Origin: Pseudooceanicola marinus
GTDB lineage: Bacteria; Pseudomonadota; Alphaproteobacteria; Rhodobacterales; Rhodobacteraceae
Direction: 5' to 3'
DNA length: 64,000 nt
NCBI RefSeq assembly: GCF_020177265.1
Contig: NZ_JAIVMC010000011.1
Span: 62,001-126,000 of the forward strand
The notes under the pieces were generated by a model. The model saw only the letters and a program-made list of their open reading frames with translations, searched no databases and was not told the origin of the DNA. Both the position numbers and the translations under genes were made by a program. Below, in pieces: positions 1-64,000 of the stretch (its first letter is position 1; every line of letters begins with the position of its first letter).

Positions 1-1
1 C

Positions 2-796
2 CTGGTGGCCGATGATCCCTCGATCCAGATCGTGACCAACGCCCAGACCTGGTACCTGGAACAGATGCTGGCCGGCACCGAATACGCCGCCCTGCCGCTC
101 CTGTCGGCGGGCGCGCCCTTCAAGGCCGGCGGCCGTGGTGGACCGGAGTATTTCACCGAGGTCGAAACCGGCCCGATCGCGATCAAGAACGTGGCCGACC
201 TCTATCTCTACCCGAACACCATCCGCGCGGTGAAGGTCACGGGCGCCCAGCTGCGCGGCTGGCTGGACCGCTCGGCAGGCATGTTCAACCAGGTGGAGCC
301 GGGCGCGACCGACGCGGTGCTGCTGAACCCCGACTTCCCCAGCTACAACTTCGACGTGATCGACGGCGTGACCTACAAGATCGACCTGTCGAAGCCGATG
401 ATGTTCGACCGCGACGGTGAGAAGATCTCAGACGAAAGCCGCATCGTCGATCTGATGTACGACGGCCAGCCCGTCACCGACGATATGGAATTCGTGGTCG
501 CCACCAACAACTACCGCGCCTCGGGCGGCGGGCATTTCCCGGGCAACGATGGCTCCACCATCATCTTCGAGGGGCCGGACACCAACCGCGACATCATCGT
601 GCGCTACATCGTCGAACAGGGCACCGTGAACCCCTCTGCCGATGCCAACTGGACCTTCGCCCCGATGGAGGACACCACGGTGCTGTTCGAAACCGGCCCG
701 GCGGCAGCGAAATATGCCGACAGCGTAGAGGGCGTGACCATCGAACCCGCCGGCGAGGGCGAGGGCGGCTTCGCGCTCTTCCGCATCACGCTCTGA
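2..796 (+). CDS. cpdB: 2',3'-cyclic-nucleotide 2'-phosphodiesterase/3'-nucleotidase, C-terminal part
   Basis: The reading frame is already open at the left edge, so the N-terminal metallophosphatase domain lies outside the window; the first in-frame GTG is only an internal valine. What remains, about 264 residues, matches the 5'-nucleotidase C-terminal domain, which holds the nucleoside-binding pocket. The DLYLYPNT stretch and the following [15 protein letters not shown] segment resemble CpdB more than UshA. CpdB proteins act in the periplasm on 2',3'-cyclic nucleotides and 3'-nucleotides to scavenge phosphate and nucleosides. The gene ends just before a strong terminator. CpdB rather than another 5'-nucleotidase is inferred from the C-terminal half only. 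Confidence 0.85.
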
Positions 797-816
797 TCCG
801 CGCGCCAGCCGGATCG

Positions 817-842
817 AAGGGCCGCCCCCGGGCGGCCCTTTT
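817..842 (+). terminator. Rho-independent terminator after cpdB
   Basis: A perfect 10-bp stem (AAGGGCCGCC against GGCGGCCCTT) with a 4-base loop is followed by further T residues, 20 bases after the cpdB stop codon. The convergent phzF-like gene ends just beyond it, so it may serve both strands. Confidence 0.85.
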
Positions 843-859
843 CACGTGCCGGGGCAGGC

Positions 860-1705
860 TCAGATCGCGACCTGACCGGTCACCGTTGTGACAGCCCGGC
901 CGCCGATGAAGATGCGGCCGCCCTCGAAATGCACCGCGATCTCGCCATCGCGCCCGACGCAGCGCCCCTGGGTCGCCAGGTAGCGGTCCCCCTCGCCCAA
1001 CTCGCCCCTCCGCAGGCGCAGCGCGGCCACCGCGCCGTTGCCGCTACCGCAAACCGGATCCTCGCCGATGCCGTCGGCGGGCACGAAGGACCGCACCTCG
1101 ATCCCGCCCTCCGGCTTGCGCCCGTAGACGGTGACACCGCCCGCGCCCGCCGCAACCTCGAACGTCGCCATGCGCGGCAGGTCCGGGGTCAGCGCCGTCA
1201 CCGCCGCGGCCGTGCCAAGGTCGGCCACGATCCACAGCGGGCCGACATCGACCACAGCCGGCGCACTGCCCGGCGCGAGCGGCGCGCCTAGAAGATCGGC
1301 CAACTCGGCCGCCTCGGGCGTGGACAGGTCACGGAACTGCGGCTCCGGCAGGCGCAGGGTCAGCAGCTCGCCCGCCTGCTGTACCGGAATCAGCCCGGCG
1401 GCGCATTCCTGCACCACCAGCCCGTCCCGCGGGCTGATCACCCCCGCCTCGATCAGCGCATGGGCACTGCCGATGGTGGGATGGCCGGCGAAGGGCAGTT
1501 CGTTGCGCGGGGTGAAGATGCGCAACCGGTAGTCGGCGCCGGGGTCGGTGGGGGACAGGTGGAACGTCGTCTCCGACAGGTTGGTCCAGGCGGCAATGGC
1601 CTGCATCTCTGCCTCGCTCAACCCGTCAGCCTGCAGGACGACGGCAACGGGGTTGCCGCGAAAAGGCACGGCGGAAAAGGCATCGACGACACGATAGGGG
1701 CGCAT
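860..1705 (-). CDS. PhzF family phenazine-biosynthesis-like isomerase
   Basis: The 281-residue protein has the PhzF-fold hallmarks. Glu45 in the NLSETTF stretch matches the catalytic glutamate of PhzF. The PFAGHPT loop near residue 71 and the GSGNGA loop near the C-terminus are family motifs. Family members are diaminopimelate-epimerase-fold isomerases with varied substrates, and most are not involved in phenazine synthesis. No phenazine genes are nearby, so the substrate is unknown. It stands alone, convergent with cpdB and divergent from the SRP RNA. Confidence 0.85.
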   Translation of the reverse strand: MRPYRVVDAFSAVPFRGNPVAVVLQADGLSEAEMQAIAAWTNLSETTFHLSPTDPGADYRLRIFTPRNELPFAGHPTIGSAHALIEAGVISPRDGLVVQECAAGLIPVQQAGELLTLRLPEPQFRDLSTPEAAELADLLGAPLAPGSAPAVVDVGPLWIVADLGTAAAVTALTPDLPRMATFEVAAGAGGVTVYGRKPEGGIEVRSFVPADGIGEDPVCGSGNGAVAALRLRRGELGEGDRYLATQGRCVGRDGEIAVHFEGGRIFIGGRAVTTVTGQVAI

Positions 1706-1825
1706 GGGGCCTCCGTTTCTGGGTTTGGCATGGGGGCCGGGACAGGATCGCCCCGCGGATCTGGCGCGACCTTAGCAGCCTGACCGGACCGCGCCAGCCA
1801 TTGGCTCCGCCGCGCCCTCCCCCAC

Positions 1826-1854
1826 TTGCATTGCCCGCCGTCCTTTCCTATATG
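1826..1854 (+). promoter_or_regulatory. sigma-70-type promoter of the SRP RNA gene
   Basis: TTGCAT and TATATG hexamers are separated by exactly 17 bases. The predicted start site, about 7 bases downstream, coincides with the folded 5' end of the SRP RNA. Confidence 0.75.
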
Positions 1855-1860
1855 CGGGCT

Positions 1861-1956
1861 TGAGAGGTTGGCGCGGGCAGGCGCCTCGCCAACCCGGTCA
1901 GGTCCGGAAGGAAGCAGCCGTAACGAGTCCCGCTTGGGTCGTTGTCCAATCTCTCA
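1861..1956 (+). ncRNA. ffs: Signal recognition particle RNA, bacterial small type (4.5S)
   Basis: The conserved SRP domain IV sequence GGTCAGGTCCGGAAGGAAGC followed by AGCCGTAACGAG lies at about 1896-1926. The two ends, TGAGAGGTTGG and CCAATCTCTCA, pair with a single G-U wobble and fix the boundaries at about 96 nt. The RNA binds Ffh and directs membrane proteins to the translocon. Its position directly upstream of dnaX is common in alphaproteobacteria. Confidence 0.95.
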
Positions 1957-2053
1957 CCTGGTCACCTTTGCGCAGCAGAGGTGACAGTCACCCCTCCTCC
2001 CCAAGACCACCACGACGCCCCCGTGCGCTCGCAGATCGTCCGAAATTCCCCAC

Positions 2054-2099
2054 GGGACGGCGGGCGGGGCGAAGCTCCCAGCGGGAGCGAGCGGCGCCA
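2054..2099. repeat. Dispersed hairpin element, copy 1 (between ffs and dnaX)
   Basis: The block GGGACGGCGGGCGGGGCGA followed by a short hairpin (GCTCCC-AGC-GGGAGC) recurs at 16013-16057 downstream of pheT. There the leading 19 bases match except for a few positions, but the hairpin arms differ and still pair. The rest of the 285-base stretch 1957-2241 holds no gene I can support. Confidence 0.5.
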
Positions 2100-2241
2100 G
2101 ACGTTCCGCATCACGCACGGGGCCGCGAGCCGGAGCTGCGCCATTCCGACCACAGCCGCCGAACAGCGCGCCTTGCGGTGGACGCCCCCGGCGGCCCCGT
2201 TTACTCTTGGGCGCAACCACCCGAATCCAAGGCTCCCGCCG

Positions 2242-4029
2242 ATGCAAGACAGCGCCCCCGCCCCCAAGGGCCCCTACCAGGTCCTGGCGCGGAAATACCG
2301 CCCCGAGACCTTCGCCGACCTGGTCGGCCAGGACGCCATGGTGCGCACGCTGAAGAACGCCTTCGCGGCCGATCGCATCGCCCAGGCCTTCATCATGACC
2401 GGCATCCGCGGCACGGGGAAGACGACCACGGCGCGGATCATCGCCAAGGGCATGAACTGCATCGGGCCGGACGGACAGGGCGGGCCGACGACGGATCCCT
2501 GCGGCCAATGCGAACACTGCAAGGCCATCATGGAAGGCCGCCACGTCGACGTGATGGAGATGGACGCGGCCTCCAACACCTCGGTCAACGACATCCGCGA
2601 GATCATCGACAGCGTGAACTACCGGGCGGCCTCTGCCCGCTACAAGATCTACATCATCGATGAGGTCCACATGCTGTCGACCAGCGCCTTCAACGCGCTG
2701 CTGAAGACGCTGGAAGAGCCACCGGCGCATGTGAAATTCATCTTCGCCACCACCGAGATCCGCAAGGTGCCGGTGACGGTGCTGTCGCGCTGCCAGCGCT
2801 TCGATCTGCGCCGGATCGAGCCGGAGGTGATGATCGACCTGCTGCGCCGCATCGCCAGCCGCGAAGAGGCGGAGATCACTGATGAGGCCCTGGCCCTGAT
2901 CACCCGCGCCGCCGAAGGCTCGGCCCGGGATGCGACCTCGCTGCTGGACCAGGCAATTTCCCACGGCGCGGGCGAGACCGGCGCCGATCAGGTGCGCGCC
3001 ATGCTGGGCCTCGCGGACCGGGGCCGGGTGCTGGACCTTTACGAGATGATCATGCGTGGCGATGCCGCCGCCGCCCTGACCGAACTGTCGGCGCAATATG
3101 CCGACGGGGCCGATCCGCTGGCGGTGCTGCGTGACCTGGCGGAGATCACCCACTGGATTTCGGTGGTGAAGATCACCCCCGATGCGGCCGAGGATCCCAC
3201 CATCGGCCCCGACGAACGCGCCCGCGGCCTGTCGCTGGCAGAGCGCCTGCCGATGCGGTCGATGACCCGCATGTGGCAGATGCTGCTGAAGGCCCTGGAA
3301 GAGGTGGCCGCGGCGCCGAACGCGATGATGGCCGCCGAGATGGCCGTGATCCGGCTGACCCATGTGTCCGAGCTGCCCTCGCCCGAGGAACTGGTGAAAC
3401 GGCTGAAGGACGCCCCGCGCCCGCCCGAACCGCCCCAGGGCGGCCCCGGCGGCGGTGGTGGCGGCGGTGCCTATGCTCCGGCGGGTCCGGCCGGTGGCGG
3501 TGCCCCGGCCTATGGCGCGCCCGGCCCCTCCGGTGGCGGCGGCGGTGGCGCCCAGGGTCACACCATGCTTGCGCAGGAGGTCGAACAGGCGCTGGCGCGC
3601 TACCCGACCTTCGATCACGTGATCGAACTGATCCGCCAGAACCGTGACGTGCGCCTGCTGGTGGAGGTCGAGGGCGGCGTGCGCCTGATCTCCTACCGCC
3701 CCGGCCGGATCGAGTTCGCCCCCGCCCCCGGCGCCGCGGCCGACCTGGCATCGAAACTGGGCACGGCGCTGCAACGCTGGACCGGCAACCGCTGGGTCGT
3801 GACCATCGGCAATGAACCGGGCGACGACACGATCATCGAGAAGCGCGACGCCAAGCTGCGCGCGCTGAAGGAGGAGGCCACGGCCCATCCGCTGATGCAG
3901 GCCGTGCTGGCCGCCTTCCCCAAGGCCGAGGTCACCAAGATCATCAGCCGCGAGGAGATGGCCGCCAAGGCGGAGGCCGAAGCCCTGCCCGAAGTCGAGG
4001 ACGAATGGGATCCTTTCGAGGACGAGTAG
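2242..4029 (+). CDS. dnaX: DNA polymerase III subunit gamma/tau
   Basis: This 595-residue clamp-loader ATPase loads the beta sliding clamp onto DNA. Walker A is GIRGTGKTT at residues 54-62. Zinc ligands are Cys73, Cys87, Cys90 and Cys93. Walker B is IYIIDEVH at about 136-143, and the SRC arginine-finger motif is at 182-184. A glycine-rich linker at about 395-435 separates the ATPase/clamp-loader core from a C-terminal tau-like domain. The longer open frame upstream to 1942 overlaps the SRP RNA, so I start at the ATG at 2242, although its ribosome-binding site is weak. It leads the conserved dnaX-ybaB-recR block. I see no A-rich slippery heptamer like that of E. coli dnaX. Confidence 0.96.
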   Translation: MQDSAPAPKGPYQVLARKYRPETFADLVGQDAMVRTLKNAFAADRIAQAFIMTGIRGTGKTTTARIIAKGMNCIGPDGQGGPTTDPCGQCEHCKAIMEGRHVDVMEMDAASNTSVNDIREIIDSVNYRAASARYKIYIIDEVHMLSTSAFNALLKTLEEPPAHVKFIFATTEIRKVPVTVLSRCQRFDLRRIEPEVMIDLLRRIASREEAEITDEALALITRAAEGSARDATSLLDQAISHGAGETGADQVRAMLGLADRGRVLDLYEMIMRGDAAAALTELSAQYADGADPLAVLRDLAEITHWISVVKITPDAAEDPTIGPDERARGLSLAERLPMRSMTRMWQMLLKALEEVAAAPNAMMAAEMAVIRLTHVSELPSPEELVKRLKDAPRPPEPPQGGPGGGGGGGAYAPAGPAGGGAPAYGAPGPSGGGGGGAQGHTMLAQEVEQALARYPTFDHVIELIRQNRDVRLLVEVEGGVRLISYRPGRIEFAPAPGAAADLASKLGTALQRWTGNRWVVTIGNEPGDDTIIEKRDAKLRALKEEATAHPLMQAVLAAFPKAEVTKIISREEMAAKAEAEALPEVEDEWDPFEDE

Positions 4030-4104
4030 TGATCCCACCCGCAAGACGCACTAGATAGCATTGAAACGACGCGCCCACGCGGCGCCACATGAAGGAGAAC
4101 GAGC

Positions 4105-4449
4105 ATGTTCAAGGGCCTTGGCCAGATGGGCGACATGGCGAAGATGATGAAGACCGCCAAGGAGATGCAGACGAAGATGCAGCAGCTCCAGGACGACCTG
4201 GAGACGATGACCGTCACCGGCGAAAGCGGTGCGGGCCTGGTGAAGGCCACGGCCACCGCCAAGGGCGAGCTGAAGGCGCTGGACATCGACCCGTCGATCT
4301 TCGACCCGAACGAGAAGGAAGTGGTCGAGGACCTGATCCTGGCTGCGATCAAGGATGCCCAGGCGCGCGCCGCCGAAAAGCACCAGGAAGAGATGGGCAA
4401 GATCACCGAAGGTTTGGGCCTGCCGGCCGACTTCAAGATGCCCTTCTGA
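4105..4449 (+). CDS. YbaB/EbfC family nucleoid-associated protein
   Basis: This 114-residue protein has the YbaB pattern: a long charged N-terminal helix rich in Met, Lys and Gln (KEMQTKMQQLQDDLE), a central sheet with GLVKATATAKGELKALDID, and a C-terminal helical arm. YbaB/EbfC proteins are dimers that bind DNA without strong sequence specificity and are nearly always encoded between dnaX and recR, as here. AAGGAG lies 8 bases upstream of the ATG. It ends 6 bases before recR. Confidence 0.95.
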   Translation: MFKGLGQMGDMAKMMKTAKEMQTKMQQLQDDLETMTVTGESGAGLVKATATAKGELKALDIDPSIFDPNEKEVVEDLILAAIKDAQARAAEKHQEEMGKITEGLGLPADFKMPF

Positions 4450-4455
4450 TCGCCG

Positions 4456-5049
4456 ATGTCCGCCGGCCGCGACATAGACGCGCTGATCGAGATGTTGGCG
4501 AAGCTGCCGGGGCTCGGCCCCCGGTCGGCCCGCCGCGCAGTGCTGCACCTTGTGCGCAAGCGCGAGCTGCTGCTGATGCCGCTGGCGGACCTGATGCACG
4601 AGGTGGCGGTGAACGTGCGCGAATGCACCCGCTGCGGCAATATCTCCGAGGGGCCGGTCTGCCCGATCTGCCTCGACCAGAAACGCGCCAATGGCGAGCT
4701 TTGCGTGGTCGAGGACGTGGCCGATCTCTGGGCGATGGAACGATCGGGCAATTTCAAGGGCCGCTACCACGTGCTCGGCGGCACCCTCTCGGCGCTGGAT
4801 GCCGTGGGCCCGGAGGAGCTGCGCATCCCCGACCTGGTGCAGCGGGTCGAGGATGAAGGCGTCAGCGAGGTGATCCTGGCGCTCAACGCCACCATCGACG
4901 GCCAGACCACGGCGCATTACATCGCCGACCAGCTGGAGGGCACGGTGCGCCTGACCTCCCTGGCCCAGGGCGTGCCTATCGGCGGCGAGCTGGATTATCT
5001 CGACGACGGCACGATCACCGCCGCCCTGCGCGCCCGCAAGGAGCTGTGA
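4456..5049 (+). CDS. recR: Recombination mediator protein RecR
   Basis: This 197-residue protein has RecR architecture. A helix-hairpin-helix around residues 10-30 contains [12 protein letters not shown] four-cysteine zinc finger uses Cys57, Cys60, Cys69 and Cys72. A Toprim domain starts with [15 protein letters not shown] at about 82, and a C-terminal segment carries [11 protein letters not shown]. With RecF and RecO it loads RecA onto gapped single-stranded DNA. It is the last gene of the dnaX block, and a repeat element follows within 30 bases. Confidence 0.97.
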
Positions 5050-5076
5050 GCGCGGCGGCGGGTTCGGCCTGGCGGC

Positions 5077-5119
5077 CGATGCCTTCGGCGAGAGTATTTT
5101 CGACAAGGTGAAGAGAGGG
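5077..5119 (+). repeat. Rhodobacterales-type GAGTATTTTC intergenic element, copy A
   Basis: The sequence CCTTCGGCGAGAGTATTTTC followed by an AAGGTGAAGAG purine tail lies after recR. The same pattern is seen on the other strand at 10031-10072. The shared GAGTATTTTC core also ends the longer elements at 14977-15035 and 37447-37503. The remainder of the recR to 5258 gap shows no supported gene. Confidence 0.6.
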
Positions 5120-5258
5120 GGGCGCGCCCCAGGGGCGGCGGCACCGCGGCGTCAAAGTCCGTCAAACCTGTTGCGCCCGCCGGTGCCTCCTCGCGCCTCG
5201 GGCATCGTTCAGTGGATTCCTTCAGAGGTGAGGAGGCGGCAGGTGCCCCGACGCCGCC

Positions 5259-6404
5259 TCACGCCACGGCGGGTTCAGATGCCCAGTCGGGCAAGGCCTC
5301 TCCCGCCACCTGCAGCGCCCCGAGACGCCCCAGCTCGTCCGAGTTCTTCGCCCCGCGCCCGCCGCCGGCAAAGGCCGTGTGGATGCATGCCGAGAGGGCG
5401 GTGAAATGGGGGATGTTGCGCGGCGTGTAGGTCGTCACGCAGGCCGCTGAGGAAGTCGAGAGGATCTCCAGCGAGGGCATCCGCGCGCGCATCACCCCGT
5501 CGAGGTAGGCCACCTCTTCCGGGTCGCCGGGGGAGCGGAACCAGGCGCTCAGCTCTTCGGGCGAGGTCAGCGGCCGGTCGACCCGGTCGCCGCCCATCTT
5601 CAGGTAGAGCTTCCCGTCGGGATAGCGCACGGGCGGAAGCAGGTAGGGATCTTCGCCATTGGGCAACAGCGCGATCAGCGTGGGCATCCCCGCCAATCGC
5701 GCCGCCTCGGCCTCCGACACCTCGAAGAATACTACGGTGCGGGCGTAGACGCTGAAGGGCAGCGCCTCTCCCACCAGCGCGCGGGAAAAGCCGCCGGTGG
5801 CCAGCAGCGCCCGATCTGCCGTCAATTGTTCGCCCCCGGCCAGCGCCAGCGTGACGCCCTCCGCGCTTTCGTCCAGCGCCGTGACGTGATCGCGGACCAG
5901 CCGCGCCCCGCCCGCCTGTGCCAGGGTGATCTGGGCGCGCACCAGGGCGCGGGGGTCGATGACCCCGGCATTGACCCGCTCGTGCAGGCCCAGGGTGCCC
6001 GGGGCGAAATCGAACCAGGGGAAGCGATCTGCCAGTTCGGCATCGCGCAGGCTTTCACAGGGCACCGCATCGCGGTCGCGGGTCGCTTCCAGCCGGTTCA
6101 TCTGCACCGAGCCTGCCGGGCCTGCCATCAGAGAACCGACCTCGGAGAAGAAGGGCACGCCCGAGGCCGTCTCGATCTCGCGGTAGCGGGCAATGGAGGC
6201 GCGTGACACCCGTGACCAGAAGAGCCAGGGATCGAGTTGCCGGGTGATGCGCCCGGCATCGTAGTGCGAGCCGAAGGGCCCCTGCCAGCTGGCCGGGTCT
6301 TCGGGTTCGGCGGGGCCGACCAGGGTCACCTGGTGGCCCATCCCGACCAGGTGGCGGGCGGCGGCGGCCCCGATCATTCCGGCCCCGATCACGGCGATAT
6401 GCAT
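5259..6404 (-). CDS. FAD-dependent oxidoreductase (DAO/monomeric sarcosine oxidase-like)
   Basis: This 381-residue protein begins with a Rossmann FAD motif, GAGMIGAAAARHL at residues 7-19. It continues with the HYDAGRITR segment that corresponds to the substrate-side loop in sarcosine oxidase and N-methyltryptophan oxidase relatives. The C-terminus contains a TAFAGGGRGAKNSDELG stretch expected for the FAD/substrate region. Such enzymes oxidise secondary or tertiary amines or D-amino acids. No electron acceptor subunit or one-carbon genes adjoin it, so the substrate is open. It lies downstream of trcR but is separated from it by a strong terminator. Confidence 0.82.
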   Translation of the reverse strand: MHIAVIGAGMIGAAAARHLVGMGHQVTLVGPAEPEDPASWQGPFGSHYDAGRITRQLDPWLFWSRVSRASIARYREIETASGVPFFSEVGSLMAGPAGSVQMNRLEATRDRDAVPCESLRDAELADRFPWFDFAPGTLGLHERVNAGVIDPRALVRAQITLAQAGGARLVRDHVTALDESAEGVTLALAGGEQLTADRALLATGGFSRALVGEALPFSVYARTVVFFEVSEAEAARLAGMPTLIALLPNGEDPYLLPPVRYPDGKLYLKMGGDRVDRPLTSPEELSAWFRSPGDPEEVAYLDGVMRARMPSLEILSTSSAACVTTYTPRNIPHFTALSACIHTAFAGGGRGAKNSDELGRLGALQVAGEALPDWASEPAVA

Positions 6405-6502
6405 GTCTGTCCTTCCCTGTCCTGTCCGGCCCGCGGCGCAGGATTGGCGGCGACGGAGCGACTTGCAAGACCCCGGACGAACCGGCCATCAAAAGCGCAG
6501 CA

Positions 6503-6535
6503 AAAAGCCCGCCGGAGCGGCGCTCCGGCGGGCTG
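6503..6535 (-). terminator. Terminator after trcR
   Basis: A 13-bp perfect stem (AGCCCGCCGGAGC and its complement) with a 3-base loop is followed, on the minus strand, by a run of five T residues. It closes the trcR transcript about 25 bases after the stop codon. Confidence 0.88.
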
Positions 6536-6558
6536 AATGCAGGGGATAAAGGGGAGGA

Positions 6559-7326
6559 TTACTTGTCGTCGTCCTCGTCGTCGTCATCGCTGCCGCCCGG
6601 CAGGTTGAAGAAGCTGTCGGCGTCGCGCAGATCGTCGTCCTTGCTGGTGTCCTCGTCGTCCTGATCGTCAGAGGTCAGCGAGAAGGTTTCCAGCCCCTCG
6701 ATGGCGGTCGGGATACGCGGCTCGGCCTCCATCTCCAGGCTCTGCTCGGTCGACAACAGCTTGCGACGCTCATCATCGGTGATCGCCTCGCCGCGCTTGG
6801 CGCGTTCGGCGGCGGCCTTCTGCACCGCGGCGTCCAGTTCGGTCTGCTTGCAAAGCCCGAGCGCGACAGGGTCGATCGGCTGCATGTTGGCGATGTTCCA
6901 GTGGGTGCGTTCGCGGATCGACTGGATCGTCGGCTTGGTGGTGCCCACCAGTTTCGAAATCTGGCCGTCCGACAGTTCCGGGTGGAACTTCACCAGCCAC
7001 AGGATCGAGTTCGGACGGTCCTGACGCTTCGACAGCGGAGTGTAGCGCGGGCCACGGCGCTTTTCCTCGCCCACGGCGGCGGCGTTAAACTTCAGCTTCA
7101 GCTTGTGCAGCGGATCGGCCTCGGCCTTGTCGATCTCTTCCTGGGTCAGCTGGTTGTTGGCGACCGGGTCGAAGCCCTTCACGCCCTGGGCCACTTCGCC
7201 GTCGGCGATGCCCTGGATCTCCAGCTCGTGCATGCCGGTGAAATCGGCGATCTGCTTGAAGCTCATCGTGGTGTTGTCCACCAGCCAGACGGCGGTGGCC
7301 TTGGCCATGATCGGTTTGCCCTGCAT
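6559..7326 (-). CDS. trcR: Cell-cycle transcriptional regulator TrcR (DUF1013)
   Basis: This 255-residue protein belongs to DUF1013, an alphaproteobacteria-restricted family named TrcR and linked to cell-cycle transcription. It has two helix-turn-helix-like segments. One is near residues 16-40 (TTMSFKQIADFTGMHELEIQGI). The second is near 108-140 (ILWLVKFHPELSDGQISKLVGTT). The C-terminal 40 residues are extremely acidic, ending in repeated Asp-Glu. AGGAG lies 7 bases before the ATG at 7326, which favours this start over the internal Met7. It is a single-gene transcript with its own terminator. Confidence 0.88.
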   Translation of the reverse strand: MQGKPIMAKATAVWLVDNTTMSFKQIADFTGMHELEIQGIADGEVAQGVKGFDPVANNQLTQEEIDKAEADPLHKLKLKFNAAAVGEEKRRGPRYTPLSKRQDRPNSILWLVKFHPELSDGQISKLVGTTKPTIQSIRERTHWNIANMQPIDPVALGLCKQTELDAAVQKAAAERAKRGEAITDDERRKLLSTEQSLEMEAEPRIPTAIEGLETFSLTSDDQDDEDTSKDDDLRDADSFFNLPGGSDDDDEDDDK

Positions 7327-7435
7327 GTCTCAACTCCTGAACATCTGGCGTGGTGGAAACCTGCGGTCAGATATGTCTGTCCCGGGCCCTGGCCTTCGGG
7401 GCCGGGGCGCACCGCCGGGGCGATGCAGGTTTCCG

Positions 7436-7463
7436 TTGTCGGGGAACTCGGGCGCTATATAGT
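7436..7463 (+). promoter_or_regulatory. Candidate sigma-70 promoter of the RNase T2 gene
   Basis: TTGTCG and TATAGT hexamers are separated by 16 bases, and the -10 box ends 28 bases upstream of the ATG at 7492. Confidence 0.55.
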
Positions 7464-7491
7464 CGGGTCGGGCCGCAAATGGAAGAGTGAT

Positions 7492-8121
7492 ATGCGTCGC
7501 ACCCTTGTCCTGTTGATGATCCTGCTCATGCCGTTGCGCGCTGTCGCCAGCGACCGACCCGGCGACTTCGACTACTACGTCATGGCGCTGAGCTGGTCGC
7601 CCGCCTTCTGCGAGGTGCAGGGCGATCCGGAGCAATGCGCGCCCGGCAAGCGCTTCGGCTGGATCCTGCACGGGCTGTGGCCGCAGCACGAACAGGGGTA
7701 CCCCCGCGATTGCCGCAGCCCCATGCGCAACCCCAGCCGTGCCGACACCGCCGCGATGGCCGACATCATGGCGACCGCGGGCCTCGCCTGGCACGAATGG
7801 CAGGCCCATGGCCGCTGTTCCGGGTTGTCGTCGGACGCCTATTTCGCCCTGTCACGGCAGGCCTACGACAGCGTCACCCGCCCGCAGGTCCTGCGCCAGC
7901 TGGACGAGGACGTGCGCCTGCCCGCCCGGGTGATCGAGGAGGCCTTCCTGGAGGCCAATCCCCATCTTTCCGCCGATGGCGTCACCGTCACCTGCCCCGA
8001 CAACCGCATCCGCGAGGTGCGGATCTGCCTGACGAAGGACCTGCAGCCGCGCGACTGCGCGAGCGACGTGCGGCGCGATTGCCGCGCGTCCTCGGCCCTG
8101 TTCGACGCCATCGGAGGCTAG
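7492..8121 (+). CDS. Ribonuclease T2 family protein, secreted
   Basis: This 209-residue precursor has an N-terminal signal peptide (about 20 residues, ending near AVAS). Both T2 catalytic signatures are present. CAS I is HGLWPQ with His60. CAS II is WHEWQAHGRC with Glu102 and His106. RNase T2 enzymes cleave single-stranded RNA through 2',3'-cyclic phosphates, normally in the periplasm or outside the cell. A role in RNA scavenging would fit with the CpdB-type nucleotidase 7 kb away, but that link is only thematic. The longer upstream open frame is ruled out because it overlaps trcR and skips the signal peptide. Confidence 0.9.
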   Translation: MRRTLVLLMILLMPLRAVASDRPGDFDYYVMALSWSPAFCEVQGDPEQCAPGKRFGWILHGLWPQHEQGYPRDCRSPMRNPSRADTAAMADIMATAGLAWHEWQAHGRCSGLSSDAYFALSRQAYDSVTRPQVLRQLDEDVRLPARVIEEAFLEANPHLSADGVTVTCPDNRIREVRICLTKDLQPRDCASDVRRDCRASSALFDAIGG

Positions 8122-8130
8122 GGGCGCGAC

Positions 8131-8919
8131 TCAGGGCGTGTCGATGATGCCGCCCTCGACCCGCAGCGAGGCCCCGGTGGTGGCCGAGGACAGCGGCGAG
8201 CAGGCATAAAGCGCCATGTTCGCCACCTCTTCGACATCCGCCGCGCGCCCGATGATCGAGCTGGGGCGGGCGGATTTCACGAAATCGCGGGCCACTTCGG
8301 CCTCGCTGCGCCCGTCGGAGGTGTCAAGGCCCGCCTTCATGCCGTCCGACAGGGTCGGGCCGGGCAGCAGCGAGTTCACCGTCACCCCGGTTTCCGCCAG
8401 CCGCTTCGCCAGGCCGCGGGCCAGGGCCACATCTGCGGCCTTGGTCACGCCGTAATGGATCATGCCGTCGGGGATGTTGAAGGAGCTTTCAGAGCCGAGG
8501 AACAGGATCCGCCCCCAGCCCTTCTTCACCATGCCTGGCGCCAGCGCGCGGGCCAGGCGCATGCCGGACATGACGTTCACGTCCCAGTACTGTTGCCAGA
8601 GGTCGTCGTCGGCCTCGAAGAAATCGACGGCGCCGAAGATGCCCGCGTTGTTCACCAGGATGTCGCAGCCCCCGAGGTCGGAGATCAGCCGGTCGGCCTC
8701 GGCCGCATCGGCCAAATCAGCGGCCAGCCCACCGATCTCGGCGCCCGGCACCTCATGCTGCATCCGGTCGATGGCCTGCTTCACCCCCGCCGTATCACGG
8801 CCGTTGAGGGTGACGCGGGCGCCGGCCTCGGCCAGGCGTTTCGCGATGGCATAGCCGATGCCCTTGGTGGATCCGGTGACGAGGGCGTGTTTTCCGGCAA
8901 GGTCGATGGCGAGAGGCAT
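8131..8919 (-). CDS. SDR family oxidoreductase
   Basis: This 262-residue classical short-chain dehydrogenase has the cofactor motif TGSTKGIG at 15-22 and NNAG at 90-93. The catalytic serine region is GSESS at 142-146, and Tyr156 and Lys160 sit in HYGVTK. An Asn-Gly-Arg after the second beta strand suggests NADP preference. The substrate cannot be read from the sequence. It is convergent with the RNase T2 gene and sits just downstream of a quinone oxidoreductase on the same strand. Confidence 0.9.
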   Translation of the reverse strand: MPLAIDLAGKHALVTGSTKGIGYAIAKRLAEAGARVTLNGRDTAGVKQAIDRMQHEVPGAEIGGLAADLADAAEADRLISDLGGCDILVNNAGIFGAVDFFEADDDLWQQYWDVNVMSGMRLARALAPGMVKKGWGRILFLGSESSFNIPDGMIHYGVTKAADVALARGLAKRLAETGVTVNSLLPGPTLSDGMKAGLDTSDGRSEAEVARDFVKSARPSSIIGRAADVEEVANMALYACSPLSSATTGASLRVEGGIIDTP

Positions 8920-9036
8920 GGGAAGGCTCCGTGGTTGAATTGTCCTTTCAGATCCAACGCATGCCCCCCGGGCGGCCGTTCCGCCCTCACACCCAGTTGA
9001 GGGCGGGCAGTTGAGGGCGGACGACCGGCTGCGGCC

Positions 9037-10014
9037 TCAGCCGCCCGCCACCTCCAGGACGATCTTGCCGATATGGCCGGAGCTTTCCATGCGAGCATGG
9101 GCCGCCGCCGCCTGTTCGAGCGGGAAGGTGCTGTCCATCACCGGCGCCACGCGGCCCGCGGCCAGCAGGGGCCAGACATGCTCTCGCAGGCCCTCGGCGA
9201 TCTCGGCCTTCACCTGGTCGGACTGGGCGCGCAGGGTGGACCCGGTCACGGTCAGCCGTTTCATCATCACCTGGGCGAAGTTCACCTCGGCCTTGGGCCC
9301 GCCGAGGAAGGCGATCATCACCAGCCGCCCCTCGTGGTTCAGCGCCCGGATGTCGCGCGGGATGTAGTCCCCGCCCACCATGTCCAGGATCACGTCGGCG
9401 CCGCCGGCCTCCTTCAGCACCTCGACGTAATCCTCCTCGCGGTAGTTGATGGCCCGTTCTGCGCCCAGCGTCTCGCAGGCGGCGCATTTCTCGGCCGAGC
9501 CGGCGGTGGCGAAGACCCGCGCGCCAAAAGCCTTGGCCAGCTGGATCGCAGTGGTGCCGATGCCGGAGCTGCCGCCGTGCACCAGGAAGACCTCGCCCCC
9601 GATCAGGCGGCCCCGGCGGAAGACGTTTTCCCAGACGGTGAAGAAGGTCTCGGGCAGGCAGGCGGCCTCGCGCAGGCCCATGCCCTCGGGCACCGGCAGG
9701 CAATGGGCGTAAGGCGTCACAACCTCCTCGGCATAACCGCCGCCGGGCAACAGGGCGCAGACCTGGCTACCCAGGGCCGCCTCTGGCACGCCCTCGCCCA
9801 GGGCCACGATCTCACCCGAGGCCTCCAGCCCCGGCAAGTCCGAGGCGCCGGGCGGCGGCGCGTAGTTGCCGGCCCGTTGCAGGGCGTCAGGCCGGTTCAC
9901 CCCGGCCCAGGCCACGCGGATGCGTACCTCGCCCGGCCCCGGCTCGGGCAGCGCCCGTTCGCCCGGCACCAGCACCTCGGGCCCACCCGGTTCGGAAATC
10001 TCGATCACGCGCAT
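9037..10014 (-). CDS. NAD(P)H-quinone oxidoreductase, PIG3-like zinc-free MDR
   Basis: This 325-residue medium-chain dehydrogenase/reductase begins MRVIEISEPGGPEVL and carries the quinone-oxidoreductase signature. The NADPH-binding loop is HGGSSGIGTTAIQLAKAFG, near 146-164, and the zinc-binding cysteines of alcohol dehydrogenases are absent. The family reduces quinones or 2-alkenals with NADPH. It may be co-transcribed with the SDR gene downstream, with about 117 bases between them. The assignment to the PIG3 (TP53I3) subgroup is from sequence feel only. Confidence 0.88.
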   Translation of the reverse strand: MRVIEISEPGGPEVLVPGERALPEPGPGEVRIRVAWAGVNRPDALQRAGNYAPPPGASDLPGLEASGEIVALGEGVPEAALGSQVCALLPGGGYAEEVVTPYAHCLPVPEGMGLREAACLPETFFTVWENVFRRGRLIGGEVFLVHGGSSGIGTTAIQLAKAFGARVFATAGSAEKCAACETLGAERAINYREEDYVEVLKEAGGADVILDMVGGDYIPRDIRALNHEGRLVMIAFLGGPKAEVNFAQVMMKRLTVTGSTLRAQSDQVKAEIAEGLREHVWPLLAAGRVAPVMDSTFPLEQAAAAHARMESSGHIGKIVLEVAGG

Positions 10015-10030
10015 GTCTCGCGCCCCCTCA

Positions 10031-10072
10031 TCGTCTTCTCTGTACCGAAAATATGCCCGCCAGAGGCGTCGG
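10031..10072 (-). repeat. Intergenic GTATTTTC-type element, copy B
   Basis: Read on the minus strand, this is CGCCTCTGGCGGGCATATTTTC followed by a purine-rich AGAGAAGA tail. It aligns with copy A after recR. It lies between the quinone oxidoreductase gene and the COQ9 gene. Confidence 0.55.
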
Positions 10073-10114
10073 CCCGTCAGCCGCCCGCCGCCCGGCCAGG
10101 GCTTGCGTTGCCGC

Positions 10115-10834
10115 TCAGTGGCCCGAGGGACCCGCCTGTCCCGGCAGGTCAGAGCCCCCCTGCGGTGCCTTCACCCGCGACACCACGCCCAGCGGACCCT
10201 TCTCGATCAGCCGCCCCAGGGGGGAGGACATCACCCGGCCCTTCACCTTCTCGAATCGCATCACGTCGCCGATGCGCCGGTCGAGGAAATCCCAGGTCGC
10301 CTGATGATCCAGGCTGTCGTCGCCCAGCCAGTAGAGCACGACGGAGGAATAGACGCCCGACAGCGTGGCGCGCTTGGAATACCAGTTCAGATCGTCGGAG
10401 GTGTCGCCAAGCGCGGTCCAGATCGCATCCGCCGATCCCCAGATGGCCCGGGCGCCGTCGGCCGTGTGCTGCGGCAGGGCAAACAGCGCCGCACCGCGCC
10501 GCACCAGCTCCTTGTCCGCGATCTCCAGCCGCAGGCGGATGGCACGGGCGACCTTCTCGCTGTAGCGCAACTCATCATGCGCCCCCTCGGCGGCTTCGGC
10601 GGCGAAAAGTCGAGCCATTTCAGCGTCTCCGGCCCGGTGGTAGGCCAGCGCCAGGTCGACCGCGCCGCGCGGGAACAGCGCCTTGGCCAGCTCGGGCGAG
10701 ATGTCGGCATCCTGGGCGGCGGCCTGCAAGGTGGCCGTGCTCCACCCGTCGAAGGGGACGTGGATCAGCGCCGCCTCCAGCAGCCGGTCGGCGGCAGTGG
10801 GGGCCGTGCCCCGGGCGTCGGTTTCCTCGGTCAT
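10115..10834 (-). CDS. COQ9 family ubiquinone biosynthesis protein
   Basis: This 239-residue protein has the TetR-like fold typical of COQ9: an N-terminal helical region (DRLLEAALIHVPFDGWSTATLQ) and a C-terminal part with the conserved WYSKRATLSGVY and DFLDRRIGDVMRFEK stretches. COQ9 binds lipid and assists the COQ7 hydroxylation step of ubiquinone synthesis. The ATG at 10834 has GGAGAG 4-5 bases upstream, so I use it rather than the longer frame to 10927. Confidence 0.9.
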   Translation of the reverse strand: MTEETDARGTAPTAADRLLEAALIHVPFDGWSTATLQAAAQDADISPELAKALFPRGAVDLALAYHRAGDAEMARLFAAEAAEGAHDELRYSEKVARAIRLRLEIADKELVRRGAALFALPQHTADGARAIWGSADAIWTALGDTSDDLNWYSKRATLSGVYSSVVLYWLGDDSLDHQATWDFLDRRIGDVMRFEKVKGRVMSSPLGRLIEKGPLGVVSRVKAPQGGSDLPGQAGPSGH

Positions 10835-10949
10835 GATGCTCTCCGTCTTGCTGTGCCGTCTGCGCGGCCCGCCTGGCCTGCTGGCCGGATTACCCCGGTC
10901 GGACATATCACGGGCCCTGCTGGACAAATAGGGCGACCCTTGCTATAGG

Positions 10950-10992
10950 ACCACCTCCTGCAACTATTGAAACTTTAACTTAGGAAGGTGGT
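10950..10992 (+). promoter_or_regulatory. Possible Shine-Dalgarno-sequestering hairpin before rpsU
   Basis: ACCACCT at 10950-10956, with the adjoining CCT at 10957-10959, can pair with AGG-A-AGGTGGT at 10982-10992. That is 10 base pairs with one bulged A. The 3' arm is the purine-rich ribosome-binding site of rpsU, so folding would hide it. The function is inferred. Confidence 0.45.
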
Positions 10993-11001
10993 GACAACCA
11001 C

Positions 11002-11208
11002 ATGCAGGTTAGTGTTCGCGACAACAATGTCGATCAGGCGCTCCGTGCCCTGAAGAAAAAGCTGCAGCGCGAAGGCGTTTTCCGCGAAATGAAGCTCAAG
11101 CAACATTTCGAGAAGCCGTCCGAGAAGAAAGCGCGCGAGAAGGCCGAAGCGATCCGCCGCGCCCGCAAGCTGGCGCGCAAGAAGGCGCAACGCGAAGGCC
11201 TCCTCTAA
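11002..11208 (+). CDS. rpsU: 30S ribosomal protein bS21
   Basis: This 68-residue, strongly basic protein begins [20 protein letters not shown] and has the Lys/Arg-rich C-terminal helix of bS21. bS21 sits on the 30S platform near the anti-Shine-Dalgarno end of 16S rRNA. The gene is monocistronic: a new promoter region lies upstream and a terminator downstream. Confidence 0.98.
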
Positions 11209-11245
11209 GGAGCCTTTTCTTCCTCATGGAAGACCCGACACAAAG

Positions 11246-11283
11246 ACGACCCCCGCGGCCTGGCCCCGGGGGTTTGTCGTTTT
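11246..11283 (+). terminator. Terminator after rpsU
   Basis: An imperfect GC-rich stem runs from ACGACCCCCG to CGGGGG and GTCGT with a small TTT bulge, followed by TTTTC. It lies about 40 bases after the rpsU stop. Confidence 0.75.
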
Positions 11284-11325
11284 CAGGGGGTGGGTTTGCG
11301 GGCCAGACGGCGGCGGCGTCCGCCC

Positions 11326-11874
11326 TCAGCACCAGCGGGCCAGCGCCCCGGCCAGCCGTTCGCCGAAGAGCCGCGCCGAGGCGGCGTCGCCCGGGTCCAG
11401 TTGCCCGTCCGTGGCAGAGCCGACCGCCAGCCCCAGGAAGGTGCCCGAGGCATTCAGACCGGCATTCTCCGGCATCACCGGCGCGCCAATCACCTCCTGC
11501 CCGATCCAGATCATGCCGTGCTGCGCGGCGAAAACGGCCATGGATTTCAGCGTCGCCAGCTTGTCGCCCGCCTGCTGGATGCCACAGGTGAACCCGCCGG
11601 CCAGCTTGTCCTTCCACAGGCGCTCGGTCCAGATCGCGTGGCCCGTTTCGTCCATGAAGGCCTTCATCCCCGCCGCGACCCCGCCCATGTAGGTCGGCGC
11701 ACCCAGAACGATGCCGTCGGCCCGCGCCAGCAAGGGCCAGTCGATGTCCTTCGGGTGCAGCACGTCCACCATGTGGACCTCGACCCCGGCCGCCGCGGCG
11801 CCACCGGCCACGGCCCGCGCGGCAAGGGTGATCGAGGTCGACCCCGACCAGTAGACGACAGCAAGAACGGCCAT
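11326..11874 (-). CDS. Flavodoxin/NADPH-dependent FMN reductase family protein
   Basis: The 182-residue protein starts MAVLAVVYWSGSTSITLA, where the FMN phosphate-binding loop is YWSGST in place of the usual YSxTGNT. A second family motif is GAPTYMGGVAAGMKAFMDETG near residues 59-79. Such proteins bind FMN and act as WrbA-like quinone reductases or electron carriers. I start at the ATG at 11874, which has GGGAA 7 bases upstream; an ATG at 11880 would add two residues. It is divergent from a membrane-protein gene. Confidence 0.82.
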   Translation of the reverse strand: MAVLAVVYWSGSTSITLAARAVAGGAAAAGVEVHMVDVLHPKDIDWPLLARADGIVLGAPTYMGGVAAGMKAFMDETGHAIWTERLWKDKLAGGFTCGIQQAGDKLATLKSMAVFAAQHGMIWIGQEVIGAPVMPENAGLNASGTFLGLAVGSATDGQLDPGDAASARLFGERLAGALARWC

Positions 11875-12101
11875 GTACATTTCCCGACAATGTTGCGTGG
11901 CGGCACAATGCCCCGCACGCCCCGGGGCTGCAAGCGAACTGCCATTTGTGCGCCTGCGCACGCGGAATAAGTTTGCGACGAAGGAAAGCAACAGATATGT
12001 GACGCCAATTCGAACTTCTCAGTTCAGAAAATCCATAGCTTCGCACGCGGCGTGGCGGGACGATCCCGCAGCCTGCCAGCGGATCAGACCCGGACCAGCA
12101 A

Positions 12102-12812
12102 ATGCAAAACCAGACTCTCGACCAGTTCCCGGTGATGGCACCGCGCAAAGTGACCCTGCCGCTCTACCTCTTCTTTTACCTGTCCCAGGCCTTTGCGATC
12201 CCCTTCGCCTGGTTCAACCCCGACCTTTTCGAATTCGTGCTGATGCGCGAGGACGGCCCCTACGAATACCTGACCGCGCTCTTCCTGGTGGTGGCCGGCG
12301 TCCTGCTGGTCTGGCGCGCGTCGCAGCTGCGCGGCCAGGGCCTGCGCGCGCTTGCGGTGCTGACGGTCTTCTACGCGCTGCTCTTCTTCTTTGTCGCTGG
12401 CGAGGAAATCTCCTGGGGCCAGAGGATCTTCGGCTGGGTCTCCGGGGACTTCTTCGTCGAAAACAACTTCCAGGAAGAAACCAACCTGCACAACATGATG
12501 GTCGGCGACACGCAGCTGGCGACCTCGCTCTTCGGGTCCTGGCTGACGGTGGTGCTGCTGCTCTATCTCGTGGTGCTGCCGCTGCTCTATCCCTTTGCCA
12601 ACTGGGTGCGCCGCTTCTGCGAGATCCTGGCCGTCCCGGTGCCCCGCCCGCGCCACGCGGTGCTGGCGATTGCCGCCTCGATCGCGCTGCTGATGTGCGG
12701 CGAGGCCAACCGCCGCTTCGAGCTGTACGAGTTCGCCTTCGGGGTCATGGCAACGCTGATCTTCCTGGAACCGCGCAACCTGCGGCTCTACGGCGGTCGC
12801 GACGAAGAGTGA
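12102..12812 (+). CDS. Conserved multi-pass membrane protein with GEEISWGQR motif
   Basis: This 236-residue protein has about six hydrophobic segments, at roughly 20-37, 57-73, 83-100, 146-168, 186-198 and 207-220. A conserved-looking polar stretch, AGEEISWGQRIFGW near 101-114, is followed by EETNLHN. I have a memory of this combination recurring in uncharacterised bacterial membrane proteins, but no function is attached to it. The acidic/His content inside a membrane protein suggests a catalytic or metal site. It is flanked by a flavodoxin-like gene (divergent) and an Lrp regulator (convergent). Confidence 0.75.
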   Translation: MQNQTLDQFPVMAPRKVTLPLYLFFYLSQAFAIPFAWFNPDLFEFVLMREDGPYEYLTALFLVVAGVLLVWRASQLRGQGLRALAVLTVFYALLFFFVAGEEISWGQRIFGWVSGDFFVENNFQEETNLHNMMVGDTQLATSLFGSWLTVVLLLYLVVLPLLYPFANWVRRFCEILAVPVPRPRHAVLAIAASIALLMCGEANRRFELYEFAFGVMATLIFLEPRNLRLYGGRDEE

Positions 12813-12833
12813 TCGCGCTCAGGCGGCAAGGAA

Positions 12834-12863
12834 AGGGGCGGCACGGGAGACCCTGCCGCCCCT
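12834..12863. terminator. Hairpin between convergent genes
   Basis: AGGGGCGGCA and TGCCGCCCCT form a perfect 10-bp stem between the membrane-protein stop and the Lrp stop. On the minus strand it is followed by TTTCC, so termination of the Lrp transcript is the better fit. Confidence 0.6.
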
Positions 12864-12887
12864 GTCAGATTCCTGCGACGGGCAGGA

Positions 12888-13343
12888 TCAGACCGGCAGC
12901 GCGGTCGTCTTGAAGACGGTCCGCAGCGCGAAGGAGCTTTGCATGCGCTGCACGCCGGGCAGCCGCGCCAGGCTCTGCCGGTGGATGCGGGCGAAATCCT
13001 CGGAGCTTTCGGCGACCACCTTCAGCAGGTAATCCGCCGTCCCGGCCATCAGATGCACCTCCAGCACCTCCGGCACACGTGCCACGGCGGTCTCGAAGGC
13101 CTCCAGCAGCTCGTCCGCCTGGCCCGACAGGCCGATCTCGACGAAGACGGTGGTGGCCAGCTGCATCTTGCGGGCGTTCAGCAGGGCCACGTAATCCCGG
13201 ATATAGCCCTCGGCCTCCAGCCGCTGCACACGGCGGTGGCAGGCCGATTGCGACAGGCCCACCTTTTCCGACAGCTCCGCATTGGAAATGCGGCCGCTTT
13301 TCTGCAGTACCCGCAGGATGGAACGGTCCAGCTGATCAGGCAT
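12888..13343 (-). CDS. Lrp/AsnC family transcriptional regulator
   Basis: This 151-residue protein has the Lrp layout. The N-terminal helix-turn-helix includes SNAELSEKVGLSQSACHRRVQRLEAEG at about 18-44. It is followed by a C-terminal RAM (ligand-binding) domain. Members sense amino acids and often control neighbouring transport or catabolic genes. None is obvious here, since mscL lies downstream in the same orientation but after a 230-base gap. I chose the ATG at 13343 with GAGG 7 bases upstream. Confidence 0.9.
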   Translation of the reverse strand: MPDQLDRSILRVLQKSGRISNAELSEKVGLSQSACHRRVQRLEAEGYIRDYVALLNARKMQLATTVFVEIGLSGQADELLEAFETAVARVPEVLEVHLMAGTADYLLKVVAESSEDFARIHRQSLARLPGVQRMQSSFALRTVFKTTALPV

Positions 13344-13574
13344 CGAAGATCCTCGCGTCAGTTGCGGGTTTTCTCGCAGAAACCTGCCACCGCTTCCAGT
13401 GCAATCACCGATCTCTCCCGACAGGGCCCGCAATGCCGCGAGGCCCGATCAAGGCGCTGCCCTGCTCCCCGGTCCCGAACGATGGCCCGTGGCAGGCCCG
13501 GCACGCCGTCCGGCACCATCCGCACGCTGGCAATTGACGCCGCAGGCCCCGACCGTGACCCGCCCCAATGGCGC

Positions 13575-14015
13575 TCACCCCGTCTTCTTCAGCGTGTCGC
13601 GGATCTCCAGCAGCACGTCCAGCTCGGTCGGGCCGGCGGGTTTTTCCTCCGCCGGGGTGTTGGGCACCTCTTCACGGGCCAGGCGATCCTTCAGGCGGGT
13701 GACATAGCGCACCAGCAGGAAGACAACGAAGGCGATGATGAGAAAGTTGATCACGGCGGAGACAAAGGCGCCGTAGGCGAAAACGGTGGCCCCGGCCTCG
13801 CGCGCGGCGACAAGGCTGTCGTAGGGGCCATCGCCCGACAGCACGGCGAACTTGTCGGTGAAATCGAGCCCGCCGGTGATCAGCCCCAGCACCGGGTTCA
13901 GCAGGTCCTTGACCATGGATTGCACGATTGCGGTGAAGGCCGCGCCGATGATGATGCCCACTGCCATGTCCATGACATTGCCCTTGGCGATGAAGGCCTG
14001 AAAGTCTTTCAGCAT
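13575..14015 (-). CDS. mscL: Large-conductance mechanosensitive channel
   Basis: This 146-residue protein begins [27 protein letters not shown]. The glycine/alanine-rich first transmembrane helix forms the pore constriction. The second transmembrane segment is [19 protein letters not shown] near 84-102, and a cytoplasmic helix follows. MscL opens under membrane tension to release solutes during hypo-osmotic shock. The periplasmic loop is slightly long. It is divergent from the GST gene. Confidence 0.95.
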
Positions 14016-14159
14016 GGTGAAGATCACCCCCCTGTTGTGGATCCCTGCGCGCCCCTTCTGCGCGCATGCACCGACTTTGCCCCGAAATCCCGGCCGGCCC
14101 ACATTCTTTTTCCGCCCACGCGGGCTATATCGGGGGAAATGCCCCAAAAGGAGAGACCG

Positions 14160-14855
14160 ATGTTCCCCGAAGGCTTCCCCATCGACGCCAAGTGGCCGGC
14201 CCAGAACCCCGAGCTGATCCAGCTCTATTCCTTCCCCACCCCCAACGGGGTGAAGATTTCCATCGCGCTGGAGGAGCTGGGCCTGCCCTACGAGGCGCAC
14301 CTGGTGACACTGAAGGACGAGGACGTGAAATCGCCCGAGTTCCTGTCGCTGAACCCCAACAACAAGATCCCCGCGCTGATCGATCCCGACGGCCCGGGCG
14401 GCGAACCGATCGGCCTGTTCGAGAGCGGGGCGATCCTGATCTACCTGGCCGAGAAGACCGGCCAGCTGATGGGGGAAGGCGCCGCCAAGTACGAGGTCCA
14501 GAAGTGGCTGATGTGGCAGATGGGCGGCCTAGGGCCCATGCTGGGCCAGCTGGGCTTCTTCTATGCCTTCGCCGGCAAGGAGATCGAGGACCCGCGCCCG
14601 CGCGAGCGCTATATCAACGAGGGCAAGCGCCTGCTGGGCGTGCTGGATCGCCAGCTGGAGGGCCGCGATTGGGTCGCCGGTGACTTCTCCATCGCCGACA
14701 TCGCCATCGTGCCCTGGCTGGACGGCGCCCTGCGCTACTACGACGCCGACGAAGTGCTGGAGTGGAAGAGCTACGCCAACCTGCAGGCCTACGTGGATCG
14801 CTTCATGGCGCGTCCGGCCGCCGAGAGGGGCATGAACATTCCGCCGCGGGACTGA
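14160..14855 (+). CDS. Glutathione S-transferase family protein (YfcG/Ure2-like)
   Basis: This 231-residue protein has an N-terminal thioredoxin-fold domain with the [19 protein letters not shown] stretch seen in YfcG/Ure2-type transferases. The glutathione contact [11 protein letters not shown] is near 85-95. The C-terminal helical domain carries the [10 protein letters not shown] capping motif. YfcG relatives act as disulfide-bond reductases rather than classical transferases. AAAGGAGAG lies just upstream of the ATG at 14160, which decides the start within a much longer open frame. A terminator follows. Confidence 0.9.
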
Positions 14856-14878
14856 GCGCGGCGCAGGCAGACAGCAAG

Positions 14879-14903
14879 AGGGCGGCCACCGGGGCCGCCC
14901 TTT
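14879..14903 (+). terminator. Terminator after the GST gene
   Basis: A 9-bp stem, AGGGCGGCC with GGCCGCCCT around a 5-base loop, is followed by TT. It starts 24 bases after the stop codon. Confidence 0.8.
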
Positions 14904-14976
14904 GCATGTCGATATCAGGCTGCGGAACGCGGTAGGAGGCGCTGCCTGCCCAGCGTACGCCGCGCGACACGTAGTT

Positions 14977-15035
14977 GGGGAAGGGGGCTCTGCCCCCGTC
15001 TCCGTCCCGGAGACTCCCCCGGAGTATTTTCAGCC
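14977..15035 (+). repeat. Two-hairpin intergenic element ending GGAGTATTTTCAGCC, copy C
   Basis: GGGGGCTCTGCCCCC is followed by the hairpin GTCTCCG-TCC-CGGAGAC and then TCCCCCGGAGTATTTTCAGCC. Copy D at 37447-37503 has the same outer sequence with a different but still pairing inner hairpin. The remainder of 14904-15147 has no supported gene. Confidence 0.65.
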
Positions 15036-15147
15036 TTCAGGATGGGAAAAGGGCGGTCACGTGACCTCAGAGCGCGGCGCTCCACTTCTCTTTGCCGGAA
15101 TCCCCGCCGGAGAGGCCTTGGCCCCGGCACGGGGCCAAAGCACCCGT

Positions 15148-15597
15148 TCAGCCCGGCAGCGCGCCGGTCAGCACGTAGCGCAGCACCTGCACCACCTGCT
15201 CGGGCGTCTCGGCCACGGCCAGCGCCGCCCCGTCCACCTCTTTCAACGCATGGCGCAGCTCGGGCGCGTGCAGCACGATCAGCGACTTGCCAAGCCCGGC
15301 GGCATAGCCCGCGTCGAAGGCCGCGTTCCACTGCTTGTACTTGTCGCCGAAGCGCACGACGACCACATCGGCCTGTTCGATGCCCATGCGGGTGCGGATC
15401 GCGTTGACCTTGGCGCCCTTGTGGTCGTGCCAGAAGGGGTTCTCCTCGGCGCCCAGGATCGCCACGCCGCAGTCGTCGGAGGCGCCGTGGTCGGTGACCG
15501 GGGCGTTGAAGGAGATGCCGAGGTCGGCAGCGCCGTCGGTGATGCGCTCGCGCCAGTCGGTGTGGATCTCGCCGGACAGGTAGACGTTCAGGGTCAT
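15148..15597 (-). CDS. YtoQ family protein
   Basis: This 149-residue protein matches the YtoQ family, which resembles nucleoside 2-deoxyribosyltransferase-like folds. It begins with MTLNVYLSGEIHTDWRERI and contains ILGAEENPFWHDHKGAKVNAIRTR and the ADVVVVRFGDKYKQWNAAFDAGYA segment. The biochemical role of YtoQ is not established to my knowledge. It ends an apparent two-gene unit with the upstream PhnA-domain gene, separated by 3 bases. Confidence 0.87.
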   Translation of the reverse strand: MTLNVYLSGEIHTDWRERITDGAADLGISFNAPVTDHGASDDCGVAILGAEENPFWHDHKGAKVNAIRTRMGIEQADVVVVRFGDKYKQWNAAFDAGYAAGLGKSLIVLHAPELRHALKEVDGAALAVAETPEQVVQVLRYVLTGALPG

Positions 15598-15600
15598 CTC

Positions 15601-15894
15601 TTACCTCTTCTTCACAAATTCGGTGCGCAGGACCAGGCCACGGATCTCCGGGTGGCGGCAGTCGATTTCCTCGGGGTTGTCGGTCAGGCGGATGGTCTTG
15701 ATGACGGTGCCCTGCTTCAGGGTGCTGCCCGCGCCCTTCACCTTCAGATCCTTGACCAGCACGACGGAGTCGCCGTCGGCCAGCGGCGTGCCCTGGGCAT
15801 CGACGACCGTTACCGCATTGCGGGCGGCCAGTTCCGAGGCCGGCATCCATTCGCCCGAAACCTCGTCGTAGACGTATTCATCATCATCGCTCAT
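15601..15894 (-). CDS. PhnA/YjdM-domain protein, short form
   Basis: This 97-residue protein matches the C-terminal PhnA domain (DGDSVVLVKDLKVKGAGSTLKQGTVIKTIRL). It lacks the N-terminal four-cysteine zinc ribbon of E. coli YjdM; only one cysteine is present. Despite the old name, this family has no demonstrated role in phosphonate use. GGAGGG lies 8 bases before the ATG at 15894, so the longer open frame to 16041 is not used. Confidence 0.82.
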   Translation of the reverse strand: MSDDDEYVYDEVSGEWMPASELAARNAVTVVDAQGTPLADGDSVVLVKDLKVKGAGSTLKQGTVIKTIRLTDNPEEIDCRHPEIRGLVLRTEFVKKR

Positions 15895-16012
15895 CGCGCA
15901 TCCCTCCATGGATTGTCCCGGGCCTAGACCAGCCCCCGGAGAAAGGCAAATGACCGAAAGCCGCACGGCGCGCCCCGGAGAGGGACGCGCCGTGTGAGGG
16001 AACAGACGGAAT

Positions 16013-16057
16013 GGGACGGCGGGCGGGGCGAGGCTCCGCAACGCGGAGCCAGCGCCG
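16013..16057. repeat. Dispersed hairpin element, copy 2 (3' of pheT)
   Basis: It shares the GGGACGGCGGGCGGGGCGA block with 2054-2099. Here the inner hairpin is GGCTCCGC-AAC-GCGGAGCC, and an outer pairing GACGGCG/CGCCGTC closes it. It directly abuts the pheT stop codon and could act as the end of the pheT transcript. Confidence 0.5.
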
Positions 16058-18457
16058 TCAGCCGCGCAGGGTGCCGCCGGTGGCCTTCTGCACCTTCTCG
16101 ACGATCTTGGCGGAGATCGCCTCGATCTCCTTTTCCTTCAGCGTCGCCTCGGTGGGTTGCAGGCGCACGGTCACCGCGAGGCTCTTCTTGCCCTCGCCCA
16201 GCGACCCGCCGATGAACTCATCAAATACCCGCACGTCGGAAATCAGCGCCTTGTCGGCGCCCGCAGCCGCGTTGACCAGGGTCAGCGCCTCGACCGCCTC
16301 GTCGACGACGAAGGCGAAGTCCCGCTCCACCGCCTGCAGGTCGTTCAGCACCAGCGCCCCGCGCGAGGCGTCTTTGTTGCGCGGCAGCGGCACCTCTTCG
16401 GGCCAGATGGTGAAGCCCACGGCCGGGCCCTTCACATCCATCGCGTAGAGGACCTTGGGGTGGATCTCGCCAAAGACCGCCAGCATCTTCTTCGGACCAA
16501 GACAGATGCGGCCATGGCGGCCCGGGTGCCACCACTCCGCCGCCTCGCGCAGGATCTGCACCTTGGCCGGCGCCCCGATGGCCGACAGGATGGCCTCGCA
16601 ATCGGCCTTGGCGTCAAAGACATCGACGGCACGCGCTGCACCATGCACGTCCTTGGGCCCGGTGTGGCCCACCAGGATGCCCGAGACCTGCAGGTGCTGT
16701 TCCCCCGGCTCGCCGCCGTGCCAGGCGGGGCCCGCCTCGAACAGCGCCATGTCGGCCATGCCGCGCGCCTGGTTGCGGGCGGCGGCCTGCAAGAGGCCCG
16801 GCAGCAGCGCGGGGCGCATGTGCGACATCTCGGACGAGATCGGGTTGGCCAGCATCGTGGCATCGTCACCGCCGCGGAACAGTTCCGCGCTGGCCTTGTC
16901 GATGAAGCTGTAGGTGACGCATTCGTTGTAGCCCAGGGCCGCGGCCGTGCGGCGCGCCACCTGCTCGCGTTTCTGCATCGGCGTCAGCACGGGCTTGGGC
17001 ACGCCGGGCTGCACCCGCGCCATGGGCTTGGGTTCCAGGTTGGTCAGCGAGGCGATCCGCGCCACCTCTTCCACCAGATCCGCCTCGCCCATCACGTCGG
17101 GGCGCCAGCTGGGCACCTGGGCCATGTCGCCGTCCATGACGAAGCCAAGCGCCTCCAGCGTCGCGCGCTGCGTCTCGGCGGGAATGTCCATGCCCACGAG
17201 CGAGGAACAGCGCGCCGTGTCGAGCTTGTAGGCGCGGCTGACGTCCGGCACCTCACCCGCCACCACGGCCTCGGTCACCTCACCGCCGCACAGTTCGACG
17301 ATCATGGCACAGGCGCGATCCAGCGCCTCCATGTTGAAGCCCGGGTCGATGCCGCGTTCATTGCGATAACGCGCGTCCGAGTTGATCTTCAGCGCCCGCC
17401 CGCCATGGGCGATTGAGATGAAGTCCCAGAAGGCCGCCTCGACGAAGACATCCACGGTCTCGTCGGTACAGCCCGAGGCCTCGCCGCCCATGATGCCGCC
17501 GATGCTCTCGACGCCATTGTCGTCCGAGATCACCATGACACCTTCGGGGATCTGGTAGGTCTTCTCGTCTAGCGCCAGCAGTTCCTCGCCGCCCTTGGCG
17601 CGGCTGATCACCAGATCGCCCTTGATGCTGCCGGCATCGAAGACGTGCAGCGGACGGTTCATGTCGTAGGTGAAATAGTTGGTCACATCGACCAGGGCCG
17701 AGATCGGGCGCAGCCCGATGGCGCGCAGCTTGTCCTGCATCCAGGCGGGCGAGGGGCCGTTCTTCACGCCCTTGATGATGCGACCGGCGAAGACATGGCA
17801 GCCGTCGGCGGCGCTCTCGTCGATGGTCACGTTCACCGGGCAGGGGCCTGCGGTGGCCTCCAGCGTGTAGTCGGGCAGCGGCTTCAGCGTGCCCAGGCCC
17901 CGGGCGGCCAGGTCGCGGGCCACGCCGTGCACGCCAAGCGCATCGGGGCGGTTCGGGGTGATGGCGATCTCGATCACCGGATCGACCTTCACCGGATCGT
18001 TCTGCGCCAGCCAGTCCGCGAACTCCTGGCCCACTTCGCCGTTTTCCAGCTCGATGATGCCGTTATGCTCGTCGCTCAGCTCCAGCTCGCGTTCCGAGGC
18101 CATCATGCCATGGCTTTCAACGCCGCGGATCTTGCCCACGGAAATGGTGATGTCGAGGCCGGGGATATACATGCCGGGCTTGGCCAGCACGGCGGTGATC
18201 CCCGCCCGCGCGTTCGGCGCGCCACAGACGATCTGGGTCTCGCCCTCGTCGGTCTGCACCTTGCAGACGCGCAGCTTGTCGGCGTCGGGATGCTGTTCGG
18301 CCTCCAGCACCTTCACCAGCTTGAAGCCCTTGAGTTTCGCCGCCGGGTCCGTGACTTCCTCGACCTCGAGGCCGAGATCGGTCAGCGCCTCCAGGATCTC
18401 GTCCAGGGTCGCCTGGGTGTCGAGATGCTCCTTGAGCCAGGAGAGGGTGAATTTCAT
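16058..18457 (-). CDS. pheT: Phenylalanine--tRNA ligase subunit beta
   Basis: This 799-residue subunit has the full bacterial PheT layout. An N-terminal tRNA-binding (EMAP-like) domain with GFKLVKVLEAEQHPDADKLRVCKV lies at about 44-69. It is followed by B3/B4 editing domains, a B5 domain, the catalytic-like core and a C-terminal anticodon-binding FDX-ACB domain. It pairs with PheS as an alpha2-beta2 enzyme charging tRNA-Phe. Its partner gene pheS lies about 1.9 kb upstream instead of adjacent, with three other genes between them. Confidence 0.97.
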   Translation of the reverse strand: MKFTLSWLKEHLDTQATLDEILEALTDLGLEVEEVTDPAAKLKGFKLVKVLEAEQHPDADKLRVCKVQTDEGETQIVCGAPNARAGITAVLAKPGMYIPGLDITISVGKIRGVESHGMMASERELELSDEHNGIIELENGEVGQEFADWLAQNDPVKVDPVIEIAITPNRPDALGVHGVARDLAARGLGTLKPLPDYTLEATAGPCPVNVTIDESAADGCHVFAGRIIKGVKNGPSPAWMQDKLRAIGLRPISALVDVTNYFTYDMNRPLHVFDAGSIKGDLVISRAKGGEELLALDEKTYQIPEGVMVISDDNGVESIGGIMGGEASGCTDETVDVFVEAAFWDFISIAHGGRALKINSDARYRNERGIDPGFNMEALDRACAMIVELCGGEVTEAVVAGEVPDVSRAYKLDTARCSSLVGMDIPAETQRATLEALGFVMDGDMAQVPSWRPDVMGEADLVEEVARIASLTNLEPKPMARVQPGVPKPVLTPMQKREQVARRTAAALGYNECVTYSFIDKASAELFRGGDDATMLANPISSEMSHMRPALLPGLLQAAARNQARGMADMALFEAGPAWHGGEPGEQHLQVSGILVGHTGPKDVHGAARAVDVFDAKADCEAILSAIGAPAKVQILREAAEWWHPGRHGRICLGPKKMLAVFGEIHPKVLYAMDVKGPAVGFTIWPEEVPLPRNKDASRGALVLNDLQAVERDFAFVVDEAVEALTLVNAAAGADKALISDVRVFDEFIGGSLGEGKKSLAVTVRLQPTEATLKEKEIEAISAKIVEKVQKATGGTLRG

Positions 18458-18569
18458 CGCGGATCCCCTTTGTTCCTTGCGCGGCCATGGGCCGGAAACC
18501 GTCGCATGGCTTGTTGCGCATCAGGGCGGCTTTGTCGAGGGGGTGGGGCCCTGCGGGCCCGCGCCGCGC

Positions 18570-18851
18570 TCACTCCTCGAACCGCTCCTCCAGGTTCTCC
18601 TCCTTGCCCATGGCGTAAAGCTTCAGCTCCCGCGCGAGGCGCAGCGAGGGTTTCACGGCAAAGAGGATCGAGCCCACGAGGAACAGCCAGGTGCCCGCCT
18701 CTTGCAGCGACTTGTAGAAGAACAGGACCGACCCGACGATGAAGGCCAGAGCCGCCATGAAGTCGACCGTGGTATGGGCGATCTCAAAGAGCGCATAGAC
18801 CCGGCGCGTGTCATCGTTGCGTTCGCGGTTGGCGTGGTGAAACAGCGGCAT
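18570..18851 (-). CDS. YrhK-like small membrane protein
   Basis: This 93-residue protein has two hydrophobic helices, near residues 31-48 and 54-70. It matches the YrhK domain (YALFEIAHTTVDFMAALAFIVGSVLFFY), a family of unknown function. The ATG at 18851 is preceded by AAGGAG at good spacing. It sits between pheT and an ASCH-domain gene, all on the minus strand. Confidence 0.8.
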   Translation of the reverse strand: MPLFHHANRERNDDTRRVYALFEIAHTTVDFMAALAFIVGSVLFFYKSLQEAGTWLFLVGSILFAVKPSLRLARELKLYAMGKEENLEERFEE

Positions 18852-18883
18852 GGCATCTCCTTGTCCTACGCGGGCGCGACGGA

Positions 18884-19309
18884 TCACGCGCCGTCCCCGA
18901 TTCCCCGTTCTGGGTCCGGCGCGGCGGCCAGATCACGCACCAGGCGGAAGCGTTCACAGACCAGCATCATGTCGGGCGACCAGCCCCCGCTGCGGTCGAA
19001 ATAGCCCCGATGCCCCTCCTGCCAAGCGGCAAGGCTGTCATCCTCGCCCTCCGCCAGGGCGAAGGCCTCCGTCACCTTGCCGAAGCGGCAGAGCGTGACC
19101 TCCGTGGTTTCGATCTCCAGCGCCTGCGTTCCGTCCCAGTTCAGCGCAATGTCGCGCCGCCCGACCTTCGGCATGGCCTCGGGTTCCGCCTCGAAGACCC
19201 GCAGCGCCTCGCAGGTCGCGGTCTTGCGGCCCGAGCGGACGAGGGCCAGCAGCTCGGCACAGAGGCGTGGGCTGTCACCGAAGGTGAAGGTCTGGGGCGT
19301 GTTGGTCAT
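18884..19309 (-). CDS. ASCH domain protein
   Basis: This 141-residue protein has the ASCH signature GRKTATCEAL near residues 27-36, followed by a beta-rich core (RRDIALNWDGTQALEIETTEVTLCRFGKV). ASCH domains are PUA-like folds. They are proposed to bind RNA, and some are amidohydrolases acting on N4-acetylcytidine (YqfB type). The C-terminal RYFDRSGGWSPDMMLVCERFRLV-type segment is typical of the family. Its place beside a tRNA synthetase gene may be coincidental. Confidence 0.8.
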   Translation of the reverse strand: MTNTPQTFTFGDSPRLCAELLALVRSGRKTATCEALRVFEAEPEAMPKVGRRDIALNWDGTQALEIETTEVTLCRFGKVTEAFALAEGEDDSLAAWQEGHRGYFDRSGGWSPDMMLVCERFRLVRDLAAAPDPERGIGDGA

Positions 19310-19627
19310 GGGAAGGCCCGGGGGTGTCTGATGCGGTCAGCCTGAAAGATCTGCGCCCGAGGTCAAGCGCACCGCAGCGCAGACAGGCGCCTGCCTGCGG
19401 TCCGGACCTTAGGGGTCGCCGCCCGTTCGGCCCTGAAACTGTCCCCCGGATAGTTTCCGAGACGGGCTTCACCCCCCATGGGCAAAGCCAAGCAGGCATC
19501 AGGGCTTAAGGCAAAGGAAGAGTGCAACGTCGGGCTTCTGCCCCAGCCGGGGCGCGTAGCGGCCCGGCCAGCCCCCGACCGCCCCCATGGGCGGGGGCTA
19601 CGCCCCCACCCGCGGTAGGGGGATGGC
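19310..19627. other. 318-base gap without a supported gene
   Basis: Short open frames here lack ribosome-binding sites and family resemblance. The left part is ordinary GC-rich spacer. Around 19540-19620 are palindromic GC blocks (GCCCCAGCCGGGGC and GCCCCCATGGGCGGGGGC) that may end transcripts of the hypothetical gene upstream. Confidence 0.5.
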
Positions 19628-20308
19628 CTATCGGTCCTCAGGCATTCGCCCCCCGGACAGAACGATCTCCTTCAACATTTCCGATACCGCCACCCTCGCG
19701 TCGTTGAACGCCGCCACCGCGTTATTTCCAACATGTGGGGCGCTAAACAGCAGAGCGAGAGAAGGAAGCTCGGAAGAAACGTCGAGCGCGCGGTCTTGAT
19801 AGACCGCACCATCCAGTTCCGGTTCCGACTTCGCAGCGACCAATGCCCTAAGCCTGGAAAAGTCTCCAAGGATGCTCTCTATCGCTGCTTCAACGTCGCC
19901 TAACCGCTCAATTTGCACTGAGCTGCCGGCATAGATCAGAAACAAAACCTTGCGCTCACGGAACTCATTCAGGGAAGCGCGAAGCTCTTTAATGGCCTCC
20001 AGTCGGTCCTCAACGATAGTAGCACCGCTGATATCAAAAAGCTCTGCTAGGCCACGAGGCCGAAACACATCTGCTTTCGCGGTATCAAGCCGCTGCAAAG
20101 CCAGAAAAAGGTCTTCTGTAATATCTGCGCGCCTGTCAGCCGCCTTCTGTCCTCTGGCTAAACGCAATTGTTTCCAAGCAAGAAAGAGCGCAATACAGGC
20201 GACGATCGCTGTTACCAACGGCGCAATGCCAGAAAGCCAAGAAACTACGCTCGGAAGCCACGAGAAGTCACGGAGGATGCTCTCCCATGCCGTGATCTTC
20301 TCGCTCAT
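19628..20308 (-). CDS. Hypothetical protein with one N-terminal membrane segment
   Basis: This 226-residue protein has one transmembrane segment at about 24-44 ([21 protein letters not shown]), followed by a long, probably helical cytoplasmic region. I do not recognise a family. The layout, a short N-terminal tail, one helix and a coiled-coil-like domain starting [16 protein letters not shown], resembles many single-copy accessory genes. The base composition is visibly less GC-rich than the flanking pheS, and codon use differs, which suggests recent acquisition. Its start lies 3 bases beyond the pheS stop codon, so it would be read from the pheS transcript. Confidence 0.7.
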
Positions 20309-20311
20309 GAA

Positions 20312-21376
20312 TCACACCCCGCCGCGGATCGTCGGCACCTGCAACGCGCTGAACCCGTAGTGCCTCAACCACCGCAGGTCGCTGTCGAAGAAGGCCCGCA
20401 GGTCCGGGATGCCGTATTTCAGCATCGCGATCCGGTCGATCCCCATGCCGAAGGCAAAGCCCTGCCACTCGCTCGGGTCGATCCCGCCCGCCTGCAGTAC
20501 CTTGGGGTGCACCATGCCGGAGCCCAGCACTTCCAACCAGCCGTCGCCCTCGCCCACCTTCACGGTGCCGTTCTCCCAGGAACACTGGATGTCGACCTCG
20601 GCCGAAGGCTCGGTGAAGGGGAAGTGGGAGGCGCGGAAGCGGGTCTTCACCTTGGTGCCGAAATAGGCGGAGAAGAACTCCTCCAGCACCCATTTCAGGT
20701 TCGCCATCGACAGGTCGCGGTCGATCGCCAGGCCCTCGACCTGGTGGAACATCGGCGTATGGGTCTGGTCATAGTCGGCGCGGTAGACGCGGCCCGGGCA
20801 GATGATGCGCGTGGGCGCGCCGCCCAGCTCCATGGACCGGATCTGAACCGGCGAGGTATGGGTGCGCAGCACATGGGGCGGACGGTCGTCGCCCTCGGCG
20901 CGGTGCATGTAGAAGGTGTCCATCTCGGCCCGCGCGGGGTGGTGGCCGGGGATGTTCAGCGCGTCGAAGTTGTACCAGTCGGTTTCCACCTGCGGCCCTT
21001 CGGCCACGGAGAAGCCCATGTCGGCGAAGATGGCGGTGCATTCCTCCCAGACCTGGCTAACCGGGTGGATGGTCCCCTGGCGCTGCGGGCGCACGGGCAG
21101 GGTCACGTCCAGCCATTCGGCGCGCAGGCGTTCGTCCAGCGCCGCATCGGCCAGGGCGGCCTTCTTGGCGGCCAGGGCGGAATTGATCTCATCCTTCAGG
21201 GCGTTGAGCTTCGGCCCCATCACCTGGCGCTCTTCCGGGGTCATCTTGCCCAGCTCGCGCATCTTCAGGGAGATCTCGCCCTTCTTGCCCACGGCCTGCA
21301 CGCGGAGCTCTTCCAGCGCGGATTCATCCTCCGCCCCGGCAATCAGGTCCAGATATTTCGCCTTCAGATCGTCCAT
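20312..21376 (-). CDS. pheS: Phenylalanine--tRNA ligase subunit alpha
   Basis: This 354-residue catalytic subunit has an N-terminal coiled coil (about 1-90) that contacts tRNA. The class II synthetase core follows, with motif 2 around [19 protein letters not shown] and motif 3 in [21 protein letters not shown] near the C-terminus. PheS activates phenylalanine with ATP and transfers it to tRNA-Phe. It is preceded, on the same strand, by rpmI and rplT but separated from rplT by a terminator. The expected downstream neighbour pheT is displaced. Confidence 0.97.
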
Positions 21377-21490
21377 TGCCGCCTCCGTTCGCAGACGGCG
21401 ACGGGGTTACCACAAGGGGGCGGGATTGCAAGCTATAGCGGCCCGCCGCAGGTGCGGCACCCGCGCCCGGCGCCTGCCCCGGAACAGCAA

Positions 21491-21518
21491 AAACCCCGCT
21501 CCGGGCGGAGCGGGGTTT
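21491..21518. terminator. Terminator after rplT
   Basis: AAACCCCGCTCC and GGAGCGGGGTTT form a perfect 12-bp stem around a 4-base loop, flanked by A and T runs that permit function on both strands. It lies 28 bases past the rplT stop. Confidence 0.88.
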
Positions 21519-21545
21519 CGCTTGTCTTTCGAAGGGTCCGGTCGC

Positions 21546-21911
21546 TTACGCGGCCAGGGCGCCCTTGGCCTGGTCGACGATGGCAGCAAATGCTTCCGGC
21601 TCGTTGACGGCCAGGTCGGCCAGAACCTTGCGGTCCACTTCGATGCCGGCCAGGGTCAGGCCGTTGATGAAGCGGGAGTAGGTCATCTGCTCGTCGTGAG
21701 CGCGCACACCTGCGTTGATCCGCTGGATCCACAGGGCGCGGAAATTGCGCTTGCGGTTCTTGCGGTCGCGGGTTGCGTACTGGTTGGCCTTGTCGACGGC
21801 CTGACGGGCAACCTTGAAGGTATTCTTGCGGCGGCCGTAGTAACCTTTGGCTGCCTTGATGACCTTCTTGTGACGGGCGTGGGTCGTGGTACCACCTTTA
21901 ACACGGGACAT
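21546..21911 (-). CDS. rplT: 50S ribosomal protein bL20
   Basis: This 121-residue protein begins [29 protein letters not shown] and is highly basic. The globular C-terminus ends in the helix [19 protein letters not shown]. bL20 is essential for early 50S assembly and in other bacteria represses its own operon. The rpmI gene lies 12 bases upstream. Confidence 0.98.
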
Positions 21912-21923
21912 ATCGCGACCTCC

Positions 21924-22130
21924 TTATTTCTTACGGGCGTAGGGCATCATCGGCTTGATGATCTGCTCATCAGCCTTCGACAGGGTGGTCGTGCCGCGTG
22001 CGGTACGGATGAACTTGGTGGTGCGTTTGATCATGCCGTGGCGCTTGCCGGCCTGACCAGCCAGGATCTTGCCGGTCCCGGTCACCTTGAAGCGCTTCTT
22101 GGCGCTCGACTTGGTCTTCATCTTGGGCAT
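21924..22130 (-). CDS. rpmI: 50S ribosomal protein bL35
   Basis: This 68-residue basic protein begins [21 protein letters not shown] and ends [17 protein letters not shown], as expected for bL35. It is the first gene of the rpmI-rplT operon. infC, often upstream in other bacteria, is not present here. Confidence 0.98.
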
Positions 22131-22203
22131 TTTCGTCTCCTCTTATGAGAATTACACGCGACTCGGCATGCCTCGTCGGCCGGCCGCGCAGGTAGAGATC
22201 GGG

Positions 22204-22232
22204 CGTATAGGAGGGGAATCGCCTTTTGACAA
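22204..22232 (-). promoter_or_regulatory. sigma-70-type promoter of rpmI-rplT
   Basis: On the minus strand TTGTCA and TATACG are separated by exactly 17 bases. They lie about 75 bases upstream of the rpmI start, leaving a leader that could hold translational control. Confidence 0.7.
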
Positions 22233-22297
22233 GGGCGAAGTGCCCTCACCGATGTCCCCCCGCCGATGTCCCGGGCCCCACAGCGCCCGCGCGGGGA

Positions 22298-22528
22298 TCA
22301 GATCGCGCGCAGCAGCTCGGCGAAGACCCGGATGAAGGCATCGGGCATCTTCGAGGGCGCCAGGCGCACGGGGTCGCTGTACCAGGCATAGACGGCCAGC
22401 CCCGTGCCGGACAGCAGCGCGAAGACCGACACGGAGGGGATCCGGTTGTCGGCCCAGGCAGACACCAGGGCGGGAATGGCCAGAAGGCACAACAGGGCGC
22501 CGCACACGAAGATCACATCAAGGCTCAT
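22298..22528 (-). CDS. Small two-helix membrane protein, unknown function
   Basis: This 76-residue protein has two hydrophobic stretches, at about 4-24 and 33-49. It ends with a polar tail (MPDAFIRVFAELLRAI). I do not recognise a family. Its reading frame is uninterrupted and ATG-started, on the same strand as pyk upstream and rpmI downstream. A hairpin between pyk and this gene suggests separate transcription. Confidence 0.6.
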   Translation of the reverse strand: MSLDVIFVCGALLCLLAIPALVSAWADNRIPSVSVFALLSGTGLAVYAWYSDPVRLAPSKMPDAFIRVFAELLRAI

Positions 22529-22573
22529 GCACGATGCCTCTACCCGAGTTTGCCGCCCGCGCCAAAGGCTAAT

Positions 22574-22599
22574 CGCGCGGCGCCGGGACGCCGCGCGCT
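22574..22599 (-). terminator. Probable terminator after pyk
   Basis: GCGCGGCG and CGCCGCGC form a stem in the pyk to membrane-protein gap. The T run on the minus strand is weak (ATTAGCCTTT). Confidence 0.5.
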
Positions 22600-22620
22600 G
22601 TCAGCCCCGTGACCGGTCGC

Positions 22621-24075
22621 TCACTCGGGGTCGGCGGCGAAGATCAGCCGCTCCTCGCAGGGGGCGACGCGCAGGATGTTGGTGGTGCCGGAGGTGTTGA
22701 AGGGCACGCCGGCGATGACGACGATACTGTCCTCCTCGGTGGCCAGCCCGGTGACCCGCGCCCCGCGTGCGGCGTTGACCACCGCCTGCTTGAACCGCGA
22801 CAGCTCTCCGGTGACCAGACACATGACGCCCCACGACAGGGTCAGGCGCCGCGCCGTGCCACGCTGTGATGACATGGCCAGGATCGGCACCCGCGGCTTT
22901 TCACGGCTGACCAGAAGCGCCGTGGTGCCCGATTGGGTGAAGCAGCAGACGGCGCAGATGTTGGTGGTCTCGGCGATCTCACGGGCGGCGGCGACGATGC
23001 CCTCGGCGACTGAACCGATCCCGACGAGCGTCCGGCGCTGCTGCTCCAGGATTTCGCGGTAAAGCGCATCGCCCTCGACCTCCTGGGCGACATTGTCCAT
23101 CGTGGTGACAGCCTCGACCGGGTACTGGCCGGCGGCGGATTCGGCCGACAGCATCACGGCGTCGGTGCCCTCGTAGATGGCCGCGGCCACGTCCGAAACC
23201 TCGGCCCGGGTGGGCATCGGGCTCTCGATCATGGATTCCAGCATCTGGGTGGCAACGATCACCGGCTTGGCCGCGGTCCGGCACTTGCGGATCAGGCGTT
23301 TCTGGATCGGCGGCACCGCATGTACGGGCAGCTCGACCCCCAGGTCCCCACGCGCCACCATGATCCCGTCGGAGACCTCCAGGATCTCGTCAAAGCTCTT
23401 CACCGCGGCGGGTTTCTCGATCTTGGCCAGCACGGCGGCACGACCGTCGACCAGGGCGCGGGCCTCGTGCATGTCCTCGGGGCGCTGCACGAAGGAGAGC
23501 GCGATCCAGTCGACGCCCAGCTGGCAGACGAATTCCAGGTCCTTGCGGTCCTTCTCCGACAGAGCCGCCAGCGGCAGCACCACGTCGGGCACGTTCACGC
23601 CCTTGCGGTTGGAAATGGTGCCGCCCACGGTCACTTCGCAGTTGGCGAAATCGGCGCCGCAGTCCTTCACCTTCAGGCGGATCTTGCCGTCGTTGACCAG
23701 CAGCGAGGCGCCCGGTTCCAGCGCCGCGAAGATCTCCGGGTGGGGCAGGTTCACGCGGTTGATGTCGCCCGGCGTCTCGTCCAGGTCCAGGCGGAAGTCC
23801 TGTCCCTCGACCAGGTCCTCACCGCCATCCGCCGCGAAGGTCCCCACGCGCAGCTTCGGCCCCTGAAGGTCGGCCAGGATGCCGATGACGCTGTCCATGT
23901 CCCGCTCGATCCGGCGGATGATGCGGTGACGTTCGCGGATCTCGTCATGGCTGCCGTGGGACATGTTCAGACGGAACACGTCTGCCCCGGCTTCGTGAAG
24001 CGCGCGGATCGTCTCGTAATCGGAGGAGCTGGGCCCCAGCGTGGCGACGATTTTCGTATTGCGCTGACGTTTCAT
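22621..24075 (-). CDS. pyk: Pyruvate kinase
   Basis: The 484-residue protein covers the full pyruvate kinase length. It starts MKRQRNTKIVATLGPSSS. The beta-barrel contains the catalytic KIEKPAAV lysine segment and the metal/substrate loop GIMVARGDLGVELP. The C-terminal domain carries the typical allosteric-site fold. It makes pyruvate and ATP from phosphoenolpyruvate and ADP. An alternative ATG three codons upstream (24084) has GGGG too close to act as a ribosome site, while the ATG at 24075 has GGGGA at 8 bases. Confidence 0.96.
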   Translation of the reverse strand: MKRQRNTKIVATLGPSSSDYETIRALHEAGADVFRLNMSHGSHDEIRERHRIIRRIERDMDSVIGILADLQGPKLRVGTFAADGGEDLVEGQDFRLDLDETPGDINRVNLPHPEIFAALEPGASLLVNDGKIRLKVKDCGADFANCEVTVGGTISNRKGVNVPDVVLPLAALSEKDRKDLEFVCQLGVDWIALSFVQRPEDMHEARALVDGRAAVLAKIEKPAAVKSFDEILEVSDGIMVARGDLGVELPVHAVPPIQKRLIRKCRTAAKPVIVATQMLESMIESPMPTRAEVSDVAAAIYEGTDAVMLSAESAAGQYPVEAVTTMDNVAQEVEGDALYREILEQQRRTLVGIGSVAEGIVAAAREIAETTNICAVCCFTQSGTTALLVSREKPRVPILAMSSQRGTARRLTLSWGVMCLVTGELSRFKQAVVNAARGARVTGLATEEDSIVVIAGVPFNTSGTTNILRVAPCEERLIFAADPE

Positions 24076-24167
24076 TAAGGTCATCCCCGTTGTCGCAGCC
24101 CGGCTTCTGCCGGAATGTTAGCGTTCACATTTACCCTAAGGCGCCTGATCCTGAATGCCAATGGCGC

Positions 24168-24195
24168 CTGAATATCGAAGTCTGAATGTCGAAGT
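24168..24195. repeat. Tandem 14-base repeat in the pyk upstream region
   Basis: CTGAATATCGAAGT is followed immediately by CTGAATGTCGAAGT. A further CTGAAT lies at about 24151. The repeats sit between the divergent pyk and amidohydrolase genes and may be regulator sites. Confidence 0.5.
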
Positions 24196-24209
24196 GAGGT
24201 GACAGCGGG

Positions 24210-24950
24210 ATGACATATGCACCTTACCGGATCCTTGGTCCGGATCGCCCCTCCCGCTGGCTTGTCACCTGCGACCATGCTGCCAACACCGTACCGAATT
24301 TCGTCGCCGACGGTACCCTCGGCCTGCCGGAAAGCGAGATGGCCCGCCATATCGCCTATGATCCGGGCGCGGCCGGGGTGACCCGCTTCCTGGCCGAAGC
24401 GCTGGAGGCGCCGGCGGTCCTGTCCAACTTTTCGCGCCTCGTCATCGACCCCAACCGGGGCGAGGATGACCCGACACTGTTGATGAAGCTTTACGACGGC
24501 ACGATCATTCCCGGCAACCGCCACGCCGGCCCGGCGGAGCTGCAGGCGCGGCTGGAGGGCTGCTATCGCCCCTATCACGACGCGGTGGCCGGGCTGGTCG
24601 CGGCGCGCGGCGACCGGGTCTACCTGTCGATCCATTCCTTCACCCCACAGCTGAAGGGGCGTCCACCCCGGCCCTGGCAGGTCGGCGTCCTCTACGCCGC
24701 CGATGAACGCCTCTCGGGCCCGCTGCTGGACCGGCTGCGGGCGGAACCGGACCTCTGCGTGGGCGCCAATGAACCCTACGGCGGGCACCTGCCCGGTGAC
24801 GCGGTGGATCGCCACGCCATCGCCAACGGCCTGCCCAACGTGCTGATCGAGTTGCGCAACGACCTGATCGCGACCGAGGCGGATCAACGCGCCTGGGCCC
24901 GGCGCCTGGCGCCGATCCTGCAAGAGGTTCTGGCGGAGACGGGTCTGTGA
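24210..24950 (+). CDS. N-formylglutamate amidohydrolase family protein
   Basis: This 246-residue protein has family motifs CDHA (about 21-24), HIAYDPGA, DPNRGEDDPTL, IHSFTPQ and the C-terminal ELRNDLI. Several of these provide the zinc and substrate contacts in the HutG/peptidase-like fold. Classical HutG hydrolyses N-formyl-L-glutamate in histidine breakdown. No hut genes are adjacent, so this paralogue may act on another N-acyl amino acid. It is divergent from pyk and followed 26 bases later by a small ORF. Confidence 0.85.
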   Translation: MTYAPYRILGPDRPSRWLVTCDHAANTVPNFVADGTLGLPESEMARHIAYDPGAAGVTRFLAEALEAPAVLSNFSRLVIDPNRGEDDPTLLMKLYDGTIIPGNRHAGPAELQARLEGCYRPYHDAVAGLVAARGDRVYLSIHSFTPQLKGRPPRPWQVGVLYAADERLSGPLLDRLRAEPDLCVGANEPYGGHLPGDAVDRHAIANGLPNVLIELRNDLIATEADQRAWARRLAPILQEVLAETGL

Positions 24951-24975
24951 CGCGTCGCCAGTTGGGGCGCGCGGC

Positions 24976-25254
24976 ATGAGCGGCGCGCGGCTGATCATCG
25001 ACTTTCACGGCCTTGCCGTGCCACACTCGCTACTGGTGCAGGCGCTGTCGGCGCTGGCACCCTGGATGGAGGAGATCGACGACTTCGGCTTCCTGCCGGA
25101 GGCCCGCCCCCTGCCCGCCGACGGCCGCCCCCTGGTAGAGATCCGGCTGGAGGGCCTGGCCGGGCCGGAAGAGCGGGCCATCGCCGAAGTGATGACCGGC
25201 CTGCTGATCCAGTCCCTGCCGGCGGGCACGCGCATCTCTGCCCCCGACATCTGA
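24976..25254 (+). CDS. Small hypothetical protein
   Basis: This 92-residue product has no family I recognise. It has a hydrophobic N-terminal half (LIIDFHGLAVPHSLLVQALSALAPW) without a clear signal peptide. It lies between the amidohydrolase gene and the tautomerase-like gene, same strand. The ribosome-binding site is poor, so expression is uncertain. Confidence 0.5.
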   Translation: MSGARLIIDFHGLAVPHSLLVQALSALAPWMEEIDDFGFLPEARPLPADGRPLVEIRLEGLAGPEERAIAEVMTGLLIQSLPAGTRISAPDI

Positions 25255-25377
25255 CCCCGCGCTTGACGCGAGGATCTGCCCCGCCCGCGCTGGACAGTCC
25301 CGCGCCCCGCGCCACCGTCACGGACAGCGGCCCCACGCAGCAAGACCACGGGCCGCAAGAAGAAAGGACCCTGCCCC

Positions 25378-25719
25378 ATGCCCCATATCGTTGTGGAATA
25401 CGCCGGCCTCGACCTGCCCGAGGGGCTGATCGAGGCCCTGACCGAAGCGATGGCCGCCCACCCCGAAGTGCCCGAAACGGCGGTGAAGCTGCGCGCCTAC
25501 CGCGCCGACACCTTCCGCCTGCTGTCGGGCGAGACAGCCTTCATCAACGTCACCCTGCGCCTGATGGACACCCGCCCCGAGGTCCAGCACATGGAACTGG
25601 CCGACGCGGCCCTCGACGTGCTGGAGGCCCATCTGCCCGGCAGCTGCGCCCTCGGCGTGGAAACCGCCAGCATCCCCCGCTCTTCCTTCCGCAAGCGGGG
25701 CGGCCTATCTGAAGCCTGA
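25378..25719 (+). CDS. 5-carboxymethyl-2-hydroxymuconate isomerase-like (tautomerase superfamily)
   Basis: This 113-residue protein begins Met-Pro-His-Ile. After Met removal Pro1 would be the catalytic base of the tautomerase superfamily. The pattern VVEYAGLDLPEGLIEALTEAMAAHPEV matches the CHMI (HpaF) branch. HpaF works in homoprotocatechuate breakdown, but no other hpa genes are nearby. Another isomerase role is therefore equally possible. It is followed 14 bases later by the DUF1244 gene. Confidence 0.8.
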   Translation: MPHIVVEYAGLDLPEGLIEALTEAMAAHPEVPETAVKLRAYRADTFRLLSGETAFINVTLRLMDTRPEVQHMELADAALDVLEAHLPGSCALGVETASIPRSSFRKRGGLSEA

Positions 25720-25733
25720 CACAGGAGGACCCC

Positions 25734-26057
25734 ATGAGCACCAACATCGACGACCAGACCCGTATCGAGCTGGAGGCCGCGGCCTTCCGCACCCTGCGCG
25801 ATCACCTGATGAGCAAACGCACCGACGTGCAGAACATCGACATGATGAACCTCGCCGGGTTCTGCCGGAACTGCCTCAGCCGCTGGTATCAGGAAGCCGC
25901 GGCCGAGCGGGGCATCGAGATGTCCAAGGAGGAGGCGCGCGAAACCTTCTACGGCATGCCCTACGACCAGTGGAAATCACAGCACCAGACCGAGGCCAGC
26001 GATGTCCAGCAGGAGGCCTTCGAGACGGCCTTTCGCGAGAACGTGACCGAAAAGTAA
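25734..26057 (+). CDS. DUF1244 family protein
   Basis: This 107-residue protein carries the DUF1244 landmarks: FCRNCLSRWY at about 43-52 with two cysteines, and YGMPYDQWKSQHQ at about 73-85. The family is common in proteobacteria and has no agreed function. AGGAGGA lies 6 bases before the ATG. It may be co-transcribed with the tautomerase gene. Confidence 0.88.
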   Translation: MSTNIDDQTRIELEAAAFRTLRDHLMSKRTDVQNIDMMNLAGFCRNCLSRWYQEAAAERGIEMSKEEARETFYGMPYDQWKSQHQTEASDVQQEAFETAFRENVTEK

Positions 26058-26079
26058 ATGTGACGCCGATATTTTGCCG

Positions 26080-26190
26080 TTCCGCCTCTTGAGCCGGGAC
26101 GGCGAGGCCCCATCTGGGATATCAATGCCTTGAGGTCCGCCCCCGAGGCCAAAAGCATGTTTGACACCCGGATTTACAGAGGAGACAGGG
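26080..26190 (+). promoter_or_regulatory. Structured nhaA leader, candidate cation-responsive RNA
   Basis: GCCTC (26084-26088) pairs with GAGGC (26104-26108), enclosing TTGA and an inner GCCG-GGA-CGGC hairpin. A second GCCTTGAGG to CCGAGGC pairing follows at about 26127-26149. The first 5' UTR structure sits about 100 bases before nhaA. Li+/Na+ riboswitches of the nhaA-I type precede nhaA genes in other proteobacteria. I cannot verify a match to that consensus, so the riboswitch idea is inference. Confidence 0.4.
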
Positions 26191-27408
<1,218 letters not shown>

Positions 27409-27438
27409 CCGCGCGGCGGCTGACAGCCCCGAGACAGC

Positions 27439-27470
27439 AAAGGCCCGGAGCGGATCGCTCCGGGCCTTTT
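27439..27470. terminator. Terminator after nhaA
   Basis: AAAGGCCCGGAGCG and CGCTCCGGGCCTTTT form a 14-bp stem around a 3-base loop with flanking A and T runs. It can act for both nhaA and the convergent gene. Confidence 0.9.
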
Positions 27471-27510
27471 GCATTTCAGGGGGACTGCGGGTCCGGTCAT
27501 GCGAGGCGCC

Positions 27511-28242
27511 TCACTTCGCGGGCGGCAGATCCTCTTCGCCCTTGGCCTTCGCGCCGCCCTTGCTGGGCTTCTGCGGCAGATCCGACACGGTGACCTCGGG
27601 CAGCGGCGCGGGGCCGGCGGGGCGTTCCAGCACGTGATCCTCGTCCGGGCGCAGCAGGGTCTCGGCGGGGATGCGGTAGGTCACGCGCCCCAGCACCTTG
27701 TTTGCGCCGAAGGAGATATGGCGCAGCTCCCCCTCCACGATTTCCAGCCGGCGCACGGGATACTCGGCGCCGCCGCCCTGTCCGTCGCCCAGGCGCAGCA
27801 CGGCCTTCTCGGGGCCTTCGTCCGCGTCGATCAGGGCGAAATAGGCCGGGTCGGCCTCCTCCGCCATGTCGCTGAGCACGGCAAAGACCGCGTCGCTGTC
27901 GGTGCGGCGGCGTTCATGCAGGGTGCAGACCCCTTCAAAGGCGGTGATCCCGATCACGCCGGCCGCGACGGAGACCGGGGCGGAGAAGGCCGCGGCCACG
28001 ACGCCGGTCACCCCCTTCAGGCGATCCTTGTCGCGTTCGGGGTTCAGCAGGTTGGCCCCCGACACCACGTCGGACAGGTCGAACCCCACGCCGCCCTTGA
28101 TCGCATCACCCAGGGCGCTGTCGGCTACATCGTCGACCACCTTCTCGGGGCGGAAATTGCACAGGTCGGCACGCGCCGGCAGGGCCGTGGTCAGCAGGGC
28201 CAGGGCGGTGCAGGTGGTGGTCAGGGAAAGGGAGAGGCGCAT
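27511..28242 (-). CDS. Secreted hypothetical protein
   Basis: This 243-residue precursor starts MRLSLSLTTTCTALALL and has a signal peptide ending near ARA. The mature part has two cysteines (DLCNFRP and EGVCTLHE) that could form a disulfide. A small hydrophobic alanine/glycine segment lies near residues 75-90 of the precursor. The C-terminus is proline- and lysine-rich (KPSKGGAKAKGEEDLPPAK), suggesting an extended tail. I recognise no family. An ATG five codons upstream (28257) is possible. Confidence 0.65.
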   Translation of the reverse strand: MRLSLSLTTTCTALALLTTALPARADLCNFRPEKVVDDVADSALGDAIKGGVGFDLSDVVSGANLLNPERDKDRLKGVTGVVAAAFSAPVSVAAGVIGITAFEGVCTLHERRRTDSDAVFAVLSDMAEEADPAYFALIDADEGPEKAVLRLGDGQGGGAEYPVRRLEIVEGELRHISFGANKVLGRVTYRIPAETLLRPDEDHVLERPAGPAPLPEVTVSDLPQKPSKGGAKAKGEEDLPPAK

Positions 28243-28333
28243 GGGCGGGACTCGCATGAGGGCAGCCCCTCATATGGCGCGAACCGCCTGTTTTTCAAAG
28301 CCCCGCGTACGCAGGGGTGAGGCGCATGGCAAA

Positions 28334-28362
28334 AAGGCGCGGATCACCGGGATCCGCGCCTT
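28334..28362. terminator. Terminator after the aminotransferase gene
   Basis: AAGGCGCGGATC and GATCCGCGCCTT form a 12-bp perfect stem with a 5-base loop. On the minus strand a run of five T residues follows. Confidence 0.85.
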
Positions 28363-28405
28363 CGGGCCTCAGGACAGGCGGCCGGGGCCGCCGGGCACCA
28401 TCAGC

Positions 28406-29269
28406 TCAGACGGCGGCCTTCTTCATCTCGTCGAGGTAGATCTCGCGCAGGCGCAGCGACACGCTGCCCGGGGTGCCGTCGCCCAGGGTCACGCCGTCGA
28501 TCTCGACCACGGGCATGACGAAGGCGGACGCGGAGGTCGTGAAGGCCTCATCGGCCTGGGTCGCCTCCTCGGGGGTGAAGTTGCGCTCCTCGACCTCGTA
28601 TTGCGCCTCGGCGGCGAACCGCAGAACGGCGGCGCGGGTGATGCCGTGCAGGATGTCGTTGGACAGCTCACGGGTGATGATCTTGTTGCCCTTCACGATG
28701 TAGGCGTTGTTGGAGGAGCCTTCGGTGATGAAGCCGTCCTCGACCAGCCAGGCGTCGTCGCAGCCCGCCTTCTTCGCCATCATCTTGGCCATCGACGGGT
28801 ACAGCAGCTGCACCGTCTTGATGTCGCGGCGGTGCCAGCGGATGTCCGGCACGGTGATGATCTTGGTGCCCTTCAGGGCCTTGGGATCCTTGTCGAGACC
28901 CGGCTTGTTCTGAGTGAACAGGACCAGCGTCGGTTTCACCACCTCCGGATCGGGGAAGACGAAATCGCGATCCCCGGCGGAACCGCGCGACACCTGAAGG
29001 TAGACCAGGCCGTCGGTGATCTCGTTCTTCGCGACCAGTTCGCGGTGGATCTCCAGCAGCTCGTCCATGGTGCAGGGCTCGGCCATGTCCAGCTCGGACA
29101 GCGAGCGCGACAGGCGCTTGGCGTGGCCGTCGAAGTCGATGAGCTTGCCGCCCAGGACCGAGGTCACCTCGTAGACGCCGTCGCCCATCAGGAAGGCGCG
29201 GTCGAAGATGGAAACCGTGGCTTCTTCCTCGGGGAGGTATTCACCATTCACGTAGACGATGCGGCTCAT
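28406..29269 (-). CDS. D-amino-acid aminotransferase (class IV PLP transaminase)
   Basis: This 287-residue protein has the class IV fold. The PLP lysine is Lys151 in RRDIKTVQLLY, and ITEGSSNNAYIV at about 182-193 grips the cofactor. It starts MSRIVYVNGEYLPEEEATVSIFDRAFLMGDGVYEV, which resembles D-alanine transaminases more than IlvE. It would interconvert D-amino acids with D-glutamate and 2-oxo acids. It lies next to DgcA and DgcN, which act on D-glutamate, supporting a D-amino-acid role. It is in a separate transcript from them, with a 320-base gap. Confidence 0.85.
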   Translation of the reverse strand: MSRIVYVNGEYLPEEEATVSIFDRAFLMGDGVYEVTSVLGGKLIDFDGHAKRLSRSLSELDMAEPCTMDELLEIHRELVAKNEITDGLVYLQVSRGSAGDRDFVFPDPEVVKPTLVLFTQNKPGLDKDPKALKGTKIITVPDIRWHRRDIKTVQLLYPSMAKMMAKKAGCDDAWLVEDGFITEGSSNNAYIVKGNKIITRELSNDILHGITRAAVLRFAAEAQYEVEERNFTPEEATQADEAFTTSASAFVMPVVEIDGVTLGDGTPGSVSLRLREIYLDEMKKAAV

Positions 29270-29589
29270 GGGCCATTCTCCTGTCTGTCGCGGGATAGGC
29301 GCCTGTGCGGCCCCGCAGATACGTCAGGCGCTTCCTAGACCCGCAGCGGGGCGGAAGGCCAGAAATTTGCGTCCCCGGCAGGCGGGGCGATTGGCTGGCA
29401 GGTCGCCGGAAGGGAAATCAGCGACCTGCCGGGGATGCCGGGCCCTGGCGAAAAGGGTCCGGCATGTCTTGGCGGGGCTTGCCAACCGGGATGCGCCTAC
29501 GGCGCGGGCCGGGCGGGACCGGGGCTCCGCGTGACGCCCTCAAACGCCCCACCGGAGCCTTTGCCGCGCCTTGCGGCGCGAACCGGGCG
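29270..29589. other. 320-base gap between dat-like and dgcA genes
   Basis: I see no gene here. The stretch holds several hairpins, the clearest being TGCCGGGCCCT pairing with AGGGTCCGGCA at about 29434-29464 and a small CGCGCC-TTGC-GGCGCG. These could end the dgcA transcript, which comes from the right. Confidence 0.5.
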
Positions 29590-30570
29590 TTACCCCCAAA
29601 GCGCCGCACTGGGCGGGTGCACGCCGGCCTCGTCATATTGCAGGGCCGCGGTGCGGTCCTCGGCCAGCAGCAGCGGACCGTCCAGGTCGGTCACCATCGC
29701 GCCCTGGGCCACCAGGACCGCCGGCGCCATGGCCAGCGAGCTGCCGACCATGCAGCCCACCATCACCTCGTAGCCCTCGGCCAGCGCGGCCTCGCGCAGC
29801 AGCAGGGCCTCGGTCAGGCCGCCGGTCTTGTCCAGCTTGATGTTCACCACGTCGTACTTGCCCTTCAGCTTGGGCAGGCTGGTGCGGTCGTGACAGCTTT
29901 CATCGGCGCAGACGGGCACGGGGCGGTCCATGCCGATCAGCGCGTCATCCAGCCCCGCCGGCAGCGGCTGTTCCACCAGCGCCACGCCGAGACGCACCAG
30001 GTGCGGCGCCAGGTCTGCATAGACCTCGGCCGACCAGCCCTCGTTGGCGTCGACGATGATCTTGGCGTCCGGCGCGCCACGGCGCACGGCCTCCAGCCGG
30101 GGCATGTCGTCCGGCGTGCCCAGCTTGATCTTCAGCAGCGGGCGATGCGCGTTCTTGGCGGCCTGGGCCTCCATCGCCGCCGGTTCGTCCAGCGACAGGG
30201 TATAGGCGGTGATCTCGGGGCCAGGGGCGGGCAGGCCAGCCAGTTCCCAGACCCGTTTGCCGGCCTTCTTGGCCTCCAGATCCCACAGGGCACAGTCCAG
30301 CGCGTTGCGCGCCGCGCCCGCTTCCAGCAGGTCCTGCAGACCCTTGCGGGTGATGTCGGGCGGCAGCGCCGCCAACTGCGCCTCGACCGAAGCCAGGGTT
30401 TCGTCGTAGCGGGCGTAGGGCACGCATTCGCCTTGGCCTGTGTACGCGCCGTCGGTGACGGTCACGGTCAGCACCTCCGCCTCGGTGCGGGCACCGCGGC
30501 TGATGCGGAACACCTGGGCCAGCGGGAAGGTCTCTCGGGTCACGTCGATTTTCACGTCGGTCCCTTTCAT
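29590..30570 (-). CDS. dgcA: N-acetyl-D-glutamate racemase DgcA (enolase superfamily, dipeptide epimerase-like)
   Basis: This 326-residue protein has the complete enolase-superfamily active site: Lys147 and Lys149 in LLKIKLG, Asp174 in IIVDANEGW, Glu200 in VEQPLP, Asp223 in CADES and Lys245/Lys248 in NIKLDKTGG. That layout is of the dipeptide epimerase branch. Its neighbour dgcN points to the DgcN-DgcA route, in which D-glutamate is N-acetylated and then racemised to N-acetyl-L-glutamate. The ATG at 30570 lacks a ribosome site. A GTG five codons in (30555) with AAAGGG upstream is a credible alternative start. Confidence 0.85.
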   Translation of the reverse strand: MKGTDVKIDVTRETFPLAQVFRISRGARTEAEVLTVTVTDGAYTGQGECVPYARYDETLASVEAQLAALPPDITRKGLQDLLEAGAARNALDCALWDLEAKKAGKRVWELAGLPAPGPEITAYTLSLDEPAAMEAQAAKNAHRPLLKIKLGTPDDMPRLEAVRRGAPDAKIIVDANEGWSAEVYADLAPHLVRLGVALVEQPLPAGLDDALIGMDRPVPVCADESCHDRTSLPKLKGKYDVVNIKLDKTGGLTEALLLREAALAEGYEVMVGCMVGSSLAMAPAVLVAQGAMVTDLDGPLLLAEDRTAALQYDEAGVHPPSAALWG

Positions 30571-30584
30571 CGTCGGAAAAGAAC

Positions 30585-30608
30585 GCCCGCCGGGGATCCC
30601 CGGCGGGC
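30585..30608 (-). terminator. Perfect 24-base palindrome between dgcN and dgcA
   Basis: Half-site GCCCGCCGGGGA is followed by its exact complement. On the coding strand it is followed by GTTCTTTT, a terminator-like tail. It sits 11 bases past the dgcN stop and close before dgcA, so it may lower dgcA expression or protect the dgcN mRNA end. Confidence 0.65.
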
Positions 30609-30618
30609 CTTGATCGGA

Positions 30619-31617
30619 TCAGGCGATCAGCGCGTCGACCAGGTTTTCCGCGCCATAGCGGTAGGGGTCGGTGGCGGGCAGGCCCAGCTCTTCCTCGACC
30701 TTGGCCAGGTAGGCGCGGGCGTCTTCCTCGCTCATGTGCTGGGTGTTCACCGAAACGCCGATGACCTTCACGTCCGGGTTCACCCAGGAGGCCAGTTTCA
30801 TCGCCACGTCGCGCAGGTCCGACAGCTCGGGCAGCTTGTAGTCGGGCAGGCCGCGCATGTGGTCGCGGGTGGGTTCGTGGCACAGCACCAGCGCGTCGGG
30901 CTGGCCGCCGTGGATCAGCGCCATGGTCACACCGGAGTAGGAGGCGTGGAACAGGCTGCCCTGGCCCTCGATCATGTCCCAGTGGTCATCATCGTTGTCG
31001 GGCGTCAGATACTCGATGGAGCCAGCCATGAAATCGGCGATGACGGCGTCCAGCGGCACACCGTCGCCGGTGATCAGGATGCCGGTCTGGCCGGTGGCGC
31101 GGAAGCTGGATTTGAGCCCGCGGTTCTTCATTTCCTTGTCCATGCACAGCGCGGTGTACATCTTGCCGACGGAACAGTCGGTGCCGACGGCCAGGCAACG
31201 CTTGCCCTTGCGCTTCACGCCCGAGGCGATCGGGTACTGGACGGAGGGGATGCGCACGTCATGCAGGGTGCGCCCGGTCGCTTCGGCCACGGCCTTCAGG
31301 TCGGGTTCGTTGCGCAGCAGGTTGTGCAGGCCCGACGCGATGTCGAAGCCTTCTTCCAGCGCCTCGATCAGGACCTTCTTCCAGGCCTGGGAAATCACGC
31401 CGCCGCGGTTGGCCACGCCGATCACCAGGGTCTTGGCGCCGGCGGCCTTGGCTTCGGCCAGGGTCATGTCGGTGAGCTTCATGTCGGCCTTGCAGCCGTC
31501 CATGCGGTACTGGCCCACGCAGTTCTCCGGGCGCCAGTCCTTGATGCCTTGCGCCACTTTCGCGGCCAGGGCGTCGGGGGCGTCACCGAGGAAGAGAAGA
31601 TACGGGGTCTCGATCAT
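30619..31617 (-). CDS. dgcN: N-acetyltransferase DgcN (DUF1611)
   Basis: This 332-residue DUF1611 protein has a P-loop-like element, GTDCSVGKMYT at 145-155, and the conserved GQYRMDGCKADMKLTDMTLAEA near 35-56. Members named DgcN acetylate D-glutamate as the first step of a D-glutamate catabolic route reported in marine bacteria; DgcA performs the next step. The linkage with dgcA supports this over a generic nucleotide-binding role. A short gap of noncoding sequence separates it from mcl1, which is transcribed divergently. Confidence 0.85.
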   Translation of the reverse strand: MIETPYLLFLGDAPDALAAKVAQGIKDWRPENCVGQYRMDGCKADMKLTDMTLAEAKAAGAKTLVIGVANRGGVISQAWKKVLIEALEEGFDIASGLHNLLRNEPDLKAVAEATGRTLHDVRIPSVQYPIASGVKRKGKRCLAVGTDCSVGKMYTALCMDKEMKNRGLKSSFRATGQTGILITGDGVPLDAVIADFMAGSIEYLTPDNDDDHWDMIEGQGSLFHASYSGVTMALIHGGQPDALVLCHEPTRDHMRGLPDYKLPELSDLRDVAMKLASWVNPDVKVIGVSVNTQHMSEEDARAYLAKVEEELGLPATDPYRYGAENLVDALIA

Positions 31618-31801
31618 GTCATGGTCTCCTGAAGAGGGTTTCCTTCACCATGGGGCCAATCCGTATCAAGGTGTTTGCGAATTACGCGCGCGGAACGGGA
31701 AAAGCGCGTGCACCTCCCGATTTCTGACCATAAGTTCGAAGATTCTTGCGCGACCCCGCGAAATCATGCTGCGCTGCAAAATCCGGGTTGTAAACAAAAA
31801 G

Positions 31802-31846
31802 GTAATTTCCTAACCATCAGGAAGCCTTGCACGTAATTTCCTTACC
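31802..31846 (+). promoter_or_regulatory. Direct repeat GTAATTTCCTNACC upstream of mcl1
   Basis: GTAATTTCCTAACC at 31802-31815 and GTAATTTCCTTACC at 31833-31846 differ at one base. They are 31 bases apart, about three helical turns. They lie immediately upstream of the mcl1 start at 31859 and the second covers the ribosome-binding area. The repeats look like binding sites for a regulator of the divergent dgcN or of mcl1. Confidence 0.5.
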
Positions 31847-31858
31847 CGGAGACCGATC

Positions 31859-32821
31859 ATGTCCTTCCGCGTCCAGCCTCAGCCCCCGGCCCGCCCGAAC
31901 CGTTGCCAGCTGTTTGGCCCCGGCTCGAACACCAAGCTCTTTGCCAAGATGGCCGCCTCGGCCGCCGATGTGATCAACCTGGACCTGGAAGACGCGGTGG
32001 CCCCCGACGACAAGGAACAGGCGCGCCGCAACGTGACTCAGGCGATTGGGGAGGTTGATTGGGGCAAGAAGACCCTGTCGGTGCGAATCAATGGCCTCGA
32101 TACGCCGTATTGGTATCGCGACGTGGTGGACCTGCTGGAAAACTGCGGCGACCGGCTGGACCAGATCATGATCCCCAAGGTCGGCTGCGCCGGCGACATC
32201 TATGCCGTCGACGCGCTGGTCAGCGCCATCGAGACGGCAAAGGGCCGCACCAAACGCATCGGCTTCGAGGTGATCATCGAAAGCGCCGCGGGCCTCGCCC
32301 ATGTCGAGGAAATCGCCGCCGCCTCGCCACGGATGCAGGCGATGAGCCTCGGCGCCGCGGATTTCGCCGCCTCCATGGGGATGCAGACCACCGGCATCGG
32401 CGGGACCCAGGAAGACTATTACATGCTGCGCGAAGGCCAGAAATACTGGTCAGATCCATGGCATTGGGCGCAGACGGCCATCGTCGCGGCCTGCCGCACC
32501 CATGGCCTGCTGCCGGTCGACGGGCCCTTCGGCGACTTCTCCGATGACGACGGCTACCGCGCGCAGGCGCTGCGGTCCGCGACCCTCGGGATGGTGGGCA
32601 AATGGGCCATCCACCCCAAGCAGATTGCCCTGGCCAACGAGGTCTTCACCCCGTCGGAAGCGAAGGTCGGCGAGGCCCGTGAAATCCTCGCCGCGATGGA
32701 GGAGGCCAAGCGGACCGGCGCCGGTGCAACGGTTTACAAGGGAAGACTAGTTGACATCGCATCTATTAAACAGGCAGAAGTAATCGTGAAACAAGCCGAG
32801 CTGATCGCCGCCGGGGACTGA
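31859..32821 (+). CDS. mcl1: L-malyl-CoA/beta-methylmalyl-CoA lyase
   Basis: This 320-residue HpcH/HpaI-family aldolase closely resembles Mcl1 of Rhodobacter. It starts MSFRVQPQPPARPNRCQLFGPGS. Metal and CoA contacts sit in NLDLEDAVAPDDK (about 40-52), EVIIESAAGLAH (about 138-149) and the GADFAASMG loop. It cleaves L-malyl-CoA to acetyl-CoA and glyoxylate and beta-methylmalyl-CoA to propionyl-CoA and glyoxylate, steps of the ethylmalonyl-CoA pathway or glyoxylate metabolism. No other ethylmalonyl-CoA genes are in the window. A terminator follows. Confidence 0.93.
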   Translation: MSFRVQPQPPARPNRCQLFGPGSNTKLFAKMAASAADVINLDLEDAVAPDDKEQARRNVTQAIGEVDWGKKTLSVRINGLDTPYWYRDVVDLLENCGDRLDQIMIPKVGCAGDIYAVDALVSAIETAKGRTKRIGFEVIIESAAGLAHVEEIAAASPRMQAMSLGAADFAASMGMQTTGIGGTQEDYYMLREGQKYWSDPWHWAQTAIVAACRTHGLLPVDGPFGDFSDDDGYRAQALRSATLGMVGKWAIHPKQIALANEVFTPSEAKVGEAREILAAMEEAKRTGAGATVYKGRLVDIASIKQAEVIVKQAELIAAGD

Positions 32822-32838
32822 CCTGCGGCTCGCCCGGC

Positions 32839-32873
32839 GAAGCGCCCGCGTGAGGAGGACTCGCGGGCGCTTT
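32839..32873 (+). terminator. Terminator after mcl1
   Basis: AAGCGCCCGCG pairs with CGCGGGCGCTT across an 11-base loop and is followed by T residues. It lies about 20 bases after the stop. The rest of the gap to 33100 shows no supported gene. Confidence 0.75.
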
Positions 32874-33100
32874 CATGTTTGAAGGGGTCAGTCTGCGGGT
32901 TGGTCTGCGACAGCCCGCCGCACCCCTTGTTTTCTTGCGCTCTCAACGGTCCTGGCCCCGTGTGTCCGCCCGATTGCGACCGGCGGAACCGCGCCGCCCG
33001 ACCCAAAGGCGTCTCCTCGTGCTGCGCCCCTGCCCTTGGCTTTCCGCGAATCCGCTATAGGTTCCGCCGCAACGACGTCGAAAGCCGAAAGAGAGACGAG

Positions 33101-33688
33101 ATGCGCACCTTCCGCACCGCCCGCCTTCTGAAAGACCGCCTGCCGGCCGCCCCCGTGCTGGCCGTGCCCGCCCTGGCCCTGGCCGCCGCGGCCGCCGCCC
33201 TGCTGGCCTCCCCCGCGCCCGTGGCCGCCCAGCCGGTGATCGAGACCGACACCGCGAAGATCTTCGAACAGCACTGGATGCAGAGCAAGGAAGCCGACAA
33301 GAACGGCCTGCTGATGTACCTCGACGAAGAACGCGCGCTGACCGGCGACTACCTGTCGATCCGCTGCGAGGACGGGGTGCGGTCGGTCCGGCTGGGCTTC
33401 GGCACGCCACTGCCGCAGGTGGCCGAGGGCCAGGCCGAGGCGGATTTCGCCATTGACGGCCAGGCCACGACCTATCGCCTGGGCTATACCGGCACCACGC
33501 CCGACCCGGCGATTTCCAAGGGCGACATCCACGGCTACCGGATGCTGTTTGCGTCCGCTGCCGCGCGCGACGGCTTCCTGGCTTCGCTGCAGCGCGGATC
33601 GGAACTGCGGATCGAGGGGCAGGCCCTGCCGATCTCGCTGGCCGGCTCCGGCCAGGCGATCCGCGAACAGGCCGGCTACTGTCGCTGA
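33101..33688 (+). CDS. Secreted hypothetical protein
   Basis: This 195-residue precursor has a long alanine-rich signal sequence that likely ends near VAAQ at about 44. The mature domain includes a DTAKIFEQHWMQSKEADKNGLLMYLDEERALTGDYLSIRCEDG stretch and two cysteines, the second in the C-terminal AGYCR. I do not recognise the family. The ATG at 33101 follows GAGAGACGAG. The open frame extends upstream, but a purine-rich ribosome site and signal peptide support this start. Confidence 0.65.
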   Translation: MRTFRTARLLKDRLPAAPVLAVPALALAAAAAALLASPAPVAAQPVIETDTAKIFEQHWMQSKEADKNGLLMYLDEERALTGDYLSIRCEDGVRSVRLGFGTPLPQVAEGQAEADFAIDGQATTYRLGYTGTTPDPAISKGDIHGYRMLFASAAARDGFLASLQRGSELRIEGQALPISLAGSGQAIREQAGYCR

Positions 33689-33716
33689 TCCATCTCGGCG
33701 GCCCAGCCCGACCGTC

Positions 33717-34169
33717 CTAGGCCCGGTCATCCTTGGGGGAGCCCATGACCACATAGGTGGTCAGGGCCGAGACATGGGGCAGCGTACCCAGCACCTCGGT
33801 GTGGAACCGCTTGTAGGCGGCCAGGCTTTCCGCCTCGATCCTCAACAGGAACTCGCGTGAGCCGGTGATGTTGTGGCATTCGCGGCATTCGGGCGCCTGG
33901 CGCATGGCGGCCTCGAAGGCCTCCTGCGCGGACTTGGTGTGTTCCGACAGCCCCACCGTGGCATAGGCGACGAACCCCGCCCCCACGGCCTCCGGGTCGA
34001 TCACCGCGCGGTAGCCGCGGATCACGCCCGACCGCTCCAGCTCCTGCACCCGGCGCAGGCAGGCCGAGGGCGACAGGCCCACGCGATCGGCCAGGTCGAG
34101 ATTCGACATGCGACCATCGCGGGACAGCTCCCGCAATATCTTTCGGTTTATCTCATCCAACTTCGCCAT
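33717..34169 (-). CDS. Lrp/AsnC family transcriptional regulator
   Basis: This 150-residue regulator (MAKLDEINRKILRELSRDG) has an N-terminal helix-turn-helix (MSNLDLADRVGLSPSACLRRVQELERSG) and a C-terminal RAM domain. The ATG at 34169 lies inside a 24-base palindrome, so autorepression is likely. It is divergent from a LysE-type exporter, a common arrangement in which the Lrp protein senses an amino acid and induces its exporter. A TTG start nine bases upstream (34178) is possible but less attractive. No clear Shine-Dalgarno is present, so it may be read from a near-leaderless mRNA. Confidence 0.9.
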   Translation of the reverse strand: MAKLDEINRKILRELSRDGRMSNLDLADRVGLSPSACLRRVQELERSGVIRGYRAVIDPEAVGAGFVAYATVGLSEHTKSAQEAFEAAMRQAPECRECHNITGSREFLLRIEAESLAAYKRFHTEVLGTLPHVSALTTYVVMGSPKDDRA

Positions 34170-34244
34170 TGATTGCAATCAATGGCGATATGGCGCAGCA
34201 CTTTGCAACCCTACGGCGCCAGATCCGGCATAGGATTGCAATCC
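34164..34244. promoter_or_regulatory. Paired operator sites between Lrp and LysE genes
   Basis: A 24-base perfect palindrome with half-site CGCCATTGATTG spans 34164-34187 and covers the Lrp start codon. A 12-base palindrome GGATTGCAATCC lies at 34233-34244 before the LysE gene. Both share the core GATTGCAATC, and their centres are 63 bases apart, six helical turns. This suits cooperative binding of an Lrp octamer. Confidence 0.7.
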
Positions 34245-34253
34245 TGACAGCCG

Positions 34254-34880
34254 ATGAGCAACGCCATGCCCCCTTTCCTGCCCGCCGTCCCCCTTGAGGT
34301 GCTGACCGCGATCTTTCTCTTCTGTTTCGTCTCCTCGGTGACGCCGGGGCCGAACAACCTGATGGTCATGGCCTCGGGCGCGAACTTCGGCTACCGGCGG
34401 ACGGTGCCGCACATGCTGGGCATCGGAGCCGGGTTCTCGGTCATGGTCGCCCTCGTTGGCCTGGGGCTGATGCAGGTTTTTGACCTCTACCCCGTCGTGC
34501 GCCAGGGGCTGATGGTGGCCTGCGCGGCCTACCTCCTCTACCTCGCCTGGAAGATCGCCCATGCCGCCCCGCCCGAGGGCGGTGATGCCACGGGGCGGCC
34601 GATGACCTTCCTTCAGGCGGCAGCCTTCCAGTGGGTGAACCCCAAGGCCTGGGTCATGGGGATGAGCGCGATCACCCTCTACGCGCCCGACCGCAACCTG
34701 GGCGCGGTGCTGCTGATCGCGGCGATGTTCGGGCTGGTCTGCATTCCCGCCAACTCCGTCTGGATCCTGCTGGGGCAGGAGGTGCGGCGACTGCTGCACC
34801 GCCCCGGCCTTCTGCGCGCCTTCAACTGGACCATGGCCGCGCTGCTGGTGGCCTCGCTGATCCCGGTGATCTACCACTGA
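34254..34880 (+). CDS. LysE/RhtB family amino acid exporter
   Basis: This 208-residue membrane protein has about six transmembrane helices. The family signature TPGPNNLMV lies at about 30-38 and QWVNPKAWVMG near 124-134. The family exports amino acids or their derivatives from the cytosol. The divergent Lrp regulator and its paired operator suggest induction by the exported amino acid, which cannot be named. A racemase-like gene begins 4 bases downstream, so the two are co-transcribed. Confidence 0.9.
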   Translation: MSNAMPPFLPAVPLEVLTAIFLFCFVSSVTPGPNNLMVMASGANFGYRRTVPHMLGIGAGFSVMVALVGLGLMQVFDLYPVVRQGLMVACAAYLLYLAWKIAHAAPPEGGDATGRPMTFLQAAAFQWVNPKAWVMGMSAITLYAPDRNLGAVLLIAAMFGLVCIPANSVWILLGQEVRRLLHRPGLLRAFNWTMAALLVASLIPVIYH

Positions 34881-34884
34881 GGGC

Positions 34885-35502
34885 ATGATGCCCCATTCCG
34901 CCCTGCTGCTGCACACCGCCGAGGTCCACGTGGCCACCTTCGACGCCCTGCGCGACGAGATCGCGCCGGGGCTGGGGCTGCGCCATGCGGTGCGGCCCGA
35001 TTGGCTGGCCCGGGTGCGGGCCGGCGAAGACCTGAGCGAGGACATGGCCGCGCTGGCCGCCGAGGCCGAGGGCGGGTTTCTCTGCACCTGCACGACGCTT
35101 GGGCCCCTGGCCGAACGGCTGGGCGGGATGCGCGTGGACCGGCCAATGATGCGCGACGCGGCACGGATCGGCGGGCAGATCCTGATGGCCTACGTGCTGG
35201 ACAGCACCCGCGCGCCCAGCCTCGACCTGCTGCAATCTATGACCGATGGGCGCAGCACGATCCGCACGCTGCCCCTTCCGGAGGCCTGGCCGCTGTTCGA
35301 GGCCGGTGAAACGGCCCGCTTTCATGCCCTTGTCGCCGGCGCCCTGCGCGCCACCCTGGCAGAGCGGGGGGCCGACGTGGTGGTGTTGGCCCAGGCGAGC
35401 ATGGCCGGGGCCGCCCCCTTGCTGGAGGACCTGGGCCTGCCGATCCTGACCTCGCCCCGCCAGGCGATGCTGGCCCTGGCGGAAGGCCTCGGCCCGACCT
35501 AG
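34885..35502 (+). CDS. Asp/Glu racemase-superfamily-like protein
   Basis: This 205-residue protein (from the first ATG; a second Met codon follows immediately) has the two-lobed racemase pattern. The first catalytic-cysteine region is [16 protein letters not shown] at about 71-86. The second loop, [16 protein letters not shown], has alanine/serine where cysteine is expected. That suggests it is not a standard two-cysteine racemase and may be a decarboxylase or isomerase. It follows the LysE gene in the same unit, and its 3' end overlaps the convergent AraC gene by 4 bases. Confidence 0.7.
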
Positions 35503-36353
35503 GACTGCAGCTTCACGCAAATCTCTGTCACCAGATCCTCCGGCGCGGTGTCCATCGGCGTGTTCAGGTAATGCTCGTAGGGCGGCTGATCGGCGGGCAC
35601 ATGGCCCGAGCCGGGCAACCAGCTGCCGAAGAGATACTGGTAGGCCTCGTGCAACCCGGCATAGGGGCCGGTGAAGGTCAACACAGCGGTGCGCCCGCCC
35701 GCCACATCGACGGCCTGCAGCCCCTCGGGCAGGGGCATGTCGCCGGGCAGTTCTACGCCCGCGAAGCTCTGCAACTCCGCCTCGGGTTTCGAGGTGACGT
35801 CGTCGTAATAGAGCGCCACCATCGCGCCGGTCCGGGCCATCAGTCCGCGCGCCTGCAGGATGGAGGTGAGGCGCGCATAGGCCTGCGATATGCCGAAGTA
35901 GCTGCCGTGATGCGGCAGGCCGGCCAGATGGCGGTCGGGGACCTGCCGGATCTCGACAGGGTAGAGGGCGGTTTCGGTGGTCATCGGTCTCTCCTTTCCG
36001 GGAGCCTGGGGTGTCGGTCGGAAAGGCGCGGCGGCGCGGAAGCGCACGGGGGTCAGCCCGTAGTGCGCGGCGAAGGTCCGGGCGAAACTGTCCGGATCGG
36101 GATAGCCCACGGCGCGGGCGATCTCCTCCACCGGGCGGTCCCCACGCACCAGGTCACAGGCCGCCAGGTGCATGCGGATCCGCCGCACCGCCTGGGCGCA
36201 GGTCTCGCCGGTCATGGCGCGGAACACCCGGTGCCAGTGAAACCGGCTCATCGCCGCAACCTCGGCCAGGGCATCCAGCGACAGGTCGCCGGCCGGGTCG
36301 GCATGGATGTGATCCATCACGCGCAGCAGGCGCGCCTCGTAGTCTCCGCTCAT
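35499..36353 (-). CDS. AraC family regulator with GyrI-like effector domain
   Basis: This 284-residue protein has an N-terminal AraC-type double helix-turn-helix at about 1-105 ([27 protein letters not shown], then [29 protein letters not shown]). A C-terminal GyrI/SOUL-like ligand domain runs from about 125 on. The layout is that of Rob/MarA-type multidrug-sensing regulators. Target genes are not evident. It lies divergent from accA with about 110 bases between. Confidence 0.9.
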
Positions 36354-36409
36354 CCGCTTTCCTTTCCGGCTTCACCCTGCCAGAGGCGTATCCGGCAAAT
36401 CTTGCCTTA

Positions 36410-36440
36410 TTGCACTTCGCCGCCCGGACCTTCATATAAC
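36410..36440 (+). promoter_or_regulatory. Candidate promoter of accA
   Basis: TTGCAC lies 17 bases before CATATA (or 19 before TATAAC), with the ATG of accA 25 bases beyond. Confidence 0.5.
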
Positions 36441-36464
36441 GGACGACCGAAACGGGAGCGCCAG

Positions 36465-37427
36465 ATGACGAATTACCTCGACTTCGAACGTCCCCTTGCC
36501 GAGATCGAAGGCAAGGCCGAAGAGCTGCGCGCCATGGCGCGGCAAAGCGAAGAGATGGACATCGAGTCCGAGGCCGCCGCCCTGGACAAGAAGGCCAGCG
36601 ACATGCTGGTCGATCTCTATTCCAAGCTGACGCCCTGGCGGAAATGCCAGGTGGCGCGCCACCCCGACCGGCCGCATTGCAAAGATTACATCGCCGAGCT
36701 GTTCACCGAGTTCACGCCGCTGGCCGGCGACCGGAACTTTGCCGAGGACCTGGCGATCATGGGCGGCCTGGCGCGCCTGGGCGACCGTCCCGTGATGGTG
36801 ATCGGCCATGAGAAGGGTCACGACACCAAGTCCCGGATCGAGCGCAACTTCGGCATGGCCCGTCCCGAGGGCTATCGCAAGGCGATCCGGCTGATGGAGC
36901 TTGCCGACAAGTTCAACTTGCCGGTCATCAGCCTGGTCGACACCGCCGGCGCCTACCCCGGCAAGGGGGCCGAGGAACGCGGCCAGTCCGAGGCCATCGC
37001 GCGCTCGACCGAGAAATGCCTGCAGATCGGCGTGCCGATGATATCCATCGTGATCGGCGAAGGCGGATCGGGCGGCGCCGTGGCCATTGCGGCGGCCAAC
37101 AAGGTGGCGATGCTGGAGCACTCGATCTACTCGGTGATCTCGCCCGAAGGCTGCGCCTCGATCCTGTGGAAGAACGCCGAGAAGATGCGCGAGGCCGCCG
37201 AGGCCATGCGCCTGACCGCACAGGACCTGCATTACCTGGGCGTGATCGAACGGGTGATTTCCGAACCCACTGGCGGCGCGCATCGTGACCGCACGGCCAC
37301 CATGTCCTCCGTCGGCCGCGCCCTGGAGGCGATGCTGGGCGAGATGGACGGCATGGACCGCAAGGCGCTGATCGACGCGCGGCGGAAGAAGTTCCTGGAC
37401 ATGGGCGCGCGCGGCCTGGCGGCCTGA
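36465..37427 (+). CDS. accA: Acetyl-CoA carboxylase carboxyltransferase subunit alpha
   Basis: This 320-residue protein ([24 protein letters not shown]) has the AccA N-terminal helix and the crotonase-fold core with [21 protein letters not shown] and the oxyanion/CoA site [20 protein letters not shown]. With AccD it transfers the carboxyl group from biotin to acetyl-CoA to make malonyl-CoA, the first step of fatty acid synthesis. GGGAG lies 9 bases before the ATG. The longer open frame upstream runs through the AraC gene and is ruled out. Confidence 0.97.
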
Positions 37428-37446
37428 TCGCGCAGGCCCGGGCGGC

Positions 37447-37503
37447 GGAGGGGGCGCTGCCCCCGTCGCGGCCAGCCGCGACTCCCCCGGAGTATTTTCA
37501 GCC
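37447..37503 (+). repeat. Two-hairpin intergenic element, copy D
   Basis: GGGGGCGCTGCCCCC, the hairpin GTCGCGG-CCAG-CCGCGAC and TCCCCCGGAGTATTTTCAGCC lie 20 bases after accA. Compared with copy C the inner hairpin has changed at several positions on both arms so that pairing is kept. No gene is seen in the remaining 37504-37750. Confidence 0.65.
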
Positions 37504-37750
37504 AACGTATGAGGCATGGGCGTGGCACGCGGGCGGCGCGCCAGCCGCCCTTGTTTGCCTCTGGGTGGCGTGACGCGGGCCAGCGAAAAGGCGCCCGGGC
37601 CAGACCCCCTGTGGCGGGACGCCGCGTTTCGCAAAACTGTCTTGGGAAAGAGCTTGCCCGCAGGCGTCGCGGCCGGTTCTCTACGGGTGAGTCCGGTTGC
37701 ATGGCCGCCCCCTGCGGCCCGCCGGACACTGGCGGATCCGGGAGGACGGC

Positions 37751-37963
37751 ATGGCAGATTCCAAGGTCATCAAGCTGACGCAGCAACCAACGGCGGATCC
37801 GAGCGCCGCAGGGGCGCAGGACGGCACTCCGGGCGCGGCGCCTGCGCCGGGCAAGGCCCCCGGCCCCGGCCCGCATCCCTATGCCGATCTGGACCGCATG
37901 GCCCGGGCGGGGATCGCCGGGATGACCGGTGGCCTGTCGCCCTTCTCCACCCTGCAGGCCTGA
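37751..37963 (+). pseudogene. phaC: phaC N-terminal fragment, ended by an in-frame TGA
   Basis: A good start site (GGAGG 5 bases before ATG) opens a 70-codon frame that is rich in alanine, proline and glycine, then the conserved-looking TGGLSPFSTLQA. It stops at a TGA at 37961-37963. The next codons in the same frame, GDWAMNLAAAPGRQIELA, continue the N-terminal PHA synthase sequence without a shift. In PHA synthases I recall, a tryptophan occupies this spot, so TGG to TGA is the simplest change. Confidence 0.7.
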
Positions 37964-37975
37964 GGCGACTGGGCG

Positions 37976-39571
37976 ATGAACCTGGCCGCCGCGCCGGGCC
38001 GCCAGATCGAACTGGCCGAAACCGCCACCCGCAACGCCCTGAGCCTAAGCGAATATGCCCTGCGTCGTGGCGCGGGGGACGACGAGGCGCCGCCGCCCTT
38101 CACCCCCAAGCCCTACGATCACCGGTTCACCTACGACGGCTGGTCGCGCCTGCCCTTTGCCATGATGGAGCAGGGCTTTCTGGCCTGCCAGGACTGGTGG
38201 GACCATGCCACGGACCATCTGCACGGCGTCAGTTCCGCCGACAGCGACCGCGTCGGGTTCATGATGCGGCAGGTGCTGGACATGGCTTCGCCGTCGAACT
38301 TTCCGGCCACCAACCCCGAGATCCTGGACGAGACCGTCGCGCGCAAGGGGGCCAACCTGGCGGAAGGGGCAGAGTTCTTCGCCCGCGACATGATGCGCGC
38401 CCTGACCGGCGCCGAGGGCGAGGCGAGCACGTTGGAGGTGGGCCGCGACCTGGCCTGCACCCCCGGCGAGGTGGTGCACCGCAACGAGCTGTTCGAGCTG
38501 ATCCAGTACAGCCCCACCACCGACAAGGTGCAGGCCGAGCCGGTGCTGATCGTGCCCGCCTGGATCATGAAATACTACATCCTCGACCTGACGCCGGAGC
38601 ATTCGCTGATCCGTTACCTGGTCGGCCAGGGCTTCACCGTCTTCGCCATTTCCTGGGCCAATCCCCGCGCCGATCAGGCCGAGCTGTCGCTGGAGGATTA
38701 CCGCAAGGACGGCGTGATGGAGGCGCTGGACGCGGTGACCCGCATCGTCCCGGGCCAGAAGGTCCACGCCACCGGCTATTGCCTGGGCGGCACCATCCTG
38801 TCGATCGCCGCCGCCACCATGGCCCGCAACGGCGATGACCGGCTGGCCTCGATGACGCTCTTCGCCGCGCAGGTGGATTTCTCCGAGGCGGGCGAGCTGC
38901 TGCTGTTTGTCGATGAAAGCCAGGTCGCCTTCCTGGAGGACATGATGTGGGCGCGCGGCTACCTCGACAGCACCCAGATGGCCGGCACCTTCCGCGCCAT
39001 GCGCGCCGAGGACCTGATCCATGCCCGGGCCGTGCAGCGCTATTTCCTGGGGCGCGAGGACATGACCTCGGATATGACGACCTGGAATGCGGATGCGACG
39101 CGGATGCCCGCCCGGATGCATTCGGAGTACCTGCGCGGCCTGTTCCTGGAAAACCGCCTGAGCGCGGGGCGGTTCGCGGTGGAGGGAGAGGTGATCGCCC
39201 TGCGCGACATCGCCGTGCCGATCTTCCTGGTGGGCACCGAAAAGGACCATATCGCGCCCTGGAAATCGGTCTACAAGATGCGGCTGTTCAACGGCTCCGA
39301 CCTGACCTTCGCCCTGGCCAGCGGTGGCCATAACGGCGGCATCGTCAGCCCGCCGGGCCGGCCCCGGGCCCATTTCCGCATCGGCCACCGCCCCGCCGGC
39401 GCGCAATATGAGGCGCCCGATGCCTGGTTCGCCGCCCATGCGCCGCAGGACGGGTCCTGGTGGCCCGCCTGGACCGACTGGCTGACCGATCACTCCTCCG
39501 GTGCGGTGCCACCGCCCGACATGGCCAGTTCACTGGCCGCAGCTCCAGGGCGCTACGTGCTGCAGCACTGA
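37976..39571 (+). CDS. phaC: Class I poly(3-hydroxyalkanoate) synthase, body after internal stop
   Basis: From the first ATG after the stop, 531 residues run to the natural end. The catalytic triad is intact: Cys269 in GYCLGG, then Asp in GTEKDHIAPW and His in ASGGHNGGIVSPP (499 and 527 if counted from the upstream ATG). Without the stop the gene would be 606 residues, the usual class I length. It polymerises hydroxyacyl-CoA into storage granules. Only about 75 N-terminal residues would be lost if translation restarts here. GAGG lies 10 bases before the ATG, so coupled restart is possible. Confidence 0.8.
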   Translation: MNLAAAPGRQIELAETATRNALSLSEYALRRGAGDDEAPPPFTPKPYDHRFTYDGWSRLPFAMMEQGFLACQDWWDHATDHLHGVSSADSDRVGFMMRQVLDMASPSNFPATNPEILDETVARKGANLAEGAEFFARDMMRALTGAEGEASTLEVGRDLACTPGEVVHRNELFELIQYSPTTDKVQAEPVLIVPAWIMKYYILDLTPEHSLIRYLVGQGFTVFAISWANPRADQAELSLEDYRKDGVMEALDAVTRIVPGQKVHATGYCLGGTILSIAAATMARNGDDRLASMTLFAAQVDFSEAGELLLFVDESQVAFLEDMMWARGYLDSTQMAGTFRAMRAEDLIHARAVQRYFLGREDMTSDMTTWNADATRMPARMHSEYLRGLFLENRLSAGRFAVEGEVIALRDIAVPIFLVGTEKDHIAPWKSVYKMRLFNGSDLTFALASGGHNGGIVSPPGRPRAHFRIGHRPAGAQYEAPDAWFAAHAPQDGSWWPAWTDWLTDHSSGAVPPPDMASSLAAAPGRYVLQH

Positions 39572-39638
39572 TCGGCGGCCCCGTCGCGTCGGGGCCCAGG
39601 TGTCCACGGGGCCGCACCGCCCTGGCGGGGACAATTGA

Positions 39639-40526
39639 TCACGGCGGTCCGTCGCCACGTGGGCGCGGGGCAGGTGTTTCGCTGGCCAGCGTGGCGGGCA
39701 TGACGCACATCGCATCCCCCTGCCCCTCCCGCGCCACGTCACCCGGGCGATGCGGCAGCAGAACCGTGGTCCGTGAAATCCCCAGATCCGCGAGCTGTGC
39801 GGGGGTGCCGCCCCCGAACTCCAGATGTCCGCGACCGATGATGCCCACCACGAGCGGCGCGTCGGGGCGCCGGTGGCGGTCTGCCAGGCGACAGGCGAAG
39901 GCCCGGTCCCAGGTCTGCTGCGCCCGGACGAACCTGTCGAAGGCCGGATCCTCGGCGGACCGCGCCGCGCGCCCCGGGCGGGCGCCGCCGGTGATGTCGA
40001 AAAGATACTGCCGATGCGCCGGGGAGGCCGGGGCGGCGGAGGTCAGCCCCTCGCGATCCGCCTCCGGGATGCCCTCCCACCCCAGTTGGCCGACCTCGCG
40101 CACCAACCCGCGTCGGCAGTTCAGCCCGATCATCTCGATCCCGTTGTCGCGCGCGAAGCGGAACAGCGGCATGTAGAGGGCGATGTCGAAGCCCCAGACG
40201 GTCCCCCATTCGGCGCGTTCGGCAAAGGTCTCCTCTTCCAGCCCGCCGGCGACCCAGTCCGCCAGCACCGGATCCAGGCGGGCCGGGAACATCTCGAACC
40301 CGATGACGATATCCGCACGATGCGCCAGAAGCCCGGCGCAGACATGCATCTGCCAACGGTGATTGCAGGCGCTGTCATGGGTTTCACCCAGCAAGACGGC
40401 CTGCCCGCCCGCAGCCTGTGCCAACACCTCGGCGGTGCTCAAGGACCCGCCTCCGTTCGGGTCAAACCACGTACCGGCGCGGGAATTTACGGGGGCCGAG
40501 CCCTCGGGCAACACATCCAGGCTCAT
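39639..40526 (-). CDS. ChaN-like haem-binding protein
   Basis: This 295-residue protein has the ChaN/Tiki-superfamily N-terminus AVLLGETHDSACNHRWQMHV. It also has the C-terminal RQYLFDITGGARP to VVGIIGRGHLEFGGGTPAQL pattern. Campylobacter ChaN is an outer-membrane lipoprotein that holds two haems. No lipobox or convincing signal peptide is seen here, so it may be cytoplasmic, or the start may be wrong. It is the last gene of a four-gene operon, overlapping the haem-protein gene upstream by 4 bases. Confidence 0.8.
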   Translation of the reverse strand: MSLDVLPEGSAPVNSRAGTWFDPNGGGSLSTAEVLAQAAGGQAVLLGETHDSACNHRWQMHVCAGLLAHRADIVIGFEMFPARLDPVLADWVAGGLEEETFAERAEWGTVWGFDIALYMPLFRFARDNGIEMIGLNCRRGLVREVGQLGWEGIPEADREGLTSAAPASPAHRQYLFDITGGARPGRAARSAEDPAFDRFVRAQQTWDRAFACRLADRHRRPDAPLVVGIIGRGHLEFGGGTPAQLADLGISRTTVLLPHRPGDVAREGQGDAMCVMPATLASETPAPRPRGDGPP

Positions 40527-41260
40527 AGCAGTGTCACCTCAAGCCCGAGGGGCCGTCCCGCGGCATCGAGCGCGCGAAAGTGGTCGCCTTCGCCAGCCCA
40601 GCGGTCGACCACCCCGGGATCGAGGTGCAGGTGAAAGGGCTTCGCGATGACATTGACGCAGCCGCCCATCAGCAGCGGTTCACGCTCCATCGCGCCTTCC
40701 CAGGTCTGGCGGGCAGCCTCGGCTGCCGCGCCAAGGCTGACCGTCACGCGCATGCGGCGGGCTTCGTCGTAGACCCTGCGCATCAGCACGGCAGAGGGAT
40801 CGGCCGGATCCACCTCCGCGATCTCGCCGCCAGTATCGCGCGGCGTCACCGGCAGGGCCTCGCGCCGCATCTCCGGCCAGGGCGCGCAGAAGGCTGCCGC
40901 CCCCTCCAGCCCGGTGACCGAGAAGACATAGGTGCCCGCGGCGTCCCGGAACTCCAGTCGCGGCAACAGCTTGTCCCGCATCTCGATGGTCTGGTCCAGA
41001 ACGACGGAGGCGAGCATGCCCGCCGGCAGGTGGACAAACTCGGCCCCGTCGGCATCGCGCAGCGAGAGAGCCCCGTCCCCGGCGGCCTCCACTGCGCTTA
41101 CATGGCCCAGACGTTCATGCAGGATGCCATCGGTGCGCCGCAGGGCGGTCATCACCCGGTCCATCTGCGGCAACAGCGACAGGAGCGCCAGCGGATCGGC
41201 ATCGGCAAGGCGCCAGCGGCCCTTTTCGTCCACGGCCCAAGTCACGGAGGCATGTGTCAT
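40523..41260 (-). CDS. ChuX/HutX/HemS-like haem-utilization protein
   Basis: This 245-residue protein has the haem-utilization domain look. LASVVLDQTIEMRDKLLPRLEFRDAAG is followed by the C-terminal VNVIAKPFHLHLDPGVVDRW. That FHLHL segment matches the FHLHL(R) stretch shared by ChuX, HutX and HemS. Relatives bind haem in the cytosol and pass it to a degrading enzyme. Family membership rests on this region, so the rest may differ in function. Its 3' end overlaps the ChaN-like gene and its 5' end overlaps the ABC gene, both by 4 bases. Confidence 0.7.
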   Translation of the reverse strand: MTHASVTWAVDEKGRWRLADADPLALLSLLPQMDRVMTALRRTDGILHERLGHVSAVEAAGDGALSLRDADGAEFVHLPAGMLASVVLDQTIEMRDKLLPRLEFRDAAGTYVFSVTGLEGAAAFCAPWPEMRREALPVTPRDTGGEIAEVDPADPSAVLMRRVYDEARRMRVTVSLGAAAEAARQTWEGAMEREPLLMGGCVNVIAKPFHLHLDPGVVDRWAGEGDHFRALDAAGRPLGLEVTLL

Positions 41261-42978
41261 GCGGTTTTCCTTTCATGAGAGGTTTCGGCCCCCAGTTGCA
41301 GGACCCGGTGCCGCCCCAGGCCCGTGGGCACGTCATGAGCGACGCAGAGGATTGTCGCCTCCGGCAGTTCGCGCCGGATCAAGGCCAGGATGTGCTGTTC
41401 GCTGTCATGGTCGAGGGCGCTCGTCGCCTCATCCAGGACGATCCATTCGGGCCGGTTGAGCAGCACCCGGGCCAGGGCCAGCCTCTGGCGTTCGCCCATC
41501 GACAGCCCTTCCATCGCTGCAGGTCCGGCGATGTCCAGCAGCGGCAGGCGGTGCGCCAGCCCGACCTCCGTCAGCACCTCCCGGATGCGGTCGGTCCCGA
41601 AGGCAGCGGGCTCTTTCGGGTAGCTGGCCGCCTCTGCCAGGCCATCGGACACCAGGTAGGGCTTCTGCGGCAGGAACAGCATCGGCGCCTCGGGCCGCCA
41701 GATCTCTCCCCGGCCATAGCGCCACAGGCCCGACAGCGCCGCGAGAAGGGTGCTCTTGCCGATGCCGGACGGGCCGCAGAGCCAGACCACCTCGCCCGGC
41801 GAGACGGTCATGTCGGGCACGGGATCCAGCGCCCGGCCCTGCGGCGTGAACAGCACCAGGTCGCGCAGGCGCACGGTGCCGTTCTCGCAGGTCCGGTGAA
41901 CAATCTCCCTGGGGGCCTCCGGCATGGGATCGGGATCGCCGGCACTGGCAAAGAGGTCGTCCAGCCGTTCGGAGACGGCGGCGATATCCGCCAGCGCCTT
42001 GTAGTTGAAGATGAACCAGCTCAGCGTCTGGGTGACGCGGCCAAAGGCGCCGGACAGCTGCATCAGCCCGCCGAACGTCACGAAGCCGGCGAAATAGGCG
42101 GGCAACGAGAAGAACAACGGCACCCGCAGGATGGTCTGGAAATAGGGGCGATAGAAGATGTTCAGGATCGCCTCCCGCCGGATCAGCCCGAGCCAGTTGG
42201 CCCGGATGGCACCGAAGCGTCCCCGCAGGCGGCGCAGCTCCGCCGCCTCACCGCCCGACTGGGAAATCTCGGTCGCATTGTCGCGCAGCTGCACGAGGGT
42301 ATGCCGGAAATCCGCCTCACGCTTTTCCTGCCCGAAGTAGAGCGGCTTCAGCTCCCGCCCCATCAGGTGGGTGATCAGGCTGGAGACCGCGACATAGAGG
42401 AAGGCCAGCCAGACCAGGTAGCGCGACACGGAAATCTCGACGCCGCCCAGGGAGAAGGACAGGACAAAGGCGGTCAGACCCCAGAGGACGACCAGGTAGC
42501 TGACGATCGAGACGCAGTTCTCGATCAGGTCGATCGATAGCATCAGCAGCTTCTCGATGAACAGCCGGCAATCCTCGGCCACCCGCTGATCGGGGTTGTC
42601 CACCGGACGTGGGGTCTGGCCGGGACGCAGGTGCCAGTAGGCCCTGTTTCCCGTCCAGGCATCCAGCGCCCGGTCGGTCAGCCGTGCCCGCCAGCGCAAC
42701 AGCAAGCGCTTTCGCAGGTAGTCGGCGACAATGAAGGCCGTCGCCTGCGCCCCCACCAGCGCGAAGAAAACCCCCAGCTCCCGCAGGGTGGCCGGAAGGT
42801 CGAGCTGTTCCACCGCGTCGTAGAACCGCCCGGTCCATGCGATCATCAGAACGCTGGTCCAGATCGACACGAAGCCGAGGCCGAGCACCACCGCATATAC
42901 GACAAGGCCCTTCCAGGCCTGCGGCCCTGAGGCCGCAAGCCAGGTCAGGCGCCAGATCCGCCCGAGTATCCGTTTCAT
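41257..42978 (-). CDS. SbmA/BacA-YddA-like ABC transporter, fused permease-ATPase
   Basis: This 573-residue half-transporter has an N-terminal membrane domain of the ABC_membrane_2 type. It is marked by WRARLTDRALDAWTGNRAYW and the VDNPDQRVAEDCRLF stretch around 110-125, plus about six helices. The ATPase half has Walker A GPSGIGKSTLL at about 400, signature LSMGERQRLAL at about 497 and Walker B WIVLDEATSALD near 515-526. Relatives move peptides, cobalamin or other large solutes. A 1-base overlap with the TonB receptor gene implies a common pathway. Confidence 0.88.
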   Translation of the reverse strand: MKRILGRIWRLTWLAASGPQAWKGLVVYAVVLGLGFVSIWTSVLMIAWTGRFYDAVEQLDLPATLRELGVFFALVGAQATAFIVADYLRKRLLLRWRARLTDRALDAWTGNRAYWHLRPGQTPRPVDNPDQRVAEDCRLFIEKLLMLSIDLIENCVSIVSYLVVLWGLTAFVLSFSLGGVEISVSRYLVWLAFLYVAVSSLITHLMGRELKPLYFGQEKREADFRHTLVQLRDNATEISQSGGEAAELRRLRGRFGAIRANWLGLIRREAILNIFYRPYFQTILRVPLFFSLPAYFAGFVTFGGLMQLSGAFGRVTQTLSWFIFNYKALADIAAVSERLDDLFASAGDPDPMPEAPREIVHRTCENGTVRLRDLVLFTPQGRALDPVPDMTVSPGEVVWLCGPSGIGKSTLLAALSGLWRYGRGEIWRPEAPMLFLPQKPYLVSDGLAEAASYPKEPAAFGTDRIREVLTEVGLAHRLPLLDIAGPAAMEGLSMGERQRLALARVLLNRPEWIVLDEATSALDHDSEQHILALIRRELPEATILCVAHDVPTGLGRHRVLQLGAETSHERKTA

Positions 42979-45233
42979 CAGAATTCGATGTCCAGGCTGA
43001 CCTGAAGGGTACGCCCCGCGCCGGTGGTCAGCTCAAGCGGGCTTTGCGCCGCGACCGCCGTCGACGGCGTGGTGGTGCGCCCGATGGCATCCGCCGTGAA
43101 ATACCGCGTGTCGAAGACGTTCTGCACCCCGACATTCAGCACCGCGTTGTCGCGCACCCGCCACTTGCCGTAGAGATCCAGGATCGCGTAGCCATCCGGC
43201 TTGAACCCGGTCTCGGTGGCGGTCTTCTTGACCTCCGATGCCATGGTCGTGACGGCCTCGATGGACAGGTTGTGTTGCGGCAGGTCGTGACCGAAGGTGA
43301 CGCTGGCGGTCAGCGGCGCCAGGTTGAAGGGCGTCTTTTCCCCCCCTGCCATCGCACGTTGCTTGCCCTCCTGGTAGGCCAGCGTATAGCCCAGCCAGCT
43401 GCGCGGGCTCAGATCCCGGGCGCCCGAGAGTTCGATCCCCCAGATCTCCACCTCGTTCAGGTTGCGGTAGGTGTAGGTGCTGGTGCCGGGAATGTTGTAG
43501 AAGTTCTCGATGAAGTCGCTGTATTCCGAACGGAAGACATTGACGGCGGTATAGCCACTGTCCCCTTCGTGGCGCAGGCCAAGCTCGTAGCTCTTCACGT
43601 ATTCGGGTTTCAGGCCGGGCGCGGGGACCAGCCCGAAGCTCGGGTTGGATTGGAACAGCTGCTGCGCGGTCGGCATCTTGAAGCCTTCGCCATACTTCGC
43701 CCAGATCGAAATGCTGTCGGTCACGTGGTACATCGCACCGAGGCTGAGCAGCCATTCCTCATCCTCGCGCACCCGTGGTTCCGATCCGGGGTCTACAACG
43801 TAGTCGGCATCGGGCTTCGGATCGATCCTGTAGGTTGCCAGCCGCACGCCCGGCGTCAGCTCGAAGGCGCCGCCGCCGAAGATCATGTGATCCTGCGCAT
43901 AGAGATCCGCGCGCCGGGTTTCCGCATTGGTGAAATTGAATCCCCCCGCCCGGCTTTCGCTGCTGGTGCCAGCGGTCAGGTTTCTTTCCCGGCTGATGCG
44001 CTGGTAGTCCGTATGCGCGATGTCGCCATCGAAGCCGAAGACCAGCTCGTGATCGACGATGCCTGTGACGAAGCGCTTGGTCGCCTGGATGTCCAGCTCA
44101 TAGAAATCCTCGGAATAATTGAGGATGTTCGTCTCGCGGATGGCATCGCCCGAGGGCGAGGTGTTGTTCTGGAAGCTGAGGCTTTCGTAGCTGTGGGGCA
44201 CATAGGCGAAGGTCGTCTTCAGCTCGTCCAGCCAGCCGGAGGACGGGGTCCAGCTGTGCTCCACTGCGTAGCGGTCGCGGGTCAGGTCGAGGTGTCGGTC
44301 GTAGGCATGGATGATCTCGCCCGTCGGCAGGCCGGTGAAGGAGGAATAGACCGGGCCCAGGCTTTGCTTCTGATCGACATCCGTCTCCCGCCGCAGCAGG
44401 TCCGCGGTGAATTCCAGGCGATGGTCGCTGTTGGGGGTCCAGACCAGCTTTGCCAGCAGACGCTCCGAGCTCTGATCGGTCGGATCCAGCTTGTCACAGG
44501 CAATCGCGCCATAGTCGATGTTGCGCGGGCAGCCGTAGAAGCCACCGTCCGCCCGCGCGCGGGACCGCTCCACCTCGTGGCTTTCCTCGCGCTTGTAGCC
44601 CAGCATGACCTCCAGCCCCTCGGCCAGTCGCTGGGCAAAGATCGCCTCTGCGGTGGTCCGATCGTTGAGGCTGTCGAAGCTCATCCCGGCGCGGGCACCG
44701 CGATCGCGCCCCTCAAGGATGTCCTCGGGATCAACGGTTTCCACGGCCAGAAGGCCCCCAAGGGAATCCGCGCCCCAGAGGACGGAGGCCGGTCCGCGCA
44801 CGATCTCGGCCTGCTTGGTAAAGGACAGGTCAACGTAATCGCGGGTGCCGTCGGTGATCCGTTCCGCCACGCGCGAGCCGTCCACCTGCATCCCGACACG
44901 GTTGCCGCCCACGCCCCGGATGGTGATGCCGCCGATCGTGTTGAACGGGTCGGTCGAATTGGTCTGCCGGCTGATCGTCACGCCCGGCTCGTAGCGCAGC
45001 AGATCGTCGAGATCGTTTATGTCGCGGCTCTCTATGTCCTCGTCCGTGACGACGCTGATGTTCGCGGTCTCGTCCAGCACCGTCCCCCCGGAACGGTCAG
45101 AGCTGACGACGATCGCCTCCAGCTCGGTCGGGGCCTGCTGCGCCAGCGCGGGGCTGGACAGGAAGGTTCCCAGAAGAAGCAGCGCGGAAAAACTGCGCGC
45201 GGTCGTGTTGGGGGATGAGTCGTTGCAAGCCAT
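42978..45233 (-). CDS. TonB-dependent receptor, haem/haemoglobin-receptor type
   Basis: This 751-residue outer-membrane protein has a signal peptide ending near ALAQ. The plug domain with a TonB-box-like ELEAIVV lies near residue 37-43, and the usual barrel ends in a terminal aromatic (LDIEF). The plug contains LRYEPGVTISRQ and IRGVGGNRVGMQVDG. The haem-receptor FRAP/NPNL region is altered to EGFKMPTAQQLFQSNPSFGLVPAPGLKPEY. It is the first gene of the operon. I found no Fur box in the upstream 150 bases by eye. Confidence 0.85.
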   Translation of the reverse strand: MACNDSSPNTTARSFSALLLLGTFLSSPALAQQAPTELEAIVVSSDRSGGTVLDETANISVVTDEDIESRDINDLDDLLRYEPGVTISRQTNSTDPFNTIGGITIRGVGGNRVGMQVDGSRVAERITDGTRDYVDLSFTKQAEIVRGPASVLWGADSLGGLLAVETVDPEDILEGRDRGARAGMSFDSLNDRTTAEAIFAQRLAEGLEVMLGYKREESHEVERSRARADGGFYGCPRNIDYGAIACDKLDPTDQSSERLLAKLVWTPNSDHRLEFTADLLRRETDVDQKQSLGPVYSSFTGLPTGEIIHAYDRHLDLTRDRYAVEHSWTPSSGWLDELKTTFAYVPHSYESLSFQNNTSPSGDAIRETNILNYSEDFYELDIQATKRFVTGIVDHELVFGFDGDIAHTDYQRISRERNLTAGTSSESRAGGFNFTNAETRRADLYAQDHMIFGGGAFELTPGVRLATYRIDPKPDADYVVDPGSEPRVREDEEWLLSLGAMYHVTDSISIWAKYGEGFKMPTAQQLFQSNPSFGLVPAPGLKPEYVKSYELGLRHEGDSGYTAVNVFRSEYSDFIENFYNIPGTSTYTYRNLNEVEIWGIELSGARDLSPRSWLGYTLAYQEGKQRAMAGGEKTPFNLAPLTASVTFGHDLPQHNLSIEAVTTMASEVKKTATETGFKPDGYAILDLYGKWRVRDNAVLNVGVQNVFDTRYFTADAIGRTTTPSTAVAAQSPLELTTGAGRTLQVSLDIEF

Positions 45234-45672
45234 TGAATGTCCCTCTTGCTCGTGTCCGATGGCAAGCGGGAGGTGTCTGGCTAGCTGTGACGCGCCAATA
45301 AATCACTGCTTCCGAAAGAGGAACCCCAGGCCGGTCCTTCGTCGGCGCACTGGCTGGATACGTGGCCGAATAGTCACAAACATGAGGCCATTCGGTTTCG
45401 GCAGAGCGCCGCGACGATGGCCGGAAACGCCACTGCCCGCCACACGACTCGAGACGATGCATGTAACGTCTCATGGCGAGGGCAGAGGGCGCCGCTCGCA
45501 GAAATCGTCCAGTCTCTCGGGCACTTCATCCCGAAGATCAGCAGGCCAACCTAGAGCCGGTTTCCTCCTGACCACCTGCGTCGCACGAACGGGACCCATG
45601 GTTTCAAAGGCCCATCCCGGGCTCAATTACCCAAAGAGAAACCTTATAAACCGGTGTAAGCCTTTGACTACA
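45234..45672. other. Gene-free stretch upstream of the TonB receptor
   Basis: No convincing gene is present. The frame running through 45019-45678 is the antisense of the receptor N-terminus and then random sequence. The promoter of the receptor operon must lie in the left part, but I see no strong -35/-10 pair. It is less GC-rich than the rest, especially near 45620-45670. Confidence 0.45.
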
Positions 45673-45721
45673 TGGTGACCCCGGCAGGATTCGAACCTGC
45701 AACCTGCCCCTTAGGAGGGGG
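45673..45721 (-). pseudogene. 3' half of tRNA-Arg(CCU), candidate attachment-site remnant
   Basis: Read on the minus strand, this is CCCCCTCCTAAGGGGCAGG, a T arm of GCAGG-TTCGAAT-CCTGC, and GGGGTCACCA with an encoded CCA. The anticodon loop CTCCTAA gives anticodon CCU. The D arm and 5' acceptor strand are absent; sequence before CCCCC bears no resemblance to a tRNA. Truncation within the anticodon arm is typical of tRNA-integrating phage or island att sites. Confidence 0.7.
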
Positions 45722-46124
45722 TACCTCCCCGCGCAGAATAAAGGAAAGTGCTCAAAAGCCCTGCCCCCAGCAGGCATATGTTCTTGGTCTGTACAGCTTC
45801 TGCCGCTCTCTGCAGGTTCAGCGAACCTAAGAGCAAACCCCTATCTGACGCGCCTCGCGCCTTATTCGAACACGGCGATGGCAAGAAATGGCGCACCGGG
45901 GAGAACAACGCGGTTTCCTTAACCTGCAACTACTTATCGATCAGATTTTCAAGAATGCGCGCCTATAGTATTCAAGGCTTTACGACCCACCTTCCAATAC
46001 GTTCAGGCCTCGGAAAGCGACCTCACTCACATATGCGTTCGAAGACGCGACCGACACGCTGAGCACCGCATCAGTGTATTCCCCGATGGGCACACGGCAC
46101 TAACCGCAGGGGATTCAAAATGCC

Positions 46125-46322
46125 CGCCACCTGGCGGCCATCGCCTTCATCTCGCGCTGGTCGGCCGAAGCGGTCGCCGCGCAATCCCAAAGCTTCCTTT
46201 CGGTGCTGCGCCGAGGCGCGGCCTTCCTGGCCTTACTTAGCTACGGTTTCCTGACCGAACGGCTGGGAACGGGGATCTATTTCATCGGCGGCGCGATCGG
46301 CATCGGCGGCGCGGCGCTATGA
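46125..46322 (+). pseudogene. C-terminal remnant of a membrane transporter (MFS-like)
   Basis: An open frame ending in TGA at 46322 reads HLAAIAFISRWSAEAV and then FLSVLRRGAAFLALLSYGF and TERLGTGIYFIGGAIGIGG. This resembles the last two helices of an MFS_1-like transporter. There is no start, and the upstream sequence is unrelated, so this is a decayed tail. The family call is my impression only. Confidence 0.4.
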
Positions 46323-46490
46323 CTGCAGTCGCTCCGCCTCCTGCCGACACGACGCTTCGACGCGGCAGGTCCCATAGGGCCGACCCAGATAGGCGCACCA
46401 GCCAACCTGCAACATCTTGCCCGAGGCCCTCAGCGGTCCCCTTCGCCGCCCCGTCAGGGTCCCCTACACCTCCGCAGTCGGCCACCCCCG

Positions 46491-47162
46491 TCAGCCGTCG
46501 CCGCTGTCCTGTGCCATGAGGAAATCGAGGAAACGGTCGTCGTCGCGCACGTGCCGACGCATCTCGTCGGCGGCGCGGGCCTCGTCTCCGTCCTTGAGGG
46601 CTGCAAGGATCCGCCCGTGCTCCTCGTGTGACTGGCGCATCCGGTTCATCTTCTGCAGCAGCCAGCGCCGGTAGGGCGACAGGTGCTGGCGCAGCAGGTC
46701 CACCTGTTCGCTGAGATACCCGTTGCCGGCGCCGTCATAGATGATCCGGTGGAACTGGTAGTTCAGCGCGTCGTAGTCCTCCGGCCGCCCCTCCGCAATG
46801 CAGCGCCCGATGTCGTCATGGATCTCCGCCAGCGCCGCCAGAAGGGCCGCGGACATGCGCCGCGCCGCGCATTCCGCCGCCAGGCTTTCCAGGCTCGCCA
46901 GAACCTCGAACATCTGCACCATGCGCTGCTTGTCCAGGCGTCGCACTACGGCCTTGCGGCGGGGGCGCATCTCCACCAGTCCGGCCGATGCCAGCTGACG
47001 CAGCGCCTCGCGGACCGGCGTACGCGACACGCCGAAGCGTTCGGCGATCTGCCGCTCGTCCAACTGCTGCCCCGGCGACAGCTGCCCGGCCACGATCTCC
47101 TCCTCGAGGCTGCCCGCCAAGCGTGCCGCGATTGTAAGCTCCCTGCCGCTGTTCACGTCCAT
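46491..47162 (-). CDS. GntR family (FadR/FCD subgroup) transcriptional regulator
   Basis: This 223-residue protein has an N-terminal winged helix (AERFGVSRTPVREALRQLASAGLVEMRPRRKAVV). The C-terminal all-helical FCD ligand domain starts at about residue 80. FCD regulators bind small carboxylic acids. The ATG at 47162 follows GGGGGG at 4 bases. It is divergent from the TRAP operon and probably controls it through the palindrome at 47242-47251. Confidence 0.92.
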   Translation of the reverse strand: MDVNSGRELTIAARLAGSLEEEIVAGQLSPGQQLDERQIAERFGVSRTPVREALRQLASAGLVEMRPRRKAVVRRLDKQRMVQMFEVLASLESLAAECAARRMSAALLAALAEIHDDIGRCIAEGRPEDYDALNYQFHRIIYDGAGNGYLSEQVDLLRQHLSPYRRWLLQKMNRMRQSHEEHGRILAALKDGDEARAADEMRRHVRDDDRFLDFLMAQDSGDG

Positions 47163-47210
47163 ATGGCCCCCCGCAAATGATCTCTTTTCTAGTGCCCGGA
47201 ACCTCCCGGG

Positions 47211-47251
47211 TTGACAAGACGGCATTCCGTCGGCCCTATCCTGGTATACCA
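47211..47251 (+). promoter_or_regulatory. Promoter elements and GntR-type operator of the TRAP operon
   Basis: TTGACA lies at 47211-47216. The 10-base palindrome TGGTATACCA, typical of FCD-GntR operators, is at 47242-47251, about 50 bases before dctP. A TATCCT at 47237-47242 could be a weak -10 (20-base spacing) that the operator overlaps, which would fit repression. Confidence 0.6.
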
Positions 47252-47301
47252 AATATAGAGATTGGCGCACCAATCCTTTCCCCAACAGCAAAGAGGTCCC
47301 C

Positions 47302-48288
47302 ATGACGACGTTCAAGATGCTCTCCACCTGCGCCGCGCTGGCGTTGACCCTGGCCGCGCCCGCCGCCGCCGAAACGACGCTGCGACTCAGCCATTCCTAC
47401 ACCGACGGGGATACCCGCGATCTCTGGGCCGACTACATCGCCGAACGCGTGGCCGAGGAAACTGACGGCGAGGTGATGATCGAGGTCTTCCCCAACCAGC
47501 AGCTGTTCAAGGCGCGCGCCCAGGCTGATGCCGTGGCGCGCGGGCGCCTGGACCTGGCGATCTACCCGCTGCCCTGGCTGTCGGGCCGCGCCCCCCTGGC
47601 AGAGATCGGCGCCCTTCCCGGCCTCGTCACCTCGCCGCTGGACGGGGTCGACTGGCGCGACCGGCCGATCTGGCCGATGCTGCAGGAGGCCGTCAGCGGC
47701 GCCGGCGTCGAACTGCTGGGCAGTGGCTGGGCCATGGCGACCATCGGCACCTCCGGCGAGCCGGTCATCATGCCCGAGGACCTGGACGGCCATCGCGTGC
47801 GCGGCCTGGGCCAGGCGACCGAGATCATGATGTCGGAACTGGGCGCCACCATCACCTCGGTGCCCGGCTCGGAAATCTACCAGGCCATGCAAACCGGCGT
47901 CCTGTCGGGCGTGCTGACCATCTATGCCAGCTTCGAGGGCTACAGCCTGGACGAGGTGACCGACCACCTGCTGGTCGGCCCCGGCTTCGTCGGCGCAATG
48001 CATTCGATCATCGGCGCACCCGGCCTGGAAGAGAAGCTGGGCGAAGAGGACTACGCCACGCTGAACGCGGTGATCGCGGAAAGCGAGGCCTGGTTTGCCG
48101 AGCGCAGCATCGAGGACAACAGTCGCATCGCCGAAGCCTTCGCAGAGGCCGGGGTCGAGGTGCATGAGCTGACCCCCGAGCAGGTCGAGGCCTGGCATCA
48201 GGCCTCGCGCGACTATGCCTGGGCCTTCTTCCGCGACGAGGTCGAGGGTGGTGCCGAGGCGCTTGAGGCCGTGGGCGCCGGCGAATGA
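47302..48288 (+). CDS. TRAP transporter substrate-binding protein DctP
   Basis: This 328-residue periplasmic receptor has a signal peptide ending near AAAE at about 24. The DctP fold is shown by LSHSYTDGDTRDLWADYIAERV and, near 155-180, the PEDLDGHRVRGLGQATEIM stretch whose Arg would contact the ligand carboxylate. It captures an organic acid for the DctQ/DctM membrane pair. The ligand is unknown. Neighbouring enzymes suggest a substituted malonate or hydroxy acid. Four-base overlap with dctQ. Confidence 0.93.
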   Translation: MTTFKMLSTCAALALTLAAPAAAETTLRLSHSYTDGDTRDLWADYIAERVAEETDGEVMIEVFPNQQLFKARAQADAVARGRLDLAIYPLPWLSGRAPLAEIGALPGLVTSPLDGVDWRDRPIWPMLQEAVSGAGVELLGSGWAMATIGTSGEPVIMPEDLDGHRVRGLGQATEIMMSELGATITSVPGSEIYQAMQTGVLSGVLTIYASFEGYSLDEVTDHLLVGPGFVGAMHSIIGAPGLEEKLGEEDYATLNAVIAESEAWFAERSIEDNSRIAEAFAEAGVEVHELTPEQVEAWHQASRDYAWAFFRDEVEGGAEALEAVGAGE

Positions 48289-48866
48289 CCAAGACGACCG
48301 ACGACCTGTCGGGCCCCGCCCCCTCCCCGGGGGGCGGGCTGCTTCCGACCCTGTTCAAGATCCGCGCCGTGATCGACGGGCTGGCAAAGGCCGCCGCGAC
48401 ACTGGCGGCGATCGGCGTGCTGTTCGCCTGCATCGCGATTTCCTGGGCGGTCTTCTCCCGCGGGGCGCTTGGCTGGAACACCATCTGGGAGATGGAGGCC
48501 TCGGTCTACACGCTGATCTACGCGGCCTTGCTCAGCGCCGCCTATACCGACCGCGCCGGCGGTCAGATCGGCGTGCGTATCCTGGCCGACCGGCTGTCGG
48601 GCCGCGCGGCCGAAGCGCACCGACTGGTCATGGACCTGCTGACACTGGCCCTTTTCCTGGTCTTCACCTGGTCCGCCTGGGACCTGTTTTCCCATTCCTG
48701 GTCCACCGGCTGGACCTCCGGCACGATCTGGGGCCCTCCGCTGTGGCTGCCGCAGGCGGCCTTTCCCATCGGCGGCGCCCTGCTGGTCCTGGCGGTTGGC
48801 ATCGACATCGTGATCCGCCTCTGCGGCGGCCGCATCCCCCAGCCCGACCTCGGCGGAGGCCACTGA
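48285..48866 (+). CDS. TRAP transporter small permease DctQ
   Basis: This 193-residue membrane protein has about four hydrophobic helices (near 40-55, 78-92, 117-132, 152-172). Its N-terminal amphipathic segment and lengths fit the DctQ/DctP2 subunit. It forms the membrane complex with DctM. Its ATG overlaps the dctP stop by 4 bases and it ends 1 base before dctM. Confidence 0.9.
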   Translation: MTKTTDDLSGPAPSPGGGLLPTLFKIRAVIDGLAKAAATLAAIGVLFACIAISWAVFSRGALGWNTIWEMEASVYTLIYAALLSAAYTDRAGGQIGVRILADRLSGRAAEAHRLVMDLLTLALFLVFTWSAWDLFSHSWSTGWTSGTIWGPPLWLPQAAFPIGGALLVLAVGIDIVIRLCGGRIPQPDLGGGH

Positions 48867-48867
48867 C

Positions 48868-50199
48868 ATGGACCCGATCACCCTTGCCATCCTCGCCACC
48901 GGCCTGCTGCTGCTGCTGATCCTGGCAGGCTTTCCCATCGGCTACTCTCTGGCCGGCGCCACCCTCGTCATGATGCTGGCCGTCGGTGACGCCTCGGAGA
49001 TCCGCTATATGGCGGAAGGCGCCTTCACCTCGCTCGATTCCATCGAACTGGTGGCCCTGCCGATGTTCATCTTCATGGGCGCCATCATCTCGGTCAGCCC
49101 GGCGGGATCCGACATCTATGCCGCTCTCAGCCGGCTGCTGCCGATCCCCGGGGGCCTGGGCATCTCGACTATTGGCGGCTGCGCCATGTTCTCGGCCATC
49201 TCCGGCTCCGCCCCCGCGACCGTCGCAGCCATCGGCTCCTCCGGGGTGCCGGAGATGCTGCGCCGCCGCTACCCGCCGCAACTGGCCACCGGGCTGGTCG
49301 TGGGCGGCGGCACCCTGGGCATCCTGATCCCGCCGTCGATCGTGCTGCTGCTGTACGGCGTGGTCACCAAGACCTCGATCGGGCAGCTGTTCCTGGCGGG
49401 CATCCTGCCGGGACTGATGTTCGTCATCCTCTTCTCGGCCTACACCTGGTTCCGCATGCGGCGCTACCTGGCGACGCTGACGCCCGCCGAACGGGCCGAG
49501 ATCGCCGAGCTGGAACGCACCGCCGGCACCGGCGGCGGCAGCGGCGCGGCCCTGCGCCGGGTGCTGCCCTTCTTCGCCCTGATCGCCGGCATCATGATCG
49601 CGCTCTACGGCGGATGGGCCACGCCCTCGGAAATCGCCGCCGTGGGGGCGCTGGCCTCGATCATCCTGGTCCTGGTGATCTACCGCATCACCGGCTTTGG
49701 CACCTGGCAGACCCTGCTGATGAAATCCGTGCGCGACACCTCGATGATCCTGATCATCGCGGCCTTCGCCTACGGCTTTGCACAGTTCCTGTCCTTCCAC
49801 GGGGTCGTCAGCGAGCTGACCTCGCTGCTGTTGAACGCCTTCCCGAACAAATGGGTGACGCTGGCGCTGCTCTGGGCGCTGATGCTGGTGCTGGGCTGCT
49901 TCCTGCCGCCCTTCGCGATCATCGTGATCGTGGCGCCGATGTTCCTGCCCTTCATCGTCGACACCGGGCTGAACCCGATCTGGTTCGGCGTCTTTGCGAC
50001 GATCAACATGGAAATGGGCTGCATCACGCCACCCCTGGGCATCAACCTCTTCGTGACGAAATCCATCGCCCCCCAGGTGCCCATGCGCGACATCATGGCC
50101 GGCTCGATGCCCTTCTTCGCGATCCTGGCGCTCGGCTCCCTGCTCATCACGCTCTTCCCGCAGATCGTGCTGTTCCTTCCTGACTTGATGACGAGGTGA
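48868..50199 (+). CDS. TRAP transporter large permease DctM
   Basis: This 443-residue protein has about 12 hydrophobic segments. DctM landmarks include IFMGAIIS, GGCAMFSAISGSAPATVAAIGSSGVPEML and the paired ATPSEIAAVGA repeat. It is the main secondary transport subunit, driven by the sodium gradient. The start is 1 base after dctQ, and the stop overlaps the start of the enolase-family gene. Confidence 0.94.
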   Translation: MDPITLAILATGLLLLLILAGFPIGYSLAGATLVMMLAVGDASEIRYMAEGAFTSLDSIELVALPMFIFMGAIISVSPAGSDIYAALSRLLPIPGGLGISTIGGCAMFSAISGSAPATVAAIGSSGVPEMLRRRYPPQLATGLVVGGGTLGILIPPSIVLLLYGVVTKTSIGQLFLAGILPGLMFVILFSAYTWFRMRRYLATLTPAERAEIAELERTAGTGGGSGAALRRVLPFFALIAGIMIALYGGWATPSEIAAVGALASIILVLVIYRITGFGTWQTLLMKSVRDTSMILIIAAFAYGFAQFLSFHGVVSELTSLLLNAFPNKWVTLALLWALMLVLGCFLPPFAIIVIVAPMFLPFIVDTGLNPIWFGVFATINMEMGCITPPLGINLFVTKSIAPQVPMRDIMAGSMPFFAILALGSLLITLFPQIVLFLPDLMTR

Positions 50200-50204
50200 C
50201 AGAG

Positions 50205-51380
50205 ATGTCCACCCCCTCCCCCATGGCCCGCCGCATCACCGCGGTCCGGGCCCATGCCCTGAACGTGCCCAACCGGATCGAGGCCGCCGGCAAGGTCCGC
50301 GAAACCGACCTGTCGGTGGTGATCTGCGAGATCGAGACCGATGACGGGCTGATCGGCCACGGCTTCACCGCCATCACCGAGGAGCAGACCGTCGCCACCG
50401 CCATCCGCGAGGTGGCCGCCCCCGCCCTGCTGGGCGCCGACCCGCTGACGCGGGAGGCACTCTGGGACCGGCTGTGCTGGCTGATGGCGCCGCGCGGGCA
50501 GACCGGCTACGCCATGCACGCCATCGCGGCCGTCGACATCGCGTTGTGGGACCTGGCAGGCAAGATCCTGGGCCTGCCGGTCTGGAAACTGCTGGGCGGG
50601 GCGCGTGACCGCGTGCCGCTTTATGCCACCTGCGGCTTCGGCTTTCTCGACCGGGACGACCTCGCGACAACCGCCCGCGATTGGGTCGAGGCGGGCTTCA
50701 CCCGGCTGAAGATGACCGTCGCGGGCGAGGCCCTGCGCCGCCGCGATGCGACGCCCCTGGAAGAGGTCATTGCCGAGGACGTGGCCCGCGTCGCCGCGGT
50801 GCGCGAGGCCGTGGGTCCCGGTCCGCGCCTTTACGTCGATGCCAATTGCAACCTCGACCCGGTGCATGCCCTGCGCCTGGCACAACGGCTGGTGCCACTG
50901 GACGTGGACTTCTTCGAGGAACCGATCCAGCGTAACGACATCGGTGCCATGGCCGACATGCGCGCCCGCTGCCCCCTGCCGCTGGCCGCGGGCCAGAACG
51001 AGGGGCAATCCTTCCGTTTCCGCGACCTGCTGGCGGGACGCGCGGTGGACGTGCTGCAACCCAACGTGACCATCGGCGGGGGCTTCACCCAGGCCGCCCG
51101 CGTGGCGGGCATGGCCGAGGCCTTTGCCGTGCCGATCGCCAATGGCGGCGGCTGGCCCTTCCACAACGCGCATCTGCACGCGGGCCTCGCCAACGGCGGG
51201 CTGGTGGAATGGCACGTGCCGGCCGTCGCCGTCTGCCGGATGCTCTTCACCGACCTGCCCGAGCCGGAGGCCGGCACGCTGGCGCTGACCGACCGCCCCG
51301 GCCTCGGTTTCGACCTGAACCACGACGCCATTGCCGAGCTGGCCAATCGTCCCTCCGCCGCCGGCCACGGCAAGGGCTAA
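50205..51380 (+). CDS. Mandelate racemase/muconate lactonizing enzyme family protein
   Basis: This 391-residue enolase-superfamily enzyme has VDANCNLDP (metal Asp), FFEEPIQRND (metal Glu) and AAGQNEGQSF (third ligand region). A histidine is present in GGGWPFHNAHLHAGLANG, as in the mandelate racemase subgroup. The first catalytic segment reads RLKMTV, with Arg at the first KxK position. It probably dehydrates or epimerises an acid sugar or hydroxy acid taken up by the TRAP system. The ATG at 50205 has GAGG 8 bases upstream; a GTG at 50196 overlaps dctM. Confidence 0.87.
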   Translation: MSTPSPMARRITAVRAHALNVPNRIEAAGKVRETDLSVVICEIETDDGLIGHGFTAITEEQTVATAIREVAAPALLGADPLTREALWDRLCWLMAPRGQTGYAMHAIAAVDIALWDLAGKILGLPVWKLLGGARDRVPLYATCGFGFLDRDDLATTARDWVEAGFTRLKMTVAGEALRRRDATPLEEVIAEDVARVAAVREAVGPGPRLYVDANCNLDPVHALRLAQRLVPLDVDFFEEPIQRNDIGAMADMRARCPLPLAAGQNEGQSFRFRDLLAGRAVDVLQPNVTIGGGFTQAARVAGMAEAFAVPIANGGGWPFHNAHLHAGLANGGLVEWHVPAVAVCRMLFTDLPEPEAGTLALTDRPGLGFDLNHDAIAELANRPSAAGHGKG

Positions 51381-51396
51381 GACAGGACTGACGACC

Positions 51397-52131
51397 ATGA
51401 CCACGACCCACCCGCTGCCCTGCCTGGGGATGATCGTTCCGCCCGCGAAGGGAGACGTCCCACCGGAACCGACGGAGCTTTACGGCGACCGCGCCCGCTT
51501 CGTCGCACGCGGCCTGGCCCTGGCCGAGCTGACCGCGCGCGGCTATGACGGGGTGATCGACCGCGTCGCCACCCTGGCCACGGAGCTGAAGGCGGACGGC
51601 GCGCAGGCCATCTCCCTCATGGGCACCTCCCTCAGCTTCTACCGCGGCGCCGGATTCACGCGGGAGCTGCGCGAGGGGATCACCGCCGCAACCGGACTGC
51701 CCGCAACCACGATGACCGACAGCGTGATCGAGGCAATGCGCCGGTTCGACGCCCGCACCCTGGCCGTGGCCACCGCCTATGGCGAGGAGGTGAACGACCG
51801 GCTTGTCGCCTACCTGCAGGCCGAAGGGTTCCGCGTGGCCAGCCTGAAGGCCCTGCACCTGACGGACCTCGATGCCGTGCAATCGACCTCGACCGAGCGG
51901 CTGGTGGATCTGGGCGACGCCGCCCTCGACGCCGCAGGGACGCCGGTGGATGCATTATTCATCTCCTGCGGGGGCCTGCGGACTCTGCCCGTGAACCGTG
52001 AAATCGAGGCCCGGCACGACCTGCCCGTCATCTCCTCGGCCGTGGCCGGGGCCTGGGGCGCGATGCGCTGCGCCGGGCTGGACGCCAGCGCCGCCACCGG
52101 CGGGCGACTGTGCGCGCCCGCAAGCGTCTAA
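51397..52131 (+). CDS. Arylmalonate decarboxylase-like protein
   Basis: This 244-residue protein strongly resembles arylmalonate decarboxylase of Bordetella. It has the dioxyanion-hole set Gly76-Thr77-Ser78 (in LMGTSLSFYRG), Tyr128, and the catalytic Cys191-Gly192 (in FISCGGL). Gly76 in place of a first cysteine is the feature separating AMDases from racemases. The expected reaction is cofactor-free decarboxylation of a substituted malonate. Its place after a TRAP transporter and an enolase-family gene supports small-acid catabolism. Substrate unknown. Confidence 0.82.
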   Translation: MTTTHPLPCLGMIVPPAKGDVPPEPTELYGDRARFVARGLALAELTARGYDGVIDRVATLATELKADGAQAISLMGTSLSFYRGAGFTRELREGITAATGLPATTMTDSVIEAMRRFDARTLAVATAYGEEVNDRLVAYLQAEGFRVASLKALHLTDLDAVQSTSTERLVDLGDAALDAAGTPVDALFISCGGLRTLPVNREIEARHDLPVISSAVAGAWGAMRCAGLDASAATGGRLCAPASV

Positions 52132-52222
52132 GCCGTCGCTCAGGTCCGCCGCCGCACCGAAACCAGGTACCGCGCCTGCGAACGCTCGCGCCGGTCGGAC
52201 CGCCGCGGCGGGCGCGACGTCC

Positions 52223-52250
52223 CCCCTCCCGGGCGTTCCCCCGGGAGGGG
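52223..52250. terminator. Hairpin after the AMDase-like gene
   Basis: CCCCTCCCGGG and CCCGGGAGGGG pair perfectly around a 6-base loop. No T run follows on the plus strand, so it may be a weak terminator or an mRNA-end structure. Confidence 0.45.
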
Positions 52251-52262
52251 CCGCGCGGACCT

Positions 52263-52604
52263 TCAGCCCTTGCGGTCCTTCAACGGAGCGTCCGCGCCGT
52301 CCTTGACCCCCTCGAAGACGACCTGGGCGCCCTTGTCGAGGAAACGTTCGCGCTGCGCGACGCCGAAGTCACCGTAGGGGTATGATTTCTGCGGCACGGG
52401 CCGGCTGAGCTGATCGAGGCGATCAGCGGCCTCCGCCTCCAGCGTGAGTTCGGTTGCAGCGAGGTTTGCCGTCAGCTGATCGACGGTGCGCGCGCCAACG
52501 ATGGGGGCCGCGACGCCGGGCCGGTCCAACAGCCATTTCAGCGCCACCTGCGCCGGGGTCGCGTCATGGGTCTTCGCGATCTCGCAAACCGCCTCGACAA
52601 CCCG
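52263..52604 (-). pseudogene. C-terminal fragment of an aldo/keto reductase
   Basis: The minus-strand frame reads AKTHDATPAQVALKWLLDRPGVAAPIVGARTVDQL, the C-terminal part of aldo/keto reductases, through to a natural stop. Going upstream, the frame is cut at about 52604, where the M81 gene stop begins. Roughly 110 of an expected 320 residues remain, so the gene lost its 5' two thirds when the M81 region joined. Confidence 0.75.
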
Positions 52605-52607
52605 GGG

Positions 52608-54086
52608 TCAGGTGTAGAAGGCAGGCGGCACATGGCGGTAGGGCAACAGCGACATGTCGGCGGGCGCGACACCCGGGCAGTCAACTTCATGGATCGAACC
52701 GCAAAGCGCCTCGAATCCCGCACGAAAATGGTTCTTCGCCTTGATGCCGAAGATCGCGATGCGGCTGAGGTCGATCTTGTGCAGGTCGCACCAGGCCGGA
52801 TCATTGGCGCTCTGACAGGTCTCGCTGATGACCACCTGCATCTGGCCTGCGCGCAGCACGGCCGTGCGCCCCATGTCGATCTCGCGCCCGTATTCAAACG
52901 GTCCCTGGTTGCGGAAACGACCATCGGTCAGGCGCTCCACCACTCCGTGGAAGGGCACAGGAGCCCCGAACTCCGACGTGATGCGCCCGCCAAGGGCACA
53001 GTCGATCGCCGCCCCCTCGCCAAGATCATGCGCCCGCGACACGAGGTCCGGATCGAAGAAGAAGCAGAACAGCATCGGCAGATCCGACCCGCTCTCCACC
53101 ATAGAACGGAACAGCGCGGTGGTGTCGCCGATCCCCCCCGACAGCGGGTTGTCGGCCGCATCCACCAGCGTTACGGGCCAGCGGGCGCCTTGGTCCAGTT
53201 GCCTCAAGGCTTGAGCGACCCCCTCCCCAGCCCCGGGCAGGGAAACGCGGAAGGCATCGCGGCGTGCCTCATAGGCAGCGCTGAGACGATCCAGCAGAGG
53301 GTCCGGCCCCAACCCCGGATCATGGGTCACCGCCACGGCTGCCCGGGTGTTGGGGGTATCGGCATAGGTGAAACCGCCGAAGAAGGACACGTCGCCCACG
53401 CCTTCGGCCTGGCAGGCCTCCTTTCCGAGGGTCACGAGTTCTGCCATCGGCCCGCTGACGGTGCGCATACCGTGCGATAGCGGGGCGAAATCAAGCTGGC
53501 GCAGGGCGACCGAGGGCCGCACGCCCCGGGTGAAGGCGCGCTCCATCAGGGTCAGCGCCCGCAGCGCGGCGGCATCCATGTCGACGTGGGGGTAGGTGTT
53601 ATAGCCCGACAGGATGTCGATCGCCCCGGTCATCGAGGGAGCGAGGCAGGCGTGCATGTCGAGGCTGACCGCCAGCAGCGGGTCCGGGCCGATCACCTCG
53701 CGCACAGCGGCAATCAGGGAGAAGTCCGGCGACAGGTCGCCCTCGGCCACCATTGCCCCGTGCAGCGACAGGTAGACCCCGTCCCAAGGCTGATCCGCCA
53801 GGTCCGCCAGGATTTCCTCTTGGATCGCCGCCAGCGCCTCGGAGGTGACCGGGCCCAAGGGCGGCGCCGAGGTGCAGCGCGAGGCCGCGACCTGCCAGTG
53901 CGGGTGGTCGTCAAGGAACCGCACCAGCCCGCCCAACTCGGTCGCCGTGCCCCGGGCGCCCGCCAGCGCCTCCCGTCCCCGAGTCCATTCGCGGCGCTTG
54001 AAATCCTCCAGCCGGGTCGGGATGGGGTTGAAGGAATTCGCCTCGTGCCAGAGACGGGCGACGGCGATGCGGCGGGGCTGGGGCAT
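52608..54086 (-). CDS. M81 family (MlrC/microcystinase C-like) metallopeptidase, paralogue 1
   Basis: This 492-residue protein has an N-terminal DUF1485 domain and an MlrC C-terminal domain. The zinc-site motifs are visible: LWHEANSFNP (about 11-20), LSLHGAMVAEG, VSLDMHACLAPSM and YNTYPHVDM. MlrC in microcystin degraders cleaves short peptides, but most relatives have unknown substrates. The ATG at 54086 follows GAGG at good distance. It is transcribed away from a second M81 gene and shares the strand of the RpiR gene 14 bases upstream. Confidence 0.85.
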   Translation of the reverse strand: MPQPRRIAVARLWHEANSFNPIPTRLEDFKRREWTRGREALAGARGTATELGGLVRFLDDHPHWQVAASRCTSAPPLGPVTSEALAAIQEEILADLADQPWDGVYLSLHGAMVAEGDLSPDFSLIAAVREVIGPDPLLAVSLDMHACLAPSMTGAIDILSGYNTYPHVDMDAAALRALTLMERAFTRGVRPSVALRQLDFAPLSHGMRTVSGPMAELVTLGKEACQAEGVGDVSFFGGFTYADTPNTRAAVAVTHDPGLGPDPLLDRLSAAYEARRDAFRVSLPGAGEGVAQALRQLDQGARWPVTLVDAADNPLSGGIGDTTALFRSMVESGSDLPMLFCFFFDPDLVSRAHDLGEGAAIDCALGGRITSEFGAPVPFHGVVERLTDGRFRNQGPFEYGREIDMGRTAVLRAGQMQVVISETCQSANDPAWCDLHKIDLSRIAIFGIKAKNHFRAGFEALCGSIHEVDCPGVAPADMSLLPYRHVPPAFYT

Positions 54087-54100
54087 GGGAAGTCCTCGGG

Positions 54101-54988
54101 TCAGATCCGGCGGCGGGGGATCGTGTTGGCGTAGATGTCCAGCGTCGCCAGATGCTGGTCGGCGGCCTGCAGGGCCTTCAACGACCCCTCGCGGTCCCGC
54201 GCGGCCATCAGCCCGCACAGGACCTCGGACACCGCCAGCGCCGGGGTCAGCGTATGAAAGAAGGTGCGGCTTTCGGTCGAACAGAGGATCACCTGATCCG
54301 AGATCGCGATCAGGGGCGAGACCTCGCTGTCGGTGATCGCCACCACCGACAGGCCCTTTTCACGGGCCAGCGCGGACAGTTCCAGCGATTGCACCGCATA
54401 GGGGCTGATCGAGATCACCAGCAACACGTCCTCGGGCCCCGCCCACAGCAGGCCGTCGGCGCCGGTGCCCGCCGGCCCGTCCAGGTGGACGGTGCGGTCG
54501 CCCAGCAGGGTCATGACATAGTGGAAATGCCAGGCCACCGAATGGCACGAGCGCAGGCCCAGCACGTAGACCCGCCGCGCCTGCCCCAGCAGATCCGCCG
54601 CCCCTTCCAGACGGGCCAGCGCCTCCGGTTCGCTCAACCGGGCGATCTGCGCTGAAAGGCTCTGCAACATGTCGTGGGCCAGCCCGCTGCCCGCCTGACC
54701 CTGCTCGCCCTCGCGCTCCCGCGCCCGGGCAGCGAAGCCATCGGCGCGCAGCCGCAGCGCTTCGGAGAAATGGGCCCGGATGTCCTCATAGCCGGACAGG
54801 TCCAGGAACTTGGCCAACCGGGTCATCGTCGCCGGCTGCACGCCCGCATTGCGCGCCAGTTCCCGCATCGAGACCAAGGCCACCTCCTGGGTGTTCTCAA
54901 GGATGTAGCGGGCGGCCTGCTGCAATTGCGGTGACATCTCGTCAAAGCGGGCGACGATCCGGTCCCGCAGGGCATCCTGTTGCAACAT
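54101..54988 (-). CDS. MurR/RpiR family transcriptional regulator
   Basis: This 295-residue protein has an N-terminal HTH_6 domain (MRELARNAGVQPATMTRLAKFLDLSGYEDIR). A C-terminal SIS sugar-phosphate-binding-type domain spans about 125-265 (RRVYVLGLRSCHSVAWHFHYVM, LVISISPYAVQSLELS). It probably responds to a small phosphorylated or polar effector. It is divergent from the aminotransferase gene across a 266-base region with a candidate operator. Confidence 0.92.
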   Translation of the reverse strand: MLQQDALRDRIVARFDEMSPQLQQAARYILENTQEVALVSMRELARNAGVQPATMTRLAKFLDLSGYEDIRAHFSEALRLRADGFAARAREREGEQGQAGSGLAHDMLQSLSAQIARLSEPEALARLEGAADLLGQARRVYVLGLRSCHSVAWHFHYVMTLLGDRTVHLDGPAGTGADGLLWAGPEDVLLVISISPYAVQSLELSALAREKGLSVVAITDSEVSPLIAISDQVILCSTESRTFFHTLTPALAVSEVLCGLMAARDREGSLKALQAADQHLATLDIYANTIPRRRI

Positions 54989-55099
54989 TCGTTTCACTCT
55001 CTGTCCTGATCCGACCCTCTTTCTGCGCCTCACGGCCCGGAAAGACAACGCATTCCTAAGAATAGATGCGGACTGGCACCATGTGAGGAAGATTTGAAC

Positions 55100-55153
55100 G
55101 TTTCACAGACGAAAAACAAGAGCCATACGTTTCGCACAACCATCCTGTGAAAC
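55100..55153. promoter_or_regulatory. Candidate RpiR operator: spaced GTTTCACAG/CTGTGAAAC inverted repeat
   Basis: GTTTCACAG at 55100-55108 and its exact complement CTGTGAAAC at 55145-55153 are separated by 36 bases. A related ACGTTTCGC lies between. The site sits in the divergent RpiR/aminotransferase spacer, where no other gene is seen. Assignment to RpiR is inference. Confidence 0.5.
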
Positions 55154-55254
55154 ATTTGTTGCAATACGCGTCGCGCTCTGCGAACCAAGAGGAAGCCGCG
55201 GCATGTTCCGCGATTCCCCTCCGGCCCCGGCCGGGACGCAGTACGGACAAGACC

Positions 55255-56580
55255 ATGACCAAACTCCTTCACCGCAAGATCGGCGCCCCGCTGCCCCATG
55301 CCATTTCCGGCCGCGGCGTGACGATCTCCGATGCCGCCGGGCGCAGCTACATCGACGGGTCGGGCGGTGCGGCGGTCAGCTGCCTCGGTCATGACCACCC
55401 CGAGGTGCTGGCAGCGATGAAGGAGCAGATGGACCGGATCTCCTACGCCCATACCTCCTTCTTCACCACCGCGCCGGCGGAAGAGCTGGCCGAGCGGCTG
55501 ACCGCCCTGGCGCCCAATCCGTTGAACTGGCTTTATCTGGTGTCCGGCGGCTCCGAGGCAGTGGAGGCGGCGCTGAAGATGGCGCGGCAGTATTACGTCG
55601 AGATCGGCCAGCCAGAGCGGCGCCACATCATCGCCCGACGGCAAAGCTATCACGGCAATACCATCGGTGCCCTGGCGGCGGGCGGCAATGCCATGCGCCG
55701 GGTGCAATTCCAGCCGATCCTGCCCGAGACGCATCACGTCTCGCCCTGCTATCCCTACCGTGATCAACGTCCCGAGGAGACGCCCGAGGCCTATGCCGCC
55801 CGGCTGGCCGAGGAACTGGAACAGAAGATCGAAGAGCTGGGCGGCGACCAGGTGATGGCCTTCGTGGCCGAACCGGTCGTCGGCGCCACCCTGGGCGCCG
55901 TGCCCCCCGTGGCCGATTACTTCCAGCGCATCCGCGCCATCTGCGACCGCCACGGGATCCTGCTGATCTTCGACGAGGTGATGTGCGGCATGGGCCGCAC
56001 CGGCAGCCTTTTTGCCTTCGAACAGGAAGGCGTCGTGCCCGACATCGTCACCATCGCCAAGGGGCTGGGCGGCGGCTATCAGCCGGTCGGCGGGGTGCTT
56101 CTGTCGCAGCAGATCTACGAGGCCTTCCGCGACGGCTCGGGCCTGTTCCAGCACGGGCATACCTACATCGGCCATCCCATCGCCGCCGCCGCCGCCAACA
56201 AGGTAGTCGAGATCATCACCCGTCCTGGACTGATGGCGCAGGTCAACCGCCTGGGCGCACACTTGCAGGCCGGCCTGGATGCGGCCCTGGGCCAGAGCCC
56301 CCACGTGGGCGACATCCGGGGCCGGGGCCTCTTCCGCGGGATCGAGATCGTGGCCGACCGCGACAGCAAGACCCCCTTCGACCCGTCCCACAAGATCCAC
56401 GCCCGGATCAAGGCCGAGGCCATGGCCGAGGGGCTGCTGTGCTATCCCATGGGCGGCACCATCGACGGCATCCACGGCGATCACGTGTTGCTGGCCCCGC
56501 CCTATGTCTGCACCGAGGCGGAGATCGACCAGATCACCGACCGCCTCGCCCGTGCCATCCGCCGCGTGACGGAGGGCTGA
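55255..56580 (+). CDS. Class III (omega) aminotransferase, PLP-dependent
   Basis: This 441-residue enzyme has the class III motifs. SGGSEAVEAALKMARQY lies at about 97-113 and IFDEVMCGMGRTG around 239. The PLP lysine is in TIAKGLGGGY, followed by HGHTYIGHPIAAAAA. It transfers amino groups, often from beta-alanine, omega-amino acids or amino-acid-derived amines. The start chosen is the ATG at 55255. It is followed 4 bases on by the second M81 gene. Confidence 0.92.
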   Translation: MTKLLHRKIGAPLPHAISGRGVTISDAAGRSYIDGSGGAAVSCLGHDHPEVLAAMKEQMDRISYAHTSFFTTAPAEELAERLTALAPNPLNWLYLVSGGSEAVEAALKMARQYYVEIGQPERRHIIARRQSYHGNTIGALAAGGNAMRRVQFQPILPETHHVSPCYPYRDQRPEETPEAYAARLAEELEQKIEELGGDQVMAFVAEPVVGATLGAVPPVADYFQRIRAICDRHGILLIFDEVMCGMGRTGSLFAFEQEGVVPDIVTIAKGLGGGYQPVGGVLLSQQIYEAFRDGSGLFQHGHTYIGHPIAAAAANKVVEIITRPGLMAQVNRLGAHLQAGLDAALGQSPHVGDIRGRGLFRGIEIVADRDSKTPFDPSHKIHARIKAEAMAEGLLCYPMGGTIDGIHGDHVLLAPPYVCTEAEIDQITDRLARAIRRVTEG

Positions 56581-56584
56581 GCCG

Positions 56585-58066
56585 ATGACGCGCCGCATCG
56601 CCTTTGCCGGGTTCAACCTGGAATCCGTGACCGCCGTGCCCCAGGTCTCGACCCGGGCCGATTTCGAGCGGGTCTGCTTTCGCGGCGCCGAGATCCCGGC
56701 GCAGTACCGGGGCACCAACACGGTGGCGGGCGGCGCGCTGCAGGTGCTGGACGCGGCGGGGGCCGAGATGGTGCCGCTGTTCCACAGCCTGCTGGGCGCC
56801 CTGGGCCCTGCGGCGGATGACGGCGTCACCGCCTTCGCCGACGAGCTTGTCGCGGGGCTGACCAACTCGGGGCCGCTGGACGGACTGGTCCTCTACCTGC
56901 ACGGGGCCTGCTGGGCGCCGGGGTTCGCGGATGTGGAACGCCACATGATCGCCCGCGCCCGCGCCGCCTGCCCGGATCTGCCGATTGCGGTTGCGCTGGA
57001 TTATCACGGCAATATCGACGCCGCGACCCTGGCCGAGGCCGACATCGCCGTGGCCTATCGCCATTCGCCCCATATCGACATGGGCCAAACCGGCGAACGC
57101 GCCAGTGCCGCCCTGCTGCGGATGATCCAGACCGGCAAGACACCCGGCCTGGCCGTGGCCCGCCCGAACGTGGTCATCCCCTCGATCCTGTCGGCCACCG
57201 CGCTGGAACCGCTGGCCTCGCTCATCGCCCGGGCCCGGGCCGAAGAGGCGGCGGGCGATTGCGACATCTCGGTCATGGGCGGCTTCGCCTATGCCGACAG
57301 CGCCAATACCGGCATGTCGGTCATCTGCCTGGACTGGCAGGGCCAGGCGGCGGCAGAAGAGAAGGCGACCCGCCTTGCCGAGAAGATCCACGAGGCCCGC
57401 GCCGCTCTCTTCGACGCGGTGCCGATCTGGCAGATGGACGAGGCCATCGCCGAGGCGGCGCGGATGCGCGGCAGCGGCGCGCCGGTGGTGATCCTGGAAC
57501 ATGCCGACCGGATGAACGACAGCACCCATGGGCTGCGCGCCGCGCTGAAGGCGGATCTTGGCCGCGTCATGGTGCCCTTCCTGCTGGATCCCGAAAGCGC
57601 CGCCGCCGCCCATGCCGCCGGGGCGGGGGCCGAAGTCACCCTGCACCTGGGCGGCAAAAGCGCCCCGGAAACCGGCGGCCCGCTAAAGCTGCCGGTGCGC
57701 GTCCTGTGGACCGGCGAGAAACGCTTTGCCGTCTCGGGCCGTTACCAGCAGGGGGCGCCGGTTGATCTGGGGCTGACCGCCCTGGTCGAGGCAGGCTCGG
57801 TGCGGATTTCGATCACCTCGCATTTCGCCTTCGCGGTGGATGGCGACCCCTTCTACATCTTCGACGAGCGGCCAGAGGACTATGACGTGATCCTGCTGCG
57901 CTCGAAGACCCATTTCCGCGATTTCTACACGCCCCTGGCGGCGGCGATCCTGGTCACCGACACGCCGGACCTGGGCCCCGCCGATGTGCGACTGATCCCC
58001 TATGCCCAGCTGGACACCAGCCGGGTCTACCCCTGGTGCGCCGATCCGGCACACCCAATTGAATAA
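56585..58066 (+). CDS. M81 family (MlrC-like) metallopeptidase, paralogue 2
   Basis: This 493-residue protein has the same two-domain layout as the M81 gene at 52608. Matching sites include FAGFNLESVT (Glu near the start), LYLHGACWAPG, VALDYHGNIDA and YRHSPHIDMGQTGERA. Overall the two paralogues are clearly diverged, so different substrates or steps are likely. It sits between the aminotransferase and the ABC transporter genes in one apparent operon. Confidence 0.85.
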   Translation: MTRRIAFAGFNLESVTAVPQVSTRADFERVCFRGAEIPAQYRGTNTVAGGALQVLDAAGAEMVPLFHSLLGALGPAADDGVTAFADELVAGLTNSGPLDGLVLYLHGACWAPGFADVERHMIARARAACPDLPIAVALDYHGNIDAATLAEADIAVAYRHSPHIDMGQTGERASAALLRMIQTGKTPGLAVARPNVVIPSILSATALEPLASLIARARAEEAAGDCDISVMGGFAYADSANTGMSVICLDWQGQAAAEEKATRLAEKIHEARAALFDAVPIWQMDEAIAEAARMRGSGAPVVILEHADRMNDSTHGLRAALKADLGRVMVPFLLDPESAAAAHAAGAGAEVTLHLGGKSAPETGGPLKLPVRVLWTGEKRFAVSGRYQQGAPVDLGLTALVEAGSVRISITSHFAFAVDGDPFYIFDERPEDYDVILLRSKTHFRDFYTPLAAAILVTDTPDLGPADVRLIPYAQLDTSRVYPWCADPAHPIE

Positions 58067-58102
58067 CAACAAGAAACTGTCCCCCCAACACGGAGAATGA
58101 CA

Positions 58103-59683
58103 ATGACTTTCCACTCCCTGAAGACCCTCGGCCTGGCCGCCATGCTGGCGGGCACCGTCGCCCTGCCCGCCTGGGCCGAAACCACCCTGACCGCCGTCAT
58201 GCAGGCGCCGCTGCGCTCGCTTGATCCGCATCTGAGCACCGCGCAGATCGTCCGCACCCATGGCTTCATGGTGTTCGAGACCCTGCTGGGCATGGACGAG
58301 GACTATCAGCCGCAACCGCAGATGGCCGACTACGTGGTTTCTGACGACATGCTGACCTACACCCTGACCCTGCGCGACGGGCTGATGTGGCACGACGGCA
58401 CCCCGGTCACCGCCGAGGATTGCGTTGCCTCGCTGATGCGCTGGTCGCAACGCGACGGCTCGGCCCAGACCATGATGGAGTATGTCGACAGCATCGAGGC
58501 CACCTCGGACAGCGAGTTGGTGATCCACATGAAATCGCCCTTCGGCCCTGTTCTGGAACTGCTGGCAAAACCCTCGCCCATCCCCGCCTTCATGATGCCC
58601 AAACGCCTGGCCGACACCCCTGTGGGCGAGCAGATCCCCGAGATCATAGGGTCGGGTCCCTTCAAGTTCGTGGCGGATGAATACCGCCCCGGCGATCAGG
58701 CCGTCTACGTGAAGAACGAGGACTACGTGCCCCGCGAAGAGCCCGCCAGCTGGACCGCCGGCGCCAAAGTGGTGAACGTGGACCGCGTGGTCTGGCAGGC
58801 GATGCCCGACATGCAGACCTCGATCAACGCCATTCAGTCGGGTGACGTGGACCTGATCGAACAGGTCACCATCGACCTGCTGCCGCTGCTGGCGATGAAC
58901 GAAGAGGTCGAGACCGGCATCCTCAACCCGCTGGGCGCCCAGGTGACGGGCCGGTTCAACCACCGCCTGCCGCCCTTCGATGATCCCCAGATCCGCAAGG
59001 CCGTGATGTACGCGCTGGATCAGGAAACCATCATGCAGACCGCGATCGGCAATTCCGAGTACTACCAGCTTTGCCCGTCGATCTACGGCTGCGAGGTCCC
59101 GCTGGCCTCTGACGTGGGTGCGGAATACCTCGAAGGCAGCGCGGAAGACCGGATGGCCAAGGCGCAGGAACTGCTGGCGGCATCGGACTACGACGGCACC
59201 CCGGTGCTGATGATGCAGCCCACCGACCTGACCGTGCTGACCACGCAGCCCATCGTCGCCGCCGAGCGGATGCGCGAAGCGGGCTTCGCAGTCGAGGTCG
59301 CCTCGATGGACTGGTCGACCCTGCAATCGCGCAAGAACGGCTGGCAGCCGGTCGACGAGGGCGGCTGGAACTTCTTCTTCACCTACTGGGGCGTCGCGGG
59401 CATCTGGAACCCGCTGGTGCATTCGCTGATCAACGGCTCGGGCGATGACAACACCTGGGCCGGCTGGCCGGTGAACGCCCGCATGGAAGAGCTGCGCGCC
59501 GACTACCTGACCGCAGGCACCCTGGACGAGCAGAAGGAAATCGCCGAGGAGATCCAGCAGATCGCCTGGGACGACAGCTTCTACTTCAACGCGGGCGAGT
59601 TCAAATCCGTCGCCGCCTGGCGGACCGAGCTGCAGGACATCCAGTCTGGCCCGATCACCTTGTTCTGGGGCGTCGACAAGTAA
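58103..59683 (+). CDS. ABC transporter substrate-binding protein, peptide/opine type
   Basis: This 526-residue periplasmic protein has a signal peptide ending near AWAE. The SBP family 5 pattern includes LRSLDPHLSTAQIVRTHGFMVFETLL and DGLMWHDGTPVTAEDCVASLMRW. The family binds di- and oligopeptides or other amide compounds. GGAGA lies 6 bases before the ATG at 58103, favouring this over the ATG at 58097. A strong hairpin follows the gene. Confidence 0.92.
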   Translation: MTFHSLKTLGLAAMLAGTVALPAWAETTLTAVMQAPLRSLDPHLSTAQIVRTHGFMVFETLLGMDEDYQPQPQMADYVVSDDMLTYTLTLRDGLMWHDGTPVTAEDCVASLMRWSQRDGSAQTMMEYVDSIEATSDSELVIHMKSPFGPVLELLAKPSPIPAFMMPKRLADTPVGEQIPEIIGSGPFKFVADEYRPGDQAVYVKNEDYVPREEPASWTAGAKVVNVDRVVWQAMPDMQTSINAIQSGDVDLIEQVTIDLLPLLAMNEEVETGILNPLGAQVTGRFNHRLPPFDDPQIRKAVMYALDQETIMQTAIGNSEYYQLCPSIYGCEVPLASDVGAEYLEGSAEDRMAKAQELLAASDYDGTPVLMMQPTDLTVLTTQPIVAAERMREAGFAVEVASMDWSTLQSRKNGWQPVDEGGWNFFFTYWGVAGIWNPLVHSLINGSGDDNTWAGWPVNARMEELRADYLTAGTLDEQKEIAEEIQQIAWDDSFYFNAGEFKSVAAWRTELQDIQSGPITLFWGVDK

Positions 59684-59700
59684 CCTCTCTCCCCGACTTG

Positions 59701-59738
59701 GACGGGCGGCGGCCCCCTTTCGCCGCCCGTCCCCTTTT
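59701..59738 (+). terminator. Intercistronic hairpin after the binding-protein gene
   Basis: GACGGGCGGCG and CGCCGCCCGTC form an 11-bp stem with a 9-base loop, then CCCCTTTTCTT. In the middle of the operon it would allow more binding protein than permease. Confidence 0.7.
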
Positions 59739-59768
59739 CTTCGCCCCTTCCCCGTCCCGGAGACAGCG

Positions 59769-60713
59769 ATGCTCACCTATTTCCTGCGCAGGCTTCTGAT
59801 GGCCATCCCCGTGATGTTCTTCGTCGCGGTCTTCGTCTTCCTGCTGCTGCGCCTCACCCCCGGGGATCCGGCGCAGGCCATTGCCGGCGACCAGGCCTCT
59901 CTCGACCAACTGGAGGCGATCCGCGACAGCCTCGGGCTGAACGACCCGCTGTCGGTGCAATTCCTGACCTGGATCGGCAACATGGCCCAGGGCGATTTCG
60001 GCCGCTCTCTGATCTCCGACCGCCCCGTGCTGGAAATGATCGGCCAGCGCCTGGGCCCCACCGTGGCGCTGGCGCTGGTGGCCATGGCGATGACTCTGAT
60101 GATCGCCCTGCCCATGGGCGTGCTGGCCGCCTGGCGCCATGGCGGCATGACCGACCGGCTAGTCATGGCGGTTTCGGTCATCGGTTTTTCGGTGCCGATC
60201 TTCGTCATCGGCTACGTGCTGATCGGGGTATTCGCGGTGAACCTGCGCTGGTTCCCGGTGCAGGGCTACAAGGCCCTGGCCGATGGCATCGGCCCCTTCG
60301 CGCATCGCATCTTCCTGCCCGGCCTGGCGCTGGCCTCGATCTACATCGCGCTGATCTCGCGCATGACCCGCGCCTCGATGCTGGAGGTGCTGCGCGAGGA
60401 CTACGTGCGCACCGCCCGCGCCAAAGGCCTGCCCGAGGGCATCGTGCTGTTCCGCCACGCCCTGCGCAACGCGGCGATCCCGATCCTGACCGTGATCGGC
60501 ACCGGTTTCGCCATGATGATCTCGGGCGTGGTGGTCACCGAAACGGTGTTCAACATCCCCGGGCTGGGTCGGCTGGTGGTCGACGCCGTGCTGGCCCGCG
60601 ACTACCCGCTGATCCAGGCCATCATCCTGCTGACCGCAGGCACCTACGTGCTGATCAACCTGCTGATCGACCTGTCCTACGCGCTGACCGACCCGAGGAT
60701 CCGCTATCAATGA
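59769..60713 (+). CDS. ABC transporter permease, DppB-like
   Basis: This 314-residue membrane protein has six helices and the N-terminal MLTYFLRRLLMAIPVMFFVAVFVFLLLRLTPGDPA stretch typical of DppB. The EAA loop is REDYVRTARAKGLPEGIVLFRHALRNA at about 211-237. It pairs with the DppC-like gene that overlaps its stop by 4 bases. Confidence 0.93.
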   Translation: MLTYFLRRLLMAIPVMFFVAVFVFLLLRLTPGDPAQAIAGDQASLDQLEAIRDSLGLNDPLSVQFLTWIGNMAQGDFGRSLISDRPVLEMIGQRLGPTVALALVAMAMTLMIALPMGVLAAWRHGGMTDRLVMAVSVIGFSVPIFVIGYVLIGVFAVNLRWFPVQGYKALADGIGPFAHRIFLPGLALASIYIALISRMTRASMLEVLREDYVRTARAKGLPEGIVLFRHALRNAAIPILTVIGTGFAMMISGVVVTETVFNIPGLGRLVVDAVLARDYPLIQAIILLTAGTYVLINLLIDLSYALTDPRIRYQ

Positions 60714-61573
60714 GCCAGACCCAAAGCGCCCCTGCCGCATTGCGCAAGCGGCTTCTGGAAACGCCGCCGCATTGGACCACCCTGCTGGCCCTGGCCGTGC
60801 TGCTGGCGATCGTCGCCATGGCCCTCTTCGCGCCGCGCCTGGCGAATTTCGCCCCGACCGAGCTGAACGCCATGATGCGCCTGAAACCCGCCGATGGCAC
60901 CTACTGGATGGGCACCGACAGTTTCGGTCGCGATCTCTATTCCCGCGTGGTCTACGGCGCCCGGGTGTCGCTGATGGTGGGCGCGGGCGTGGCCATTGGC
61001 GCCATTGTCATCGGCCTGCCCCTGGGGCTGCTGGCGGGCTGGTTCCGGGGACTGGACGCCGTGCTGATGCGGGCCATGGACGGGCTGATGGCAATCCCCG
61101 GCATCCTGCTGGCCATCGCCATTGTCGCCCTGACCAAGGCCGGACTGACCACGGTGATCATCGCCATCATGCTGCCCGAGATCCCGCAGGTGGTGCGCCT
61201 GGTCCGCTCACGCGTGCTGGCCACCCGGTCGGAAACCTTCGTCGAGGCCGCCGTCCTGTTGGGCACCCGGCCGATGCGGATGATCTGGCGCCACCTGCTG
61301 CCCTCGACCATCGCGCCGCTGATCGTCCAAGGCACCTATATCTACGCCTCTGCCATCCTGACCGAGGCGGCGCTTTCGTTCCTCGGCGTCGGCATCGGCA
61401 CCGAGACCCCCACCTGGGGCAACATCATGGCCGAGGGGCGCCTTTACTTCGCGATGAACCCCTGGCTGGTCTACTGGCCCGCCATCGTGCTGTCGCTGTG
61501 CATCCTGTCAATCAACCTGCTGGGCGATGCGCTGCGTGACAGGCTGGATCCCAAGATGAAAGGCCGTTCGTGA
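60710..61573 (+). CDS. ABC transporter permease, DppC-like
   Basis: This 287-residue permease has the OppC N-terminal domain and the GTDSFGRDLYSRVVYGARVS stretch at about 64-83. The EAA loop is RSETFVEAAVLLGTRPMRMIWRHLLPS. It is the second membrane subunit of the importer. Confidence 0.93.
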   Translation: MSQTQSAPAALRKRLLETPPHWTTLLALAVLLAIVAMALFAPRLANFAPTELNAMMRLKPADGTYWMGTDSFGRDLYSRVVYGARVSLMVGAGVAIGAIVIGLPLGLLAGWFRGLDAVLMRAMDGLMAIPGILLAIAIVALTKAGLTTVIIAIMLPEIPQVVRLVRSRVLATRSETFVEAAVLLGTRPMRMIWRHLLPSTIAPLIVQGTYIYASAILTEAALSFLGVGIGTETPTWGNIMAEGRLYFAMNPWLVYWPAIVLSLCILSINLLGDALRDRLDPKMKGRS

Positions 61574-63240
61574 TGACCGTTTCCCAATCCGGCCAACCCG
61601 TCCTGTCGGTCCGCGACCTGCGCGTCGCCACCATGGGCCGCCGCCCGGCAGAGATCCTGAAGGGCCTGACCTTCGACATCGCCCCGGGCGAAACCCTGTG
61701 CCTGGTGGGCGAAAGCGGCTCGGGCAAATCCGTCACCTCGCTGGTCACCATGGACCTGCTGCCGCGCGGCGAATTGCAGGTGACGGCAGGGCGTGCCGAG
61801 CTGAACGGCGAGGATATCATCACCGCCCCTCCCGCCCGCAACAAGGCCCTGCGCGGCGCCGAGATGGCGATGATCTTTCAGGAACCGATGACGGCGCTGA
61901 ACCCGGTGCTGACCATCGGGTTGCAGATGGACGAGATCTACCGCGCCCATACCAGGATGCGCGGGCCGGACCGCAAGGCCGCCGCCATCGCCGCCTTCGA
62001 AAGCGTCAACCTCCCCGACCCGCCGCGCATCTACGACAGCTATCCGCACCAGTTGTCGGGCGGCCAGCGCCAGCGGGTGATGATCGCCATGGCCCTGGCG
62101 CTGAAGCCCAAGCTGCTGATCGCGGACGAGCCCACCACAGCTCTGGACGTGACCACCCAGAAGCAGATCCTGGAACTGATCCGCAAGCTGCAGGACGAGA
62201 TGAATACCGCCGTTCTGTTCATCACCCATGACATGGGCGTGGTCGTCGACATCGCCGACCGCGTCTGTGTCATGCGCCACGGCGAGGTGGTCGAGACCGG
62301 CACCACCGAAGAGGTGCTGAGCGCCCCGCGCGAACAATACACCCGCGACCTTCTGGCCGCCGTGCCCGCCCTGACCCCGCGCCCGGCGCGCGCGCAAGAG
62401 GCGCCTGAGCATGTGCTCGAGCTGGTCGAGGTCAACAAGGTCTTCGAGTTCCGCTCGGCCCTCAGCAAGCTGATGCGCCGCCCCGGCCACCGGGTGCAGG
62501 CGGTCAGCGACGTCAGCTTCCGCCTCGACCGGGGGCGCACCTTAGGCATCGTCGGCGAAAGCGGCAGCGGCAAATCCACCGTGGCGCGCTGCGTGCTGCG
62601 GCTCGAGGATCCGACCTCGGGCGCGATCCTGGTCAACGGCCATGACATAGCCCCGCTGGAGGGGCAGACGGCCCTGGCCCCTGCCCGCCGCGCGGTGCAG
62701 ATGATCTTTCAGGATCCGAACCGCTCTCTGAACCCCCGCTTGACCACCGGCGACAGCCTGGTCGAGGGCGCCCTGAACGCGGGCGAGCCGCGCGCCGAGG
62801 CGTTGGCCAGGGCCGGTGAGCTGCTGGAGGTGGTGGGCCTGCCCCGCGATGCGCTGTCGCGCTATCCGCACCAGTTCTCGGGCGGCCAGCGCCAGCGCAT
62901 CGCTATCGCCCGCGCCCTGATGATGTCACCTGATGTGATTGTGGCCGACGAGGCTGTCTCGGCACTGGACGTCTCGGTCCAGGCCCAGGTGCTGGACCTG
63001 CTGGCCGAGGTGCAGGCGCGGCGCAATCTGGCGGTCCTGTTCATCACCCACGACCTGCGCGTGGCGGCGCAGATCTGCGACGACGTGATGGTTATGCGGC
63101 GCGGCGAGGTTGTGGAATTCGGCCCGGCAGGGCAGGTTCTGGCCAACCCGCAACACGCCTATACCTGCGCCCTGCTGGAGGCCGCCCCCGGTCGCGACTG
63201 GGATTTCGCCAAAGGCCGCCGCGTGACGGAGCCCGCATGA
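61573..63240 (+). CDS. ABC transporter ATP-binding protein, fused DppD-DppF type
   Basis: This 555-residue protein joins two ATPase domains. The first has Walker [13 protein letters not shown] at about 43, signature [15 protein letters not shown] and [12 protein letters not shown]. The second has [28 protein letters not shown] and [12 protein letters not shown]. The predicted product powers the peptide-type importer. The ATG at 61573 shares its A with the previous stop codon, and a GTG at 61570 is possible. Confidence 0.94.
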
Positions 63241-64000
63241 TCGCCGCCCATCTCGTTCAGTTCGACGCCGCCCCTCTCGACCCGGCCCGCAACTTCGTCC
63301 GCATGGGCGAGTACGTCCGGACCGAGGCGGCGGCGGGCGCCGTTCTGATCGTCTTCCCAGAGCTGTCCAACACCGGCTATGTGGAACCCCTGGTGCCCGG
63401 CGGCCCCTTCGTGACCAAGGTGCCGCACTATGGCGAGGCCCTTTGCGCCGCCTGTGCCGACCCCGCAGGCGAGGAGATCGCCACCCTGGCCGCCCTGGCC
63501 GCCGAGCTGGGGGTCACCCTGGTCGCGGGCCTCGGCCTGCGCGATGCGCGGCTGGCAGGGGTCCTTCACAACGCGTCCGTGCTGATTACACCCGACGGCG
63601 TCGCGGGGATCTACGTGAAGACCCACCAGTGGCAGAATGAAAAACTCTACTTCACCCCCGGGGACGCCCTGCCGGTCTTCCCGGCCCTCCGCACGACACT
63701 TGGAATGCAGATCTGCTACGACATCCGCTTCCCCGAGGTGACCCGCGCCCTGGCTGCGCAGGGGGCCGAGATCATCACCTCGGTCTGGGCCTCTTTCGGG
63801 GCGGACGGCGCCCCGGTGGTGGATGAGGACCTCTTCCTGCACCGCGCCTATACACGGGCGGTCGAGAACGGTGTGCACTTCCTGTCCTGCAACCGTGCCG
63901 GCACCCATGGCGACCAGCGGTTCTTCGGCCGCTCCTGCGCCGTGGCGCCCGATGGCCGGGTGCTGGGCCGGCTCGACCATGACCGCGAAGAGGTGCTGCG
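63237..64000 (+). CDS. Carbon-nitrogen hydrolase (nitrilase superfamily), 3' truncated by window
   Basis: The ATG overlaps the ATPase stop by 4 bases, and the frame is open to the right edge, giving at least 254 residues. The nitrilase catalytic triad is visible: Glu in FPELSNTGY at about 40, Lys in YVKTHQWQNEKLYFTPGD at about 124, and Cys in MQICYDIRFPE at about 160. It likely hydrolyses an amide, N-carbamoyl or nitrile group of a compound imported by the ABC system. It begins [19 protein letters not shown]. The C-terminal part is beyond the window. Confidence 0.88.
   Translation, partial: MIAAHLVQFDAAPLDPARNFVRMGEYVRTEAAAGAVLIVFPELSNTGYVEPLVPGGPFVTKVPHYGEALCAACADPAGEEIATLAALAAELGVTLVAGLGLRDARLAGVLHNASVLITPDGVAGIYVKTHQWQNEKLYFTPGDALPVFPALRTTLGMQICYDIRFPEVTRALAAQGAEIITSVWASFGADGAPVVDEDLFLHRAYTRAVENGVHFLSCNRAGTHGDQRFFGRSCAVAPDGRVLGRLDHDREEVL

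Follow-up and report, generated by a model that had tools for sequence, protein, structure and literature searches.

A conserved four-gene cassette pairing a haem-type TonB-dependent receptor with a BacA-like ABC transporter in Pseudooceanicola marinus, a candidate binding-protein-free importer

In the 64,000-nt stretch of the Pseudooceanicola marinus genome analysed here (the window), four minus-strand ORFs at 39639-45233 form a cassette in which consecutive genes overlap by 1, 4 and 4 bases, in agreement with the overlaps of 1-4 bases described in the first-pass annotation (Table 1). From its gene content, we lean towards reading the cassette as a self-contained importer that takes up haem, or a tetrapyrrole much like it, without a binding protein and delivers it to receiving proteins in the cytoplasm; both the substrate and the direction of transport are what we infer from the protein families involved. 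No description of the cassette was found among the open-licence papers listed in the literature searches.

Table 1. Genes of the cassette in the window
Gene	Predicted product	Position	Strand	Length (aa)
1	TonB-dependent outer-membrane receptor, haem/haemoglobin type	45233-42978	-	751
2	SbmA/BacA-like fused ABC transporter (TMD + NBD)	42978-41257	-	573
3	Shortened two-repeat HmuS/HemS-like protein, presumed cytoplasmic	41260-40523	-	245
4	ChaN-domain (Tiki superfamily) protein without visible signal peptide or lipobox	40526-39639	-	295

Distribution, gene order and leader sequences

Co-occurrence of the four families, on which the first-pass annotation had staked its proposal, was found in 14 of the 16 receptor-plus-ABC loci (window included), with the genes in the same order. 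These cassettes were found in Rhodobacterales and Hyphomicrobiales, some of them on plasmids. In a sample of 390 genomes from the order, strong matches to the HmuS-like protein (at least 175 bits) and to the ABC transporter (E ≤1e-100; three candidates scored per genome) occurred in the same seven genomes, and the two genes were adjoining in all seven. Because the order recurs and the genes lie side by side in these genomes, a chance neighbourhood was rejected.

The co-occurrence partly reflects selection at L012-L015 (four confirmed of 59 stretches) and L053-L057, since the former came from an HmuS-like profile search and the latter from HmuS-like/ABC searches. The plasmid loci were obtained by a receptor-only search (E 1e-80; 6 records, 5 inspected, H2 left out): four of the five hold all four genes and the fifth, from Tistrella, has just the receptor and the ABC. 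When the HmuS-like protein served as query instead, the five plasmid-search records other than Tistrella were recovered. The HmuS-like gene is missing from L111, and both this gene and chaN are missing from L110; thus, not every receptor-ABC pair requires them. A class-level ABC search gave matches in 68 of 385 genomes. Among the 29 class-level ABC loci beyond that of the window, some of them cut by contig ends, L077 alone carried a receptor and ChaN within 1.5 kb; the receptor match of L105 was weak and partial (30%, E 3e-8).

As noted earlier, HmuT and HmuUV are absent from the cassette itself; moreover, across the 10 loci compared and the 4 annotated plasmid loci, its neighbourhood shows no recurrent gene for a periplasmic binding protein or of the HmuUV type. 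On the Devosia plasmid, an unrelated-looking iron ABC set lies ~3 kb beyond the cassette. All 16 loci begin with the gene for the TonB receptor, a component needless for an exporter, and no efflux adaptor or outer-membrane factor is recurrent in the 10 loci compared. Hence export of surplus haem by the ABC transporter, with the receptor merely co-regulated, appears most improbable, despite the exporter-type fold and the two transport directions reported for mycobacterial BacA (PMC10960864).

A palindrome like TTGACTnAAATnnTCA, which we take to have the shape of an iron-regulator site, lies ~95-180 bases upstream of the receptor start in the leaders of 10 of 12 relatives (≤19 of 1000 shuffles) and was also detected in two of six leaders of hmu-linked receptors (≤6 of 1000 shuffles). 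Its consensus was derived by visual inspection of 8 of these 12 relatives, which leaves only the four plasmid leaders, three of them positive, as independent cases; the leaders of L057, L110 and L111 were left out, and uncertain start codons in L053 and L056 shift the distances by tens of bases. The palindrome is absent from the leaders of L055 and L109 and from the window's own leader, where 968 of 1000 shuffles score no worse; nor has the window any match at three mismatches. Its recurrence in relatives' leaders, though not in the window, suggests that the cassette may be under iron-responsive control. CCAGC-type tandem pairs 6-12 apart were seen in the leaders of 4 of 13 cassettes and of 4 of 6 hmu-linked receptors, and are lacking in the window's leader; a stricter form of this element has 28 occurrences in 426 kb of loci, duplicates included.

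The receptor and the ABC transporter

The receptor scored above the cut-offs of two haem models, TIGR01786 (336.8 bits; cut-off 323.75) and TIGR01785 (319; cut-off 316.85), which bears out its initial description as haem-type. Its best PDB match was PhuR (8the, E 2e-58, residues 43-747), and it shares 48-67% identity with the receptors from 8 further cassettes. The motifs FRAP and NPNL are indeed absent, with FKMP ... APGL in their place; however, this absence is not diagnostic, because both motifs are also missing from the receptor encoded divergently from hmuSTUV in this genome. In classical receptors, the haem ligands are expected in the plug loop and in the FRAP/NPNL-type loop. Across 9 aligned cassette receptors, neither the plug loop nor the FKMP...P(N/D/G)L loop contains an invariant His, which weakens the haem-type reading.

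The second gene encodes PF06472, PF05992 and PF00005 (residues 389-520) in one protein, as expected of the fused BacA/SbmA-type transporter originally proposed, and retains the Walker A, signature, Walker B and H-loop motifs. Its own genome holds 66 further matches (150 of 163 candidates scored), not one of which extends into the membrane domain's first 294 residues. In a tree of 43 rows (14 cassette ABCs, 28 other BacA-type ABCs and Tistrella; the broken L057 left out), the 14 cassette ABCs, namely those of the window, L012-L015, L053-L056, L106-L109 and the three-gene locus L077/L111, group together in a single clade (100/99) that excludes the 28 others, whereas the placement of the Tistrella ABC is unsure because of its long branch (1.61).

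In the PDB, the ABC transporter was best matched by 6tqe (233 bits), presumably Rv1819c, and the lysosomal cobalamin transporter ABCD4 was matched as well (E 5e-23). Together with the cobalamin transport by mycobacterial BacA reported in PMC10960864, these matches would fit import of cobalamin or another corrinoid, a substrate that the first-pass annotation had admitted. Even so, this option is disfavoured and seems improbable to us, since no cobalamin riboswitch was detected in the window, nor was one present at the cassette of the 8 relatives scanned, and since the receptor falls far under the cut-off of the B12 receptor model TIGR01779 (109.9 against 599.7). Nor do we know of any ChaN or HmuS-like family member linked to corrinoids. 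A single riboswitch match (L014:833-1042) lies ~3 kb from a cassette, on the other strand and beside another receptor-like match.

Import through an exporter-type fold has precedents in IrtAB (PMC10246721) and YbtPQ (PMC10967856), both described there as importers of siderophores. While these precedents support an import role for the cassette, they would also suit a ferric siderophore or other iron chelate as the cargo, with the ChaN-domain and HmuS-like proteins as iron-releasing enzymes, and the absence of a conserved His from the loops where haem ligands are expected and the palindrome in relatives' leaders point the same way. We regard this as rather unlikely: the receptor stays below the cut-off of the siderophore model TIGR01783 (177.1 against 223.5), whereas both haem models pass, and the two partner proteins come from haem-related families. 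Neither IrtAB nor YbtPQ was present among the best 60 of 237 PDB matches of the cassette ABC.

The HmuS-like and ChaN-domain proteins

The third gene was first called ChuX/HutX-like. Membership of the HemS/ChuX superfamily stands, while HutX membership was rejected in favour of a shortened, probably two-repeat HmuS-like protein: the score was 15.8 bits against the ChuX_HutX Pfam model (cut-off 25) and 17.2 against the HemS model (cut-off 24), both below cut-off, and a one-against-one hhalign comparison with HmuS (probability 98.6%; E 9e-15 for this single comparison) covered both HmuS repeats and skipped the central HmuS segment. The HmuS of the same genome scores 250.8. Three database relatives of the HmuS-like protein, at 44-46% identity, carry both PF05171 and PF06228. 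His228, in the DTHxF segment, is present in 7 of 7 HmuS rows, and the absence of this segment from the HmuS-like protein may weaken the haem-type reading; FHLHL is invariant in 8 of 8 HmuS-like rows. A model predicted from a 6-row alignment had a mean pLDDT of 84.5, and a PDB search with the protein matched only pieces of cytochrome f.

ChaN is known to bind haem. The fourth protein matched PF04187 with 183.2 bits (cut-off 27.7) over residues 35-245, confirming its ChaN-like nature, and E48, H50, D51, H56, E78 and H234 are invariant in 9 rows; a PDB search with it gave no match. Eight of the nine sequences, inspected by eye, start near the domain and have no hydrophobic segment or lipobox; the ninth (L055) has a longer N-terminus and an uncertain start. 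In the database protein P0031, an ABC-ChaN fusion from Sulfitobacter sp. CW3, ChaN (600-810) is located behind the NBD (390-520). The lack of a visible signal and this fusion suggest that the ChaN-domain protein resides in the cytoplasm.

Proposed function and comparison with known systems

The preferred reading, a haem-type importer, draws on the receptor, which passes both haem models and is nearest to PhuR, on the HmuS-like and ChaN partners, and on the existence of exporter-fold ABC importers. Of the importer first proposed, the conserved set, the haem-family parts and the lack of a binding protein of its own are retained. At the cell surface, the receptor would capture the haem or haem-like tetrapyrrole and, energised by TonB, pass it into the periplasm; the BacA-type ABC, presumably a homodimer, would move the cargo over the inner membrane with no binding protein involved in the periplasm; and the ChaN-domain protein, usually together with the HmuS-like protein, would take it near the ATPase face in the cytoplasm and then store, pass on or process it. 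More tentatively, the cassette could represent a distinct class of tetrapyrrole importer, in which the BacA-type ABC would work solely with its TonB receptor, ChaN would be a cytoplasmic Tiki-superfamily enzyme processing the cargo at the ATPase face, and the cargo would perhaps be not haem but a modified tetrapyrrole needing no axial His, such as a breakdown product of chlorophyll or haem.

The haem-type reading is further weakened by the host genome, which already has complete hmuS, hmuT, hmuU and hmuV and a haem-type receptor elsewhere, hmuT being on another contig. Whether hmuTUV exists outside the cassette had been raised in the first-pass annotation; given the complete set, the cassette is a second system here and no replacement. 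In two of the 10 cassette genomes, hmuT gave no match (E 1e-10, single-protein query) and hmuU gave none but distant ones (38-39%), and the cassette may therefore be the only such uptake route there; these genomes, of which Roseovarius halotolerans CECT 8110 (G391/L014) is one, make the importer idea directly testable. Four of the 8 hmuT matches in cassette genomes cross in-frame stops (G388, G390, G293 and G328). A link to hemP was dropped: hemP occurs in 10 of 10 cassette genomes, but also in 317 of 390 genomes of the order, with HemS domains in 143. If the importer reading is true, a mobile cassette of haem-type receptor and BacA-type pump would offer a second inner-membrane route for haem, a branch of the BacA/Rv1819c family would gain an outer-membrane partner, and ChaN would be placed on the cytoplasmic side of an importer.

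Textbook haem import in Gram-negative bacteria proceeds via a binding protein and a BtuCD-fold pump. In HmuRSTUV/PhuRSTUV, a TonB receptor and HmuS act with the binding protein HmuT, the FecCD-type permease HmuU and the separate ATPase HmuV. The cassette likewise has a haem-family TonB receptor and an HmuS-related protein and probably does the same job, but a fused BacA-type ABC replaces HmuT, HmuU and HmuV, its HmuS-like protein is shortened, and ChaN is extra. ChuX/HutX belong to the same HemS/ChuX superfamily, whereas the cassette protein aligns over both HmuS repeats and stays below both Pfam cut-offs. The ChaN of Campylobacter jejuni, a haem-binding lipoprotein, has the PF04187 domain in common with the cassette ChaN, which differs in having no visible signal or lipobox and in having one relative fused behind an NBD. 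Rv1819c, or mycobacterial BacA, is an ABC transporter for cobalamin and hydrophilic solutes with the same fused SbmA/BacA-like TMD-NBD architecture; unlike it, the cassette ABC adjoins a TonB receptor and haem-type partners, and the cassette ABCs form a group of their own in a tree without Rv1819c. The proton-driven peptide transporter SbmA/BacA (SLiPT) has no ATPase domain, whereas the cassette ABC has PF00005. Finally, IrtAB and YbtPQ, as the papers cited above describe them, likewise import an iron compound through an exporter-fold ABC, from which the cassette is set apart by its SbmA/BacA-like ABC and its haem-type receptor.

The four genes and their products

The first-pass annotation had described four overlapping genes, and consecutive members of the cassette indeed share 1, 4 and 4 bases in order.

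Features of the cassette, its surroundings and related sequences
Feature	Location	Strand	Remark
TonB receptor gene	window 45233-42978	minus	first cassette gene
Fused ABC gene	window 42978-41257	minus	second cassette gene
HmuS-like gene	window 41260-40523	minus	third cassette gene
ChaN gene	window 40526-39639	minus	fourth cassette gene
Receptor residues 233-246	window 44496-44537	minus	Tyr and two Cys, invariant
tRNA-Arg(CCT)-like piece	window 45656-45721	minus	66 bases
tRNA-Arg(CCT) gene	G000:C12:775-851		intact
Cobalamin riboswitch	L014:833-1042	minus	Roseovarius halotolerans locus

The receptor exceeded the curated cut-offs of two NCBI haem-receptor models (TIGR01786: 336.8 vs 323.75; TIGR01785: 319 vs 316.85) and scored below those of the NCBI siderophore and B12 receptor models; its closest solved structure was PhuR (8the, E 2e-58). 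In 9/9 aligned receptors, C235 and C246 were invariant after an invariant Tyr, and the pair perhaps forms a disulfide in an outer loop. In the second protein, a single chain joins an SbmA/BacA-like membrane domain to an ATPase domain with intact motifs; the closest solved structure to this protein (233 bits) was 6tqe, which we take to be Rv1819c. The fourth product contains a ChaN domain (183 bits). Metal-dependent chemistry is found in the Tiki superfamily, and the invariant ChaN residues (E48, H50, D51, H56, E78 and H234) suggest such chemistry here. By eye, neither a signal peptide nor a lipobox was visible in the cassette ChaN rows.

The third protein had no match above cut-off in Pfam or NCBIfam (sub-cut-off Pfam scores: HemS 17.2, ChuX_HutX 15.8), and both domains were present in three relatives with 44-46% identity to it. 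Its 8-row profile aligned with a 7-row HmuS profile (probability 98.6%, E 9e-15, 230 columns) across both HmuS repeats, skipping the central HmuS segment with His228, which is present in 7/7 HmuS rows. A C-terminal-region motif was retained (His212, equivalent to HmuS His312), and a second invariant His is at position 210. Because the alignment spans both repeats without the central segment and the C-terminal motif is kept, we infer that this is a shortened HmuS-like protein. The earlier label "HutX-like" is better replaced by "HmuS-like". The structure model, built from a 6-row alignment, had a mean pLDDT of 84.5.

Distribution of the cassette and its ABC group

A tree of 43 ABCs placed the 14 cassette members, from 13 four-gene loci and the three-gene locus of genome G730, in a single group (support 100/99) that excluded 28 other BacA-type ABCs of the class. 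Within 1.5 kb of these 28, no ChaN or HmuS-like match was found, and one locus (L105) had a weak partial receptor match. In the 852-aa protein P0031 (Sulfitobacter sp. CW3), known from one contig, a cassette-type ABC is followed directly by ChaN; ChaN thus seems to be the ABC's closest partner and would lie on the cytoplasmic side, provided that the nucleotide-binding domain is there.

A contig scan with the HmuS-like profile confirmed four loci, all with the four genes in order. Strong HmuS-like matches (at least 175 bits) occurred in 7/390 sampled genomes of the order, including G143, the genome of locus L012; the same seven were matched by the ABC profile (E <=1e-100), each with an adjoining HmuS-like gene (after a 151-base gap in G141; the ABC match was partial in G328). 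Stretches from six of the seven also contained the receptor and ChaN. Another 91 genomes gave only weak HmuS-like matches (<=48 bits), mostly within the C-terminal portion of longer frames that are the size of HmuS. In two other genomes of the window's genus, neither gene was matched at the strong levels (175 bits; E 1e-100). In L057 (G328:C159), the receptor and ABC seem broken by frame changes, reflecting either decay or assembly error. The L012 contig, JAHVJD010000002.1, is the same as G143:C2; since genome G143 belongs by its placement to the family of the window, the contig's title "Nocardioides marinus" looks wrong.

Searching plasmids with the receptor returned six records, and four of the five inspected carried all four genes: Paracoccus aminophilus pAMI4, where the cassette adjoins repABC, Devosia neptuniae, Pannonibacter phragmitetus and Rhizobium sp., in which the HmuS-like match extends across two annotated small ORFs. 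Tistrella had only the receptor and ABC, and G730 had the receptor, ABC and ChaN but lacked the HmuS-like gene. Overall, the four families occurred together, in order, in 14/16 loci, counting the window and the broken copy. Apart from the cassette genes and any ORFs that overlap them, no family of ORFs recurred in more than 3/10 compared loci.

Leader sequences

A close match to TTGACTnAAATnnTCA was present in 10/12 relatives' leaders, approximately 95-180 bases upstream of the receptor start, with scores reached in at most 19/1000 mononucleotide shuffles; the leaders of L055, plasmid locus L109 and the window had none. Eight of these 12 leaders were used to draw up the consensus by eye, and the other four, from plasmids, are independent (3/4 match). 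Leaders of hmu-linked receptors contained such a match in 2/6 cases (at most 6/1000 shuffles). The TGA-N9-TCA shape of this element is presumably that of the RirA IRO box. One report states that RirA represses iron uptake via IRO boxes (PMC6748827); the string TGA did not occur in its searched text.

Approximately 420 bases upstream of the cassette, a 66-base piece shared 92% identity with the 3' part of the tRNA-Arg(CCT) gene plus 17 bases behind it, and another 111 bases nearby matched at 75%; ARAGORN found no tRNA in the window. The piece may be a former attachment site of an element that integrated just upstream of the operon, and the leader in the window may have undergone rearrangement.

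The window had no cobalamin riboswitch, and none was found at the cassettes of eight relatives. The one in L014 lies approximately 3 kb from the cassette, on the opposite strand, beside another TonB-receptor-like match.

Paired CCAGC repeats, 6-12 bases apart, occurred in leaders of cassette loci L012, L014, L015 and L055 and likewise in hmu-linked receptor leaders of L003, L060, L064 and L065, mostly 45-62 bases upstream of the haem-type receptor start codon (-172 in L064). They could be a shared regulatory element.

Relation to hmu genes and possible cargo

The first-pass annotation had noted that hmuTUV was missing from the operon; these genes are present on contig C10 of the same genome, with hmuS and a divergent receptor, so that the cassette is a second system in this genome. 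Pfam matches on C10 were HemS (twice), Peripla_BP_2, FecCD and ABC_tran. HmuV exceeded the cut-off of the NCBI haem ATPase model, BtuC models were nearest to HmuU without reaching cut-offs, HmuS and HmuT had no NCBIfam match at E 1e-20, and the receptor scored below the cut-off of its nearest model, TIGR01785. For hmuT and hmuU, the naming is therefore based on Pfam family and gene order.

A relative of hmuT occurred in 8/10 cassette genomes. None was found at E 1e-10 in G143 or Roseovarius halotolerans, where the best hmuU matches had 38-39% identity; HemS-domain matches (E 1e-10) were absent from G143 and G141 within the 390-genome sample, which does not include R. halotolerans. In some genomes, therefore, the cassette may be the only such system.

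The best reading is that the cargo is haem or a haem-like tetrapyrrole. The receptor would perform the first step of import and the BacA-type ABC the next, without a binding protein; ChaN, usually with the HmuS-like protein, would then act in the cytoplasm. Haem ligands of receptors are expected in particular loops, but the aligned receptors had no invariant His there, and the HmuS-like protein lacks the segment bearing the invariant HmuS His. Both points count against simple haem; the cargo could instead be a modified tetrapyrrole, and ChaN could act as an enzyme.

None of the literature matches listed describes the cassette. Its parts are known, whereas their combination and the dedicated ABC group appear to be new. 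For siderophores, import by exporter-fold ABCs is established (PMC10246721, PMC10967856), which makes an import direction of the cassette ABC plausible.
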